Origin: Candidatus Manganitrophus morganii
GTDB lineage: Bacteria; Nitrospirota; Nitrospiria; SBBL01; Manganitrophaceae
DNA length: 56,229 bases
NCBI GenBank assembly: GCA_021651055.1
Contig: JAJHOH010000001.1
Span: 4,231,059-4,287,287, forward strand
Direction of reading: 5' to 3'
The position numbers and the translations under genes were made by a program. Positions 1-56,229 of this stretch are shown in pieces; within the stretch, counting starts at the first letter, position 1, and every line of letters begins with the position of its first letter. The notes under the pieces are model-generated. The model searched no databases. It worked only from the letters and a program-made list of their open reading frames with translations, and was not told the origin of the DNA.

Positions 1-82
1 TGTTGGAGTCGGTCTCGCTGCACGCGATTAAAAGAATATCGGGTTTACTCGTGGCCGGTCTATTTTCTAGGCGATCCGCCAT
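1..82 (-). CDS. N-terminal fragment of an unidentified protein (runs off the left edge)
   Basis: An ATG at 82-80 follows the trxB stop codon with no intervening base (TAA then ATG), an arrangement typical of translational coupling. The open frame reads MADRLENRPATSKPDILLIA and then CSETDSN before the edge, 27 codons in all. No family is recognisable from so few residues. The frame is open to the edge and its position behind hemQ-like/trxB suggests a third gene of that transcription unit. It could still be a chance frame. Confidence 0.45.
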   Translation of the reverse strand, partial: MADRLENRPATSKPDILLIACSETDSN

Positions 83-1054
83 TTAGTGTCCTTCCCTACC
101 GGCCGATTCGTTTTCTAGGTGATCGGATTCCAAAAATTTCTCCGCATCCATCGCCGCCATACAGCCGGTGCCGGCGGCCGTGATCGCCTGGCGATAGTTC
201 GGGTCTTGCACATCCCCCGCGGCGAAGACCCCCGGAACGTTGGTGTGCGGTGTCCCGGGCTGGGTTTTGATGTAACCGCGATCATCCAGCGCCAGCTGGC
301 CCTTGAACAGAGCGGTGTTCGGCTCATGCCCGATCGCGATGAAAACCCCGTCGATCTTCCGCTGAGAAGTCTCTCCGGTTTTCAGATTCTGGAGGACCGC
401 CGCCGAAACCGTTCCGGAAGGCCCGTCCAAAATATCGGTGATCGTCGTGTCCCAGATGAATTTGATCTTGGGGTTCTTGAACGCCTTGTCCTGCATGATC
501 TTGGAGGCGCGCAGCTTATCCCGCCGGTGAATGACGCTGACCTGATTCGCGAAACGGGTCAGAAAGGTCGCCTCCTCCATGGCGGTATCGCCCCCGCCGA
601 CGATAAAGACATCTTTCCCGCGAAAGAAAAACCCGTCGCAGGTGGCGCAGGCGGAGACGCCGTGGCCCATCAGCCGGGCCTCCGATTCAATCCCGAGCAG
701 CTTGGCCCGGGCACCGGAGCAGATGATCACCGATCGGGTCCGGTAGGTCCGCTCCCCGTCGACCACGATGCTGAAGGGGCGCTGAGAGAAATCGACGGAG
801 GTGACATCCCCGGTGATAAAGGTGGTGTCGAAGCGCTGCGCCTGCTTCTTCATCTCCAGGATCAGCTGCGGCCCCTGAATGCCGTCGGGGAATCCCGGAA
901 AGTTTTCCACGTCGGTCGTGATCATCAGCTGCCCGCCGGCTTGAGCCCCTTCGATCAAGACGGGATGAAGATTCGCCCGGGCGGCATAAATCGCCGCCGT
1001 GAGGCCGGCCGGCCCCGAGCCGATGATGATGACATTTTCGATCTTCTCCGTCAT
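83..1054 (-). CDS. trxB: Thioredoxin-disulfide reductase
   Basis: This 323-residue cytoplasmic flavoenzyme passes electrons from NADPH through FAD and a redox disulfide to thioredoxin. The sequence shows the N-terminal FAD dinucleotide motif GSGPAG (about residues 12-17), the redox pair CATC (136-139), the NADPH motif GGGDTA (about 153-158) followed by HRRDKLRA, and the C-terminal FAD signature GVFAAGDVQD. Length and motif order are those of low-molecular-weight bacterial TrxB. The gene starts 7 bp after the end of the HemQ-like gene and is followed directly by another start codon, so it lies in the middle of a minus-strand operon. No strong Shine-Dalgarno is visible before the ATG, which fits coupling to the gene upstream. 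Function is secure; substrate choice among thioredoxins cannot be told from sequence. Confidence 0.97.
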   Translation of the reverse strand: MTEKIENVIIIGSGPAGLTAAIYAARANLHPVLIEGAQAGGQLMITTDVENFPGFPDGIQGPQLILEMKKQAQRFDTTFITGDVTSVDFSQRPFSIVVDGERTYRTRSVIICSGARAKLLGIESEARLMGHGVSACATCDGFFFRGKDVFIVGGGDTAMEEATFLTRFANQVSVIHRRDKLRASKIMQDKAFKNPKIKFIWDTTITDILDGPSGTVSAAVLQNLKTGETSQRKIDGVFIAIGHEPNTALFKGQLALDDRGYIKTQPGTPHTNVPGVFAAGDVQDPNYRQAITAAGTGCMAAMDAEKFLESDHLENESAGREGH

Positions 1055-1061
1055 GTGCGGT

Positions 1062-1757
1062 TTAATTCCCCAGATCGTTCAAAGCATCCTTGAGGCTTTT
1101 TCGGACGCAGGTGAAGATCGGCGTGTCGAGCAGCGTGTACCGGCTCGCCTCGGCGTTGCGCAGCTCCATGACCAGGTCTAAAAAGTCGGAGGGATGGTCA
1201 CTCTCGAACGCCACGACGAACTCGGCATCGTCCAATCCGAAGGAGTAGGAGGTGTTGATTTTCACCGTCGGGTACTTGTGGCCGATCTCGATATGCTCAT
1301 TCATCATTCCCTGCCGGGCCGATTTGGTCAGAAGATACCATTCGCGTGTCTTGACGAAGGGATAGATGAAGAGGTATTTCGACTCTCCGGGAACGATCGT
1401 GAGGCGCTTCGACTCCTGGCCTTCGTGGGTGTGCTTGTCGACGTAGATCGACCGCTTCGTCATCGCGATATAGGAGTAGACGGTGTTCATGTATTTGCCC
1501 AGGCTGGTCGAGAGCATTTTGACCGTCATGTCCTGAAACGATTCCAGATCGTAGCTGATCCGCCAGAGCATGATATCGGTCTCGGCACGGATTCCGACCG
1601 TGGAATAAGGGATCACGAGCACCTTCGACGTGAAGCCTTCGATGGCCGCGGACAGCTCCCGTTTCCCTGCTTCCCGCTCTTCGGCCGGCAACCTTCGCCA
1701 CGCCGGATCCAACTTGTAGAAAATGTAGTTCACATACTGTCTTTTATCGTTTGCCAT
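1062..1757 (-). CDS. HemQ / chlorite dismutase-family heme protein
   Basis: A 231-residue protein of the chlorite dismutase-like superfamily, which includes coproheme decarboxylase HemQ and true chlorite dismutase. Family signatures are the YPFVKTREWYLL block (about 132-143), the likely proximal heme histidine H155 in EHIEIG, and SFGLDDAEF (about 172-180). The start is the ATG at 1757, preceded by GGAGGAGGATCG; upstream in-frame codons lack a ribosome site. No signal peptide is present, so the protein is cytoplasmic. The stretch between H155 and GLDD contains no arginine, whereas chlorite-degrading enzymes carry a distal Arg there. A HemQ-like heme-synthesis or peroxidase role is therefore the better inference. 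Coupling to trxB suggests a redox or heme-homeostasis context. Confidence 0.88.
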   Translation of the reverse strand: MANDKRQYVNYIFYKLDPAWRRLPAEEREAGKRELSAAIEGFTSKVLVIPYSTVGIRAETDIMLWRISYDLESFQDMTVKMLSTSLGKYMNTVYSYIAMTKRSIYVDKHTHEGQESKRLTIVPGESKYLFIYPFVKTREWYLLTKSARQGMMNEHIEIGHKYPTVKINTSYSFGLDDAEFVVAFESDHPSDFLDLVMELRNAEASRYTLLDTPIFTCVRKSLKDALNDLGN

Positions 1758-2058
1758 CGATCCTCCTCCAATACAATCCGCATCGCGTCGGTTCATGAAT
1801 ACAAAATTCAAATGGAGAAACCGCCTGTTCGGGATTCCCCAAAGCGGGCCGATCATACCTTTTTAAGCGCTGAAAAGCAAATGGAACGGCCAGGACTTAT
1901 TCGCCCGATTCTAGCAGCGCATCGGCGTGAAATCAACCCCAATTAGTATGGATTTCGGGTTGCGGATTGCAGATTAAAAAAGGTGTTGTAGAGACGTCCC
2001 GCCGGGACCTACATAAGAATTGGGAAACCGCACCGAAATCCATATCCGCAATTGTCTC
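1758..2058. other. Intergenic region between nfo and the HemQ-like gene
   Basis: This 301-bp stretch holds the strong ribosome site of the HemQ-like gene at its left end and a fold-back repeat (1947-2044, listed separately) beside the end of nfo. No convincing coding frame is seen. The short frames across it lack ribosome sites and recognisable content. Confidence 0.6.
1947..2044. repeat. Intergenic fold-back inverted repeat downstream of nfo
   Basis: A perfect 12-bp inverted repeat, TATGGATTTCGG at 1947-1958 and CCGAAATCCATA at 2033-2044, flanks a loop that itself contains the small palindrome GTCCCGCCGGGAC (1996-2008). A second pair, TGCGGAT near 1960 and ATCCGCA near 2044, adds to the symmetry but is not nested in the same stem. 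It could act as an nfo terminator-like structure, although there is no clean T-tract, or be a decayed dispersed intergenic repeat. Confidence 0.5.
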
Positions 2059-2952
2059 CTACTTCTGTAGTCCTCTTAAAATGGCCAGGTTTTGGATGTC
2101 CTCTTTGAGCTCTTTTCCCTTCGGGGTTTCCAGGACCATCGGCAAGCCGAAGAAACGCGGGTCGTTCATTAAAAATGAAAAGGGGGCCGTTCCCATCTTT
2201 CCCTGTCCGATGTGGTCATGCCGGTCCACCCGGCAGCCGAGCTCTTTTTTGCAATCGTTGAGATGAAAGGCTCGGACCTGTCCCAAGCCCACCGCCCGGT
2301 CGAGGGCGTCCATCGTTTCCTGGTAGTGTGTCTCGGTTCTCAAGTCATACCCGGCCGCAAAAACATGGCAGGTATCGAAGCAGACCCCGATCCGCTCCGG
2401 CGCTTTGATCCGGTCGAAAATCGCGCCGACCTCCTCGAACCGGCTCCCGATGCAGCTCCCCTGCCCGGCCGTCAGTTCGATGAGGATCTGCATTTTAAAC
2501 CGGGCGGTCCGTTGAAAAAGAAGGTTCAACGCCTCGGCTGCCCTGGAAATTCCCACCTCTTCTCCGGCCCCGAGGTGTGACCCCGGGTGGAGGACCAGAT
2601 AGGGCATCTCCAATGCCTCGACCCGCTCCATTTCGATGTAGAGCGCTTCGACCGACTTCTTCCACTCTTCTTCCTTGTCGGAGCAGAGGTTGATCAGGTA
2701 AGAGCTATGCACCATGGCGGGGAAGATCCCCGTCTCCAGGCGGGCTTTTTTAAAGTTCGCGATATCTTCTACCGTCAGCGGTTTTGCTTTCCACTGGTTG
2801 GAGTTCTTCGAGAAGATCTGAATGACATCGCACCCGGCCGTCCGCCCGCGGTAGAGCGCCTGATCGAGCCCGCCGGCCACCGACATATGCGCTCCCAAGA
2901 GGGGACGCTTCGCTTCTATTTTCCCGTCCGTTTTAGCCAATTTTTCCTCCAT
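2059..2952 (-). CDS. nfo: Deoxyribonuclease IV (AP endonuclease)
   Basis: A 297-residue TIM-barrel endonuclease IV that cleaves the phosphodiester 5' to abasic sites in base excision repair, using a trinuclear zinc cluster. Visible motifs are GAHMSVAGG near residue 20, FDTCHVFAAGYD (about 190) and HLNDCKKELG followed by DRHDHIGQG (about 235-255), which carry the metal-binding His and Asp residues. Length matches the family (about 280-300). The first 20 residues are charged and poorly conserved, so a slightly later start is possible. The gene is monocistronic in appearance and divergent from the chelatase-like gene at 3052. Confidence 0.96.
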   Translation of the reverse strand: MEEKLAKTDGKIEAKRPLLGAHMSVAGGLDQALYRGRTAGCDVIQIFSKNSNQWKAKPLTVEDIANFKKARLETGIFPAMVHSSYLINLCSDKEEEWKKSVEALYIEMERVEALEMPYLVLHPGSHLGAGEEVGISRAAEALNLLFQRTARFKMQILIELTAGQGSCIGSRFEEVGAIFDRIKAPERIGVCFDTCHVFAAGYDLRTETHYQETMDALDRAVGLGQVRAFHLNDCKKELGCRVDRHDHIGQGKMGTAPFSFLMNDPRFFGLPMVLETPKGKELKEDIQNLAILRGLQK

Positions 2953-3051
2953 GAGTCGGCCTATTCTACAGCAACCTTCTCGGTTTTTCCAGAAGCATTC
3001 GGGAGACGGTCATGTTATACTCGGCCCGTCATGACATCGATTTGACGCCGA

Positions 3052-3597
3052 ATGATAAACCCCTTTGTGAGGATTCCATTGAAGAGGGTCGTTGTTCTCG
3101 CCATGCATGGGGCGCCGGCAAACGATTTTCCCAAAAAAGAGAGGGCGGAGCTCTTTGACCTGCGGGCCAAGCTCAAGCACCCCCCCGCGGCGGAACGGAC
3201 CCCGCTCCAAGAGCGGCTTCATCAGCTCGACACGAAGATGCGGGCGTGGCCTCGAACCGCCGAGAACGATCCTTTTTTCGAAGGATCGCAGGCCCTCGCC
3301 GAACAGCTTCGGAAGGAGATGGGATGCGAAGTGGTGATCGGATTCAATGAATTTTGCGCCCCGACTGTGGATGAAGCGATCGATCGAGCGGCGGCCGTCG
3401 GAGCGGAGCAGGTGATCGTCGTTACGCCGATGATGACCCCCGGCGGCGCCCACTCCAAAGCGGAAATTCCCGAGGCGATCGAGCAAGCCCGCCGCCGCCA
3501 CCCGGGCCTTTCCATTCTGTATGCCTGGCCGTTTGAAACCGCAGAGGTCGCGCGGTTCTTGGCAGGCCAGATCGGGCTGTTCATCTCAAAAACGTAA
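3052..3597 (+). CDS. CbiX/SirB-like tetrapyrrole chelatase-family protein
   Basis: A 181-residue protein resembling the class II chelatases that insert cobalt or iron into sirohydrochlorin. The N-terminal strand VVVLAMHGAP carries the expected metal-binding histidine, and VVTPMMTPGGAHSKAEIPEA matches the second conserved block with a His after GG. The C-terminus (WPFETAEVARFLAG) also fits the family. It is longer than a single CbiX domain (about 120 residues) because of an inserted charged segment at about 30-75. No cobalamin or siroheme genes lie nearby, so the substrate is unknown. A TATACT -10-like box lies at about 3015. Family membership is likely; enzymatic activity is inferred. Confidence 0.8.
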   Translation: MINPFVRIPLKRVVVLAMHGAPANDFPKKERAELFDLRAKLKHPPAAERTPLQERLHQLDTKMRAWPRTAENDPFFEGSQALAEQLRKEMGCEVVIGFNEFCAPTVDEAIDRAAAVGAEQVIVVTPMMTPGGAHSKAEIPEAIEQARRRHPGLSILYAWPFETAEVARFLAGQIGLFISKT

Positions 3598-3624
3598 TTA
3601 CCCATCCCACGGAAGAGAGGAAAC

Positions 3625-3885
3625 GTGTTTCGCGAAGAGAAGACGTTCGTGTTGAGGTTTAGTTTGGAAGCCCGGTTTCTCGAAAATTACGACGGAGAGG
3701 AAGACGACTACGCCTGGCTAAAGCGGTGGGAGGGGCAAATCAAGCCGGAAATCCTCAAGTCGATCTTCACCCTCTTGCGCCGGCACCCCGATCTGAAAGC
3801 CCACATTCGGAACCGGGGAATTTCCGCCGAGGATGAGGTTGAGATTGTGATAGAGAAAGATTTTTCGGAGGCAGAAGGGCAATGA
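3625..3885 (+). CDS. Conserved-looking small protein of unknown function
   Basis: An 86-residue acidic protein with a GTG start preceded by the ribosome site GAGAGGAAAC. It begins MFREEKTFVLRFSLEARF and contains a central aromatic/acidic stretch (EDDYAWLKRWEGQIKPEILK) and a C-terminal EDEVEIVIEKDF. No signal peptide, membrane segment or metal motif is visible. It starts 27 bp after the chelatase-like gene on the same strand, so the two are probably co-transcribed. Family not recognised. Confidence 0.7.
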   Translation: MFREEKTFVLRFSLEARFLENYDGEEDDYAWLKRWEGQIKPEILKSIFTLLRRHPDLKAHIRNRGISAEDEVEIVIEKDFSEAEGQ

Positions 3886-3916
3886 ATTTCAACGGATGGT
3901 CAGCTTGGTTTGAAAG

Positions 3917-4234
3917 TTAAACCGTTTTTCTTTTTTGGCTGGAGCGGGCCCAGTCGCTCAAATAATCAATCAACGGCCGAAGGGTTTCCGGGACCGCGGC
4001 TTCATCGGCAAAAACTTCCTTCCGCTTTCCCCCTTCTTCCACCTTGATCCGATATTGAAAACGGTCGCCCCCCGGAAGGTTCGATTTAAGGGAGGTCGGC
4101 AGGTTGAAAAAACGCCCCTCTTCGATCAGGCGGCGCAGCCGATCCGCTTCCGTCGAAGGAAGGGTATCCGTATCGATCCGGACGGCCAATCGCATTCCTG
4201 CGAAGCCGCCGCTTCTCGTGAAATCGATCTTCAT
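3917..4234 (-). CDS. Emfourin-like protease inhibitor
   Basis: A 105-residue protein resembling emfourin, the small inhibitor of M4 (thermolysin/protealysin-type) metalloproteases. It begins MKIDFTRSGGFAGMRLAV and continues with IDTDTLPSTEADRLRRLIEE, a FFNLP motif, PGGDRFQYRI and an acidic DEAAVPETLRPLIDYL helix; these are the typical landmarks. In characterised cases the inhibitor gene is paired with its M4 protease, but no protease of that class lies next to it here. No signal peptide is visible, so it is cytoplasmic. Assignment rests on pattern recognition of the family. Confidence 0.75.
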   Translation of the reverse strand: MKIDFTRSGGFAGMRLAVRIDTDTLPSTEADRLRRLIEEGRFFNLPTSLKSNLPGGDRFQYRIKVEEGGKRKEVFADEAAVPETLRPLIDYLSDWARSSQKRKTV

Positions 4235-4375
4235 CCGATCCTCTTTATCCCGGTTCCGGGTGAGAATGATCGAGCGTTCCTGTGGAATCCGTCAATAAAT
4301 CAATCTACCATGTTCGGTTTGAAGAAGACAAGCGGCGGCGGGAGGGAGCATTTCTCTGACGAGAGCGGCAGAATT

Positions 4376-4408
4376 GAACAACGGCGTATCGGGTCTCCGC
4401 CGTTGTTC
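4376..4408 (-). terminator. Hairpin downstream of the receiver gene
   Basis: A perfect 11-bp stem, GAACAACGGCG (4376-4386) with CGCCGTTGTTC (4398-4408), around an 11-nt loop starts 11 bp after the stop of the receiver gene. The following minus-strand sequence is only moderately T-rich (AATTCT), so it is a terminator-like hairpin rather than a textbook intrinsic terminator. Confidence 0.55.
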
Positions 4409-4419
4409 TCCTGCGTCTG

Positions 4420-4911
4420 TTAGACCGTCGGTTTTTTGTCGACGGCGGAGCAGTAGGCAAACGCTCCCAACTGAAAAGTGATTTTTTCACGAAGAAGAAG
4501 AAACGGCAGAAAAATCGATTTCAGGGAAGGCGGAGAAGATCGGTCGTTCCCCAAATATTCCTCAACTTTCCGCAAGACCTCGGCGGGGTGGATCGGCTTG
4601 ACCAGATATTCGCTGGCGCCCACTTCCAGACCGCGTTTCCGCGATTCCGGGTCTTTTCTCGCCGTGATCATGAGAATCGGAATGCCGCGTGTTTCCGTGC
4701 TTCCCTTGATCTCTTGGCAAACCTCGAAGCCGTCCATTTTCGGCATCATGATATCGAGCAGGATCAGAGCGGGATGCTCCTGACGGACCATTTCGACCGC
4801 CTCGGCTCCGTTTTTCGCAACAGAGACGGCGTAGCCTCCTCTTTTCAGGACTGCCGACAAAATATGGATGGCGTCCTGGTTGTCATCAACGATTAATACT
4901 CTCTTTGACAT
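4420..4911 (-). CDS. Single-domain response regulator with C-terminal tail
   Basis: A 163-residue CheY-like receiver. Residues 1-120 show the receiver motifs: VLIVDDNQDA with the acidic pair, the phospho-acceptor Asp in LILLDIMMPKMDG, the conserved Thr in MITA and the Lys in LVKPIHP. After the receiver about 40 residues continue (SSPPSLKSIFLPFLLLREKI...), a hydrophobic segment unlike any output domain, which might be a localisation or dimerisation tail. The ATG follows GAAGGGAGTTCCG. No histidine kinase is adjacent; the hybrid kinases at 44.7-52 kb lie far away. Partner and output are unknown. Confidence 0.88.
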   Translation of the reverse strand: MSKRVLIVDDNQDAIHILSAVLKRGGYAVSVAKNGAEAVEMVRQEHPALILLDIMMPKMDGFEVCQEIKGSTETRGIPILMITARKDPESRKRGLEVGASEYLVKPIHPAEVLRKVEEYLGNDRSSPPSLKSIFLPFLLLREKITFQLGAFAYCSAVDKKPTV

Positions 4912-5049
4912 CGGAACTCCCTTCTTTTTATAAAGATACGGCGGAAGGTAAAATTTCCTCTTCCGCTCGAAATGGAGAAATGATTGAAATTAAATTTTGG
5001 TATAAATCAGTACGGCTTTGGGAAAGAGCGAAACTTTTAAAAAGGCATC

Positions 5050-5127
5050 TGGTGTCCCCACGGGGATTTGAACCCCGGTTACCGCCGTGAAAGGGCGATG
5101 TCCTAGGCCGGGCTAGACGATGGGGAC
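5050..5127 (-). tRNA. tRNA-Glu (anticodon TTC), CCA encoded
   Basis: On the minus strand a full cloverleaf can be traced: acceptor GTCCCCA (5127-5121) pairs with TGGGGAC (5060-5054), the anticodon loop reads CTTTCAC with TTC at 34-36, and the T arm is CGGGGTTCAAATCCCCG. The genomic sequence continues ACCA, so the discriminator A and the 3' CCA (5052-5050) are encoded. Anticodon TTC specifies glutamate. A consensus-like promoter precedes it and a short T-run follows it. Confidence 0.96.
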
Positions 5128-5144
5128 CCAAAGGGCATCGCCGG

Positions 5145-5174
5145 ATACTAGCCGAGACGATGCAAACATGTCAA
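5145..5174 (-). promoter_or_regulatory. Promoter of tRNA-Glu
   Basis: On the minus strand TTGACA (5174-5169) and TAGTAT (5150-5145) are separated by 18 bp. The expected transcription start is about 10 bp before the mature tRNA 5' end, as usual for tRNA genes. Confidence 0.75.
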
Positions 5175-5965
5175 GCCTTTTTGCATGAGAATGAGTCTTT
5201 CTCCGCGATTGAAGCCTATTTTGTGAGTGGCCGGATCGGGAAAGCCGTCCTGAAATGAAGGACCGATCCAGGCGTTCCCGCGGTCGATCGAGAGAACACA
5301 TTCATGATTATCACCGAGGATGGAGGCAACCCGTGCGGCCGGAGCTCGGCATTTTCACACATGGCAATTGCAAAATCTTCTTGAACCGGTTTGGACGAAA
5401 CCTCAGCCTGAACCGTGTTTGGAAGCTGAAAATAAATGCTCACTTTTACCCAAAGTAGGGAAGATCACATTGCCGAATGACGCATCGAATCAGAAATCGG
5501 TAGGGTGATTTTTAAATTTTCTTCGAAATTGTGATTTTTTTCTCGGGTTAATAGAAGGTCGATTCCTCCGGTTCAAAGGGGCGCTCAAAATAGAAGTGCC
5601 CCCTGCAGACGTCCTGTGTTTATTGTCCGGACCTCTTTTTCTCAGAACCGGCTCGGTCGGCCGGCGTCTGTGATTTTTTTGCACAAGGAAGGCGCCAGCG
5701 GTCTATAAATCGCTTATGTGGCCGGATTTTACGGCATTCGTTTTGCAAATTTTGTTTTGATGCAGACCGATCTTTCTCTGCTTTGAAAAGAATGCTGCCC
5801 CAGATCAGTCCCCTAACTGAAACAGACAGATTACTCTTTCATATGGTCGATGCGCATTCTCGAACGGTTTGGGAGAGATCGGATGCTTATTTACAAGAGA
5901 CACTGGAAGAGGGTCTTTCATGTGATTCGGCAAAAAAATCTTGGCCTATTGATCCGGAGGGGAAA
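5175..5965. other. Long intergenic region without a convincing gene
   Basis: About 790 bp between the tRNA promoter and the eda start. It is AT-richer than its surroundings, with T-runs at about 5510-5540 and 5660. One minus-strand GTG frame (5216-5443, 75 codons) and a plus-strand frame leading into eda (5783-5965) are open, but neither has a clear ribosome site or a recognisable product. It may be the remains of a lost gene; no transposase or repeat copy was recognised. Confidence 0.5.
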
Positions 5966-6613
5966 ATGTTAAATGACGTGCTTGAGCGTATTACCAGAGA
6001 AAAAATTATCGCAGTCATTCGAACCGAAAATGCCGATCAAGCCGTGAAGACCGTGCAGGCCGTCATGGAAGGGGGGGTTTGTATTTTTGAAATATCCTAC
6101 ACCATTCCGGATGCGCAGGACGTTATTCGGGAATTGATGAAGGAAAGGAATATCCTGGTGGGCGCCGGGACGGTGCTGACTCTCCGTGAAGCGCGCTCGG
6201 CGATCGGTCTGGGTTGTCACTTTGTTGCCTCACCGGTCGGAAACCTGGAAATGGTTCCGGTTTGCCGAGACGGCAACGTCGCCTGTATATTAGGAGCCTC
6301 GACTCCGTCCGAAATTTATACGGCAATGCGTGGAGGGGCGAATATGGTCAAAGTTTTCCCCGTCGATGCCCTCGGCGGCCCGGATTATATCGATGAGATC
6401 CTCAAGCCGCTCCCCTTCCTTAAAATCATTCCGGCGGGGGTCAAGAGTTATGACTCGTTTAAAGAGTACCTCTCCATCGGCGTGGAGGCGATTGCTTTGG
6501 GAAGTTTGCTGACTCCCCGCAAACATGTGGAGAGCCAAAATTACGAGGCGATTACGCGCGAGGCGAAAAAGTTCTCTTCCCTTCGGGATGACCTTCTCCG
6601 CAAAGCGGCATAG
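5966..6613 (+). CDS. eda: KDPG / KHG aldolase
   Basis: A 215-residue class I aldolase that splits 2-keto-3-deoxy-6-phosphogluconate into pyruvate and glyceraldehyde 3-phosphate, the last Entner-Doudoroff step, and also acts on 2-keto-4-hydroxyglutarate. The Schiff-base lysine is in GGANMVKVFPVDALGG, the phosphate/acid-base region is FEISYTIPDA, and VGAGTVLT and PAGVKSYDSF are conserved strands of the barrel. The start at 5966 has GGAGGGGAAA in front and gives the usual family length. The frame is open for 61 more codons upstream, but that extension is not aldolase-like. No edd or sugar genes adjoin, so the physiological role is uncertain. A terminator-like hairpin follows. Confidence 0.9.
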   Translation: MLNDVLERITREKIIAVIRTENADQAVKTVQAVMEGGVCIFEISYTIPDAQDVIRELMKERNILVGAGTVLTLREARSAIGLGCHFVASPVGNLEMVPVCRDGNVACILGASTPSEIYTAMRGGANMVKVFPVDALGGPDYIDEILKPLPFLKIIPAGVKSYDSFKEYLSIGVEAIALGSLLTPRKHVESQNYEAITREAKKFSSLRDDLLRKAA

Positions 6614-6640
6614 CGTCGGTCCGACACGGATTCATTGAAG

Positions 6641-6708
6641 ACGGATTAGAGAGATCGGAGCGGTGACACAAATCTTGTTCACTCCCGTCCTCATCTAATC
6701 CGTTTTTA
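6641..6708 (+). terminator. Probable rho-independent terminator of eda
   Basis: Arms ACGGATTAGA (6641-6650) and TCTAATCCGT (6694-6703) form a 10-bp stem enclosing a further imperfect hairpin (GTGA...TCAC). It is followed by TTTTATTT. The position is 27 bp after the eda stop. Confidence 0.65.
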
Positions 6709-6720
6709 TTTCCTCATCAC

Positions 6721-6750
6721 TTTACCCTTCTGCATCAGTTCGGGTATAGT
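6721..6750 (+). promoter_or_regulatory. Putative promoter of aat, implying a leaderless transcript
   Basis: TTTACC (6721-6726) and TATAGT (6745-6750) are 18 bp apart. Transcription would begin at about 6757, the A of the aat ATG, and no Shine-Dalgarno is present between the -10 and the start codon. Confidence 0.5.
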
Positions 6751-6756
6751 CTCTCC

Positions 6757-7332
6757 ATGCAGATCTCCCTTACCCCCGAACTCCTTGAGGCCGCCTATCG
6801 CCAGGGAATCTTTCCGATGGCCGACGGGGGAGAAATTCGATGGTACTCTCCCGATCCCCGGGGGATCATCGATTTCGAATCTTTCCATCTCCCGAAGCGG
6901 CTGGCCAGGACCATTCGCCGGGGACCTTTTGAAATTGTGATCAACCGGAACTTGGAGGCGGTGATTCGGGCCTGCGCCTCTCGGCAAGAGACCTGGATCA
7001 ACGAGGAGATCATCCGGGCCTATCTGGCGCTTCACCGGTCCGGCAAGGCCCATTCTGTGGAAGCTTATGCGGAGGGAACCCTGGCGGGAGGGCTATATGG
7101 GGTCGCGCTCGGCGGCGCTTTTATGGGGGAGTCGATGTTTACCGTTCAGCGGGACGCCTCGAAGGTCTGCCTCGCCTTTTTGGTCGAGCGTCTTAAAAAT
7201 AGGGGCTACCTTCTCCTCGATACGCAGTTCATTACCTCCCACTTGCAGAGTTTCGGCGCCGTCGAGATTTCACGCCCGGAGTACATGAGACGTCTTGAGA
7301 AGGCGCTGGCCCTCGATTGCCGGTTCGATTAA
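6757..7332 (+). CDS. aat: Leucyl/phenylalanyl-tRNA-protein transferase
   Basis: This 191-residue enzyme moves Leu or Phe from aminoacyl-tRNA to proteins with N-terminal Arg or Lys, making them substrates for ClpS-ClpAP degradation (N-end rule). Signature blocks are YRQGIFPMAD near the N-terminus, WYSPDPRG, the ETWI segment, GGLYGVALGGAFMGESMF, and the LLDTQFITSHLQSFGAVEI block. It is slightly shorter than the Escherichia coli protein, mainly at the N-terminus. The stop overlaps the stop of the convergent CPBP protease gene by 4 bp. An aat gene implies that ClpS-type degradation operates in the organism. Confidence 0.95.
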   Translation: MQISLTPELLEAAYRQGIFPMADGGEIRWYSPDPRGIIDFESFHLPKRLARTIRRGPFEIVINRNLEAVIRACASRQETWINEEIIRAYLALHRSGKAHSVEAYAEGTLAGGLYGVALGGAFMGESMFTVQRDASKVCLAFLVERLKNRGYLLLDTQFITSHLQSFGAVEISRPEYMRRLEKALALDCRFD

Positions 7333-8270
7333 GAAATCGAAACCGTCCCTCCCCATCCGTATCCCTTCTTCAGCAGAACGCGATAGAGGATGACGACCCC
7401 GACGAAGAGGGCCGCAAGCAAAAGGGTCATCCAACCGGCCTCGGCTTTGCGCACGACGACGGAGATGACATTTTTCCCGCCGAAGTAGTAGACGACACTT
7501 CCCAGATTAAGCAGCCCATGTAAAATCATTCCGGGGAAAAGGCTCTCCGTCCGCTCATAGAGATAGGCCGAGAGGACCCCGGTGAGGAGATGGGGGCTCG
7601 CGATCGATCCGTCCGCCAGGGTGAAAAGAAAAGAGGAGATGAGCGCCGCCATGATCGGATCGGACTTCCGGCGGATCGGCCCGTATAACAGGCCGCGGAA
7701 GACGATCTCCTCCGCAAACGGACGAAGGACCACCATAAATAGGATCGGAATGACGACGGAAGGGAGCCCCCACATTTTTTCAAAGAAGTGCATCAGGGCG
7801 GTGACGAGATCGCGGTTTCGGTAAAGCCGCATCAACCAGGCTTGGGACACCTCGATCGATTGAAATAGAAGGAAGATATAGAAGACGCAGTAAAGAACGA
7901 AGAACACCCCGATGATCCACCTCATCGCGAAGAGGAGGCGTATTCCCAATCGTTCCGACGAAAAACCGAGGAGGGTAAAAGGCCGACCGGTGATGAGCCG
8001 GTAAAAGAGGAGAACGCCGACGAAGACCGAGATTTCGGCCAGAAAATAGATCGGCACGATGGCCGGTTGATTCCGGAAGGACCAGGGAGACCAGAGAACG
8101 ATGGCGCTGACCGATTTGAGAAGGGTCGCGGCGAAGATGCCGATCCAAATGCTCCAGACCTGTCGGTCGAACAGGGTTCCCCGGTCAGGATAGGCGTCCT
8201 TCTTGACCGAAAAGACGGACCCGGCCGCCAAGAGAACGAGCAAATAGAAAGAGAGCGTCCACCATGTCAT
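7329..8270 (-). CDS. CPBP-family intramembrane metalloprotease (CAAX/Abi type)
   Basis: A 313-residue polytopic membrane protein with about eight hydrophobic segments. The C-terminal half carries the CPBP glutamate motif EEIVFRGLLYGPIRRK, then HLLTGVLSAYLYERT and a third motif HGLLN, the presumed metal-binding residues of this family. Bacterial members cleave membrane substrates or process peptides; some protect bacteriocin producers. The substrate here is unknown. The N-terminal 150 residues are extra transmembrane helices without recognised function. It is convergent with aat (4-bp overlap) and 88 bp upstream of the cytochrome c gene's end, on the same strand. Confidence 0.85.
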   Translation of the reverse strand: MTWWTLSFYLLVLLAAGSVFSVKKDAYPDRGTLFDRQVWSIWIGIFAATLLKSVSAIVLWSPWSFRNQPAIVPIYFLAEISVFVGVLLFYRLITGRPFTLLGFSSERLGIRLLFAMRWIIGVFFVLYCVFYIFLLFQSIEVSQAWLMRLYRNRDLVTALMHFFEKMWGLPSVVIPILFMVVLRPFAEEIVFRGLLYGPIRRKSDPIMAALISSFLFTLADGSIASPHLLTGVLSAYLYERTESLFPGMILHGLLNLGSVVYYFGGKNVISVVVRKAEAGWMTLLLAALFVGVVILYRVLLKKGYGWGGTVSIS

Positions 8271-8358
8271 CGGAGAGATCCAGGGACGAGATCAAGAACT
8301 CAGAAAGCCGGTGATCAGTATCAGAGAGAAAGATTTTCCATTCTTGACTCTATCAGCG

Positions 8359-8691
8359 TTACTTCAGTCCCGCAAGATAAGTTGCCACCACGTCGAGCTG
8401 TTTCTCGGTGAGGCCGACCTTCGGCATCCGGGTTCCCGGTCTTGCCTTTTCCGGATCTTGGAGGAATTCCCGGAGGGCCGTTTCCTCCAAACGTCCACCG
8501 ACGTTCGAGAGATTCGGTCCGCGCGTCCCGCCGGAGCCGTTGATCACGTGGCACCGTTTACATTTGGCATCAAAGACCTTCTGCCCCGCCTCCGCCGGTG
8601 AAAGGCCCGCTAGCGCCTCATCACTGATTCCACCCGAACACCCTGCCAGTAAAATTCCGACCGCCACCGTGGCCCAAATGAGTTTCGACAT
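8359..8691 (-). CDS. Lipoprotein mono-heme cytochrome c
   Basis: A 110-residue class I c-type cytochrome. The N-terminus MSKLIWATVAVGILLAGC is a lipoprotein signal with lipobox LLAGC, so the mature protein should be lipid-anchored at the periplasmic face of a membrane. CKRCH (residues 44-48) binds heme c covalently, and the distal ligand is probably the Met in GTRMPKVG. C-terminal helix TEKQLDVVATYLAGLK fits the fold. It is likely a small electron shuttle; partners cannot be told because no oxidase or reductase genes adjoin. It has its own promoter, upstream of which the MITE lies. Confidence 0.92.
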   Translation of the reverse strand: MSKLIWATVAVGILLAGCSGGISDEALAGLSPAEAGQKVFDAKCKRCHVINGSGGTRGPNLSNVGGRLEETALREFLQDPEKARPGTRMPKVGLTEKQLDVVATYLAGLK

Positions 8692-8723
8692 GTTTTACGC
8701 CCCCTCGTTTTCAAAATGAAAGC

Positions 8724-8752
8724 ATCTTATCAAAGAGAAGGGAAATAATCAA
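8724..8752 (-). promoter_or_regulatory. Promoter of the cytochrome c gene
   Basis: On the minus strand TTGATT (8752-8747) and TAAGAT (8729-8724) are separated by 17 bp. The start codon follows about 33 bp after the -10. The upstream edge lies 16 bp from the MITE. Confidence 0.6.
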
Positions 8753-8768
8753 AATAAAGTCCATCTGA

Positions 8769-8898
8769 GGTAGTGGGTCAGTTTGGGTTGAGCGGTTCCT
8801 TTTTGGTCGTCATTCCCGCGAAAGCGGGAATCCAGTGCTCTTAAACCTCTGGATGCCCGCTTCCGCGAGCATGACAAAATTTAAACTGGCCCACTACC
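8769..8898 (+). mobile_element. 130-bp MITE with 16-bp terminal inverted repeats and 8-bp target duplication (copy 1)
   Basis: The element begins GGTAGTGGGTCAGTTT and ends AAACTGGCCCACTACC, a 16-bp inverted repeat with one mismatch. It is flanked on both sides by the direct repeat CCATCTGA (8761-8768 and 8899-8906), a clean 8-bp target site duplication. Inside are two palindromic blocks, ATTCCCGCGAAAGCGGGAAT and a related imperfect one (GCCCGCTTCCGCGAGC). There is no coding capacity. A nearly identical copy in the opposite orientation lies at 52685-52809. These are the hallmarks of a non-autonomous element moved in trans by a transposase not present in this window. Confidence 0.88.
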
Positions 8899-8914
8899 CC
8901 ATCTGAAAACCACT

Positions 8915-8943
8915 TTTCAACGCCACTTGGTTTCGGTTATAAT
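8915..8943 (+). promoter_or_regulatory. Putative leuC promoter
   Basis: TTTCAA (8915-8920) and a perfect TATAAT (8938-8943) are 17 bp apart. The leuC ATG follows 48 bp after the -10. The MITE ends 16 bp before the -35, so the insertion may have replaced upstream regulatory sequence. No leader peptide or T-box/attenuator is evident. Confidence 0.55.
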
Positions 8944-8991
8944 GGCGGCTCGCATCGTCATTAAACGGATTGATCGGGAGATGAGAACAGC

Positions 8992-10398
8992 ATGAAACCG
9001 AAAACAATGTTTGAAAAGATCTGGGAAGCCCACGTCGTCCATGAAGAGGCCGGGAAGCCGTCGCTCCTATACATCGATCGGCATTTGATTCATGAGGTGA
9101 CCTCGGCCCAAGCCTTCGACGGACTTCGGCTGGCCAAGCGGAAGGTGCGGCGGCCCGAATTAACGTTTGCCACGATGGATCACAACGTCCCGACCACCGA
9201 TCGCGCCCTCCCGATCGAAGATGAAATCTCGGCCAAACAGATGGATACCCTCTCGCGCAATTGCAAAGAGTTCGGGGTGACCCTCTTCGATCTTAAGAGT
9301 CCGGAACAGGGGATCGTCCATGTGATCGGTCCGGAGTTGGGGCTGACCCTCCCCGGCTTTACTCTTGTCTGCGGCGACAGCCATACCTCCACCCACGGGG
9401 CGTTCGGAGCGCTGGCGTTCGGAATCGGCACGAGCGAGGTGGAGCATGTCTTGGCGACGCAGTGTCTTCTTCAAGACAGACCGAAAACCTTCCTGATCGA
9501 CGTAAATGGCCCGCGCCCCTACGGCGTGGAGGCGAAAGACATCATCCTCTCCATCATCGGGCGGATCGGCACCGGCGGCGGCGTCGGCAGCGTCATCGAA
9601 TACGCCGGCGATACGATTCGCTCGCTCAGCATGGAAGAGCGGATGACCGTTTGCAACATGTCGATCGAAGGGGGAGCCCGCGCCGGGATGATCGCCCCGG
9701 ACGAGAAGACCTTTGAATATTTGAAAGGACGAAAATACGCTCCCAAAGATTTTGATGCGGCGGTGACCCGATGGAAGAAGCTCCCGACCGATCCGGGCGC
9801 GACCTTCGATCGCACGCTGAAGATCGATGCGGCGACGTTGACCCCGCAGGTCACCTGGGGAACCAACCCCGGCCAGGTCCTGCCGATCGACGCCCGCATT
9901 CCGAATCCGACCGAATATACCGATCCGAACGACCGGAAGTCGGCCGAGCGGGCCCTCGAATACATGGGGCTGCGCCCCGGAACCCGGATCGAGGAGATCC
10001 CGATCGAGCGGGTCTTCATCGGCTCCTGCACCAACGCCCGGATCGAAGATCTTCGCCGAGTCGCCCAGTTCGTGAAGGGCCGCCGGGTCTCCTCCAAAGT
10101 CTATGCGATGATCGTCCCCGGATCGCAGCAGGTGAAGAAAAAAGCCGAAGAGGAAGGGCTCCATCGCATCTTCAAAGAGGCCGGGTTCGATTGGCGGGAG
10201 TCGGGCTGCTCGATGTGCCTCGGCATGAATCCCGATACCCTGAAGCCGGGTGAACGGTGCGCTTCCACCTCCAACCGGAACTTCGAGGGACGCCAGGGAA
10301 AGGGAGGACGGACCCATCTCGTCAGCCCGATCATGGCGGCCGCCGCGGCGGTCGAGGGACATTTCGTCGACGTTCGTCAGTACGATTCTAAAAAGTAG
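8992..10398 (+). CDS. leuC: 3-isopropylmalate dehydratase large subunit
   Basis: A 468-residue aconitase-family protein that, with LeuD, isomerises 2-isopropylmalate to 3-isopropylmalate in leucine synthesis. The 4Fe-4S ligands are visible as C346 in [10 protein letters not shown] and C406/C409 in [12 protein letters not shown]. Other family blocks are [30 protein letters not shown] and the C-terminal [20 protein letters not shown]. Length is normal. It is followed by leuD after 13 bp, so the two subunits are co-transcribed. leuA and leuB are not in the window. Confidence 0.97.
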
Positions 10399-10411
10399 AA
10401 AGGGAGAATTC

Positions 10412-11008
10412 ATGGAGCCATTCACCAAATTAAACGGACTGGTCGCGCTGCTCGATCTTCCGAACGTCGATACCGATCAGATCATTCCGAAGCAGTTTCT
10501 GAAGCGGATCGAGCGGACCGGATTCGGACAGTTTCTTTTTTATGACTGGCGTTTTATCGACGGCAAGCAGCTCAACCCCGAATTCGAGATGAATGCCGAC
10601 CGGTATAAAGGGGCGACGATTCTCGTCACCCGCGCCAATTTCGGCTGCGGCTCCTCGCGCGAGCATGCCCCCTGGTCGCTCCTCGATTATGGTTTCAAGT
10701 GCATCATCGCCCCCTCTTTCGCCGACATCTTCTACAACAACTGTTTTAAAAACGGGATGCTTCCGATCGTCCTTTCCGAAGATCAGATCGAAACGATCTT
10801 CCAGCGGACCCGCGCCAGGGAAGGCTATCGATTGAATGTCGATCTGGAGAAGCGGGAGATCACGTCGGCGGACGGGCTGCTTTTTCTCTTCGATGTCGAT
10901 CCGTTCCGGCGGCATTGCCTGCTCAACGGGCTGGATGATATCGGTCTGACGCTTCAGCAGGAGGAGAAGATCAGCGAGTACGAGAGGACGCGGGCCTGGG
11001 TCTCGTAG
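10412..11008 (+). CDS. leuD: 3-isopropylmalate dehydratase small subunit
   Basis: A 198-residue partner of LeuC that forms the substrate-recognition swivelling domain. It begins [20 protein letters not shown] and shows [27 protein letters not shown] and [18 protein letters not shown], all diagnostic. The start is the ATG at 10412, with AGGGAGAATTC in front; the frame is open further upstream inside leuC but that part is not LeuD-like. It lies directly after leuC. Confidence 0.97.
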
Positions 11009-11084
11009 AGAGGTCCCGGCGGGCTCTACAGGTTCTGCTCGAATTGAATATGTCGGTCGAACCGATCGAGATCGGATTGGCGGA

Positions 11085-11582
11085 GTGGTGAAAAAGCTGG
11101 TTCCCTATCTGATCATCTTTTTTATCGGGCTCATGCTGGCCGGGTTTATTATTTCCTTTCTTCTCCCCTCCATCTGGAAACCGGACTCTCTTGCCGCCGT
11201 CGCGCTGATCAAGGCCGATTACCAGGCAATGCTGACAGAGAGCATCAAAGATCTTCCGAAAGAGACGACCGCCTACGGCGAGCGCGAGGAGTGCTGGACG
11301 GGCGATCAGACCCACTGTGTTTACGGTTGGTATACCGAATGGAAAGGGGCGGTCTACCTCGTCAGCTATACCTATGGCACGCGGGAGGATGACCGGCGGG
11401 GTATTCTGCGAGGCTGGTGGTGGGAGGTCGATATGAAAAACAAAACGGCCCGCCCCGTCTGGCTCTCCGAAACACTTTGGAAATCGTATGCGCTCCAGCC
11501 GACCGAAGGCTTCCTTGGCCTCATCGATTCGGCGGAAAAGCCGCTTCACCCGGCCATCCCTCCGCTCATGAAAATTCCATGA
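11085..11582 (+). CDS. Membrane-anchored protein of unknown function
   Basis: A 165-residue protein starting with GTG. Residues 5-28 (LVPYLIIFFIGLMLAGFIIS...) form a signal anchor or uncleaved signal peptide, so the remaining domain should lie outside the cytoplasm. That part is rich in tryptophan and tyrosine (CVYGWYTEWKGAVYLVSYTY, GWWWEVD) and has two cysteines at about 72 and 79 that could form a disulfide. Its stop overlaps the start of the hydrolase gene (ATGA), so the two are translationally coupled and may act together at the envelope. Family not recognised. Confidence 0.75.
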   Translation: MVKKLVPYLIIFFIGLMLAGFIISFLLPSIWKPDSLAAVALIKADYQAMLTESIKDLPKETTAYGEREECWTGDQTHCVYGWYTEWKGAVYLVSYTYGTREDDRRGILRGWWWEVDMKNKTARPVWLSETLWKSYALQPTEGFLGLIDSAEKPLHPAIPPLMKIP

Positions 11583-12415
11583 CGCGAATGGTGAAAGCGC
11601 CACGGATTCGATTCCTTCAATCTTTCACCTTCTGGTTCTTATCGGCCTTTCTCCTGGGAAGCGGTTGCGCCATGAAAAGCCTTATTTTCTTCCCCGAGAA
11701 AGAGATCACCCTCACCCCCGCCGACGCCGGACTCCCCTTCGAAGACCTCACCCTTACCACCGCCGACGGCGTCAAAATCAACGGCTGGTTCGTCCCCCAC
11801 CCCGAAGCGCAAACGACGATTCTCTGGCTGCATGGAAACGGGGGGAACATGAGCCACCGGGTGGGGCGAATCGACCGTTCCCATCACACGTTAAAAGCAA
11901 ACGTTCTCATCATCGACTATCGGGGTTATGGGCGAAGCGGCGGGCGGGTCTCGGAGAAAGGGACCTATCTGGATGCCGTTGCGGCGTATGATTACCTTCT
12001 CACCCGGGACGATGTCGATCCGGCGAGGATCATTCCTTTCGGGGCTTCGCTCGGGGCGGCGGTGGCGGTCGAGCTGGCCCTTCAGAGAAAGGTGCAGGGG
12101 CTGGTCTTGGAGGCGCCCTTCATCTCGATTCGAGAGATGGCGCGGGTCGCCCTCCCCTGGCTTCCGGTCGGAGGGCTGATCACGACCCGGTACGATAATC
12201 TCTCGAAGATCGGACGATTGGAAATTCCGATCTTGATCCTCCACGGCGACCGGGACGAGACCATTCCCTTCGCACAGGGCCGGAAGCTCTTCGAGGCGGC
12301 CCGCGGGCCGAAGACCTTTTATGCGATTCCCGGCGCCGGCCATAACAATACCGAAGCGGTCGGAGGCGAGGCCTATTTCAAGGCGATGGCCGACTTTATC
12401 TTCCGCCTTCCCTGA
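11579..12415 (+). CDS. Lipoprotein alpha/beta hydrolase (BEM46/ABHD13-like serine hydrolase)
   Basis: A 278-residue hydrolase with a lipoprotein signal (LSAFLLGSGC, Cys about residue 29), hence membrane-anchored outside the cytoplasm. The catalytic machinery is complete: oxyanion motif LHGNGGN, nucleophile elbow GASLGA, acid Asp in LHGDRDETIP, and His in GAGHNN. This arrangement and size fit the BEM46/YfhR type of esterase. The ATG overlaps the stop of the preceding gene by 4 bp. The tail overlaps the end of the convergent MFS gene by 20 bp. The substrate is unknown; an ester or thioester is likely. Confidence 0.85.
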   Translation: MTRMVKAPRIRFLQSFTFWFLSAFLLGSGCAMKSLIFFPEKEITLTPADAGLPFEDLTLTTADGVKINGWFVPHPEAQTTILWLHGNGGNMSHRVGRIDRSHHTLKANVLIIDYRGYGRSGGRVSEKGTYLDAVAAYDYLLTRDDVDPARIIPFGASLGAAVAVELALQRKVQGLVLEAPFISIREMARVALPWLPVGGLITTRYDNLSKIGRLEIPILILHGDRDETIPFAQGRKLFEAARGPKTFYAIPGAGHNNTEAVGGEAYFKAMADFIFRLP

Positions 12416-13604
12416 GCGGCGGCCCGCTCCCCCCTCCCCCCTTTTCCCGATCAAACCGGATGAATGCAATCAGGCTGACGATGAGAACCGCCGCGGCGGC
12501 GACGTACATCCTTCCGTAACGTTCTCCGATCGCGATGAAGCCGAGCAGCGGCGCTCCGATGAAGAGACCCAAATCGTAGAGCAGGGTAAAGAGGGTGATC
12601 GCGCTTCCTCGGTTTTCTTCCCGCGCCCGCTCGATCAGCATGACCGAAAGAATCGGAAAAATGAATCCATGCCCGATCCCGCTGAGCACGCCGCTCACGA
12701 TCAAGCCCGAGGGGGTCGGCCAGAACAGAAGGGCGACGATCCCGACCGCCATTGAAAACACCGATGGATAAAGAACCTTCTTGAGTCCGAACCGGTCGGG
12801 CCAGCTGCTCCCGGCCAGCCGGACGGTCACGGCGGTGAGGGTATACGCGATAAAGAAAGGGGTGATCGAGCCGATTCCCATCTTCAGGGCATACGGCTTG
12901 AGAAAGACCATGTAGGAGGTCATGCTGAAGGAGAAGGCGACGGTTCCGAGCAGCGGAATGCGAAGCGCCGGCCCCCGCAGAACGGAGAAGAAGCCCTCCG
13001 GTTCGGCGTCGTGGGAAGGGGTATCAGGTTCGCGAATAAAGAGGCTGGTGAAGATCGATAAAAGCGCAAGGGTCGCGCTGCTGAGAAAGAGGGCGGGATA
13101 TCCCCCAAGCCGGATAATCTGCTCCCCCACCAAAACACCGATCGCGCCGGAAAGATGCCCCGACACCCCGAAAAGGGCGATTCCTTCCGTCCGCCGCGTG
13201 GCCGGCGACAGATCGGCTGCCAGGGTGAAGAAGGCCGCCATCAAGATTCCCATGCCGAGCCCATGAAGCAGCCGGACAACGAAGATCGTCCACCCGACCT
13301 CATCGATGGCCAGATAAGAAAGATTGGCCCCCAGAAAGATCGCCCCGCCGGCGATCAATATTTTCCGCCGTCCGATCCGGTCGAGCGCCGCGCCGACCCA
13401 CGGACGAATGAGGATTCCGGAAAACGAGGCGGTCCCCATGATCAGGCCGACTGTAAAAAGATCGGCCCCCAGTTGCTGAAGAAACACCGGGAGCAGGACG
13501 TATGGCCAAAAAGAAAGCCCAAAGAGAAGATGAGCGGCAAAGAGAAGAATGAAGGCGCGCGTGATCAGAACAGGCCGGGTTTCATGAACCGTCGGATCTC
13601 TCAT
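12396..13604 (-). CDS. Major facilitator superfamily transporter
   Basis: A 402-residue inner-membrane protein with twelve predicted hydrophobic helices in two halves. The cytoplasmic loop between helices 2 and 3 carries GAALDRIGRRKILIAGG, the conserved MFS motif (G-x-x-x-D-R-x-G-R-R). A charged central loop (FIREPDTPSHDAEPEGFF) separates the halves. The start MRDPTVHETRPVLITR fits the usual N-terminal cytoplasmic tail. The gene is convergent with the hydrolase (20-bp overlap) and 71 bp downstream of the nitrilase-fold gene on the same strand. Efflux is more common than uptake for such proteins, but the substrate is unknown. Confidence 0.88.
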   Translation of the reverse strand: MRDPTVHETRPVLITRAFILLFAAHLLFGLSFWPYVLLPVFLQQLGADLFTVGLIMGTASFSGILIRPWVGAALDRIGRRKILIAGGAIFLGANLSYLAIDEVGWTIFVVRLLHGLGMGILMAAFFTLAADLSPATRRTEGIALFGVSGHLSGAIGVLVGEQIIRLGGYPALFLSSATLALLSIFTSLFIREPDTPSHDAEPEGFFSVLRGPALRIPLLGTVAFSFSMTSYMVFLKPYALKMGIGSITPFFIAYTLTAVTVRLAGSSWPDRFGLKKVLYPSVFSMAVGIVALLFWPTPSGLIVSGVLSGIGHGFIFPILSVMLIERAREENRGSAITLFTLLYDLGLFIGAPLLGFIAIGERYGRMYVAAAAVLIVSLIAFIRFDREKGGGGSGPPLREGGR

Positions 13605-13675
13605 GGTTTTATCATAACAGAACTGGAAACGAAGAATGAGGGGTGAAGATCAAGAGCAAAGAGTTGAATTGTACT

Positions 13676-14467
13676 TTAGGATTTCACGTACAGTCGGTCG
13701 CGCCGATCTTTTAAGAGATGATTGTAGCGATTGAGCGATTTGTTCCGGGCCAGCTTCGGGTCGATCTCAACCACATGGGACTCCTCTTTCCGATCGGAGG
13801 CCCGATAAAGGATTTTCCCCTTCGGATCGACCACCTCGCTCATGCCGATGTAGGTGAGGGTTTCCTTCCCGCGTGATTCGGACCCGACCCGATTGGCGGT
13901 GATCGCGAAGAGGCGGTTCTCCAAGCAGCGGGTCGGCATTGCATCGGGACAATACGGCAAGACGAGATTGGAAGGATGCGCGATGATGTCCGCCCCCAAA
14001 AGGGCGAGGCTTCGGGCCGCCTCCGGAAAGAACCAGTCGAAACAGATCATCATCCCGACGCGCGCTTTGCCGACCGGGTGGACCTGGAACCGAAGATTGC
14101 CGGGGGTGAACCAACGTGTTTCCTCATAGAAAAGATGGATCTTCCGGTAGACTGAAATAAACCCCTTCGGCCCGACCAAGACTGAAGAATTGTAAAACTG
14201 TTTTCCGCTTCGCTCCGCCAGCCCGGCGACGAGATGGGTTCTGTTCTCCTTGGCGAGGCGGATCAGTCGTTGCGTCGTCTGGCCGCTCGGGACCGGCTCG
14301 GCCAGCGCGGCGACCTCTTTTTTTGAAGTGAACTGGTAGCCGGTGTTAAAAAGTTCCGGCAGAACCCAGAGGTCAGCCCGCTGCCGCGTGATCCACTCCG
14401 CCGCGCGGTTGGTGTTCTTTTCCACCTCTCCGAACCGGCAATCGAATTGGACGAAACCGACTTTCAA
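13676..14467 (-). CDS. Nitrilase-superfamily carbon-nitrogen hydrolase
   Basis: A 263-residue cytoplasmic amidohydrolase. The Glu-Lys-Cys triad is visible: Glu in WVLPELFNTGY, Lys in YRKIHLF and Cys in MMICFDWFFPEAA. The sequence resembles the omega-amidase / carbamoyl-putrescine amidase branches, but substrate cannot be decided. The ATG lies inside the end of the ABC ATPase gene (4-bp overlap), so it is the last gene of a ligase-permease-ATPase-nitrilase unit. Why an amidase should be coupled to an exporter and a ligase is not evident; it may be positional only. Confidence 0.9.
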   Translation of the reverse strand: MKVGFVQFDCRFGEVEKNTNRAAEWITRQRADLWVLPELFNTGYQFTSKKEVAALAEPVPSGQTTQRLIRLAKENRTHLVAGLAERSGKQFYNSSVLVGPKGFISVYRKIHLFYEETRWFTPGNLRFQVHPVGKARVGMMICFDWFFPEAARSLALLGADIIAHPSNLVLPYCPDAMPTRCLENRLFAITANRVGSESRGKETLTYIGMSEVVDPKGKILYRASDRKEESHVVEIDPKLARNKSLNRYNHLLKDRRDRLYVKS

Positions 14468-15195
14468 TTTTTTGTCTCCGGGTTCCCGTCACTGGTGAAA
14501 TAAAGAAATGCCTGATGAAAGGACGAGGCCTTGGCTTCTTCCTTTAATGCCTCCGGCGTCCCTTCCCGGACCACGGCCCCCTTCTTGAGGATCAATACGC
14601 GCCGGCAGAGGCGGTCCACATACTCCATCAGATGGCTGGAGATCAAGACGGTCGCGCCGTTTCGATTGAATTCGACGATCATCTCCGCCAGCCGCTCCAT
14701 TGTGGCGACATCCAGGCCGTTGAACGGCTCATCGAGGATCAGAAGGCGCGGCGAGCCGATGAAAGCGGTGGAGAGGGCGACCTTTTTCTTCATCCCGAAG
14801 GAGAGATCCCGCAGGAGCGCTCCCCGTTTTTCGCTTAATCCGAAGGTCGCCAACCAGCGATCGATCTCCGCTGCCGGGGAAGGAACATTCTTGATCTCGG
14901 CGATGTAGGTCAAAAGCTCTTCCGGCGTGAGGCGCGGGTAGAGCATCGGCGATTCGGGGAGATAGCCGATCTGGCGCTTGGCCTCCTCCGGATCCTTCTT
15001 CAAGTCGATCCCGTTGATCTCCACCCGCCCCGCGTCGGGGTGAAGCAGCCCGGTGATCATCTTCATCAAGGTCGATTTGCCGGCCCCGTTGTTGCCGATC
15101 AAACCGCAGATTTCTCCGTCGATTTTTAAATCGAGCGGTTGGACAGCCACAATCCGGCCGTAGCGTTTGGTGACCCCTTGGAGCTGAATCGACAT
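14464..15195 (-). CDS. ABC transporter ATP-binding protein
   Basis: A 243-residue ABC ATPase. Walker A is GNNGAGKST (about residues 35-43), the ABC signature is LSFGMKKKVAL, Walker B is LLILDEPFNGLD, and the switch His is in LISSHLMEYVD. Similarity is greatest to the drug/polysaccharide-exporter type (CcmA/NatA-like). It follows the permease gene after 2 bp and overlaps the nitrilase-fold gene by 4 bp. Together with the permease it should form an ABC-2-like exporter working at the inner membrane. Confidence 0.93.
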   Translation of the reverse strand: MSIQLQGVTKRYGRIVAVQPLDLKIDGEICGLIGNNGAGKSTLMKMITGLLHPDAGRVEINGIDLKKDPEEAKRQIGYLPESPMLYPRLTPEELLTYIAEIKNVPSPAAEIDRWLATFGLSEKRGALLRDLSFGMKKKVALSTAFIGSPRLLILDEPFNGLDVATMERLAEMIVEFNRNGATVLISSHLMEYVDRLCRRVLILKKGAVVREGTPEALKEEAKASSFHQAFLYFTSDGNPETKN

Positions 15196-15197
15196 GG

Positions 15198-16517
15198 CTA
15201 GGCCACCTCCTCATTTTCAAGACGCGTGATTGCGGAACCGCGCAGGTTCCCCAGAACCGGAAAGACCAGAACAAAAAGAAGCGGGTGAAAAACGGCGATA
15301 AAAAGGGTGGCGAGCAACGAGAGGAAGCCGGCGATGATGTAGTGAAGCGCCGGCTTTTGGTCTCCCTCGCAGACGGTCCCCCCCGTCAGGGCGGATACTG
15401 CAAGTCCCACGAGGAGCAGTTGAAACAGCAGAGAGAAACCTTGCGCCGAGGAGAGCGGACGGACGATCATTTCGACGGCCCAAACCAGCCAGGGAATCGG
15501 AAGAGAGAGAAAAACCGCATAGAGGACCTTTCCTCGCCAGATCCGCTCCACCGCAAGGGGAAGAATGTAATCCATCGCGCGATAAGGCCGCTGGAGGGCA
15601 AAGAGGGTCGAAGCGGTCGCGGAGAGGAAATAGACCGCGCCCGCGCAGAAAACCGCGGCGGGAATATTTCCGCGCAGAACGACCGCCGCAACCAGAATGA
15701 AGGCAATCGCCAGATTGCGCCAGAAGAGCGGGGCGAAATTCCGCAGGGTCAACTGAAAGTCGCGCACCACCAGCGGGCGGACACTCTCTGGAAGCCACCG
15801 GCCGATCCGGTTAAAGAGGTTTCCCTTCGATTGAGATTCAAGCAGAAGCTGCTCGACCCCGGAGACATCGCTGTACCGCCACCTTCCGAATCCCCAAAAT
15901 CCGACCGTCACCAGAAATGGGGCGGCGAAATCGAGCCACCAGCCCATGCTTTCGATCGGAAGAAACCAGATCAGCCAGAGGAGAATGAAGAGGGCCAAGA
16001 GGAGCTCCGCCCGGCTCGGCGGATGAAGATGATTCCATAAGATCGTCAACCCGATCTCCATACCCGGGAAGAAAAGCCAAAAGGTAAAGACCCACCCGAT
16101 CAGGTCGGGCTTATCAAAGAAGAGGACGGTGAAAAGGGCGAAAAGAAAGAAGGGAAAGTCTCGGATCAGCTGTTCGATATAGAACATCACGTATCGTATC
16201 TCAGGCCGGATCGGCAACAGATCATCAATCGTCAGCGATTGCTCGGTCGGATAGAGGCGTTTTGAAAGGGGGAGAAAGTTAAAGAAGATCTTTAAGGAAA
16301 GGACGGCGAGCACCCCTTGAAGCAACGTCTCTTGGGAGATGGCGATGGACTGGACCGCGCCGATCTTGGAAGCAAAATCGTGAAAGATCCGCCGTCCCAA
16401 CAGAAAGACGGCGCCGATCATGACCGGAGCGAGAATGAAATAGGTCGCCCACTCCTCCGTCCATGTCCGGACAAGCCCCTTGATCCGAACTTTCAGATAC
16501 GAGCGAAGCGCACTCAT
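15198..16517 (-). CDS. ABC transporter membrane protein
   Basis: A 439-residue protein with about ten to twelve hydrophobic segments, for example YFILAPVMIGAVFLLG, FLFALFTVLFF and LLLALFILLWLIWFLP. The region LTIDDLLPIRPEIRYVMFYI is the sort of amphipathic coupling segment seen in ABC-2 permeases. Its ATG overlaps the last codons of the DNA ligase gene by 4 bp and its stop is 2 bp before the ATPase gene, which makes it the membrane partner of that ATPase. The transported substrate is unknown. Confidence 0.82.
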   Translation of the reverse strand: MSALRSYLKVRIKGLVRTWTEEWATYFILAPVMIGAVFLLGRRIFHDFASKIGAVQSIAISQETLLQGVLAVLSLKIFFNFLPLSKRLYPTEQSLTIDDLLPIRPEIRYVMFYIEQLIRDFPFFLFALFTVLFFDKPDLIGWVFTFWLFFPGMEIGLTILWNHLHPPSRAELLLALFILLWLIWFLPIESMGWWLDFAAPFLVTVGFWGFGRWRYSDVSGVEQLLLESQSKGNLFNRIGRWLPESVRPLVVRDFQLTLRNFAPLFWRNLAIAFILVAAVVLRGNIPAAVFCAGAVYFLSATASTLFALQRPYRAMDYILPLAVERIWRGKVLYAVFLSLPIPWLVWAVEMIVRPLSSAQGFSLLFQLLLVGLAVSALTGGTVCEGDQKPALHYIIAGFLSLLATLFIAVFHPLLFVLVFPVLGNLRGSAITRLENEEVA

Positions 16518-18241
16518 TCCATCTTCACCCGTTTTTGCAGGTTGAACATATCGATAATTTCAGAAACGGTGGTGGCGTCCTGCGGGCTTTTATCGGTCCG
16601 GATGAACCCCTGTACGCGGGGGAAACGGAGGGCATAACCGATCCCATCCGCGTCTCTCCCAGCGGTATGGTTGGGGGATCGGGTGATCTCGTCGGCGGTC
16701 ACCGTGATGACATATTTGGGATTCACCCAGACATCGGGGGTGATCTCCGAGTCGACCGGATGGGGACGCTCCGGGGCCGCCTCTTCGTCGAGGAGCTGTT
16801 TGAGCTGGACCAGCTCTTCTTCCGAAAAACCGGTTCCGATCCGCGTCACGGTTTTGAATCGATCTTCCCCCGGATCGTAGACGGCCGAGAGAATCGTCCC
16901 GATGCCGAACTTCGCCCGGTGGCCCTTGCCGGCAAAATAGCCGACGATGACGAGATCGACCGAGTCGGAGAGCTCTCCTTTATAACTCCGCTTCAGCTTG
17001 ATCCAATTGAAGTTCCGAGAACCGGCTGCGTAAGGTCCATCGAGCCGTTTGGCGACGATCCCTTCGAGACCCCGCTCGATCGACGCGTCGAAGAATTTTT
17101 GGATCTCGACCGGATCTTCCGTTTCGATGGCGTGGGAGACTTCCATCACCGGGTTTTTCTTGATCAGCTCGAACAGTTTTTTTCTCCGCTGAGCATACCC
17201 ATGATGGGTATAATCCTCGCCGTTCAAATAAAGAAGATCGAAGACGAAGAACTTGAGCGGGAAAGCTTTCGCCATATCTTCGATCCCATGTTTGCGCTTC
17301 CGCTGACTGGTGATCTGGAACGGAAGAAGATCGCCGGTCGCCTCATTGAAAGCAAGCGCCTCTCCCTCGATGATGATCTCTTGTTCGCCGAAGAGATTCC
17401 GGCAGGCCTCGGCGATTTCAGGGAACATCGGGGTGGTCCGCTCTTGGTTCCGGGAGAAGATGGCGAGATCATTCTTGCTCTTGTGGATCTGGCAGCGAAG
17501 GCCGTCGTATTTCACCTCCACGGAGCAGCGGCCGATTTTCTCGACGATCTCTTCGGCGGAGCTCAGCCGTTCACAGAGGGCCGGGCGGATCGGATAACCC
17601 ATCCGGACCGACATGGCGCGGATTCCTTTCTCTCCCGCTTGGTAGAGGGTTTTGGCGACGAGGCCGAGATCGGAGGTGATGTTGTAGGCCCGATCGAGCT
17701 CCTTTCGATAGGCCCGATCTCCTTTCGAGAGGGCCAGCGCTTCCAGGATGGTGGCGTCTCCCGCGCCGAGCCGCAGCTTTCCCGCCATAAACCGGGCGAC
17801 ATACTTCGCTTCGAGGGGGGAAACCGCGCCGATCAGCTCGCAAACGGCATCGATCTTCCGCTCCACGCTCCCCTCCCCCGACATCGCGGCGATCGCATCA
17901 ATTCGCTCGTAGACTTCGGCGACCGTGAGCCCCTTCCCTTCGCCGTGAATTACCTTCTCCGCCAATCCGCCGAGGTCTCCGACGATCCGATACTGTTTCG
18001 CGATCATCTCCGGATCGACATCGCCCGCCTTCGCCAAGGCGCGAAGGAGATATTTCTCCGACATGCCGATGTTGATCCCATGAAAAGGAGGGAGGAGCTC
18101 TCCTTGGGCCAGGTAGATGATCTTATCGATCTCTTCCGCATTCGCCTGCTGGAAGAGATCCGACAAAATCGAAAACATCTCAAGACGTTTCGACGTCGCT
18201 TCCAGCTTTTCAAAGTCATGGACGAGGTTCAGGAACTTCAT
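16514..18241 (-). CDS. ATP-dependent DNA ligase (archaeal-type)
   Basis: A 575-residue ligase that seals nicks using ATP. It has an N-terminal DNA-binding domain (residues 1 to about 210), the nucleotidyltransferase motif I VEVKYDGLRCQIH with the adenylated lysine, EGEALAFN (motif III), EGIVAKRLDG (motif IV), IKLKRSY (motif V), and a C-terminal OB domain ending near RFPRVQGFIRTDKS. The chosen ATG (18241) gives MKFLNLVHDFEKLEATSKR, the usual beginning of archaeal-type ligases; an in-frame TTG 14 codons upstream has no support. No Ku or polymerase gene is nearby. It heads a unit with the ABC genes. Bacteria replicate with NAD-dependent LigA, so this is probably a repair or acquired extra ligase. 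Confidence 0.93.
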   Translation of the reverse strand: MKFLNLVHDFEKLEATSKRLEMFSILSDLFQQANAEEIDKIIYLAQGELLPPFHGINIGMSEKYLLRALAKAGDVDPEMIAKQYRIVGDLGGLAEKVIHGEGKGLTVAEVYERIDAIAAMSGEGSVERKIDAVCELIGAVSPLEAKYVARFMAGKLRLGAGDATILEALALSKGDRAYRKELDRAYNITSDLGLVAKTLYQAGEKGIRAMSVRMGYPIRPALCERLSSAEEIVEKIGRCSVEVKYDGLRCQIHKSKNDLAIFSRNQERTTPMFPEIAEACRNLFGEQEIIIEGEALAFNEATGDLLPFQITSQRKRKHGIEDMAKAFPLKFFVFDLLYLNGEDYTHHGYAQRRKKLFELIKKNPVMEVSHAIETEDPVEIQKFFDASIERGLEGIVAKRLDGPYAAGSRNFNWIKLKRSYKGELSDSVDLVIVGYFAGKGHRAKFGIGTILSAVYDPGEDRFKTVTRIGTGFSEEELVQLKQLLDEEAAPERPHPVDSEITPDVWVNPKYVITVTADEITRSPNHTAGRDADGIGYALRFPRVQGFIRTDKSPQDATTVSEIIDMFNLQKRVKME

Positions 18242-18308
18242 TTCAATCTCAAATTCATCTTTGTCAAAATAACCACCGAGCAATCATACCATACCTCATT
18301 GGAGCATT

Positions 18309-18337
18309 GTAGGGGCGAGGCGGTGCCTCGCCCCTAC
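18309..18337. repeat. Perfect GC-rich hairpin between htrA-type and ligase genes
   Basis: GTAGGGGCGAGGC (18309-18321) and GCCTCGCCCCTAC (18325-18337) form a perfect 13-bp stem with a GGT loop. On the minus strand it lies just after the HtrA gene and before the ligase, with no T-tract. It resembles the short palindromes that are dispersed in many genomes, and it could also weaken read-through between the two genes. Confidence 0.7.
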
Positions 18338-18355
18338 GAACCCTTATTAAAATCA

Positions 18356-19432
18356 TCATCCCCGCCGTGGGCGTTCACCCAGCTTGATCTCGACTTCCCT
18401 CTTCTCCCGGCCCCGCCAGAGGGTCAACCTGATCTTATCGTCGGGCCGTTTGGTTTTCATCACTTCGTGGAACGCTTCCGCCGACGTGACCTCTTCCCCA
18501 TCAACGGCGACCAAAATATCCCCGCCCACCACCAGAATCGCGTTTCCCACCTCGACCCGTTGGGTCCCTCCCCGGATGCCAGCCCGGTGCGCCGGACCGC
18601 CCCGCACCACCCGGGCGACCATCACCCCTTTCCGGACCGGCAGCGAGAGCGCTTCCGCAAATTCGGGAAGAAGGGTCTGCGTATCGATACCGATCCAGGC
18701 ATAGGCGACATAGCCCTTCGTGATCAGCTCGTTCAAGATCCGTTTGGCGGTGTTGATCGGAATGGCAAAGCCGATTCCGACGCTTCCCCCCGACGGGGTA
18801 AAAATGGCGGTGTTGATCCCGACCATCTTTCCCTCCGAATTAAGAAGCGGACCGCCCGAATTTCCCGGATTGATCGCGGCGTCGATCTGAATGACTTCAT
18901 CCATCTCCAGATCGCCGGCGCGAATGTTCTTCCGAACGGAGCTGATGATGCCGGAGGTCAGGGTCCGCTCCAGGCCGAAAGGATTCCCGATCGCCAGGAC
19001 TTTTTGGCCGGGGCGGAGCCCGTCCGAATTCCCCATCGGGATGGCTGTCAGCCGCTCCGGCGGCGCGTTGACCTTGATGACGGCGAGGTCGGTTTGCGGA
19101 TCGGCCCCGACCAGCTCTCCCGGCCACCTGCTCCCGTCGGCCAAGGTGATCTCCAGACGTTCGGAATCGCGGATCACATGGTTATTGGTGAGGATATACC
19201 CCTTCTTATCGATGATGGAGCCGGAGCCGGAGGCTTCGGAAGGAATGGGATTGAGGAAAAAATCGTAAGTGACGGCGATGCTGGTGATGTTGACGACGCT
19301 GGCGTTGACGCGCTGATAGATCTCGATCGTGTTTTCCTCGTCTCCGACGAAGGCCGAGGGGCTGGAGAAAGAGAATAAAACGAATAGAAGTGAGAACCAA
19401 AGCGCGGCGGTCCAGCATCTCTGGATCGACAT
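18356..19432 (-). CDS. HtrA-family trypsin-like serine protease with one PDZ domain
   Basis: A 358-residue periplasmic protease. The N-terminus LWFSLLFVLFSFSSPSAF is a signal peptide. The trypsin-like domain shows the catalytic His in LTNNHVI, Asp in QTDLAVIKV and Ser in NPGNSGGPLL; the single PDZ domain follows from about residue 250 (GVMVARVVRGGPAHRAGI). It is shorter than the Do protease at 37455, which has two PDZ domains, and is thus DegS-like in layout, though DegS-specific regulation cannot be shown. The ATG has AGAGAGGG close by. Its neighbours are two small lipoproteins upstream. Confidence 0.92.
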   Translation of the reverse strand: MSIQRCWTAALWFSLLFVLFSFSSPSAFVGDEENTIEIYQRVNASVVNITSIAVTYDFFLNPIPSEASGSGSIIDKKGYILTNNHVIRDSERLEITLADGSRWPGELVGADPQTDLAVIKVNAPPERLTAIPMGNSDGLRPGQKVLAIGNPFGLERTLTSGIISSVRKNIRAGDLEMDEVIQIDAAINPGNSGGPLLNSEGKMVGINTAIFTPSGGSVGIGFAIPINTAKRILNELITKGYVAYAWIGIDTQTLLPEFAEALSLPVRKGVMVARVVRGGPAHRAGIRGGTQRVEVGNAILVVGGDILVAVDGEEVTSAEAFHEVMKTKRPDDKIRLTLWRGREKREVEIKLGERPRRG

Positions 19433-19454
19433 CCCTCTCTTTGAGGCTCGGCCT

Positions 19455-19940
19455 TTAGATAATGAACGGTTCTGTGTCAGGGATTCTCTCCCGGGGAGGC
19501 GATTCGGGCTGATCTCTTTTTAGCGGCGGGCTTGCCGGACGATCCCCCACCACGATCGTTCCGGTGATACGGCCGAAGGTCTTATCGGTTGAGAAGACAA
19601 GGGTATAATCATAGCTCCCGGCCTCCTCGAATTTTTTTTCAACCGTCGTAAAGGGTGAGATGAAGGAGGGTGGATCGGATGCCGGCGAGGCCGGCTCGAT
19701 CTGGATTCGGAGATCATAGGTTGTAAAATTACTCCAGGAGACGGTTTCTCCCGGTTCGATTTTCAGAATGGGGGGATTGAGTTCCAAACCCGATCCCATG
19801 GCGCCATTCGAAATCCGAATCTGCGCCTTGTCATTTTGATCAACGGTGAAAGAGGCGCACCCGGTCAAAAAAACGAGAAGCAGTATGGGGGCGGCGAATC
19901 CCCTCATCCAATATAGAAGAAAGGCGGTCCAATGGATCAT
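19455..19940 (-). CDS. Lipoprotein with cupredoxin-like fold but no copper ligands
   Basis: A 161-residue protein. Residues 1-27 form a lipoprotein signal with lipobox VFLTGC. The mature part has the plastocyanin-like pattern (ILKIEPGETVSWSNFTTYD, then FEEAGSYDYTLVF and GTIVVGD), but there is no histidine and no cysteine beyond the lipidated one, so it cannot bind copper in the usual way. The tail is proline-rich and charged. The start is the ATG at 19940, which overlaps the stop of the upstream lipoprotein gene (ATGA). Both lipoproteins precede the HtrA gene, with a 22-bp gap. It may be a structural or stress-related envelope protein. Confidence 0.78.
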   Translation of the reverse strand: MIHWTAFLLYWMRGFAAPILLLVFLTGCASFTVDQNDKAQIRISNGAMGSGLELNPPILKIEPGETVSWSNFTTYDLRIQIEPASPASDPPSFISPFTTVEKKFEEAGSYDYTLVFSTDKTFGRITGTIVVGDRPASPPLKRDQPESPPRERIPDTEPFII

Positions 19941-20338
19941 GGTGCGGGTGGAGTCCCTCCTTGTATCCGATTGACCAGTTTTTCCCGCTCGCCCGGCAAT
20001 TCCGGCACGACCATAAATTGGATGAGCGCCCATGAGCGGTCGCGATCTCCGTCGACCTGAATCCGGTAGAGACCCCGGTATTGGAGTTTCGGATCTTCAG
20101 GGGTGACGTCGATCTCCTTCGGATGCGTTTGAATAAACCCGGCGCGTTCATCGGCGACGGCGACGTCATAACCCTCCGCCTCCAGCGCATCAACAATCCG
20201 ACCGAAGGCCGCCGGATAACCGAATTGGAACATGACGGCCTCCTTGGGAAAATCCTCAGGCGCGGCTTCCATTCGCTCGGGGCCGGTTGCACAAGCGGTC
20301 AACAAGAGGAAAAGAATGAACGGAATCGCTTTCTTCAC
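19937..20338 (-). CDS. Small lipoprotein of unknown function
   Basis: A 133-residue protein with a GTG start after GCGGAGGG. MKKAIPFILFLLLTACAT is a lipoprotein signal with lipobox LLTAC. The mature domain (AVMFQFGYPAAFGRIVDALE, YDVAVADERAGFIQTHPKEI, WALIQFMVVPELPG) has the alternating pattern of a small alpha/beta domain resembling outer-membrane assembly lipoproteins that bear a single strand-helix-strand unit, but no family can be named. Translationally coupled to the cupredoxin-like lipoprotein. Confidence 0.78.
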   Translation of the reverse strand: MKKAIPFILFLLLTACATGPERMEAAPEDFPKEAVMFQFGYPAAFGRIVDALEAEGYDVAVADERAGFIQTHPKEIDVTPEDPKLQYRGLYRIQVDGDRDRSWALIQFMVVPELPGEREKLVNRIQGGTPPAP

Positions 20339-20360
20339 AACACCCTCCGCACGATGATCA

Positions 20361-20392
20361 GCACTCTAATGGAGTGCCGAATGAGTTGTCAA
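20361..20392 (-). promoter_or_regulatory. Promoter with operator-like palindrome before the lipoprotein gene
   Basis: On the minus strand TTGACA (20392-20387) and TAGAGT (20368-20363) are 18 bp apart. The -10 is embedded in the perfect hairpin GCACTC-N5-GAGTGC (20361-20377). Half sites resemble those of the heat-shock operator CIRCE, but the spacer is 5 and not 9 bp. Repressor binding there would block RNA polymerase directly. Confidence 0.6.
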
Positions 20393-20466
20393 TCGAAATT
20401 TAAACGTATCAGGACTCAACACGTCTGTGCTTACACGAATTGAGGAACGGCTTTCCCATTGCCTTG

Positions 20467-20496
20467 AGTGTAATCTCCTCTTCGAGAGGCTGTCAA
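20467..20496 (-). promoter_or_regulatory. Second, distal promoter candidate before the lipoprotein gene
   Basis: On the minus strand TTGACA (20496-20491) and TACACT (20472-20467) are 18 bp apart, and the spacer contains CCTCT-TCG-AGAGG (20477-20489). It lies about 130 bp upstream of the lipoprotein start and just beyond the kinase gene. Confidence 0.45.
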
Positions 20497-20535
20497 GGCA
20501 TGCGGAAAAAAGGAAAAGGAAGGGCGATTTGGCGG

Positions 20536-22944
20536 TCAGGCGAGCTTTCCGAGATCTTCGATGATTTCGGTGACTTTCTTATAACGTTTCGATTTTTCCT
20601 TCTCGATCGTTTTCATAATCAACCGGTCGAGCGCTTCCGAAAGTTTAGGATTCAAGGTGCGCGGATGGGCAGGGAGGGTGTGAAGATGGTGGTAATAAAC
20701 GTCTCCCTGAACAAACGGAGGGCGACCCGCCACCATCCGGTAGAAGGTACAACCGAGGGAATAAATATCCGACTGATGATCGACTTTCTCCCCGAGAATT
20801 TGTTCGGGCGCCATATAAAGCGGGGTTCCTTTGACTGAAGTTTTATCCGCCGCCGTTTCACTGACGACCTTTGCGAGACCGAAGTCCATGATCTTGACCC
20901 GAAGATCATGCGCCAGCATGACATTGGCCGGCTTCAAATCGCGGTGGACGACATTTTTACTGTGCGCGTAGGAAACACCGACACAGATTTCTTTCATGAT
21001 TTCGACCAATTTCGGTATCGACGTTTCGTTCTTCTCCAGGTACTCCTTGAGTGTGATCCCATTGACATATTCCATAGAGATAAAAATTTCATCTCCATTT
21101 TTACCGGTGTCGAAAATCGTCACCACATTGGGATGATTGAGGGCCGCGGCAATCTGTGCCTCTTGCAGAAAGCTCTGGAGCATCGCTTCGTTCTCACGAA
21201 TGGCCGCCGGCAGGACTTTATAAGCGACGAGCCGTTTTAAGAGGGTATCTTCCGCCTGATACACCACCCCCATCCCGCCTTGCCCGATCTTTTTGACGAT
21301 CTTATACCGCGAGGTGGTCGGCTGAACCGGCGCGGCGACCGGACGCGCGGTGGCTTCCTCGATCCGGGTCGCGTCGAGGACTTTCTTCACCTCGGTAAGC
21401 GCTCTTTTGAGAAGCGTGCTGCGGCTCTTGGCATCCCGATAGCTGTAGTCTTCCGCCAGGATCCTCTCATACAGATTTTGCGCCTCTTCGAACTCCTTCT
21501 GCTTCTCATGGAGCAAGGCCAATTGATAATAAAACTCCAGATTCTCCTGGCCGATCGTCTCCTGTGAGATAATTTTTTGGTATCTCTCCCGCGCGGCATC
21601 GATCATTCCTCTTTCCACGAGAAGCTGTCCGAGTAAAAGCGACGCCTGATGATATTCGGACGATTGAGAATCGATTTTCTGGAGATAGGAGATTGACTGA
21701 TCGAATTTCCCCTGCTGTTTATACAGAAGGGCCGCGTCGTAATAATTCCCACCGGACTCTTGCATTTGGGCCGCTTTATCGAACTGCTGGAGGCGCGTAT
21801 ACAGATCGGCGGCCTCTCTGAATCGGCCCCCTTTTTCCAACGCCTGAGCGGCCGACGCCATGTCTCCTACCGAGAGGTACAGGTCGCCGGCGCGATGATA
21901 GTCTCCATTCTTCATCAACATTTCGCCCGCTTTTGTTTTATCGCCGATCCGTTCGTACAACTCGGCCGCTTCGACCCAGCTCTCTCCCCGCTCGAAGGCT
22001 TCCGCCGCGGGAAGGAATTTCCCCTCCTCCTGGAACTTCTTTCCGACGACGCGATTCCCCCGGCGCGTATCTCCGATTTGCTCGTAAAGGGAGGCGGCGC
22101 GATCAAACGCCTTTGCGGTCAGAAACAATTCCGCCGCCTTCTCCGTTTCTCCTCCTTGCACGGCTGCTTCCGCCGCCTCTAAGGCAAAGCCTCCAGCGGT
22201 GAGGATCTCGACCGCTTTTGGAAATTGTTTCAGCTTCATGTATATTTGCCCGCTCTGGAAGGCGGCCTGAGCGATTTGATTTGTTTTCTCGGAAGCGGGA
22301 CCCGAACGGGCCCGTTTCTCCCTCAAAAAATACTTTTCGTACATCTCGGCCGCTTTGGGGGGATCGTTGGCTTGATCGTAGAGAGTCGCCGCCTTGAGCA
22401 GGTTTCCGAACTTTTCGTATTGCTTCGCCGCTTCCTTGAACCGCTTTGCCTTTTCGTATGCCTCGGCCGCCAACGATATTTTTTTGCAGGTCAAGTAACA
22501 CTCCGCCGCCCGGACGTATTCTCCTCCCTTTTGGTACATCACGGCCGCCTTTTCGGTATCCCCGGAAAGCTTATAGAATTGGGCCGATTCCTGCCACTGC
22601 TTTTTTAATTCGAAAATTCGACCGACCTGCTGATAGGCTTTTCCTTCTTTGTATAAACGGATCGCTTCTTCATACTCGCCGGCTTGCTCGAAAAGTTCGG
22701 CCGCTCGGTATGGATCTCGCGATTTGGCGGCTTCTTTGGCCTCTTTCAACGGGTTGTATGTATTTGTCGAAGGACGCATGGAAAAATAACGCCGGGCAAG
22801 AGGTATCCCGATGGCGATCAGGAAAAAAAGAGAGGCATAACCGACGAGTGTCGGCTTTGAAACGTCTGAAATCCATTGTTGAAGGAAAAGAACCGGATCG
22901 TCAGAAAAGCGGGAAAGATCGATGCGCCAGGAAGCCTGGTTCAT
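20536..22944 (-). CDS. Membrane TPR protein with C-terminal Ser/Thr protein kinase
   Basis: An 802-residue protein with unusual domain order. A single membrane helix lies at about residues 34-50 (TLVGYASLFFLIAIGIPLA), then about ten TPR-like repeats (80 to about 500) rich in AAELYE and AAEL...FDRAA patterns, then a Hanks-type kinase (about 545-802). Kinase motifs are all present: glycine loop GQGGMG, Lys in VAYKVLP, HRDLKPAN, DFGLAKV and APEQILG. The start ATG overlaps the stop of the FHA gene by 4 bp, so the two are made together. The kinase should phosphorylate threonines in the cytoplasm, and the FHA partner could read them. The trigger is probably sensed by the TPR array. Confidence 0.9.
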   Translation of the reverse strand: MNQASWRIDLSRFSDDPVLFLQQWISDVSKPTLVGYASLFFLIAIGIPLARRYFSMRPSTNTYNPLKEAKEAAKSRDPYRAAELFEQAGEYEEAIRLYKEGKAYQQVGRIFELKKQWQESAQFYKLSGDTEKAAVMYQKGGEYVRAAECYLTCKKISLAAEAYEKAKRFKEAAKQYEKFGNLLKAATLYDQANDPPKAAEMYEKYFLREKRARSGPASEKTNQIAQAAFQSGQIYMKLKQFPKAVEILTAGGFALEAAEAAVQGGETEKAAELFLTAKAFDRAASLYEQIGDTRRGNRVVGKKFQEEGKFLPAAEAFERGESWVEAAELYERIGDKTKAGEMLMKNGDYHRAGDLYLSVGDMASAAQALEKGGRFREAADLYTRLQQFDKAAQMQESGGNYYDAALLYKQQGKFDQSISYLQKIDSQSSEYHQASLLLGQLLVERGMIDAARERYQKIISQETIGQENLEFYYQLALLHEKQKEFEEAQNLYERILAEDYSYRDAKSRSTLLKRALTEVKKVLDATRIEEATARPVAAPVQPTTSRYKIVKKIGQGGMGVVYQAEDTLLKRLVAYKVLPAAIRENEAMLQSFLQEAQIAAALNHPNVVTIFDTGKNGDEIFISMEYVNGITLKEYLEKNETSIPKLVEIMKEICVGVSYAHSKNVVHRDLKPANVMLAHDLRVKIMDFGLAKVVSETAADKTSVKGTPLYMAPEQILGEKVDHQSDIYSLGCTFYRMVAGRPPFVQGDVYYHHLHTLPAHPRTLNPKLSEALDRLIMKTIEKEKSKRYKKVTEIIEDLGKLA

Positions 22945-24260
22945 TTCTTACAAACGACCCTCAGGCGGGTGTCCCCCACTGTAATGACATCTTCTGCGGA
23001 GAGGGGTTTTCTGTCGACCTTTTGATCGTTTACAAAGATGCCGTTGGTGCTCTTGAGATCGACGAGGATAAAACCCTTTTCGGACCATTCCAGATCAGCA
23101 TGATGACGGGAGACTTTCGGGTCGTTCACGACGACGTCGGTTTTTCCCCTGCCGATCGAAAGGAGTTTGGGAGAAAGCTCAAAGAAGCGGCCGACCTCTT
23201 TTCCGGAAATCACTTCGAGAGCCCAGGCTCCGAGATTTTCCTGCGGGGCGGACCGAATCGGCTCGGAGATCGACGGAGCGGAGATTTCCGAATCGGTCTG
23301 TCCTTCTTTTCCGGAGAAGTGAAAAGTCGCCGATCCGATCCGGATCTCATCTTGATCCGAGAGTTTTTTTCGGAGGACCTTCTCCTTGTTTACGAAGGTC
23401 CCGTTTCGGCTCCCCCGATCCTCGATATAAAATCCATCCTGGTCCTCTTTGATGATCGCGTGCTCTCTTGAAACCATCGGGTCTTTAATCGCCCAATCAC
23501 TCCTGAGATCACGGCCCAACGTGAAGATCCCTTTATCGAGGATCTTTTCGACCGGCGCTCCCGGTTTTTCTTCTTTCAGAATCAGGCGGGGTCGGGAGGC
23601 AAGATGGCGCTCCACCCCCTCCCCTAACGCTTCAAGGGCATCGTCGACATCGGCCGCCGGCGAGACGTCCAGATCATAAAAGAGTTGGATCTCCATCGGC
23701 TCGGCGCCATCCGACGAGTAGGTATAGATTAAGAGTTGCTCCTGAAGGCTCCCTTCTTTCGTCACTTCGCCCGCGGTTTGGAAATAGGTCTCCGAGAGTT
23801 TTCCTCCCCTGAAGTAGAAGAGGTTCATCTCCTCCCCCTTCTTCAGCAGGAGAACGGCCTCCTTCTTCTTTCTTTGCACTTGATTTAAAAGCGCTTCGAT
23901 ATTGAGGATGTCGGTCGTCGCCACGATATTCGGTTTTTTCTGAGCCAAGACAAGAAGCGCTTTGAAAAAGATCGGATTGGTGACGTAGAGATGGATGGCC
24001 CCTTGGGCCTGGGACATCTCGGTAAAATAATCCGTAAAGGGAAGGGGCGAGAAAGAATTTTCCTTCAGTTCGACCGCGGCGTAAAGATCATCCTGTAAAA
24101 TGAATAGAAGAAGAGAGCGGTCTTTCTCCTCCAGCAATAAAACGGCGGTGACCAGATCTCCTTTTGATTTCAGATCGTTGAAGATCGTTTCGATATGGCC
24201 CGCAGCGTAAAGATTCTTTGAAAACAGTACCTTCTGGTTCGCAATGAGATCCTTCAGCAT
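22941..24260 (-). CDS. Double FHA-domain phosphothreonine-binding protein
   Basis: A 439-residue cytoplasmic protein. Residues 1 to about 215 form an unassigned alpha/beta domain (KNLYAAGHIETIFNDLKSKG; several hydrophobic strands). Two FHA domains follow: the first with TLGRDLRSDW...VSREHAII and SRNGTFVN (about 250-310), the second with SIGRGKTDVVV...VSRHHADLEW and STNGIFVN (about 360-425). Both retain the GR, SxxH and NG residues that contact phosphothreonine. It is the first gene of a unit with the TPR kinase and has a consensus-like promoter. It is probably an adaptor or substrate of that kinase. Confidence 0.9.
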   Translation of the reverse strand: MLKDLIANQKVLFSKNLYAAGHIETIFNDLKSKGDLVTAVLLLEEKDRSLLLFILQDDLYAAVELKENSFSPLPFTDYFTEMSQAQGAIHLYVTNPIFFKALLVLAQKKPNIVATTDILNIEALLNQVQRKKKEAVLLLKKGEEMNLFYFRGGKLSETYFQTAGEVTKEGSLQEQLLIYTYSSDGAEPMEIQLFYDLDVSPAADVDDALEALGEGVERHLASRPRLILKEEKPGAPVEKILDKGIFTLGRDLRSDWAIKDPMVSREHAIIKEDQDGFYIEDRGSRNGTFVNKEKVLRKKLSDQDEIRIGSATFHFSGKEGQTDSEISAPSISEPIRSAPQENLGAWALEVISGKEVGRFFELSPKLLSIGRGKTDVVVNDPKVSRHHADLEWSEKGFILVDLKSTNGIFVNDQKVDRKPLSAEDVITVGDTRLRVVCKK

Positions 24261-24291
24261 GATACTCTCGATCAGGATGATTTGAAAATTA

Positions 24292-24320
24292 AGTTTAGTT
24301 TAGAACCTGATTTCTGTCAA
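24292..24320 (-). promoter_or_regulatory. Promoter of the FHA-kinase unit
   Basis: On the minus strand a perfect TTGACA (24320-24315) and TAAACT (24297-24292) are separated by 17 bp, the ideal spacing. The start codon of the FHA gene lies about 30 bp after the -10. Confidence 0.7.
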
Positions 24321-24442
24321 ACAACGGAAATGTGAATTGATGATTTTTTCAAGGAGTTATCGTTTTTTGAATGCGGGATGTCGCTCCCTAGGGAAGGGTT
24401 TGGAGAGGGAATGGGTTATCGGAATACAAAATAGAAATAACG

Positions 24443-24477
24443 AGGGGTGAACCTCGTCGAGAAAGAGATTCACCCCT
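24443..24477 (-). terminator. Terminator-like hairpin behind the DksA-like gene
   Basis: AGGGGTGAA (24443-24451) pairs with TTCACCCCT (24469-24477). The minus strand continues with a T-rich stretch (CGTTATTTCTATTTTG). It lies about 100 bp after the stop of the DksA-like gene. Confidence 0.55.
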
Positions 24478-24577
24478 TACACGCGGCCATTCCCCGAGAA
24501 CAGATCGGTCGGAGCGCGAAACTTCCGAAGAAGCCGCTCGATTCGCTTCATGAATCGGCCGGTCGGTCGGCCTGTCT

Positions 24578-24958
24578 TTAGGCTTCGGTTCTGGTTTTCT
24601 CGATCTTTTCGAAAAGCTCTTGCCGCTCCTTGCAAGTAACACAATATTTTGCGAACGGCATGGCCTTCAGCCGGCCGGCGCTGATTTCCGCGCCGCACTC
24701 CTCGCATATACCGTATCGGTTTTCCGGCAGCTTGATCAGCGCGTCCTCTATTTCTTTCAAGAGACGATTGTTCATTTCGAGAAGGGTCAGATCGACATCG
24801 GTTTCATGATTCTTGAGCGATTGATCGCCCGTATCCAGAATGCCGGACGGGGTGTCTTCCTGGGCCACCATTAAATTCTCGATCTGCTGGACCACCTCTC
24901 TTTTCTTGTTCAAAAGTATCTCTTGGAGTGCTTTTCTTCTCTTATCGACTTGCTCCAT
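24578..24958 (-). CDS. TraR/DksA-family zinc-finger protein
   Basis: A 126-residue protein of the DksA/TraR family, which acts at the RNA polymerase secondary channel. The N-terminal coiled coil (VDKRRKALQEILLNKKREVV... LIKLPENRYG) precedes a C4 zinc finger: CEEC ... KYCVTC, with four cysteines. The GICEECGAEI..RLKA.P segment is typical of the family. The start chosen is the ATG at 24958, which has GAGGTTCGACCG before it; the frame is open 8 codons further up. It probably modulates transcription under stress; the critical tip residues (DksA Asp-Asp) are not readily matched, so it may be a DksA-like relative and not true DksA. Co-directional with the Nudix gene, 45 bp apart. Confidence 0.85.
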   Translation of the reverse strand: MEQVDKRRKALQEILLNKKREVVQQIENLMVAQEDTPSGILDTGDQSLKNHETDVDLTLLEMNNRLLKEIEDALIKLPENRYGICEECGAEISAGRLKAMPFAKYCVTCKERQELFEKIEKTRTEA

Positions 24959-25003
24959 CGGTCGAACCTCCATCAAACCCATCGTCTCGCGTTCGTGCTC
25001 AAT

Positions 25004-25519
25004 TTAGACCGTATTTGAATTTTCCGTGTCGTTCGGAACGATCTCTTCGACCTTCACAGAAGGAACCGGTATTTTCTGACCGTATGCGGCCGTCAGGTAA
25101 CGGGTCGCCTTTTCCATAATGGTTCTCTCGCTGCTATGGGTCAACATTCCCATCGCTTCCTGCAGAGCCACCCATCGGGCTTCATCCACCTCGGAGTCAT
25201 GATCCTTTTCATCCCCTCTTAAATATTCCAAAAGATAAAAATGGACCGTCTTGAAAATCTTTGTCTCTTCCTCTTTGGAATAAAACCAATATTGTATTTG
25301 CCCGATTTTTTCCAAAACGCGTCCGAACACGCCGGTCTCTTCACGCACTTCTCTGATCGCCGTTTCCTGGAGGCTTTCTCCCTTCTCCACGGAACCTTTC
25401 GGAAGGCACCAAATCAGTTTTCCCTTTTGGTTGTAATGTGAGATCAGCACGACCTGGATACCGTCTTCTTTCGCTTTATAAATGACGCCGCCAGATGATG
25501 TATGCCGTCTTGTTTTCAT
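25004..25519 (-). CDS. Nudix hydrolase
   Basis: A 171-residue hydrolase of nucleoside diphosphates linked to X. The full Nudix box is visible (GSVEKGESLQETAIREVREETG, consensus G-x5-E-x7-R-E-U-x-E-E-x-G-U, about residues 46-67). It is preceded by a tetrad of strands with SSGGVIY and VVLISHYN. The C-terminus (SSERTIMEKATRYLTAAY) is helical. The start ATG at 25519 is preceded by AAGGGGTC. The family covers NUDT2/ApaH-like dinucleotide hydrolases, but the substrate is unknown. It lies 45 bp before the DksA-like gene, on the same strand. Confidence 0.88.
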   Translation of the reverse strand: MKTRRHTSSGGVIYKAKEDGIQVVLISHYNQKGKLIWCLPKGSVEKGESLQETAIREVREETGVFGRVLEKIGQIQYWFYSKEEETKIFKTVHFYLLEYLRGDEKDHDSEVDEARWVALQEAMGMLTHSSERTIMEKATRYLTAAYGQKIPVPSVKVEEIVPNDTENSNTV

Positions 25520-25719
25520 GACCCCTTCATTCAACAGCCGATCAGACCGATTGAATGTCCCCCTACGGAAATCTTAAAAAATTTTAGCACTAATAAAATC
25601 AAAATGACAAGACCTTTTGACTGAAGATGTGTAAAAACTTTTAAATGCTCAAACAGGGGCGCTGTTTTTTCATCCCCTGGAGGCGGGGTCGAGCGTAAAT
25701 CAACAGAGGGAGCGCGCTG

Positions 25720-27186
25720 CTACTCTTTCCTATCGCCGAGTGTGACGGGAAGCTTTTCTTTTGCCTCGGGTCGGTGGATCTCTTTCAGAACGGCGGAAGC
25801 CCGTTCTCTTCCGAGGGTAAAGAGATTGAATTTGAATCCGGACACCGGCCGCATTTGAGCCATGGCGACGAAAAAATCCTTCGCCCCGAACGGTTTGACT
25901 TCCCGGACTTCTCTGATCATCGGCAGGTACTTCATTGAGACGATGAACCGTAGCAGCGCGGAGAGTAAGAAGAGAAGCTGCAGATTCGAAGCCAGCGACA
26001 GGTGAAGAAAGCCGGCATCGATCTGCTTCGGAAGCCAGCGGCTTAAATTTCCTCCGAGCAGCGCTCCCAGAAAAATCCCGACGGCGTTCGCCGAGTTGTA
26101 GATGGCGCTGCACTGGGCCCGTTTTGCCGGTGAGACGGCATCGAAGACGAAGTTCCCCATGGAGAGAGAGAATCCGGCCCAGGTGATTCCGCCGAAAATC
26201 TGGATTGCCAGGATGAGATAAAAATTCGTCGTCGATAGCCAAAAGAGGGGGAGAACCGGAAGCAAAACGCCGGTGATCGTCAAGACCTTTTTGTTCCCGA
26301 ATTGGTCGCCGAATCGTCCCCATAGATGCAGTGTCAAGAACTGGGCCAGAACCGTCGCCGCGGAAGCGCACATGAATTGAAGGTAGCTGAAATTCAGGTC
26401 GCGCAGGAGATAAGGGGAGATAAACGGACCGGAAACGTGTACGGAAAAATGGATCAAGGCGGTAAAGAGAACAAATCGTCCGAAATTCGTTTTTCGTCCG
26501 TCCCGAAGAAATTGCCAGACGGAGAAATGGTCTTCCGCGCGCGGCGTATACAGCGGCTCGCTCATACGGGAGAGATAATAGGCGGAGATCAGCCGGGCTG
26601 TAAATGCAATCAGGAAGAGGAGACCGAAACCGAAGCCGACCCGTCCCAGGCTTTCCGCCCGGTGAAGAAGGAGTCCCGCAAAGCAGAGGGAGGCGAAAGC
26701 GGCGATGCTCATGACCCCGTTCCTTCTCCCGAAATATCGGCCGCGCCGGTTCGAATGGACCAGATCCCCCATCAAGCTGTGCCAGGCCGGATTCGCAAAA
26801 CTGCCGAGCACCGAGTAGAGGATGACCGAAGCGATCAACCAGGAGACGGCGCGTCTTTCGGAAAAAAACGGCGTCGAGAGGATAAAGAGCCATGCCAAGG
26901 CTTGCCCGATCACACCATAGAGGATGATCTTCTTGCGGCTTTTTAGATAATTGAGGAGTCGTACGGAGAGAAATTGGAAAAACGCGCCGACCAGTTGAGG
27001 AAGGGCCGCGAGAAGCGCGATTTGAGGATTGCTCGCCTTGAGAAAGATCGCAAAAGCGCCGAGATAGCTCTCTCCGACGCCCGACATGACCGAAAAGAAG
27101 AGACCATCTCGAACGGCAAACTGAAGGCTCTTTTGGATCTGCGGTTCCGGTGAAGGTTCGTTCTCTGGAGCAACTGCCTTTTCCAA
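25720..27186 (-). CDS. Major facilitator superfamily transporter
   Basis: A 488-residue inner-membrane protein with about twelve hydrophobic helices. The segment GDLVHSNRRGRYFGRRNGVMS is an MFS-like cytoplasmic loop rich in arginine. The N-terminus begins with TTG (27186), preceded by GGAAAGATCC; the next in-frame methionine would delete the first helix. The C-terminal tail (about 70 residues after the last helix) is charged and cytoplasmic. The arrangement resembles permease relatives sometimes found in uptake of sugars or peptides, but the substrate is not evident. Separate from its neighbours. Confidence 0.82.
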   Translation of the reverse strand: MEKAVAPENEPSPEPQIQKSLQFAVRDGLFFSVMSGVGESYLGAFAIFLKASNPQIALLAALPQLVGAFFQFLSVRLLNYLKSRKKIILYGVIGQALAWLFILSTPFFSERRAVSWLIASVILYSVLGSFANPAWHSLMGDLVHSNRRGRYFGRRNGVMSIAAFASLCFAGLLLHRAESLGRVGFGFGLLFLIAFTARLISAYYLSRMSEPLYTPRAEDHFSVWQFLRDGRKTNFGRFVLFTALIHFSVHVSGPFISPYLLRDLNFSYLQFMCASAATVLAQFLTLHLWGRFGDQFGNKKVLTITGVLLPVLPLFWLSTTNFYLILAIQIFGGITWAGFSLSMGNFVFDAVSPAKRAQCSAIYNSANAVGIFLGALLGGNLSRWLPKQIDAGFLHLSLASNLQLLFLLSALLRFIVSMKYLPMIREVREVKPFGAKDFFVAMAQMRPVSGFKFNLFTLGRERASAVLKEIHRPEAKEKLPVTLGDRKE

Positions 27187-27282
27187 GGATCTTTCCGATT
27201 CAGACGATGCGTTGATCTATTTATACCATACGAATTGGAACCACGAAGAGAAAAACGAGGATAGGGGATGATTTTCTTTTTT

Positions 27283-28071
27283 TTAGGTGGGTTCCCGGAA
27301 AGGGTCCGAATCTCCTACGGCGCGCAGCCGGGAGAGTCTTGCTTTATTCTCGGCCAGCTTGGGAAGACCATACTTCTCATCGATGGCGACGACCTGCTCC
27401 AAGCAGCGGATCGCCCCCGCCAGATCTCCTTGCTGTTCGTATAAAAAAGCTTGATGATAAAGGGCCGCCGCGCAGCCCATTTCATTTTTCAGCTCGGTGT
27501 AAAGGGCATGGGCCGATTCGCTGAGACGCCGGGCTTCCTCGATCTCTCCCATCGCCCCCTTTGCCTTCGACAGCCGATGGGAAGCATCGGCCAGAAGCGC
27601 GGGGCGTTTTAATTTTTTCGCCAACGCCATCCCTTTTTCCGCATATTCCAGGCCGCTCCGGAACTCCGACTTTCTGACCAAGACCATTGAAAAATTCCCG
27701 TAAAGAACGGAGAGATGATCCCATTGTTCCTCCCGTTCTAAAAGGAGGACGCCCTGCTTATAAAAGTGAATCGCTTGATCGAAATTCCCTTCGTCGGCGT
27801 AAAGGTTGCCGATATTGACGTAGGTGACTCCCAGGCGGGCATATGCTTCAGAGCGTCTTAATATCTCGACCGCTTTTTTATAGAAGTCGATCGCCTGTTC
27901 AATCTGCCCGATGGCGCCATAGACATTCCCGATATTGCCGTAAAGATCGGCAAGCAGATCGGGGTCCCCCCGGATTCCTTCCAGCGCTTTTTGATAATAT
28001 TGCAATGCCGTCGCATAATCCCCGGTTGAAAATGCACGGTTCCCGAGCTGCAGAAAGGAATTTGTGATCAT
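27283..28071 (-). CDS. TPR-repeat protein
   Basis: A 262-residue cytoplasmic protein composed almost wholly of tetratricopeptide repeats. Six repeats can be traced, for example NRAFSTGDYATALQYYQKAL, GNVYGAIGQIEQAIDFYKKA and GNLYADEGNFDQAIHFYKQG. No enzymatic motif is seen. It is a scaffold for protein contacts. Its start overlaps the stop of the metallo-beta-lactamase-fold gene upstream by 4 bp (ATGA), so the two are made together and may interact. Confidence 0.85.
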   Translation of the reverse strand: MITNSFLQLGNRAFSTGDYATALQYYQKALEGIRGDPDLLADLYGNIGNVYGAIGQIEQAIDFYKKAVEILRRSEAYARLGVTYVNIGNLYADEGNFDQAIHFYKQGVLLLEREEQWDHLSVLYGNFSMVLVRKSEFRSGLEYAEKGMALAKKLKRPALLADASHRLSKAKGAMGEIEEARRLSESAHALYTELKNEMGCAAALYHQAFLYEQQGDLAGAIRCLEQVVAIDEKYGLPKLAENKARLSRLRAVGDSDPFREPT

Positions 28072-28667
28072 CCGCGATTGAGAAACGCTTCGACCGCCTT
28101 CTTCCCCCCGGAGAGGATCGGTTTCCCATCGCCGACCAGGACGATCTCGAATTCATAATCGAGGAGGCGGCGAAGCCCCTCTTTCGCTTTCTTGACGTCG
28201 GTATATTTATCAGGGGAAAGGAGCTTTAATGTTCCGTCCGGCGTGCCGACGAGCGCATCCCCCAAAATAAAAATTCCACCGTGTTGATTGAGATAAAGGG
28301 CCGATTCCCCCGGCGATTTTCCATTCGGGATGGAGACGGCCTTCAGTCCCGACGGCAAGAGGTCTCCATCCTTGTAGGTCTGGTCGATAGTGACCGATCC
28401 CATTTCGGGGGCGTCCGATTCGGGGGCCCAAACTTTGGTGTTCAACAGAAGCCGGCACTCCTTCGCTTCCCGGATATGATCGCGATTCGTCAAGATCACC
28501 GCTTTGGCGCCGTCGATCGAAAGATCCTGCTTGTCGTCGATGGTCATCTGCGGCGGGTCGATGACGACGCGCTCTTTCCCCTGCCCGATCAGGTATCCGT
28601 TGAAGTTCATCCCCTTCTCTTCGGAATACCACGACCACATTTCAATGCCTGAAAAAAGTGTTTCCAT
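28068..28667 (-). CDS. Metallo-beta-lactamase-fold protein with degenerate metal site
   Basis: A 199-residue protein with the outline of the MBL fold: MWSWYSEEKGMNFNGYLIG, VVIDPPQMT, AVILTNRDHIREA, VSIPNGKSPGESALYL and GGIFILGDALVG. In active members the third block reads T-H-x-H-x-D-H and the fourth G-H-T-P-G; here the first histidines are replaced (TNRDH) and the fourth is PNGKSPGE. Only the DH pair and the GD aspartate remain. It may have lost hydrolase activity or bind a different metal set. Start ATG after GAGGAGACAATTGG. Coupled to the TPR gene. Confidence 0.75.
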   Translation of the reverse strand: METLFSGIEMWSWYSEEKGMNFNGYLIGQGKERVVIDPPQMTIDDKQDLSIDGAKAVILTNRDHIREAKECRLLLNTKVWAPESDAPEMGSVTIDQTYKDGDLLPSGLKAVSIPNGKSPGESALYLNQHGGIFILGDALVGTPDGTLKLLSPDKYTDVKKAKEGLRRLLDYEFEIVLVGDGKPILSGGKKAVEAFLNRG

Positions 28668-28851
28668 CCAATTGTCTCCTCATGGTACGCGGGGCAAGGC
28701 GCGCAGGGTGAGAGGATATGAACCCCGCAGCTCTTCCTGGCGCCGTCCCCCTATAAAAAACATCTTTTCGCGCGCCATTATATCACGGAAGAAAACGAAA
28801 TTGAACTGAATTGGACAGGTCATGAAAATCAAATTTACAGTGTTCGGCTGG

Positions 28852-28893
28852 TGTTCAAAAGTACGACGGGACCGATCGATTCGATCGGTCCCG
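28852..28893 (-). terminator. Rho-independent terminator of the HPF-CSD gene
   Basis: A perfect 12-bp stem, CGGGACCGATCG (28867-28878) and CGATCGGTCCCG (28882-28893), has a 3-nt loop. The minus strand then continues TCGTACTTTTG. It lies about 50 bp after the stop of the gene at 28943. Confidence 0.7.
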
Positions 28894-28942
28894 CGTGGAA
28901 AGGAACCGGGAACATAATTATTGGGAGAGGAATGAAGTTTTC

Positions 28943-29464
28943 CTATTTGATGCTTACGCGTGACGCTTGCGGTCCTTCATCCCCCTCCTCCGCATCGAAC
29001 TCGACACGGGTCCCCGTCTCCAAGTCGTTAAACGGCATCCCGGACACGGAATTTCGATGGAAATAGATATCTTCTTGTCCCTCGGCTTGGATGAATCCAT
29101 AATTCCGGTCCTTGAACAACCGGACAATCACCCCCTGAAGATGGCTGCGCGCCGCGCCTTTTTGTCCGACCTGTTCCCGCTTTTCCTTGTAGCGATGCAG
29201 CTCTTGCTCAACCGCGCTGAAGACTTCATTGATCACATCGCCGATCGTCTCGGCGGTTTTGTTGGCGGTGAGCGTTTTTCCAGGAACGGACAGAACAACC
29301 GTCGCCTCATCGGCTCCATTGAGATGGTGTTGGCTTTTCCGGAGGGTGACCCGGGCATGCGTAATTTTCTGCCGTCCGGTTTTAAGGCGGTTAATATGGT
29401 CTTGAATGATATCGTTCCAGTAGGGTGACGGTTTTGAATTCTGCCATTCGATTTTGATATCCAT
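28943..29464 (-). CDS. HPF/RaiA-like ribosome hibernation domain fused to a cold-shock domain
   Basis: A 173-residue fusion. Residues 1 to about 100 resemble the ribosome-associated inhibitor/hibernation factor domain (MDIKIEWQNSKPSPYWNDII, KITHARVTLRKSQHHLNG, VVLSVPGKTLTANKTAETIG). Residues about 105-173 form a cold-shock nucleic-acid-binding domain: VRLFKDRNYGFIQAEGQEDIYFHRNSV with the RNP1-like GFI and RNP2-like IYFH motifs. The first half should bind the ribosome decoding region, and the second could bind RNA or the mRNA channel. Start ATG after GGGAGCTCACTT. A clear promoter precedes it and a terminator follows, so it is monocistronic. Confidence 0.88.
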   Translation of the reverse strand: MDIKIEWQNSKPSPYWNDIIQDHINRLKTGRQKITHARVTLRKSQHHLNGADEATVVLSVPGKTLTANKTAETIGDVINEVFSAVEQELHRYKEKREQVGQKGAARSHLQGVIVRLFKDRNYGFIQAEGQEDIYFHRNSVSGMPFNDLETGTRVEFDAEEGDEGPQASRVSIK

Positions 29465-29494
29465 AAGTGAGCTCCCATTCTATCGTTTAACTTC

Positions 29495-29523
29495 ATTCTA
29501 TTCGATTTTAATAGGAAGCTCAA
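29495..29523 (-). promoter_or_regulatory. Promoter of the HPF-CSD gene
   Basis: On the minus strand TTGAGC (29523-29518) and TAGAAT (29500-29495) are separated by 17 bp. The start codon follows about 30 bp after the -10. Confidence 0.6.
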
Positions 29524-29684
29524 TCTGTCTGAATCAATGCGGACGGATTAATTGAAGGGGTGATCTTACAAACTCCTAGGATTGCTCAGCTTTTCCGTCG
29601 GCCCGGTTTGTTTATTGAGTCAATCTCATGCAGGTTCCGATCGGAGGAGACGAGCAAATCGAATGGGGATGAAGATTCGTCCTC

Positions 29685-30029
29685 CTATTTTGCCCCTGCA
29701 TTGAGGCGTTCTTTGATGCAGGTTTCACATGGACAAATTTCTTTTAGGAAATCAAAGGCATAAATTCCGGTGTCATGGCCGTCGCTCCAATGAATCGAAA
29801 TGGCGTAGTGTCCTACCGCCTCAATCTGAGTCGGAGCAATATTTTCCGGAATGCTTCCGGGTGGAATCAATTTCTCACCGCTCCATTCATGAATGCAGGA
29901 TGCGCAACGGCAACTCTCCCGAAGGTAAGCGTAAGGGTAGACCGCCTGATGCTGATCGCTCCAGGTGACTCGAATACCCTCCCCCTTTACGTTTTCAATT
30001 TTGATCGGCACGGCATTTCTGGATATCAT
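29685..30029 (-). CDS. DUF971 (gamma-butyrobetaine hydroxylase-like N-terminal) domain protein
   Basis: A 114-residue protein with two related segments: VTWSDQHQAVYPYAYLRESC with RCASC, and HWSDGHDTGIYAFDFLKEIC with PCETC. In fusion proteins this domain precedes the oxygenase part of gamma-butyrobetaine hydroxylase and binds zinc through cysteines; here it stands alone, which is common in bacteria. Standalone members are found beside Fe-S assembly or Mrp-type genes, but none is adjacent. The start ATG at 30029 is preceded by AAAGGAGCCATC; the frame is open upstream without support. Divergent from the dehydratase-like gene. Confidence 0.85.
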   Translation of the reverse strand: MISRNAVPIKIENVKGEGIRVTWSDQHQAVYPYAYLRESCRCASCIHEWSGEKLIPPGSIPENIAPTQIEAVGHYAISIHWSDGHDTGIYAFDFLKEICPCETCIKERLNAGAK

Positions 30030-30156
30030 GATGGCTCCTTTGCTGAGGAAATGATTGTTTCGGCCGTCCGGCCGGATTGACCTCTTCTCCTTCGACATGA
30101 TACGCTGTAAATAAGTTGATTACGATCGTTTCATCTGTGTTTTAGGAGAATCGGTG

Positions 30157-30450
30157 ATGGGACTCCTTTCGATGGAAGAAGTTCGCCGGAAGATCCACGA
30201 CCTCAAAGGTTGGGAACTCTACGACAACATGCTTCAGAAAAAATATTCCTTCAGAACGTTCAAAACGGCCATGCAATTTGTAAATCGGGTGGCGGAGCTG
30301 GCCGACTCCGTCGATCATCATCCCGACATGATGATCAACTATAACCGGGTCCTCCTCAAGTTGATGACGCACAGTCAAGGAGGAATCACGGATAGAGATT
30401 TTAACCTAGCCCAGATGATCGATCAAGTCGAAAAGCCGCCGACGATCTAG
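30157..30450 (+). CDS. Pterin-4a-carbinolamine dehydratase
   Basis: A 97-residue protein of the PCD/DCoH family, which dehydrates 4a-hydroxytetrahydropterin to regenerate the cofactor of aromatic amino-acid hydroxylases. The active-site block is VDHHPDM (residues about 58-64), within AELADSVDHHPDM, and GWELYDNMLQKKYSFRTF is the typical N-terminal strand. AGGAGAATCG precedes the start; a GTG three bases earlier is an alternative. No phenylalanine hydroxylase gene is in view, so an additional role is possible. Divergent from DUF971. Confidence 0.9.
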   Translation: MGLLSMEEVRRKIHDLKGWELYDNMLQKKYSFRTFKTAMQFVNRVAELADSVDHHPDMMINYNRVLLKLMTHSQGGITDRDFNLAQMIDQVEKPPTI

Positions 30451-30623
30451 TTTTCCGGGCGGAATGACTTCGCGGTCTCTTTGGCCGGTCCGTATTTGTC
30501 TGTAAACCGATTTCTTCCAGTCATACAAAAATGGGATAACCCTCCCTCCCCGATTCTTCCATAATTTTGGTATACTTCTTTTTAAATCTCTCAACGACAG
30601 CTTCGTAAAACGGATCCTGGCGC

Positions 30624-32531
30624 ATGCTTCTTCTCGCAATCGATCTTTACGGAATCGAGCCTTTCCATAAACCGACCCGAATCTCCCTCAAACCGGGCCT
30701 GAATCTGGTGTTCGGAGCCAACGGCGCCGGCAAGACAACCGTCCGCCGGGTTCTCTCTTCCCTGCTTTTGGGAAATGAACTCAAGGAAATTCGGTTCGTC
30801 GAGAATCAGCCGGCGCAAGCCGCCGTCATTTTACAAGGAAGAGACAAAGGAACCTATCGGATCACCGCCGATTACCAAAAGGGGCTCTACAATCTCTCCA
30901 AGCTCGATGCGTCGGGACAAAAAACACTCCTTGAAAAAGACCGGAAAAAGATTACCGCCTGGATCTGCGAGCAGGCAGGGGGAATACAGGAAGGAGATCT
31001 CTCCTCTCTTTTCCTGATCGACCGGCTCCAGTTCCCCTCCGCCGCTTCCCATGGAAATGGATCAGGCGTACATCGGCCGAACATGGTTTCCGGCGCGCCG
31101 GGCTCGGCTCCAAAAAGATTTGGCTTTCCTGTTACCCAATCGGCGGAAAATGAACAGGCGATTCTCACCCCCGAGCTGCGCGCTGAAAAACAAACTCAGA
31201 TTAAAGAGATCCAGCAGAAGCTGGATGAGATGGCCAAGGTCGAAGAAACGCTGCTGAATGCCCGAGATCGAATCTCCGTGTCGAAGCGGAGATTAAATCA
31301 ATTGCGCGAGCTCGATAGTGAAGCCACTCAACTTCAGGATGCCGAAACAAAAAAGTACGCCGCTTTTGCCGGGATCGAAACCGTTCGACCCGATCTGATC
31401 AAACAATATGAAACAGCCGCACAGAATAAGCAAACGGAATTAACCCAGCTTGAAGAACAGAAGGAGGAGATTCAAGCCAACCTGGCGAACATGGGTGAAA
31501 CCGACCTCTTTCAAGATCAAAAACTGCGTATCGGCATCGTGGTGACGGTTTGCTCCTTTTTGCTCCCCCTCTTTGTGACCCTCCAGGGTCCTTTCCGTTA
31601 TCTCTTTCCGATCGGTGTCCTTGCGGGAATCGGCCTTTCTCTCTTCGCTTATCTTCAATCGACCGGACGCGCTGCAGCGAAGAAGGCCCTCGAGAAAAAA
31701 ATGACCGGCTTCAATGAAAAAGCCAACTCGCTGCAGCGGAAATTCGACAAAGAGCACAAGGAAACCGCCGAGCTTCTCGCAAAAACCGGCTGTAAAGAGA
31801 TTCAGGAGTTCAAAGATCGCCAACGCGCGTACCAGCAGCATCTTCAAAAGAAACGAGAGGTCATGGAGAAAAAAGAGGCTCTCTTAAAGGGTGAAACGGT
31901 CGAGGAGATCACCCTGACGATTCAAGAGGCCGAGAAAGAGACAAAGATCCTGGAGGAAAAATTTCAGGGCTATAGCGGTTTAACCGAAGAGCTCTACCGC
32001 CTAGAAGAGTCCCTTCGCCACTCGGAGCCTGCCAAAGAGCCTCAAGCGATCGAGATGCCTGATTTGGGTCCGGTGCCGGCCGCCGTGAACACGAACGCCC
32101 CTTTTTCGTTTATTCCGACCGCGCTCTCCATCGGAAAACAAAAAAATCCTCCCTTCGCTTTGCAGCAGGTCGAACAACAAACGAACATCCTGTACGCCCT
32201 CTTTAAGCAAACCCAAAACGGAAAACTCCATCTAAAAGAGGACGGCGAGATCGAGGTGAGCGGTGTCGGGATCGATCAGGTCAGTTCCGGAACGGCCGAT
32301 CAGATCTTTCTCTCTTTTCTCCTGGCCGCGCTTGATCAGTTTTCGAATGTGACCTTCCCCCTTGTTTTGGATGAACCTTTCAGCATTTTGGCCCCCGCGT
32401 CGCAAGAAACGGCCCTTGAGTTGCTTCGCGGAGCGTCCAAGCGCCGGCAAATTATTCTCTTCACCGTTTATCCCTTCTCTCCCAAGGCCGCCGATCAAGC
32501 GGTGACATTGAGCGCGTCCCAGTCCAACTGA
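30624..32531 (+). CDS. YhaN-like AAA/SMC-type ATPase with coiled coil and membrane hairpin
   Basis: A 635-residue protein built like a YhaN/RecN relative. The N-terminal ATPase lobe carries Walker A GANGAGKTT (about residues 32-40). Residues about 185-460 are a long charged coiled coil, interrupted near 290-345 by two hydrophobic helices (VVTVCSFLLPLFVTLQG and YLFPIGVLAGIGLSLFAYL), so the arm should cross or touch the membrane. The C-terminal lobe shows the signature VSSGTADQIFLSFLLAAL and Walker B FPLVLDEPF. ATPases of this class act in DNA repair with a YhaO/SbcD-like nuclease, but none is adjacent. An extended -10 (TGGTATACT) lies about 50 bp upstream. Its function here is unknown. Confidence 0.85.
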   Translation: MLLLAIDLYGIEPFHKPTRISLKPGLNLVFGANGAGKTTVRRVLSSLLLGNELKEIRFVENQPAQAAVILQGRDKGTYRITADYQKGLYNLSKLDASGQKTLLEKDRKKITAWICEQAGGIQEGDLSSLFLIDRLQFPSAASHGNGSGVHRPNMVSGAPGSAPKRFGFPVTQSAENEQAILTPELRAEKQTQIKEIQQKLDEMAKVEETLLNARDRISVSKRRLNQLRELDSEATQLQDAETKKYAAFAGIETVRPDLIKQYETAAQNKQTELTQLEEQKEEIQANLANMGETDLFQDQKLRIGIVVTVCSFLLPLFVTLQGPFRYLFPIGVLAGIGLSLFAYLQSTGRAAAKKALEKKMTGFNEKANSLQRKFDKEHKETAELLAKTGCKEIQEFKDRQRAYQQHLQKKREVMEKKEALLKGETVEEITLTIQEAEKETKILEEKFQGYSGLTEELYRLEESLRHSEPAKEPQAIEMPDLGPVPAAVNTNAPFSFIPTALSIGKQKNPPFALQQVEQQTNILYALFKQTQNGKLHLKEDGEIEVSGVGIDQVSSGTADQIFLSFLLAALDQFSNVTFPLVLDEPFSILAPASQETALELLRGASKRRQIILFTVYPFSPKAADQAVTLSASQSN

Positions 32532-32613
32532 CGGCCGGCGTCTTCTTATCTGTTTTCCTCGATCTGCAGCTATGGTATATTCTCCTGCTCACTACATCAG
32601 GAGGAGAAATCCG

Positions 32614-32889
32614 ATGGCGTTTTATCATCAAAAATATCGAAGGGAAGCGCTGAAGCTAAAGCCGGAGATCAAGGCTGCGGTGGTTTATGACTTTCTGGAA
32701 AAGGTCCAGGTCTATTCTGAAAAGATGATTGATGAAAAGTGGAAGGGGCTGAAAAAGAAAAAAGGGAGAGATCTGGAGGCGATACAGAAATTGGCTCACT
32801 GGATTCAATACCATCGTTTTAACCAAATTGCCCTCGAAGAAATCAAAGAGGGAACACTCGATTCTTGGTTTAAACGCTCACGAAAATAG
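32614..32889 (+). CDS. Small basic protein of unknown function
   Basis: A 91-residue, lysine-rich protein: MAFYHQKYRREALKLKPEIK, a helical middle and a KKKKGRDLEAIQKLAHWIQY segment. The start has AGGAGGAGAAATCCG before it. No domain recognised; its charge suggests nucleic-acid or phospholipid contact. It ends 12 bp inside the convergent mutY gene. Confidence 0.75.
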   Translation: MAFYHQKYRREALKLKPEIKAAVVYDFLEKVQVYSEKMIDEKWKGLKKKKGRDLEAIQKLAHWIQYHRFNQIALEEIKEGTLDSWFKRSRK

Positions 32890-33990
32890 CCGTGGCTGTT
32901 CATCAGGCTGTTTTAATTTCGACAAGATTTTTTGATGAGCGGAAGAAAAGGGATAGTTCGATAATTCTTCCACCCCGACCCATTTTTGCGCGTCGGTGTT
33001 TTTGCCTTTTCGATCCTCGATCCGTCCGGAAAAAACATGGAGGGTCATTTTAAAATGGGTGAAGGTATGTTTTATTTTTCCCCAGGGAGCCCATTGATCG
33101 ACCGTCCATGGAATTTCTTTCTGAAGCGTTCCTTTTATCTTTTTCTCGAATCCCCCTGCCCTTCCATCTAACTCGACCCGTCCTCCGGGAAATTCCCACA
33201 ACCCTCCAAGGAGGCCTTTCGCAGGGCGCCGGCGAATCAACACCTTCTCTTTCCGAAACACAACCCCGGCCACATAGTCCCTTTCGGGTATGATTTTTCC
33301 CGCCCCCTTGATCGGCAGTTTTTCCTGCACCCCCTTTTCCCGGGCCTTGCATTGATTGCGCACAGGACACAAGGGGCAGCGAGGCTCCGCCGGCGTGCAG
33401 AGGGTCGCCCCCAAATCCATGACGGCCTGCGTGTAGTCGTCGGCTCCTTTGCGGGGGAGAAGTTTTTCGGAATAGTCCCAGAGTTGTTCCTCGATCTCCT
33501 TTTTCTTGGGATCTTCTTCAATACAGAAATAGCGGCAGAGAACACGCTTCACATTGCCGTCCAGGATCGGATATCTTTGGCCCAGGGAGATGGTCGCAAT
33601 CGCCCCCGCCGTCGATCGGCCGATTCCCGGTAGGGAGAGAATCTCCTCGAACCGGGAGGGAAATTTTCCGCCGAAGCGGATCATGATCTCGTTTGCCGCC
33701 CGATGCAGATGTCTTGCCCGCGCGTAATATCCGAGCCCCTCCCACGCTTTTAAAACTTTGTCCGGGGAGGCCGAGGCAAGATCGCGGATCGCGGGAAAAC
33801 TCGAAAGAAATCGCTCGTAATAGGGAAGGACCGTTGCGACCTGGGTCTGCTGCAGCATGATCTCGGAAACCCAGATCGCATAGGGATCGGTCGTTCGCCG
33901 CCAGGGGAGATCGCGTCCATGGACACGATACCACGTCAAAAGATTCCGCGTGAAAAAACCAATTTCGTCTTGATCAATGACTTTAGACAT
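32878..33990 (-). CDS. mutY: A/G-specific adenine DNA glycosylase
   Basis: A 370-residue base-excision enzyme that removes adenine opposite 8-oxoguanine. The catalytic Glu is in SEIMLQQTQV, the helix-hairpin-helix in LPGIGRSTAGAIA with Asp in ILDGNVKRV, and the 4Fe-4S cluster is C-x6-C-x2-C-x5-C (CTPAEPRCPLCPVRNQC). The C-terminal Nudix-like domain recognises 8-oxoG (VFRKEKVLIRRRPAKGLLGG, EFPGGRVEL). The ATG at 33990 is used; a TTG one codon earlier adds nothing. It ends the isoprenoid/cysE operon, with 63 bp between it and the receiver gene. Confidence 0.97.
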   Translation of the reverse strand: MSKVIDQDEIGFFTRNLLTWYRVHGRDLPWRRTTDPYAIWVSEIMLQQTQVATVLPYYERFLSSFPAIRDLASASPDKVLKAWEGLGYYARARHLHRAANEIMIRFGGKFPSRFEEILSLPGIGRSTAGAIATISLGQRYPILDGNVKRVLCRYFCIEEDPKKKEIEEQLWDYSEKLLPRKGADDYTQAVMDLGATLCTPAEPRCPLCPVRNQCKAREKGVQEKLPIKGAGKIIPERDYVAGVVFRKEKVLIRRRPAKGLLGGLWEFPGGRVELDGRAGGFEKKIKGTLQKEIPWTVDQWAPWGKIKHTFTHFKMTLHVFSGRIEDRKGKNTDAQKWVGVEELSNYPFSSAHQKILSKLKQPDEQPRLFS

Positions 33991-34052
33991 CAATCGTTTG
34001 AAGTCAATAAAGGTGGGTTATCACTGGGGACAGAAGGATAAAACCGTTCTCT

Positions 34053-34424
34053 TTACTTTTGGAGAACCTCTTTGATTTTCTCAACGACTTTATTGGGAGT
34101 GGTGGTCGCTTTTACCAGAAAGTCGCTTGCCCCGGCTTGAAGCGCCTTGCTGATCTCTTCGCTCGCACCCTTGGCGGAAAAAACAATCACCGGGATATTT
34201 TGAAGATTGGGATTGGCTTTGACCGTCTGAAGCACTTTAAATCCGTCCATAATCGGCATCATCAGATCAAGAAGGATCAGGTCGGGTTTATCGGTCGTGA
34301 GGGCCTTCAACGCCTCCACCCCGTTATTTGCGACGGAGGTGATGTATCCGGCCGAGAGGAGTTTGTTCTGGTATGCCTTCTGATAGAACTCGGTGTCGTC
34401 CACAATCAGAACTTTCTCCTTCAT
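34053..34424 (-). CDS. Single-domain response regulator
   Basis: A 123-residue CheY-like receiver without an output domain. The acidic pair is in [10 protein letters not shown], the phospho-acceptor in [13 protein letters not shown], the Thr/Ser switch in IVFSAKG, and the Lys in FLVKATTTP. It overlaps the stop of cysE by 4 bp (start within it), which places it inside an operon of biosynthetic genes. No kinase is adjacent. It differs from the receiver at 4420, which carries a tail. Confidence 0.9.
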
Positions 34425-35074
34425 CCGGAAAATCCTCCCATCGTGTGTGAAACCCGCTGTTGGATCTCATGCTTCAGCTCTTGAATTTCCCTCTCGAGCC
34501 GTTCCAACCTTTCCGCAATCGGGTCGGGCAGATTGGTATGGTCGAGCACCCCCTCTTCCCGCCGGCGTTGGATGATCTTTCCGGGAATGCCGACGACCGT
34601 CGCATGGTCCGGAACCGACTTCAGCACAACCGAATTCGCGCCGACCCGGACGTGATTCCCGAGGACGATCGCCCCCAAAACTTTCGCTCCGGCGCCGACA
34701 ATGACATTGTTTCCCAGCGTCGGGTGGCGCTTCCCCGGCTCCTGGCCGGTCCCCCCGAGGGTCACCCCTTGATAAAGGGTGACATTGTCGCCGATTTCCG
34801 CCGTCTCACCGATGACGACCCCCATCCCATGGTCGATGAAAAAAGCGCGTCCGATGGTGGCGCCCGGGTGGATTTCGATACCGGTGATGAATCGAGAAAA
34901 GTGAGAGACCAGCCGGGGAATCACCGGCACGTTTTTCCGCCAGAGAAAATGGGCGATTCGATGAAGGAGTGTCGCATGAAAGCCGGAATACGTCAATAAG
35001 ATTTCGGCGATGTTCCGGGCGGCAGGATCCCTCTCGAAAATAGTTTGAATATCTTCTTTAATTTCTTTCAACAT
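34421..35074 (-). CDS. cysE: Serine O-acetyltransferase
   Basis: A 217-residue acetyltransferase that makes O-acetylserine from serine and acetyl-CoA, the first step of cysteine synthesis. The N-terminal helical domain precedes a left-handed beta-helix of hexapeptide repeats; motifs are [27 protein letters not shown] and [18 protein letters not shown]. The C-terminal tail ([19 protein letters not shown]) lacks the terminal Ile that in the E. coli enzyme inserts into CysK. Gene order ispD-ispF-cysE is shared with many Firmicutes. Confidence 0.95.
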
Positions 35075-35111
35075 TCTTTAAACCCGTTTCCTTTAGTTTC
35101 AATTGTCATCG

Positions 35112-35591
35112 TCACCCGCGCCGTTCGATGAGACAAACCGCTTGCGCGGCGATTCCTTCTCCCCGCCCGATGAAACCGATCTTTTCATTGGTCGTCGCCT
35201 TGATGCTTACCGCGGCCGGATCGATCGAAAGGGGGCGGCTGATGTTCACCTTCATCGGATCGACAAAAGGAGCAACCTTCGGTTTTTCGGCAATGATGAC
35301 GGAGTCAATATTAACGACCTGATAACCCTTTTGTAACAGAATCATTGCCACCTCTTCTAAAAGCCGGAGGCTCGAGACCCCCTTCCACTTCGGGTCGCCT
35401 TCCGGAAAGTGCCGGCCCAGGTCTCCTTCTCCAACGGCCCCGAGGAGAGCGTCGCAGATCGCATGGAGCAGGACATCGGCATCCGAATATCCCTTGAGCC
35501 CCTTCTCGAAAGGAATCTCGACCCCCCCCAGGATGCAGGGAGATCCTTCGACGAGTTGGTGAACATCGTACCCGATGCCGATTCGGATCAT
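35112..35591 (-). CDS. ispF: 2-C-methyl-D-erythritol 2,4-cyclodiphosphate synthase
   Basis: A 159-residue enzyme of the MEP (non-mevalonate) isoprenoid pathway; it cyclises CDP-ME2P with release of CMP. The zinc ligands lie in GIGYDVHQLVEG, DADVLLHAICDALLGA and GDLGRHFP. The C-terminus VSIKATTNEKIGFIGRGEGI is typical. Its start overlaps the stop of ispD by 4 bp, so the two are coupled. Confidence 0.96.
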   Translation of the reverse strand: MIRIGIGYDVHQLVEGSPCILGGVEIPFEKGLKGYSDADVLLHAICDALLGAVGEGDLGRHFPEGDPKWKGVSSLRLLEEVAMILLQKGYQVVNIDSVIIAEKPKVAPFVDPMKVNISRPLSIDPAAVSIKATTNEKIGFIGRGEGIAAQAVCLIERRG

Positions 35592-36295
35592 CGATGGAGC
35601 CTGCTTCCGCGCGCCCGAAGGAAGATTTCAGCCGTCTCCAGATCGGGAGGGAGGGTGATCTTGATGTTCTCGATCGATCCTTCCACACAGCGAATCGGCA
35701 CCCCCCGCCTTTCAACCAGCATTGCCTCGTCGGTCGCTTCGAACCCCTCCTGCGCCGCGCTCCGGTACGCCTCCAGGAGGATTCCCAATCGGAAGACCTG
35801 CGGCGTCTGCATCGCCCAGACATTTTCCCTCGGAAGGCTCCTTAGGATCATTTTATCAGAAGAAACCTGTTTCAGCGAGTCGGTGACCCGAAGCGCCGCA
35901 ACCGCGCTTCCCTCCGCCTTGGCCGCCTCGATCACTCTTTCGATTAATTGCGGGGTGACCAGCGGCCGGACACCGTCATGAACCACAACCAGGTCGTTCT
36001 GATCGCTCCATTCTTCCAGATAGGAGATCCCCGCCCAAACAGAATCTTGGCGGCGTTCCCCTCCCGGAAGAATCTTCGTCACTTTTGTCAGCGAATGATC
36101 CGAAACGAGACGCTCGAAGAAGGAGAGATCTTCTTTAGATGTAATGCAGACAATCTCATCAATGAGGGAAGCATCTTGAAAAGCGGTGAGGGTGTGGACG
36201 GCCACAGGGAGACCCTGGAGCGCCAGAAACTGTTTCTTTATTTTGCCTCCCAGCCGCGTTCCCCGACCGGCGGCAGGAATCACCGCATGGATCAT
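35588..36295 (-). CDS. ispD: 2-C-methyl-D-erythritol 4-phosphate cytidylyltransferase
   Basis: A 235-residue enzyme that transfers CMP from CTP to MEP. The nucleotide-binding loop is IPAAGRGTRLGGKIKKQF, VVVHDGVRPLVTP is the second motif, and QTPQVFRLGILLEAY the third. It begins one base inside the stop of the YacL-like gene (TGATG) and is followed directly by ispF. Confidence 0.96.
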   Translation of the reverse strand: MIHAVIPAAGRGTRLGGKIKKQFLALQGLPVAVHTLTAFQDASLIDEIVCITSKEDLSFFERLVSDHSLTKVTKILPGGERRQDSVWAGISYLEEWSDQNDLVVVHDGVRPLVTPQLIERVIEAAKAEGSAVAALRVTDSLKQVSSDKMILRSLPRENVWAMQTPQVFRLGILLEAYRSAAQEGFEATDEAMLVERRGVPIRCVEGSIENIKITLPPDLETAEIFLRARGSRLHR

Positions 36296-37332
36296 CAGTT
36301 GGCTCTCACCGCCTGGTACTCCTCGCGCTCCGGCTCTTCACGGACGCGGGTAAAGATCATCCTCCCGGCCGTGGTTTGTAACACGCTGGTGACGACGACA
36401 TCGATATTCTTTCCAATCCACTTCCTCGCCTCATCCACAACAATCATCGTGCCGTCATCCAGGTAAGCGATCCCCTGTCCCGATTCTTTTCCCTCCTTTA
36501 GGACGAAAACACGCATCGTCTCGCCGGGGAGCACCACCGGTTTTAAGGCGTTACAGAGTTGGTTGATGTTCAAAACCCGAACCCCTTGAAGTTCCGCAAC
36601 TTTGTTCAGATTGAGATCATTGGTTACTACTTTTGCCGACATCCGTTTTCCAAGGGCGACGATTTTCGAATCGACATCTTTGATGGAAGGGAAATCATCA
36701 TCCACGATCCGAACGTCGATATCGACCATTTTTTGGATGCGATGGAGAATATCGAGTCCCCGGCGGCCCCGGGCCCGCTTTAAGGAGTCGGATGAATCGG
36801 CAATATGCTGAAGCTCATGCAGAATGAACTGTGGAATGATGTACGTTCCCTCCAGAAAACCGGTTTCGCAAAGATCGGCAATCCGGCCGTCGATAATGAC
36901 GCTGGTATCCAAGATCTTGCTGTTCGATGCGGCGGGGGGGTCGGCCTGGCGTTTTGCAGGAAGCAGCAGACCCGGATCTTTCTCAACTTTGAGCGCGAGC
37001 ACCAGCCCCATATAGGAAAAAAAGAGAAGAGAGAATCCCTTCCAGAGCAAAAATAAAGAGGGGTTGGAAGAGAAGACCGGATCGAGCATGAGGTTGAGGA
37101 GACCGCTTGATAGGACCCCGATGATCAACCCGAAACAGCCCCAGAAAAGCCTTTTGACCGCGGCTTTTTCCAAATAGAGGCCGAAAGCGACCAATCCCCC
37201 TCCGAGCGTCAGCCCGATCAGTGCGCCCCAGAATGCATCCCCTTCTTCGACAAGTCGAGAGGCGACTGAATAACCGGTAAGGGTACTGAGCAGAATAAAA
37301 AAGGCATGTATTGCGTAATTTCCCACCATCAT
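36295..37332 (-). CDS. YacL-like membrane PIN-TRAM protein
   Basis: A 345-residue protein with four hydrophobic helices at the N-terminus (residues 1-120, for example YAIHAFFILLSTLTGYSVA and LIGLTLGGGLVAFGLYL). A PIN nuclease domain follows from about 145, with the acidic residues in ILDTSVIIDGRIADLCETGF, RGRRGLDIL and DDDFPSIKDVDSKIVALG. A C-terminal TRAM domain, IAYLDDGTMIVVDEARKWIG, completes it. The start at 37332 follows GAGGGGCGGCT. In Bacillus subtilis YacL sits next to ispD as here. It may be an RNase or RNA-processing factor at the membrane. Confidence 0.88.
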   Translation of the reverse strand: MMVGNYAIHAFFILLSTLTGYSVASRLVEEGDAFWGALIGLTLGGGLVAFGLYLEKAAVKRLFWGCFGLIIGVLSSGLLNLMLDPVFSSNPSLFLLWKGFSLLFFSYMGLVLALKVEKDPGLLLPAKRQADPPAASNSKILDTSVIIDGRIADLCETGFLEGTYIIPQFILHELQHIADSSDSLKRARGRRGLDILHRIQKMVDIDVRIVDDDFPSIKDVDSKIVALGKRMSAKVVTNDLNLNKVAELQGVRVLNINQLCNALKPVVLPGETMRVFVLKEGKESGQGIAYLDDGTMIVVDEARKWIGKNIDVVVTSVLQTTAGRMIFTRVREEPEREEYQAVRAN

Positions 37333-37454
37333 AGCCGCCCCTCCCGTTTGGTGAAACAAGAGTCGATTGCGCCATCATCGTTACTCGAATGAGTTCTCTG
37401 AAATCCAGTTTAACGGTATCTATGAGATACGCTCGCCGCCGATGATTTAAGTAA

Positions 37455-38954
<1,500 letters not shown>

Positions 38955-39072
38955 TCATTTCCCCCGGTGGGTACCGCAATTAATGAAGAAGCGACTCAAC
39001 AATTTTCCGACGTCCTTCATGAAGATGGATAAAGATGAATGAATTATTTTTTCATTTGGTGTATGTTGGCGC

Positions 39073-39102
39073 ATTATACTATAGCTGTCTTCGGAAAGTA
39101 AA
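39073..39102 (-). promoter_or_regulatory. Promoter of the Do protease gene
   Basis: On the minus strand TTTACT (39102-39097) and TATAAT (39078-39073) are separated by 18 bp. The leader would be about 110 nt. The same 187-bp gap must also serve bioA on the other strand. Confidence 0.5.
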
Positions 39103-39141
39103 GTTATTGAACTATCAATGAGATAAAGAGACTGAGGGCGA

Positions 39142-40599
39142 TTGAAGAGATCAGACAAAGAGCGCAATGTCCGAGGGGGACCTAAGTTGGAACATCCAAG
39201 GGGAAAACAGACCGCTCGGAAGGGAAAAGAGGGTCATGGGATTTCCGCCGATTGGATCGAAAAGGGACGGCGGTTGATTTGGCACCCCTTCACCCAAATG
39301 AAGGAATGGGAGAAAGAGGTCCCGACGATTATTGACCGGGGAAAAGGGGTCACGCTGATCGACGCCGAAGGAAAGCGATACATCGACGGCGTCTCTTCCC
39401 TTTGGGTCAACATCCACGGCCATCGCAAAAAAGAGATCGATGAAGCGCTGATCGATCAAATTAAACGGATTTCCCATTCCACCCTTCTCGGTCTCACCAA
39501 CTTCCCGGCGATCGAATTGGCTGAAAGGCTCCTGAATATTGCCCCGCCCGGCCTGACCAAAGTCTTTTACTCCGACAACGGATCGACCGCCGTCGAGGTG
39601 GCGATCAAGCTCGCCTACGGCTTCTGGCAACGACGCGGAGGGCTCTATCGAAAAAAGAGCAAATTCATCTCTTTCAAAAGCGCCTACCATGGCGATACGA
39701 TCGGGGCGGTCAGCGTCGGCGGAATCGATCTCTTCCATCGAGCGTACGCGCCCCTTTTGTTTGAAACGATCAAGGTCCCCTCCCCCACCTGCTACCGATG
39801 CCCTCTCTCTTTGACCGCTCCTTCTTGCGGCATGGCTTGTATTGAAGAGGTCGAAAAAACGATCAAGCGCCACCGCCGGGAGCTGGCCGGCCTCATCATC
39901 GAGCCGCTCGTTCAAGCGGCGGCGGGGATCTTGACCTCTCCTCCCGGGTATCTGAAGCGGATCAGGGCGCTCTGCAACAAATACGACCTGTTGATGATTG
40001 CCGACGAAGTGGCGACCGGGTTCGGCCGGACCGGCCGGATGTTTGCGTGCGAGCAGGAGGGGGTCACCCCCGACCTGATGGCGATCTCCAAAGGGATCAC
40101 GGGAGGGTACCTCCCGCTGGCGGCCACCCTGACGACGCAACCGATTTACGAGGCCTACCTGGGGGAATATGCCGAATTCAAGACCTTCTTCCACGGACAC
40201 AGCTACACGGGAAACCCGCTCGGCTGCGCCGCCGCGATCGCCAATCTGAAAATATTCGAAAAAGAGAAAGTGCTCGATCGGCTCCGGCCGAAAATTGCAT
40301 TCGTCAAAAAAAGACTCGATCCCTGGAAGCGCTGGGCGCATGTCGGGGAGATCCGTCAGGCCGGCTTGATGGTCGGGATTGAATTGGTTGCGGATAAAAA
40401 AGAGAAGACCCCCTACCCGATCGAATGGCGGGTCGGCGCGCAGGTCTGCCGCCGCGCAAAGGAAAGGGGGGTGCTTCTCCGGCCGCTCGGCAACGTGATC
40501 GTTTTGATGCCCCCTTTGTCGATTTCGATTCGGGAGCTGGAAAGGCTGATTCGCATCGTCGGTGAGGAGATCAAGCGGGTGACGTCTGAAATTAAGTAG
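39142..40599 (+). CDS. bioA: Adenosylmethionine-8-amino-7-oxononanoate aminotransferase
   Basis: A 485-residue PLP enzyme of biotin synthesis that converts KAPA to DAPA. Class III aminotransferase signatures are visible: IWHPFTQMKEWEKEVPTI, SDNGSTAVEVAIKLAYGFWQ, FKSAYHGDT, the Asp pair in LLMIADEVATGFGRTGRMFA and the PLP lysine in AISKGITGGYLPL. The TTG at 39142 follows TGAGGGCGA and adds a basic 35-residue leader (GGPKLEHPRGKQTARKGK); the conserved part begins near residue 37. The end overlaps the convergent HTH gene by 8 bp. No other bio gene is in the window. Confidence 0.94.
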   Translation: MKRSDKERNVRGGPKLEHPRGKQTARKGKEGHGISADWIEKGRRLIWHPFTQMKEWEKEVPTIIDRGKGVTLIDAEGKRYIDGVSSLWVNIHGHRKKEIDEALIDQIKRISHSTLLGLTNFPAIELAERLLNIAPPGLTKVFYSDNGSTAVEVAIKLAYGFWQRRGGLYRKKSKFISFKSAYHGDTIGAVSVGGIDLFHRAYAPLLFETIKVPSPTCYRCPLSLTAPSCGMACIEEVEKTIKRHRRELAGLIIEPLVQAAAGILTSPPGYLKRIRALCNKYDLLMIADEVATGFGRTGRMFACEQEGVTPDLMAISKGITGGYLPLAATLTTQPIYEAYLGEYAEFKTFFHGHSYTGNPLGCAAAIANLKIFEKEKVLDRLRPKIAFVKKRLDPWKRWAHVGEIRQAGLMVGIELVADKKEKTPYPIEWRVGAQVCRRAKERGVLLRPLGNVIVLMPPLSISIRELERLIRIVGEEIKRVTSEIK

Positions 40600-41176
40600 A
40601 GGGGGTTTTCTCTTTTTGCCAGCGTTGGTATGTTTTTAAATAACCCTCGAGGATCTTGTTCGGATCCCACTGGAGCATTTTGGCATATTGGTGAATGTAG
40701 CTGCGGAGGTAGACCTCGGCCGGAAGGGTCCGGAAATTATCCTCCTCGATGCTGAGGAGATAGGTGAGATTGATCCGGGTCCGGTCGGCGATTTCCTGAA
40801 GAGAGACCCCTTGCCGCTCCCGCATTCCTTTGAGCGTCTTTCCGGTGATCTCTCCGGAAAGCGCCTCCTCCTGGGAAGGGGCGGCCGGCGCCTCTTGAGC
40901 GGAAGAGGCGATCCGCTGCGCAACCTCCTCGACCGCCTGCGCCAGCGATTCATCATATTTTCTTTTTTTTTCCTGATCGATGAGTGTCTGGTAGGCTTCC
41001 TCGATTTTCTTGAAAATCAGAGCGCGGTCGCCTTGATCGAAAAGCGAATAAGATGCGATGGAATCGCTCCCATAGGTCTTCTTCGCCAATTCGTAAGCCT
41101 TTTGAATCTCTCCCCACGTCGCCCGATACGGTATCTCAAGGATCTCGTAGTAATTCTGATCTGAAAATCTCTTCAT
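40592..41176 (-). CDS. Degenerate J-domain protein with RodZ-like HTH domain
   Basis: A 194-residue protein. Residues 1 to about 75 look like a J-domain (NYYEILEIPYRATWGEIQKA ... DQEKKRKYDESL), but the HPD motif needed to stimulate DnaK is absent (the loop reads KKTYGSDSIASYSLFD). After an Ala/Pro/Glu-rich linker, residues about 110-180 form an XRE/RodZ-type helix-turn-helix (LKGMRERQGVSLQEIADRTR, LLSIEEDNFRTLPAEVYLRS). No membrane helix follows. Its start lies 38 bp after the MinD-like gene on the same strand. A cytoplasmic adaptor or DNA-binding role is plausible. Confidence 0.82.
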   Translation of the reverse strand: MKRFSDQNYYEILEIPYRATWGEIQKAYELAKKTYGSDSIASYSLFDQGDRALIFKKIEEAYQTLIDQEKKRKYDESLAQAVEEVAQRIASSAQEAPAAPSQEEALSGEITGKTLKGMRERQGVSLQEIADRTRINLTYLLSIEEDNFRTLPAEVYLRSYIHQYAKMLQWDPNKILEGYLKTYQRWQKEKTPST

Positions 41177-41213
41177 ACTCAATTGGTTGCTGGTGACCGC
41201 CCCATTTTTATGG

Positions 41214-42275
41214 CTATTGGTTTACAATCGAGTTTAACTTCAACTCTTCTTTTTTCATCAGATTCGAAACGGTTCGCTCCAAACAACGGGCGGCACTCGA
41301 ATAGGGAAATTCAAGCAGCAACGGACGCTTCTTTTTCGTCGCCTGCCAAACATGGTCATCGTATTCGATGTATCCCGCATAATCAACCTTGATTCCGAAA
41401 TATTTTCCGCAAGAACTCCGCATCGAAAAGCCGAGGGTCATGTCGTCCTTGGAGCGAACCTGATTGACGACGATTTTCGGGGCAAAGGTATAAACCGCCT
41501 CTTTCAGCTTCTGCCCCGCCTTTTCATTCATCGCTGCGACCTGATCGATCAGATCGTGCGGCGTTCGGATCCCCCGCTCGTTTTTCTCATCCATGGCGAG
41601 GGTGATCATCTCTTTTACTTCGGGATCTCGGGCGATTTTCTTAAATCGGCGATAAAAGGCGCTTTTGATAAACCGGTAGACATTTTCGATGGAGGTCGGC
41701 TCGGGGATGACGCTGAGGATCCCCGTATCGGCGCTCAGGAAAAAATCGAGGTTCGTAAAAGAGGTTCCCGCCCCCAGGTCGAGGATGATATATTCGAAGT
41801 TCAACTCATGAATCTGGCGGATCAACCGCATTTTCTGGCTGTGTTTCGGATTGGCGATCTCCAGATAATCCTGGGCGCCGGAGATCAGGGCCAGATTCGG
41901 GATTTCCGTTTGTGTCAGGACACTTTCAATATTTCTGATTTTTCCCTGGATAAAGTCGGAAAGGGTCGTCCCGGGGGTGACGCCGAGGCAGGTGTGAAGG
42001 TTGGCGCACCCCAGGTCGGCATCGACCAGAAGGACCCGCTTTCCCATCCTGGTCAGGGCGATCCCCAGGTTTGCGGCCAAGAAGCTCTTTCCGGTCCCCC
42101 CCTTTCCCCCTCCGACCGCCCAGATTTCCTTTTTAGGGGTTTGGAGACCGCTGAATAATCCGATATTTTCCATCATGGCCGTCACAAATTCCCGTTCGCT
42201 TGCGCCCGATTCAGAGTCAGAAAATGGAGATCCATATTTTTCGGTAGATTGCTTTTTGAGAACAGTTGTTATCAT
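41214..42275 (-). CDS. MinD/ParA-family ATPase
   Basis: A 353-residue P-loop ATPase. The deviant Walker A is VGGGKGGTGKSFLAANLG (about residues 53-70), followed by LVDADLGCANLH (switch/motif A') and YIILDLGAGTSF (Walker B-like). This is the FlhG/MinD clade; proteins of this kind position organelles or flagella. There is no C-terminal amphipathic membrane-targeting helix evident, and the C-terminus is basic (LKKEELKLNS). It is adjacent to the J-HTH gene and divergent from DUF3047, so the pair may act together. Target unknown. Confidence 0.88.
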   Translation of the reverse strand: MITTVLKKQSTEKYGSPFSDSESGASEREFVTAMMENIGLFSGLQTPKKEIWAVGGGKGGTGKSFLAANLGIALTRMGKRVLLVDADLGCANLHTCLGVTPGTTLSDFIQGKIRNIESVLTQTEIPNLALISGAQDYLEIANPKHSQKMRLIRQIHELNFEYIILDLGAGTSFTNLDFFLSADTGILSVIPEPTSIENVYRFIKSAFYRRFKKIARDPEVKEMITLAMDEKNERGIRTPHDLIDQVAAMNEKAGQKLKEAVYTFAPKIVVNQVRSKDDMTLGFSMRSSCGKYFGIKVDYAGYIEYDDHVWQATKKKRPLLLEFPYSSAARCLERTVSNLMKKEELKLNSIVNQ

Positions 42276-42344
42276 TATATCAAACCGGTCCTGTTTTCAA
42301 CTAAAATTATGGTATTATTTCTAAAATTCGGAGACGAGTCGGAA

Positions 42345-43025
42345 ATGATTATTCAAAGAAATAGATTGTTTCGTTTTGGTGTCGTGATGATCCTGCTGGT
42401 ATTTCCCCTCACCCTTCTTGCAGCGGATCTGTTTCATGAGGACTTTTCTGCGGGTCACGATAAAGAGGGGCTCCCGAAGGGGTGGGAGCTCAAGCAATGG
42501 TTCGGAAACACGCGAAAAATCGAGACGGTCGAAGAAGCGGGGGTCACGGCGCTCCGTCTGGTCAGCGACGGCAACAGTTTCGGCGTCTACCGGGAGAAAG
42601 AGCTCAATCCAAAGAAGACCCCCATTCTTTCCTGGCAGTGGAAGGTGACCCGGCTGCCGGAAGGGGCCGATGTCCGGGACAAAAAAAAAGACGATCAAGC
42701 CGCTCAGATGTATGTGATGTTTCCCCGATTCCCCAAGATGGTCAATACCCGGCTCGTCGGTTATATCTGGGAGACCAGCGCTCCCAAGATGGCCGAAATC
42801 ACCAGCCGGAAATCGTCGAATACCCGCTACATCGTTCTCCAAAGCGGTCCCGAAAATCTGGGCAAATGGGTGACGGAGACGAGAAATGTCTACGAGGATT
42901 ATAAAACCCTCTTCGGAGAAGAACCTCCGGAGATCGGGGGGATCACCATCATGATCGATTCGGACGACACCGACTCTTCCGCCGAAAGCTACTTTACCGA
43001 TATCCGAATTGGAAAAAAAGAATAA
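42345..43025 (+). CDS. DUF3047 domain protein (secreted)
   Basis: A 226-residue protein with a signal peptide (LFRFGVVMILLVFPLTLLAA) and a beta-rich DUF3047 domain: PILSWQWKVTRLPEGADVRD, AAQMYVMFPRF, LVGYIWETSAP, and ITIMIDSDDTDSSAESYFTD, the last carrying an acidic cluster. It should be periplasmic. The start ATG (42345) gives the signal; an earlier frame is not supported. It overlaps the next gene by 17 bp. The function is not known beyond the domain name. Confidence 0.85.
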   Translation: MIIQRNRLFRFGVVMILLVFPLTLLAADLFHEDFSAGHDKEGLPKGWELKQWFGNTRKIETVEEAGVTALRLVSDGNSFGVYREKELNPKKTPILSWQWKVTRLPEGADVRDKKKDDQAAQMYVMFPRFPKMVNTRLVGYIWETSAPKMAEITSRKSSNTRYIVLQSGPENLGKWVTETRNVYEDYKTLFGEEPPEIGGITIMIDSDDTDSSAESYFTDIRIGKKE

Positions 43026-43986
43026 CCCCGCCGGAGCAGCCATCCCCTCCCTTTCGCTCGCCAAGGTTCTGTTGATCGTCAATCCGGCGGCCGGATCTCG
43101 CTTGAAGAGAAAAAAGCTCGGCCGGATCATCGAACATCTCCGCCGGGCGGCCGCCTCTCACGAGATTATTTACACCACCGCCGTCCGGGACGCCACGCGG
43201 CTCATCAAGGAGAAACGGACGGAAGGATGGACCCTTTTCCTCTGCGCGGGCGGAGACGGCACGATCAACGAGGTCGTGAACGGGATGATCGATGAAGACG
43301 ATCCCGCACCGGATCAAATTCCTTCTCCCCCGCTCGGAATTCTACCGACCGGAACCGGAAACGGACTGGCGCGCGAGATCGGCCTTCCGCTCGATCCCTG
43401 GAAGGCGTATCAGGCCCTTCTGGCCGGAACGGCCAAACCGATTTTTCTCGGCAGAGTCACCCGGCAGGAAAATCCTTCGGGCGCCAAGGCGCATCGTTAC
43501 TTTGTTCTCCTGGCCGGCGCCGGCTTCGACGGGTATGTCAGCGGCCGGGTCGAGCGGCGCAGCGGCCTGCTTCGAAAAATCCCGAAGCTCTGGGTCTATT
43601 TCATTCTCGGTTTTATCGGCCTCTTCACCTATCGTTATCCGACCCTTCGTTTTACAGCCGACGGCGCTTCTTATACCGGCTCGACGGGGGTCGTCGCGCG
43701 GGCAAGGCTGATCGCGGGCCCGTTCATCTTTTCACCCTTATCGGATCTCCGTTCTCGCTCCCTCATCCTCTGTCTCGTCAAACCGGCCGGTCCGCTCGGA
43801 TATTTCGGCATGCTCCCTCCCCTTCTGTTGCGAAGGAAGCCGGGAAAGGACGTTCAATATGTTGAAGGAAGGGTGATTGAAGCGGCGGGAGAAGGGATCA
43901 TTCATGTAGATGGGGAAACGATCGGACCCCTTCCGGCGCGATTTACACGATCGGAGAAACCGATTTTTCTGGTTTATCCAAAATAG
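43009..43986 (+). CDS. Diacylglycerol/lipid kinase-family protein (YegS/LCB5-like)
   Basis: A 325-residue cytoplasmic kinase-like protein. The N-terminal domain shows the strand LLIVNPAAGS, the ATP-binding motif CAGGDGTINEVVNGM, PTGTGNGLAREI and the second strand VLLAGAGFDGYVSG; the C-terminal domain carries IHVDGE. These are the motifs of the DagK/YegS fold. The TTG start at 43009 overlaps the DUF3047 gene; a later start would drop only residues before the fold. Substrate could be diacylglycerol, phosphatidylglycerol or a sphingoid base; undecided. Confidence 0.87.
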   Translation: MEKKNNPAGAAIPSLSLAKVLLIVNPAAGSRLKRKKLGRIIEHLRRAAASHEIIYTTAVRDATRLIKEKRTEGWTLFLCAGGDGTINEVVNGMIDEDDPAPDQIPSPPLGILPTGTGNGLAREIGLPLDPWKAYQALLAGTAKPIFLGRVTRQENPSGAKAHRYFVLLAGAGFDGYVSGRVERRSGLLRKIPKLWVYFILGFIGLFTYRYPTLRFTADGASYTGSTGVVARARLIAGPFIFSPLSDLRSRSLILCLVKPAGPLGYFGMLPPLLLRRKPGKDVQYVEGRVIEAAGEGIIHVDGETIGPLPARFTRSEKPIFLVYPK

Positions 43987-44018
43987 GCCGAAGAAAACCG
44001 AATCCGCTGAAGAGCGCG

Positions 44019-44603
44019 TTAATCTGGGGGATCGATCTGATCGATCGTCAAGACGGAAGCCCCCCCCTTTTTCATCTCTTCGGCTGCTTTTTCGCTGTCG
44101 CCGGGGTGGACGTCGACCCCGCGTGAGGCATCCTTCAAAAAGACCGTCTCGAACCCCGCTTTGAGCGCATCCAGGACGGTGTTCTTCACGCAATAATCGG
44201 TGGCGAGGCCTCCGACAAAGAGCCGTTCAACCTGCTGCCGCCGGAGCCGTTCCGCCAGATCGGTTCCCTGAAAGCCGGAGTATGCTTCTTTGTCGGGATC
44301 GGTTCCTTTTAAGATCATCGCCACATTCTTCGGGAGGGTCAAACGGGGGTGAAATTCGGCCCCCTTTGTTCCTTGCACGCAATGCGCCGGCCAGGGGCCG
44401 CCCCGCTCCTTAAAAGAGAGATGATTTTCCGGGTGCCAATCGCGCGTCGCATAAATCGGCGCGCCGGATCTTGAAAAGAGATCGGCATACCGGTTTAGAA
44501 TGGGAGCCACCGAATCTCCCGCGGGAACCGCCAGCGCGCCTCCCGGACAAAAGTCGTTCTGAACGTCGACCACGATCAATGCGGTTTTGTCGGTGATCTT
44601 CAT
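44019..44603 (-). CDS. pncA: Nicotinamidase/pyrazinamidase
   Basis: A 194-residue cysteine hydrolase that deamidates nicotinamide for NAD salvage. The catalytic Asp is in VDVQNDFCPGGAL, metal His residues are in TRDWHPENHLSF, the Lys in GTDPDKEAYSGF and the Cys in LATDYCVKNTVLDAL. Length is typical. AGAGGAAGGCG precedes the start. It is the only NAD-metabolism gene in the window; if the SIR2-like protein at the right edge consumes NAD, salvage through PncA could matter, but no linkage is seen. Confidence 0.94.
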   Translation of the reverse strand: MKITDKTALIVVDVQNDFCPGGALAVPAGDSVAPILNRYADLFSRSGAPIYATRDWHPENHLSFKERGGPWPAHCVQGTKGAEFHPRLTLPKNVAMILKGTDPDKEAYSGFQGTDLAERLRRQQVERLFVGGLATDYCVKNTVLDALKAGFETVFLKDASRGVDVHPGDSEKAAEEMKKGGASVLTIDQIDPPD

Positions 44604-44669
44604 TCGCCTTCCTCTTCACTCAAAATTATATAAAAATCCAAGGGAGAGGGGCAACGGATTTTCAAGCCC

Positions 44670-44697
44670 TTGATTTTTCGGTCAGTGTCGCTATAAT
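44670..44697 (+). promoter_or_regulatory. Promoter of the first hybrid kinase
   Basis: TTGATT (44670-44675) and a perfect TATAAT (44692-44697) are separated by 16 bp. The ATG at 44696 overlaps the -10 and cannot be translated, which supports the later ATG at 44744. Confidence 0.65.
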
Positions 44698-44743
44698 GAA
44701 TTATCTGCTTAAAATTATACTCAAACAGGGCTATCAGAAATCA

Positions 44744-47695
44744 ATGTTTGAGAAACATCATCGACGCCTGTTGAGATACGGCCTGGGGCCGCTGATCTTG
44801 ATGGTCGCCCTCCTCCTTAAAGAATGGGCGGGTGCCGTCTTCAGTGCGCAAGGGCCTTTCCTCCTTCTTTTTGTCCCGATCCTCATCAGCGCCTGGCACG
44901 GCGGGCCGGGACCCGCCCTCGTAACGACTTTCCTGGCCGCCGCCGCGTCCGATTATTTTTTCCTCCCTCCCCTCCACTCCTTTGGACGATTCGACCGGAG
45001 CGCCCTGACCCAGTTCAGCCTCTTCCTTCTCGAAGGGATCGCGATCAGCTTCTTGGCCGCGGCCATGCATTCCTCCGAACGGCGCGTCGATCGGACGGCT
45101 CCCTCGGAAAAAGCGAATCCGGAACTGCAGAATCAGATCGCCGAAAAGAACCGGACGGAAGAGCAGCTCCGAAGGAGCGAGCATCAACTCGCCATGGCGC
45201 AGGAGATCGCCTCCCTCGGAAGTTGGGAGTGGGATATTCGAGAAAACAAGGTGACCTGGTCGGATGAGCTCTACCGAATCTACGGCCTGAAGCCCCAATC
45301 GTGTGTGATGACTTATGAGATATTTCTCGATCGCGTGCACCCGGACGACCGCTCCCAGACGCAGGAAATGATCAGACGGGCGCTCTCCGACCAACCGTCG
45401 TTCAGCTTTTCTCACCGGATTATTCGTCCCGACGGCGCCGTCCGGACGCTTCAAGCGCGGGGGGAGGTGGATCGGGGTCCGGACGGCCAACCGATAAAAA
45501 TGATCGGCACCGGGCAGGACATTACGGAGCGGAGCGAGGGGGAAGAGGAGTTGCGGCGCGCGGAAGACTTTCTCAACTCCATCGTCGAAAACCTTCCGAA
45601 CATGATTTTCGTGAAAGAGGCGCAGGAGCTTCGGTTCGTGCGATTCAATAAAGCCGGCGAAGCGCTGTTGGGCTACCCCAGAGAGGATTTGATCGGAAAA
45701 AACGACTATGATTTTTTTCCGAAAGAACAGGCCGATTTTTTCGTCTCTAAAGACCGCCAGGTCCTCTATGAGGGCCGTTTGGTGGATATTCCGGAAGAGC
45801 CGATCCAGACAAGGCGCCTCGGCATGAGGATTCTGCATACCAAGAAGATCCCCCTCTACGACAAAGAAGGAAAACCGCTCTACCTCTTGGGCATCTCCGA
45901 AGATATCACCGAGCGAAAGAAGGCCGAGGAAGAAAGGGAGCAACTGGTCCGGGAGCAGACGGCGCGCATCGAAGCCGAAGCGACCCAACAGCGTCTGACC
46001 TTTCTCTCCGAGGCCGGGGCGCTGCTGACCTCCTCCCTCGAATACGAGGCGATCCTCACCCGCCTGGCCGAGTTGGCCGTTCCCCGCCTGGCCGACGGGT
46101 GCACCGTCAGCATCGTCGAGAAGGATGGATCGATCCATCCCGTCGCGTTGTCTCATGTCGATCCGGAAAAAGCGAAACGGCTCCAGGAGCTCCAAGAGCG
46201 TTATCCGATCGATCCGAATCAGGCCGAGGGGGTGCCGGAGGTGCTGCGGTCGGGCCGTCCTGAGATCTACACGGAGATTTCCGACGCGAATCTGGCCGGA
46301 TCCGCCCGGGATGAAGCCCATCTTCGAATGCTGCGGGAGATCGGGCCCCGATCGGTCATGATCGTTCCGCTCATTATCCAGAGTCGTCCGATCGGAGCGA
46401 TGACCTTCCTCTCCGCCGAGTCGGGCCGCATATACAGCCCGAAGGATCTCGCCCTGGCGCAGGACCTTGCCCGGCGGGCCGCCCTCGCCATCGAGAATGC
46501 GCGCCTTTACCGGCAAGCCCAGGAGGCAAACCACGCCAAGGACGAATTTCTGGCGGTGGTCTCCCATGAGCTTCGGACCCCCCTCAATGCCATTTTGGGA
46601 TGGTCCCACATTATGCAAGGAGAGACGCTCGACGCGGAGACGAACCGTCGCGCCCTGGAATCGATTTCAAGAAACGCAACGTCGCAAGCGCAACTGATCG
46701 AGGACCTTCTCGACGTTTCCAGAATCATTACCGGCAAACTCCACATGGAGGTCCGCCAAATCGAGGTCGCCCCGGTTCTCCGCGCGGCCATCGATGCGGT
46801 TCAGCCGGCCGCCGACGCGAAAGGGATTTCCATCACATCGCGCCTCTCCGATCCGTCGATCTCTGTCTTGGGAGATCCCGATCGGCTTCAACAGGTCATT
46901 TGGAATCTGATCTCCAACGCAATCAAATTCACCCCCCGGCAAGGGAGCGTTTCCATTGAGGTGGATCAAATCGATTCCGATGTTCAAATCCGCGTTCGCG
47001 ATACCGGAATAGGGATCGCTCCCGATTTTCTTCCTTATGTGTTCGATCGATTCCGGCAGGCCGACTCCTCGAGCACCCGCACGCATAGCGGCCTCGGCCT
47101 GGGTCTGGCGATTGTCCGCCATCTTGTCGAACTCCACGGAGGAACGGTCTCCGCGGAGAGCCCCGGAAAAGGAAAAGGGGCCGCCTTCACCGTTAAATTA
47201 CCCGGCCGGCCGGTCCGGGTGAACGAGGAGATGCGGCGGCTTTCGACCGCGATGCAACCCGGCAGCCCGGGGAAGCGCCCGGTCCTGCGCCGTGGTTTAC
47301 GGGTGTTGGTTGTGGACGATGAAGCGGACGCGCGCGATCTTGTGATGACGACCCTCAGACAGTGTCAGGCGGAGGTCACGGCGGTCGGATCGGTGAAAGA
47401 AGCGATGAGAGTCATTGCGGAAGCGCGCCCCGATATCCTGGTGAGCGATATCGCCATGCCCGAAGAAGACGGATACGACCTGATTCGAAAAATCCGGGCG
47501 CTGGCGCCGGAGCAAGGGGGGAATATTCCCGCCTTGGCCCTGACGGCCTATTCAAGAACGGAAGATAGCAAGAAAATTCTTTCGGCAGGCTTCCAGACCC
47601 ATCTTTCGAAACCGGTCCAACCGGCGCAGCTCGCGGCCGCCGTTGCCAAGCTCGATGAAAGAAGGGATACCGGCATTTTACTTGAAGTGGAGTGA
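44744..47695 (+). CDS. Membrane hybrid sensor histidine kinase (DUF4118-PAS-PAS-GAF-HisKA-HATPase-REC)
   Basis: A 983-residue hybrid kinase. It begins with a KdpD-type four-helix membrane region (LLRYGLGPLILMVALLLKEW ... FFLPPLHSFG), then two PAS domains (about 130-260 and 270-400), a GAF domain (about 430-590), the phosphodimerization helix with H in VVSHELRTPLNAILGW (about 615), the ATP domain (NLISNAIKFT, GIGIAPDFLPYVFD, GLGLGLAI) and a receiver (VLVVDDEADARDL, SDIAMPEEDGY) at 860-980. ATG 44744 is chosen because the upstream ATG lies in the -10, and it aligns with the paralog's start MFFKLRSKQ. The signal is probably cytoplasmic or redox/ligand-linked through PAS/GAF. Confidence 0.94.
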   Translation: MFEKHHRRLLRYGLGPLILMVALLLKEWAGAVFSAQGPFLLLFVPILISAWHGGPGPALVTTFLAAAASDYFFLPPLHSFGRFDRSALTQFSLFLLEGIAISFLAAAMHSSERRVDRTAPSEKANPELQNQIAEKNRTEEQLRRSEHQLAMAQEIASLGSWEWDIRENKVTWSDELYRIYGLKPQSCVMTYEIFLDRVHPDDRSQTQEMIRRALSDQPSFSFSHRIIRPDGAVRTLQARGEVDRGPDGQPIKMIGTGQDITERSEGEEELRRAEDFLNSIVENLPNMIFVKEAQELRFVRFNKAGEALLGYPREDLIGKNDYDFFPKEQADFFVSKDRQVLYEGRLVDIPEEPIQTRRLGMRILHTKKIPLYDKEGKPLYLLGISEDITERKKAEEEREQLVREQTARIEAEATQQRLTFLSEAGALLTSSLEYEAILTRLAELAVPRLADGCTVSIVEKDGSIHPVALSHVDPEKAKRLQELQERYPIDPNQAEGVPEVLRSGRPEIYTEISDANLAGSARDEAHLRMLREIGPRSVMIVPLIIQSRPIGAMTFLSAESGRIYSPKDLALAQDLARRAALAIENARLYRQAQEANHAKDEFLAVVSHELRTPLNAILGWSHIMQGETLDAETNRRALESISRNATSQAQLIEDLLDVSRIITGKLHMEVRQIEVAPVLRAAIDAVQPAADAKGISITSRLSDPSISVLGDPDRLQQVIWNLISNAIKFTPRQGSVSIEVDQIDSDVQIRVRDTGIGIAPDFLPYVFDRFRQADSSSTRTHSGLGLGLAIVRHLVELHGGTVSAESPGKGKGAAFTVKLPGRPVRVNEEMRRLSTAMQPGSPGKRPVLRRGLRVLVVDDEADARDLVMTTLRQCQAEVTAVGSVKEAMRVIAEARPDILVSDIAMPEEDGYDLIRKIRALAPEQGGNIPALALTAYSRTEDSKKILSAGFQTHLSKPVQPAQLAAAVAKLDERRDTGILLEVE

Positions 47696-47699
47696 AAGG

Positions 47700-49001
47700 C
47701 TAAGCGCGGCCTTCCGCCGCGGGGTGGGTCTCCGAATCGAGGTGACGGTTCATCTCCTCGACATTTTCTTTGAAGGGAGCTTCCCATGTTTTGGGAAGAG
47801 GCTCCCCCCGAACGACGTCGGCGTTTTTCGGATTGATCGGTTTGCCGTGCCGCATGAGGGTATAGTGAAGATGCGGACCGGTGCTTAATCCGGTCGAGCC
47901 GACCCGTCCGATCATCTCTCCCTGCGCGACCTTTTTTCCCTTCCGGATCCCCTCCCCGTAACTTGAAAGATGTCCGTAAAGGGTGCTGTACCCGTTTCGA
48001 TGCTGGATGATGACCGTCTTTCCATGCCCGCCGTTCCAGCCGACGAAGCTGACGGTGCCGTCGCTTGCGGCCATCACCGGTGTGCCGCGGGGGGCGGCAT
48101 AGTCGACTCCCAAATGGGGCCGATTCACCTTGAGGACCGGATGAAAGCGCTTGGTCGTAAATCCGGAGCTGATGTAGCGGTAGCGCAGGGGCGATTTCAA
48201 GAAAGCCTTCTTCAGCGACCTTCCGTTTTCATCGTAGTAATCCCCTTTTCCGCCGTCGTTGGAAAAATGGTAAGCGCGGTAGGTCTCTCCCTCGTTCATC
48301 AGCTCCGCCGCCAATACCCGGCCGGTCCGGAGGATCTTTTCCTCATTTTTAAACACCTCATAAACGACCCGGAAGTGCCCTCCCGATTGGATCTCGGTGC
48401 TGAAGTCGACGTCCCAGGCGAAAATATCCGAAAGATCGAGAATGACTTCCGCCGGCACCCCGGAGCGCCGCGCCGATTCATAGAGGGTGTCTGAGATGAC
48501 TCCGTTGTGACTGACAATGTCTCGTTCGAGAGGGGTTTTCTCTTCGACCACTTGGAACCCGTTCTCCGAGCGCTCCACCTTGAGAGAACGGAACGGGTCG
48601 ATCTGAACCAGCATCTTACCGACCGCTTGAGGGGCTTCCTCCAAGAAGACGATGATCTTTTGCCCGGGGATGATCTTCCTCAGATCGTACACTTTTTTGG
48701 CCGCTTTCATGATATCGAAAATCTCCGCATCGGGAATCCCCAAGACAGAGAGAACCGCAAAAAGCGAATCGCCCGATTTGAACGTATGCTCCTTTACGAT
48801 TTCTTTTACGATTTCTTCGGCGCTCTCCGGGGCCAGGGCGGAGAGGATATCGGGGGCGATCTCGGACGACAATCCCTCGGCCGATTGTTCATTCACCGAG
48901 CCGGTCTCCCCCTCGGGGGCTGAATCACTCTCGGGCAGCCAATGCGACACGAGGTAGAGCGATAAGAAAAAAAGGGTTAATCCGAGTCCGACTTTCCGCA
49001 T
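47700..49001 (-). CDS. Murein M23 metallopeptidase with opacity-associated/LysM-like region
   Basis: A 433-residue envelope protein. An N-terminal hydrophobic helix (VGLGLTLFFLSLYLVSHWL) anchors or secretes it. A LysM/OapA-like region follows, where VKEHTFKSGDSLFAVLSVLG is recognisable. The C-terminal M23 domain (about 280-415) carries HPVLKVNRPHLGVDYAAPRG, VIIQHRNGYSTLYGHLSSYG and STGLSTGPHLHYTLMRHGKP, with the zinc ligands H-x(n)-D and H-x-H. It should cut or remodel peptidoglycan cross-links. Convergent with the first hybrid kinase (4 bp between stops). Confidence 0.93.
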   Translation of the reverse strand: MRKVGLGLTLFFLSLYLVSHWLPESDSAPEGETGSVNEQSAEGLSSEIAPDILSALAPESAEEIVKEIVKEHTFKSGDSLFAVLSVLGIPDAEIFDIMKAAKKVYDLRKIIPGQKIIVFLEEAPQAVGKMLVQIDPFRSLKVERSENGFQVVEEKTPLERDIVSHNGVISDTLYESARRSGVPAEVILDLSDIFAWDVDFSTEIQSGGHFRVVYEVFKNEEKILRTGRVLAAELMNEGETYRAYHFSNDGGKGDYYDENGRSLKKAFLKSPLRYRYISSGFTTKRFHPVLKVNRPHLGVDYAAPRGTPVMAASDGTVSFVGWNGGHGKTVIIQHRNGYSTLYGHLSSYGEGIRKGKKVAQGEMIGRVGSTGLSTGPHLHYTLMRHGKPINPKNADVVRGEPLPKTWEAPFKENVEEMNRHLDSETHPAAEGRA

Positions 49002-49237
49002 AGAACCTCAAACTGATACAGAGCAGTTGATATTATTATATCCGATGCGAGGATTTTAAAACGAGAAAAAAATGAAAAAGCCGCTGCATTGTAACATAAA
49101 AAAAGCCGGATCGATCCATTTTTATTTAAATTTTCTAAAGAGAGTGACGTAGATCATCAAAATGGCGGGGACTCGAAAAGGGCCGATCGTGTTTCTTTAC
49201 CGCCGACTGTGTTATGCTCGGCGCAACGGAGGGATCG

Positions 49238-49954
49238 ATGTTGATCGGGCAACAGCAGCCTTTTTCGACTGTTTTCAATAATCACCTCGGCGCGCCCGCC
49301 GTCTTTTGTCATGAAGCCTATCTTACGTTCGGGACCTGTCAAGCGGTCTCCCCTTCTCTTCGCCTCGGCGGCGGCGATTCTTCTCCCCACCAACTTCATA
49401 TCTCTCGGGAAGACCTTGCCGCAACGCCGGTTGAAACACGCCAGCAGAGAAGCCTCTCCCGGGAGTTTGGGATCGAGCCCTTCTCCTGCGGATACGGCAT
49501 CGAGCAGGTCGGAACCGGGATCGGCATGGGGAATGTTCTTCGGTATGACGCCTACCTCTGTATTTACGAGCGGACCCCCTTGGAATGGCTCTCATTAACC
49601 GAGCAGGCCACCTCCGATCCGGCTTCCGCCGCCCCCTTCGAATGGGAGAAGTTGGGTTGGGCCGACCGTCATCGCGCGGCGCTGTTGATTCCTTATGGAT
49701 ATCTCATCGGTATTCTGCGGATCGATTCAACGCGCGGGCGTCTTTTGCTGACCGGCGGAGCCGCCTCCTCTCCCTCTTTCACCGTCATCCGGGACCGGAT
49801 CTCGTTCAAACCGGCCTCTTCCAAAGGGCTTCCCACGGTCGTTCAAGAGCAGATGTCGGAATCTCCTCTCACTGCTTATGAGCTGAACCGTTTCTCGGAA
49901 TGGAAAGAGTACACCGAGTCGATCGGCCGTCTCTTCATTTTCAGTCGCCCCTGA
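49238..49954 (+). CDS. Unrecognised protein between the two hybrid kinases
   Basis: A 238-residue soluble protein. The start ATG is preceded by CGGAGGGATCG. It has no signal peptide or membrane helix. It begins MLIGQQQPFSTVFNNHLGAP, includes ATPVETRQQRSLSREFGIEP and GYGIEQVGTGIGMGNVLRYD, and ends EWKEYTESIGRLFIFSRP. Codon use resembles its neighbours, which supports coding despite open alternative frames. It lies 72 bp upstream of the second hybrid kinase, on the same strand, and so may be co-transcribed with it. Family not recognised. Confidence 0.7.
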   Translation: MLIGQQQPFSTVFNNHLGAPAVFCHEAYLTFGTCQAVSPSLRLGGGDSSPHQLHISREDLAATPVETRQQRSLSREFGIEPFSCGYGIEQVGTGIGMGNVLRYDAYLCIYERTPLEWLSLTEQATSDPASAAPFEWEKLGWADRHRAALLIPYGYLIGILRIDSTRGRLLLTGGAASSPSFTVIRDRISFKPASSKGLPTVVQEQMSESPLTAYELNRFSEWKEYTESIGRLFIFSRP

Positions 49955-50025
49955 CCCTCCCCTTCTTCCCGTCACTTGCGTTCGCTTCCGCAATTTGCTA
50001 TCGATATAGAAACGAGGTCCGATCG

Positions 50026-51996
50026 ATGTTTTTCAAGCTCAGGAGTAAACAGATCAGAGAGTACCGTCACCCCTTTCTTCGCTACGGGATGGGCGTGCTC
50101 ACGGTGGCCCTGATCCTATCCCTGAAACTCCTCATTGACCCTTTCATCCGCGAGGAGAGCCCCTTTCTTCTTTTCCTCATTGCGGTCATGGTGAGCGCCT
50201 GGTACGGCGGCTTGGGACCGGGGCTGTTGGCAACCGCCCTATCGGCCCTCGTCAGCGATTACGTTTTTCTCGTTCCACATTACGGCTTCCTCGGTTACAC
50301 ACCGGGACAAACGGTCGAGATGGGGCTTTTTATCTTCGAAGGATTGGTCATCAGCGCATTAACCGTCGCGCTTCATTCCGCCAAAAACCAAGCCGAAGCG
50401 AGTATGGAGGAGGCCCGCCATAACGAAGAGACTCGCCGCCAAAGCGAGGAGCGCTTCCGTCTTCTTGTCGACGGGGCGAGAGACTATGCGATTTTTATGC
50501 TTGATGCGGCGGGGCGGGTGATCAACTGGAACGCAGGGGCCGAGCGGATCCAAGTGTACCAAGCGGAAGAGATCCTCGGAAAGCCGATCTCCCATATCTA
50601 TCTTCCCGAACAAGTGCGGCAAGGGAGGCCGGACAAAGCGCTCCAGATTGCCGCGACGGAGGGACGCTTCGAGGAAGAAGATTGGCGGATGCGGAAAGAC
50701 GGATCGATTTTTTGGGCGCTCATGGTGGTCACGGCGCTGCGGGATGCCTCCGGAGGCCTGAGCGGCTACTCGGTGGTGATGCGCGACATCACCGAGCGGA
50801 AGCGGGCGGAAGAGGAACGGAACGATCTTTTGATCCGAGAGCAGAAGGCCCGCCTCGAAGCGGAAGAGGCCAACCGTTCGAAGGATGAATTCCTTGCGAT
50901 GATCTCCCACGAGATTCGAACCCCGTTGAATGCGATCCTCGGTTATTCACAACTGCTCGGCTCCGGCATGTTCAACGAGGAGCAGGCCGCGCGGGCGATC
51001 GAATCGATCGAGCGGAATGCGAAGGCGCAGGCCCAACTGGTCGAAGATCTGCTCGATGTCTCCCGGATTATTACCGGCAAACTTCGCCTTCATCCCAGGC
51101 CGATCGATCTCATTGAAGTGATCGAGGCCGCTGTGGATACCGTCCAGCCGGCGGCGGATGCAAAGGGGATCCGGCTGGAATCGGACCTGGATCCCTCCGC
51201 CGCTCCCTTCGTGGGCGATCCCGATCGGCTCCAGCAAGTGACATGGAATCTTGTTTTAAATGCCGTCAAGTTTACCCCGGAAGGAGGGGAAGTTCGCGTC
51301 GGACTCAAACGGATTCCCCCCTATGTCGCGCTGACGGTCAGCGACACCGGAATCGGCATCCCTCCCGACTTTCTTCCTTTTGTGTTCGAGCGTTTCCGGC
51401 AAGGAGAAGCCTCCCCGAATCGGTCGCACACCGGCCTCGGTTTGGGCTTGTCGATCGTCCGCCACCTCGCGGAGTTGCACGGCGGGAGTGTCCAGGCGAC
51501 CAGTGAAGGAGAGGGTCGAGGGGCGACATTTACCGTGAGGCTCCCCGTCCGGGCGATCCGGACGGGAGGATCAAGCCCGGTGCGTTCCGAGGAAGAATTT
51601 CCGACGATGTTGGAGGGGATCAAAGTGCTCGTGGTGGACGACGAGGCCGATGCCCGGGATCTTGTCACGTTGGTGTTGAAGCAGCGCAAGGCCGAGGTCG
51701 CCGCGGTCGGATCGGCGGAAGAGGCGCGCCGCGCCCTGGATTACCTAAAGCCGGATGTTTTGGTTAGCGATATTGCCATGCCGGAGGTCGATGGATATGC
51801 CTTGATCGGGCGGTTGCGGCAGGAGGAATCGGAGGGACGGCGGCACATTCCGGCCGTCGCGCTGACCGCCTACGGCGGCTTCGAAGATCGACAACAGGCG
51901 TTGATGGCCGGTTTTGATGCTTATCTCGTCAAACCGGTCGATCCCGAACGGCTGGCTAAAGCGCTCTCCGCGCTCGTCCGATCGACCCCGTCTTGA
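50026..51996 (+). CDS. Membrane hybrid sensor histidine kinase (DUF4118-PAS-HisKA-HATPase-REC)
   Basis: A 656-residue paralog of the kinase at 44744. It starts MFFKLRSKQIREYRHPFLRY, followed by a KdpD-like four-helix membrane region (LTVALILSLKLLI, LFLIAVMVSAWYGG), one PAS domain (about 145-260), the phospho-acceptor H in MISHEIRTPLNAILGY (about 292), the ATP domain (NLVLNAVKFT, GIGIPPDFLPFVF, GLGLGLSI) and a C-terminal receiver (VLVVDDEADARDL, SDIAMPEVDGY). It lacks the second PAS and GAF. GAGGTCCGATCG precedes the ATG; the long upstream frame extension is not conserved with the paralog. Confidence 0.94.
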   Translation: MFFKLRSKQIREYRHPFLRYGMGVLTVALILSLKLLIDPFIREESPFLLFLIAVMVSAWYGGLGPGLLATALSALVSDYVFLVPHYGFLGYTPGQTVEMGLFIFEGLVISALTVALHSAKNQAEASMEEARHNEETRRQSEERFRLLVDGARDYAIFMLDAAGRVINWNAGAERIQVYQAEEILGKPISHIYLPEQVRQGRPDKALQIAATEGRFEEEDWRMRKDGSIFWALMVVTALRDASGGLSGYSVVMRDITERKRAEEERNDLLIREQKARLEAEEANRSKDEFLAMISHEIRTPLNAILGYSQLLGSGMFNEEQAARAIESIERNAKAQAQLVEDLLDVSRIITGKLRLHPRPIDLIEVIEAAVDTVQPAADAKGIRLESDLDPSAAPFVGDPDRLQQVTWNLVLNAVKFTPEGGEVRVGLKRIPPYVALTVSDTGIGIPPDFLPFVFERFRQGEASPNRSHTGLGLGLSIVRHLAELHGGSVQATSEGEGRGATFTVRLPVRAIRTGGSSPVRSEEEFPTMLEGIKVLVVDDEADARDLVTLVLKQRKAEVAAVGSAEEARRALDYLKPDVLVSDIAMPEVDGYALIGRLRQEESEGRRHIPAVALTAYGGFEDRQQALMAGFDAYLVKPVDPERLAKALSALVRSTPS

Positions 51997-52040
51997 ACAT
52001 TCCGATCGCGCACTCCCCGTCCCGCAGATAATTGATGATG

Positions 52041-52676
52041 TAGCGGGGCTTCGCCCCAAGCCCCACCTGCCTGAATCCAATGTCGTGGGGCTGCTCGCCC
52101 CACACCCCCGCCGCGGGGGGTGCGTGCCCACCCCCCTTCGGATTCCCAGGGCAGCCGGGGGGAAAGTACCCCCCCAGCTCCCCCCGTCTTACGGTCAGAA
52201 CTCGCACCCCCACGGAAGAGCACCGTGGATGGTGCTTCAGACAGCTGACCTAATAGGGTAGGTGGAACGATTTGATTTGTAGTGGGTCTCTGCGTCCTCG
52301 CTCCACCCATCCCCCAGTGGGTCCCTTGCGCTGCGGGCGCAGAGCCCCACAGAACATCACCCCGAATTCTAAGAATTAAATCAAAACCCAAGAGCAAAGA
52401 GCGTGCGCGTCATGGGCGTCCTGCGCCCCCCATTCTCCTGCGTTCTTCTGTCCAGACGTATTATCGACCAAATCAGGTCAGCATGTTTGAAGCACAATCC
52501 ACGGTGCTCTTCCGTGCGTTGTGCGAGTTCTGACCGTGGGGGGAGCAGGGGGGGGCTTGCCCCCTCCGCTGCCCTGGGAATCCAAAGGGGGTTGGGCACG
52601 CAACCCCCGTGGCGGGGGGTGGGGCGAGGAGCCCCACGACATTGATCCTCGCAGGTGGGATCCGGGGCAAAGCCCC
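52041..52676. repeat. Fold-back inverted repeat built of short GC hairpins
   Basis: Two arms of about 200-210 bp (52041-52252 and 52475-52676) are inverted copies of each other, roughly four bases in five matching by eye, around a 222-bp spacer. Each arm contains the same series of small hairpins: GGGGCTTCGCCCC (left) or its variant with GGGGCAAAGCCCC (right), GTGGGGC...GCCCCAC, CCCCC...GGGGG, and CACGG...CCGTG. No coding frame across it has a plausible ribosome site or protein-like composition. It is followed 8 bp later by the MITE copy 2. Its origin is unknown; candidates are a decayed mobile element or a structured noncoding locus. Confidence 0.8.
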
Positions 52677-52684
52677 TTCTATTC

Positions 52685-52809
52685 GTGGGTCAGTTTAAAT
52701 TTTGTCATGCTCGCGGAAGCGGGCATCCAAAGGTTTAAGAGCACTGGATTCCCGCTTTCGCGGGAATGACGACCAAAAAGGAACCGCTCAACCCAACTGA
52801 CCCACTACC
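52685..52809 (-). mobile_element. MITE copy 2, reverse orientation, left end truncated
   Basis: The reverse complement of copy 1 (8769-8898) matches this interval over nearly its whole length, with only a few substitutions and a 1-bp length difference. The right end is intact (AACTGACCCACTACC) but the left terminal four bases (GGTA) are replaced by ATTC, and no target duplication matches. Loss at this end fits disruption by, or insertion into, the neighbouring fold-back repeat. Confidence 0.85.
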
Positions 52810-52819
52810 CAATTTCCGC

Positions 52820-52848
52820 TTTACGCGTCCGGTTTTCTGATGTAAAGT
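52820..52848 (+). promoter_or_regulatory. Promoter of the DUF2294 gene
   Basis: TTTACG (52820-52825) and TAAAGT (52843-52848) are separated by 17 bp. The -35 begins 11 bp after the end of the MITE copy, so the element abuts this promoter as it does the leuC promoter. Confidence 0.5.
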
Positions 52849-52879
52849 GAGGCGGTCATTTCGTTAATAAGAGAGAGCC

Positions 52880-53269
52880 ATGCCGACGGGAAAAAAAACA
52901 AAGGGGCAGGTCGAGGCGGAGATCAGCAACGCCGTCATTCAATTCGAAAAAGATTACATGGGCCGTGGCCCCAAGGAAACGCAGACCTACATCATCGACG
53001 ACATGATCCTGCTCCGCCTCAAGGGGGTGCTCACCCCCGCCGAGCAGCAGTTGGCGAAGAATCCGGAAGGAACCAACCTCATCAAACAAGTCCGCTCCAA
53101 TCTCCTGGAGCAAGGCCGCGGGCTCCTCTCGGAGCTGATCGAAAAGATGACCGGCCTTAAAGTGATCAGCCTTCACACCGACATCAGCACGAAGAGCGGA
53201 GAACGGGTGATTATTTTTTCTCTATCGGAAAACCTTGAAAGACGGTTTGAGGTTGATCCAGGCAGATAA
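52880..53269 (+). CDS. DUF2294 domain protein
   Basis: A 129-residue cytoplasmic protein. It matches the pattern of DUF2294: KGQVEAEISNAVIQFEKDYM, GRGPKETQTYIIDDMILLRL, KGVLTPAEQQLAK, LLSELIEKMTG and VISLHTDISTKSGERVIIFS. Members are short alpha/beta proteins with no known activity. GAGAGAGCC precedes the ATG. It lies on the border between the GC-rich body of the window and the AT-rich right edge. Confidence 0.85.
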   Translation: MPTGKKTKGQVEAEISNAVIQFEKDYMGRGPKETQTYIIDDMILLRLKGVLTPAEQQLAKNPEGTNLIKQVRSNLLEQGRGLLSELIEKMTGLKVISLHTDISTKSGERVIIFSLSENLERRFEVDPGR

Positions 53270-53359
53270 AGTTCCCCTGGAGGTAGTAACGGTCTGGTTC
53301 TTCCTGATCCAATGCTGCAAAACCAGAATTTCTATCTTATCGGAATATAACTCTATTGT

Positions 53360-53388
53360 TTGACATTTTTTTGGTATTTACTTATGAT
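53360..53388 (+). promoter_or_regulatory. Strong promoter of the SIR2-STAND gene
   Basis: A perfect TTGACA (53360-53365) and TATGAT (53383-53388) are separated by 17 bp. The leader to the ATG at 53495 would be about 100 nt and AT-rich. No coding frame is seen in the interval between DUF2294 and this gene. Confidence 0.75.
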
Positions 53389-53494
53389 CGCGTAGTCTTC
53401 ATTAAAGAATGATAATTGCTAATTCCCTGTCAGTTTCTTTTCTCATAGATCAGCCCTCGAAAAATTGCAAGATAGGTTTTTAAGAGGAAGATCA

Positions 53495-56229
53495 ATGCAA
53501 ATCCCCGAAACTCTTAAAGAACGCTTATCCAGTGGTAATGTCATCCCTTTTATTGGATCAGGCGTTTCCATGGCGGTGCGGAACGCAAAGACGGGGAACC
53601 AGCTTTTCCCCAGCTGGAAGGAGCTACTGTGGCGGGCAGCAATTCGTTTGGAGCAAGAGGGAAAAACCAAAGACGCAACTTTAGTAAGATCTCTCTTGGA
53701 AATAGATCCTCCCGATTATCTGGAAGCTGCAAGCCGTGCCCGCCAAAGCTTGAAAGCCGTTTGGTTCGAGTTTCTAAAAAAAGAATTAGATCATCCTCGC
53801 GAAATGGTGGAGGATAAAAGTTTAGAACTAGCTCGTTGTATATGGGGCTTAGGTAGCCGCCTTCTCATTACAACAAATTATGATCGCATATTGAATTGGA
53901 CCTGCCCGGAGCAGCATAACCTCTGCATTTGGGATGTTGAAGCTCCGGCGGAACAAATCGCCGCTCTCCGGGAGGGACCGAGACAAATAAAACGTCCATC
54001 AGTTTGGCATCTTCATGGTCATATCGATAATGTCACAAATTTAATCCTAACTCCTGATGGCTATAAACTCCTTTACCCAGAAACAAACGGAGTGAACACC
54101 CAATACCAAGCAGCCATTGAGACCCTACGCGCCTTCTTGGCCCCTCGAACTTTTCTATTCATAGGTTTTAGCCTGGATGATTCTTACTTTGGTGCGCAGC
54201 TTAAACTGATAGATACAATTTTTAAGGGAACCACAGGACCTCATTATGTGTTGGCCCGCGAGGTTGATCGGGAAAGAATTAAGGCCCTTGGTATACCGTT
54301 AGAGATCCTTACCGTTCCAGACTTTGGGCAGCCTTTGCTAGACCTACTGCACAATATAAGGAATGTGGCTTCCGAATGTAACTCACCAGGGAGCAACCTC
54401 ACCATTAAATCATTGGATGTTACCACGCAGACTTATGCTCCCCGGAACCCAGTGTTTTTTGTTCCATATCGCTCTAAAGGGAACCAAGTTGTTGGAAGAG
54501 AAGCGGCCCTTCAGGCAGTGCGTAAGCAACTTACACAAGGCCATCATACAGCTATCGGCCAAACGGCAGCCTTTCAGGGCTTAGGCGGCCTCGGTAAAAC
54601 CCAGTTAGCAGTGGAATACGCTTATCGCTATCGGAGTGAGTATCCGAACGGTGTGATTTGGCTAAGCGCCGATCAGGATATCGACGCGCAGCTAACAGAA
54701 TTATCCGAGAAGGCGCGATGGATCGCTCCTGAGTCCGAGCACAAATATAAACTAGAAGTAGCACAGCAGCGGGTAAGAAGCTATTCCGATTGTCTTATAA
54801 TATTCGACAATCTTGAAAATCTTGATACGATAAAAGAATATCTTCCTTTTCCAGATGCTGAGCCTCATATTTTAATTACCAGCCGAACCGACCAACCTGG
54901 TTTTACTCCAGTTCCTCTTGACCCACTTGATAATTCTCTTTCATTCAAACTGTTGATCCAGGAGGCTCATAGAGAACCCATTGGAGAGGAAGATTATCAA
55001 TCAGCAACGGAAATCGCAGAGACCTTGGGGGGCCTCCCCCTCGCCTTGGAATTGGCAGGGGCCTATCTTTGTCATCGCCCATCAGTCTCTTGGCCTCAAT
55101 ACAGAGACCTTTTGAAAAAGAATCTTAAGGCCGCTTTGCCGGACAAATTTCTCAGGGGCAGCTTTACCCAACATGAGTCCGATCTTTGGTCTACTTTAAA
55201 AGTGAATGAAGAAGTTTTCTCTGAAGAGCCCCGGTTGCGGGATGTTTTAGATCTACTCACTTGGAGTGGTCCAGCGCCGATGGGCCATTCGTTACTCTGC
55301 ACGCTCCTCGCCACACAAAATCCAACAGAGTTGATTAACGCCTTCGGTCTTGGAACGGCCCTCCGGCTGTTGCAAAAAACTCCAGAGACGGAAAGCTATG
55401 CGATCCATCGACTTGTCAGAGAAGTACGACAAGAAGATATTTCACTAGTCGGACGCAAAGAGTGGGTTGAGAAAATATGCAAACTGTTGGGAAATTGGTT
55501 TCAGGAAAGGAAAGATGATTTTGCCAACCTACCTAGTTATGAAGCTGAGATTGATCATCTTCGGGCCTGGCAAGAGCATGCTCTAATTTATTCAGTGCAA
55601 CATGTAGCCCGTCTGACCTGGCTACAAGCCTACCCACCCTATCACCGAGGCCGTTATCAAGAGGCAGAACAACTGGTTAAAAAAGCTATAAGTTTTTTTG
55701 AACAAGAACAACAAAATGATCTGGAACTAAAAGCTCACTTATTAGCTGATCTTGGCTTTACTAGCTCCGCTTTAGGTGATCACAAACGGCAGCTGGAATA
55801 TTCTGAGAAAGCTTTAGCGATCAGAAGAGATTTATTTGGAGAGCAGCATCCAGATATAGCAACCTCGCTCAACAGTATAGGAAATGCTTATGGAGCTTTA
55901 GGTGATCACAAACGGCAGCTGGAATATTTTGAGAAAGCTTTAGCGATCAGAAGAGATTTATTTGGAGAGCAGCATCCAGGTATAGCATCCTCGCTCAACA
56001 GTATAGGAAATGCTTATGGAGATTTGGGCGATCACAAACGGCAGTTGGAATATTCTGAGAAAGCTTTAGCGCTTAGCAGAGATTTATTTGGAGAGCGACA
56101 TCCAAAGACGGCGACGTATCTTAACAATATAGGAAATGCTTATGGAGCTTTAGGCGATCACAAGCGGCAGCTGGAATATTCTGAGAAAGCTTTAGCGCTT
56201 AGCAGAGATTTATTTGGAGAGCGACATCC
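53495..56229 (+). CDS. SIR2-like / NB-ARC STAND NTPase / TPR protein (partial, candidate antiphage sensor)
   Basis: At least 911 residues without a stop, running off the window. The N-terminal SIR2-like domain (about 1-290) shows GSG (21-23) in IPFIGSGVS, TTNYD (126-130), HLHGH (172-176) with the catalytic-type His before G, and FIGFSLDD. An NB-ARC-type STAND ATPase (about 330-650) follows: Walker A GLGGLGKT (362-369), Walker B CLIIFDN (433-439), LITSR, and the GLPLALELAG motif (513-522). From 761 on there are TPR_10/12-like repeats of 42 residues (GDHKRQLEYSEKALA ...). The start has AAGAGGAAGATCA before it. Codons are visibly AT-richer than in the neighbours. By analogy to known SIR2-STAND-TPR defence proteins, ligand binding at the TPRs would open the NTPase and activate NAD depletion; this is inference. 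Confidence 0.9.
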   Translation, partial: MQIPETLKERLSSGNVIPFIGSGVSMAVRNAKTGNQLFPSWKELLWRAAIRLEQEGKTKDATLVRSLLEIDPPDYLEAASRARQSLKAVWFEFLKKELDHPREMVEDKSLELARCIWGLGSRLLITTNYDRILNWTCPEQHNLCIWDVEAPAEQIAALREGPRQIKRPSVWHLHGHIDNVTNLILTPDGYKLLYPETNGVNTQYQAAIETLRAFLAPRTFLFIGFSLDDSYFGAQLKLIDTIFKGTTGPHYVLAREVDRERIKALGIPLEILTVPDFGQPLLDLLHNIRNVASECNSPGSNLTIKSLDVTTQTYAPRNPVFFVPYRSKGNQVVGREAALQAVRKQLTQGHHTAIGQTAAFQGLGGLGKTQLAVEYAYRYRSEYPNGVIWLSADQDIDAQLTELSEKARWIAPESEHKYKLEVAQQRVRSYSDCLIIFDNLENLDTIKEYLPFPDAEPHILITSRTDQPGFTPVPLDPLDNSLSFKLLIQEAHREPIGEEDYQSATEIAETLGGLPLALELAGAYLCHRPSVSWPQYRDLLKKNLKAALPDKFLRGSFTQHESDLWSTLKVNEEVFSEEPRLRDVLDLLTWSGPAPMGHSLLCTLLATQNPTELINAFGLGTALRLLQKTPETESYAIHRLVREVRQEDISLVGRKEWVEKICKLLGNWFQERKDDFANLPSYEAEIDHLRAWQEHALIYSVQHVARLTWLQAYPPYHRGRYQEAEQLVKKAISFFEQEQQNDLELKAHLLADLGFTSSALGDHKRQLEYSEKALAIRRDLFGEQHPDIATSLNSIGNAYGALGDHKRQLEYFEKALAIRRDLFGEQHPGIASSLNSIGNAYGDLGDHKRQLEYSEKALALSRDLFGERHPKTATYLNNIGNAYGALGDHKRQLEYSEKALALSRDLFGERH
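55775..56229 (+). repeat. 126-bp tandem repeats encoding the TPR units
   Basis: Nearly identical units begin at 55775, 55901, 56027 and 56153 (spacing exactly 126 bp, 42 codons); the last is cut by the window end. Unit consensus starts GDHKRQLEYSEKALA and ends IGNAYGAL. DNA identity between adjacent units is high, which points to recent expansion by slippage or recombination. Total repeat number is unknown. Confidence 0.9.

Follow-up and report, generated by a model that had tools for sequence, protein, structure and literature searches.

The segment at positions 8761 to 8906 of the window (the whole 56,229-nt stretch of Candidatus Manganitrophus morganii DNA analyzed here) raises two questions: whether it is the product of a single transposition event and, if so, which transposase moved it. 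A sequence-only reading had taken it for a gene-less MITE with intact 16-bp ends, inserted by a transposase that makes 8-bp duplications. We compared the segment with the rest of the host genome, which is assembled as one contig of 4,287,287 bp, with congeners, and with transposons of other phyla.

Results

A 130-bp gene-less element between two divergent genes

As read directly from the sequence, the element proper is 130 bp long and occupies positions 8769..8898; the longer span of the sequence-only reading delimits the feature correctly but includes both flanking repeats. The left terminal inverted repeat, GGTAGTGGGTCAGTTT (8769..8784, forward strand), faces an inverted copy, GGTAGTGGGCCAGTTT (8883..8898, reverse strand), so the element is bounded by an inverted pair as proposed. 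The two ends agree at 15 of 16 positions and differ by a single T/C, a mismatch that the description of the ends as intact had passed over. A repeat search extended the inverted arms to 19 nt at 89% identity. Outside the ends, CCATCTGA is present without mismatch at 8761..8768 and again at 8899..8906, and this 8-bp pair is the sole direct repeat in the interval 8700–8960. When the end pattern was sought with up to three mismatches, four occurrences were found in the window compared to 0.30 expected from shuffling, each of them part of one of the two MITE copies located there. The window's list of open reading frames holds none of at least 60 amino acids overlapping 8769–8898, in agreement with the claim that the element has no gene.

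The interior contains an imperfect hairpin core, GTCATTCCCGCGAAAGCGGGAATCCAG...CTGGATGCCCGCTTCCGCGAGCATGAC (8809..8875). The whole MITE is predicted to fold into one near full-length hairpin of −67.3 kcal/mol (shuffled mean, −37.3; z = −8.2), as expected from its inverted-repeat structure. No match to the MITE was found in Rfam.

The element lies between two divergent genes, both named from their translations: a small c-type cytochrome lipoprotein with a CxxCH motif upstream (8359..8691, reverse strand) and leuC, for the 3-isopropylmalate dehydratase large subunit, downstream (8992..10398, forward strand). A predicted leuC promoter, TTTTCA-18-TATAAT (8914..8943, forward strand), is a consensus match of a kind expected 0.6 times by chance in the region. 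It starts 8 bp past the right duplication, and alignment shows it to be conserved in congeners and intact here. The insertion leaves the predicted promoter unharmed; an effect on expression is possible.

Copies at other sites and empty sites in relatives

The genome contains five copies of the MITE at ≥98% identity, the other four matching that at leuC over the full or nearly full length (98 to 99%). Copies elsewhere had been named as a point on which the interpretation would stand or fall, and three of these four have perfect 8-bp duplications of their own; together with the leuC copy, the four distinct duplications are CCATCTGA, GGTGATTG, TCGAGGGC, and GGGTGAGG. In the main family, GGTAGTG marks the exact copy boundaries, and no complete copy lacks its 8-bp duplication. 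The second copy in the window (52681..52809, reverse strand) is damaged: at 52681, its terminal GGTA is replaced by ATTC, and it lacks an 8-bp duplication. The stretch to its left, 52430–52680, is repetitive, pieces of it matching many sites in congeners G009, G013, and G011 at ~71 to 95% identity. The other MITE copies are also largely intergenic, as expected for neutral insertions.

A second subfamily in the same genome (loci L007, L008, L011, and L013) has GGTAGTGACTCA-like ends. Its duplications are perfect at L007 and L013 (CAAGGATC and CTCCCGAC); of the other two, one pair has a mismatch, and one is shifted by one base. Diverged copies of the MITE are present in congeners G013 and G010, mostly with 8-bp duplications (GGGAATTC, GAAATTCC, TAAACCCA, GGGTAGGA, and CGCCGGCA). 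A 32-bp end fragment in G013 (L088) was considered as part of an autonomous element and rejected, as no transposase open reading frame is found there.

Two observations concern the interior of these elements. The hairpin core at 8809–8875 (GTCATTCCCGCG...GCGGGAATCCAG) is widespread in the genome and in the order without MITE ends, related cores of this kind occurring in the host genome at L015, L016, L018, and L022; the core may have been a repeat in its own right that the MITE took up. In some congener copies and some second-subfamily copies, the hairpin holds an extra segment of at least ~50 bp, such as AAGCGCCTGGGACCGACTTGATGCGC...CGCTTCGCGGAACGC (L006, L011, L013, L089, L090, and L098), which looks as if a second small element were nested within the first.

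The orthologous leuC site was located in relatives via the region downstream of the MITE. In G009 and G013, which match the query at 98% and 92% identity, respectively, the site reads AAAGT-CCGTCTGA-AAACC, i.e., the empty site with one target copy that the sequence-only reading had anticipated. The target in the empty sites differs from ours by one base, with G in place of the A found in both of our copies; a substitution that arose before the insertion, and was then duplicated along with the target, would give this pattern. For each of L002, L003, and L004, the two flanks joined together match G013 through the junction, where a single target copy stands, and the L005 site is empty in both G009 and G013. 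The empty sites lack exactly the element and one duplication. Multiple copies and empty sites exclude a chance origin of the feature.

Transposase-encoding transposons with the same ends

No IS1-like transposase was detected in the host genome by a search with the Pfam DDE_Tnp_IS1 profile or by protein search. The profile gave one weak match, in congener G010. The end of that transposase open reading frame adjoins GGTAGTGACTCATTTTGAA, which is the end of the second MITE subfamily; the contig ends within the gene, and the element is incomplete. A search with the G010 protein identified an 84%-identical gene in G012 and none in the host genome. The G012 gene adjoins an end, GGTAGTGGGTCAGTTT, that is identical to that of the MITE at 16 of 16 positions. 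The left end of this transposon was not found on its contig, where the element is incomplete.

Contigs searched with the G012 protein yielded 80 loci spanning Nitrospirota, Proteobacteria, Acidobacteria, Verrucomicrobia, Chloroflexi, Actinobacteria, and others. Paired inverted ends were found in 56 of them, with perfect 8-bp duplications in 48 and one-mismatch duplications in 2. The 48 transposons with perfect duplications are 1.9 to 4.2 kb long, have GGTAGTGNNTCAGTTT-like ends, and come from many phyla. A solo-ended or domesticated transposase, with a right end only near the gene, had also been considered; it was dropped when a wider search revealed the left end further upstream together with perfect duplications. 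A full-length relative of the transposase, at 32% identity, is encoded in the 321-kb Brevundimonas phage vB_BpoS-Gurke (ON529850.1, 174788–175666), where no feature is annotated.

Among 396 genomes of the phylum, ends at MITE spacing occur in two only: the host (4 elements) and G371, a more distant Nitrospirota genome (37 forward matches). The MITE-size elements of G371 have a different core, AAATGGGGACACGTCCCAATTTC, unrelated to the interior of the host MITE; of those read, one is flanked by a perfect duplication, GTCGAACG, and another by a pair with a single mismatch. G371 also encodes a transposase (69% identity) in an intact 285-residue frame, within a complete autonomous element of 2649 bp whose ends are both identical to the MITE end at 16 of 16 positions and which has CCTGAGAG on either side. 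The G371 data therefore place identical ends on a gene-bearing element and on MITEs within one genome. An autonomous relative with the same 16-bp ends, which the sequence-only reading had looked for in the host's own genome, is thus found in other genomes, and none was detected at home. The MITE has little in common with the autonomous elements beyond the terminal 16 bp and therefore did not arise from any element seen by simple internal deletion.

The transposase belongs to the wider IS1 family

Residues D66, D138, and E202 are invariant in all 36 aligned transposases. PF03400 matches 34 of the 36 (E ≤ 0.001); the G010 protein scores 26.9 bits against a gathering score of 24.1, and the L112 protein, at 23.7, falls just below. 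The NCBIfam IS1 model NF033558 matches all 36, L112 scoring 49 with a cut-off of 100. Plasmid homologues of the transposase are annotated as IS1 family transposase. A profile of the 36 sequences aligns colinearly with InsA and InsB of Escherichia coli IS1A, in a search space of two sequences in which E-values say little beyond motif agreement.

The elements resemble IS1A in having a DDE transposase colinear with InsA (HTH) and InsB (DE-W, TDG, and ERxNLxxR), a short target duplication, and the sequence GGTARTGACTC, common to their ends and the right end of IS1A (GGTAATGACTCCAACTTA). Ends of the GGnnnTG type are characteristic of the IS1 family; those of IS1A (GGTAATG and GGTGATG) and those found here (GGTAGTG) are all of this type. 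Unlike IS1A, for which a programmed frameshift is annotated, the present transposases are encoded by a single open reading frame of ~275 to 290 residues that has no frameshift and no InsA zinc finger, and most elements are 2 to 4 kb long and contain extra genes. The duplication is 8 bp in all clear cases, whereas that of IS1 is usually 9 bp. Since the single open reading frame starts at the HTH region, classical IS1, with its InsA/InsB frameshift and zinc finger, is excluded; the wider IS1 family fits. In that family, the ISMhu11 group resembles the present elements in having a single-ORF transposase, lengths of up to ~4.6 kb, and GGnnnTG ends. A literature search on ISMhu11 or on passengers of IS1-family elements returned nothing usable.

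Passenger genes

Among 75 passenger open reading frames scanned in elements with these ends, which were called mechanically and doubtless include some that are not genes, 11 encode P63C-domain proteins. Other passenger domains are NYN, helix-turn-helix, GmrSD, Panacea, and AAA, and PADLOC matches among the passengers include HEC-06, HEC-09, RmrA, and PD-Lambda-2_B. Many elements (among L118–L193) have a small open reading frame just inside the left end with the motif GGLKGGKAR...IAKKAAxARW; none of the three tested matched Pfam.

Discussion

The feature at 8769–8898 is a gene-less mobile element, well documented but ordinary. It is short, has inverted ends, lacks a transposase gene, and is accompanied by a target duplication and an empty site; its copies are dispersed, and its ends are common to an autonomous element, as is characteristic of MITEs. 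The MITE inserted here with exact duplication of an 8-bp target, has spread recently to multiple sites, and shares identical ends with transposons that encode a transposase. We infer from this that a transposase acted in trans, joining the element to an 8-bp staggered target, and that it was later lost or came from outside. These results support a refinement of the sequence-only reading, whose 8-bp-duplicating transposase is borne out by transposons that combine the 16-bp ends with the 8-bp duplication: the enzyme is IS1-like, and its source is now lost or external.

Other explanations for parts of this pattern were weighed. One is that a different 8-bp-duplicating transposase, e.g., IS1595, moved the MITE and that the likeness of the ends arose by chance. 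IS1595 transposases are indeed present in two congeners, G010 and G012, and the IS1595 model weakly matches 14 of the 36 IS1-like proteins. However, a scan of the IS1595 loci L108 and L109 found no GGTAGTG...TCA end with fewer than two mismatches, and although the contig of a weak partial hit, L110, has one GGTAGTGGGTCA, the IS1595 match there covers 26 positions only. The IS1-like genes, in contrast, run straight into the 16-bp sequence, and their whole elements share both the ends and the duplication length. IS1595 was rejected as the MITE parent, its transposase in the two congeners not being beside MITE ends, and we consider a transposase of this other kind very unlikely. Still harder to sustain is that the feature is a host REP or dyad hairpin repeat, multiplied by a RAYT-like activity or recombination, with incidental inverted ends. 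The presence of the hairpin core (TCATTCCCGCG...GCGGGAAT) in the genome without MITE ends and the folding of the whole unit as a hairpin would suit such an origin, but the exact GGTAGTG boundaries, the duplication at every complete main-family copy, and the G371 elements, in which these ends enclose an unrelated core, argue against it, and empty sites lacking exactly the element and one duplication largely refute it.

It has also to be asked whether the insertion was retained for an effect on leuC or the cytochrome gene, e.g., through an RNA hairpin or an altered promoter. The location of a strongly folding element between divergent genes, 8 bp from the predicted leuC promoter, could be read in this way. 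Yet that promoter is intact, neither an Rfam match nor a terminator-like site was found, the nearest relatives keep the same genes around the empty site, and the intergenic placement of the other copies is that of neutral insertions. Such a role is therefore improbable, though less so than the two origins considered above.

The explanation best matching the comparison of ends, duplications, and genomes is that the MITE is nonautonomous and that, very probably, an IS1-family transposase encoded by a single ORF mobilized it in trans, from a source since lost or external. The MITE would consist of end sequences recognized by this DDE transposase around a hairpin core. Supplied in trans, the enzyme would bind the two ends and join the MITE to a target that it had cleaved with an 8-bp stagger; gap filling by host repair would then leave CCATCTGA twice. 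A point against trans mobilization is that transposases of the IS1 type can show a preference for acting in cis. With no source of the transposase detected in the genome, these copies have probably lost the means to move.

The MITE belongs to a known kind of element, of which it is a new member. Like IS-derived bacterial MITEs as a class, it is short and gene-less, with terminal inverted repeats and a target duplication. MITEAba12, described as a nonautonomous IS-derived element (PMC6382973), is a different MITE from other hosts, and here the transposase was not found in the MITE-carrying genome. None of the papers listed by a literature search on the hairpin core was relevant, and the Manganitrophaceae genome paper (PMC9040806) contains no mention of transposons.

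The case provides a fully documented insertion, with element, copies, and empty sites, in an inferred relative of manganese-oxidizing Nitrospirota, and identical ends in other genomes point to a candidate transposase. As a by-product, the IS1-like transposons with passengers are of more interest than the MITE itself. In a broader proposal, to which we give somewhat less than even credence, the MITE would be a trace of widespread, little-described compact IS1-like transposons (2 to 4 kb, with 8-bp duplications) that move variable passengers, several of them similar to candidate defence or toxin-antitoxin genes, along with a small conserved protein of the type GGLKGGKAR...KKAAxxRW, through many bacterial phyla; in different hosts, their transposase would mobilize hairpin MITE families that are independent of one another. 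The multi-phylum transposon set offers a defined system for testing trans mobilization of MITEs and for cataloguing the cargo of small transposons.
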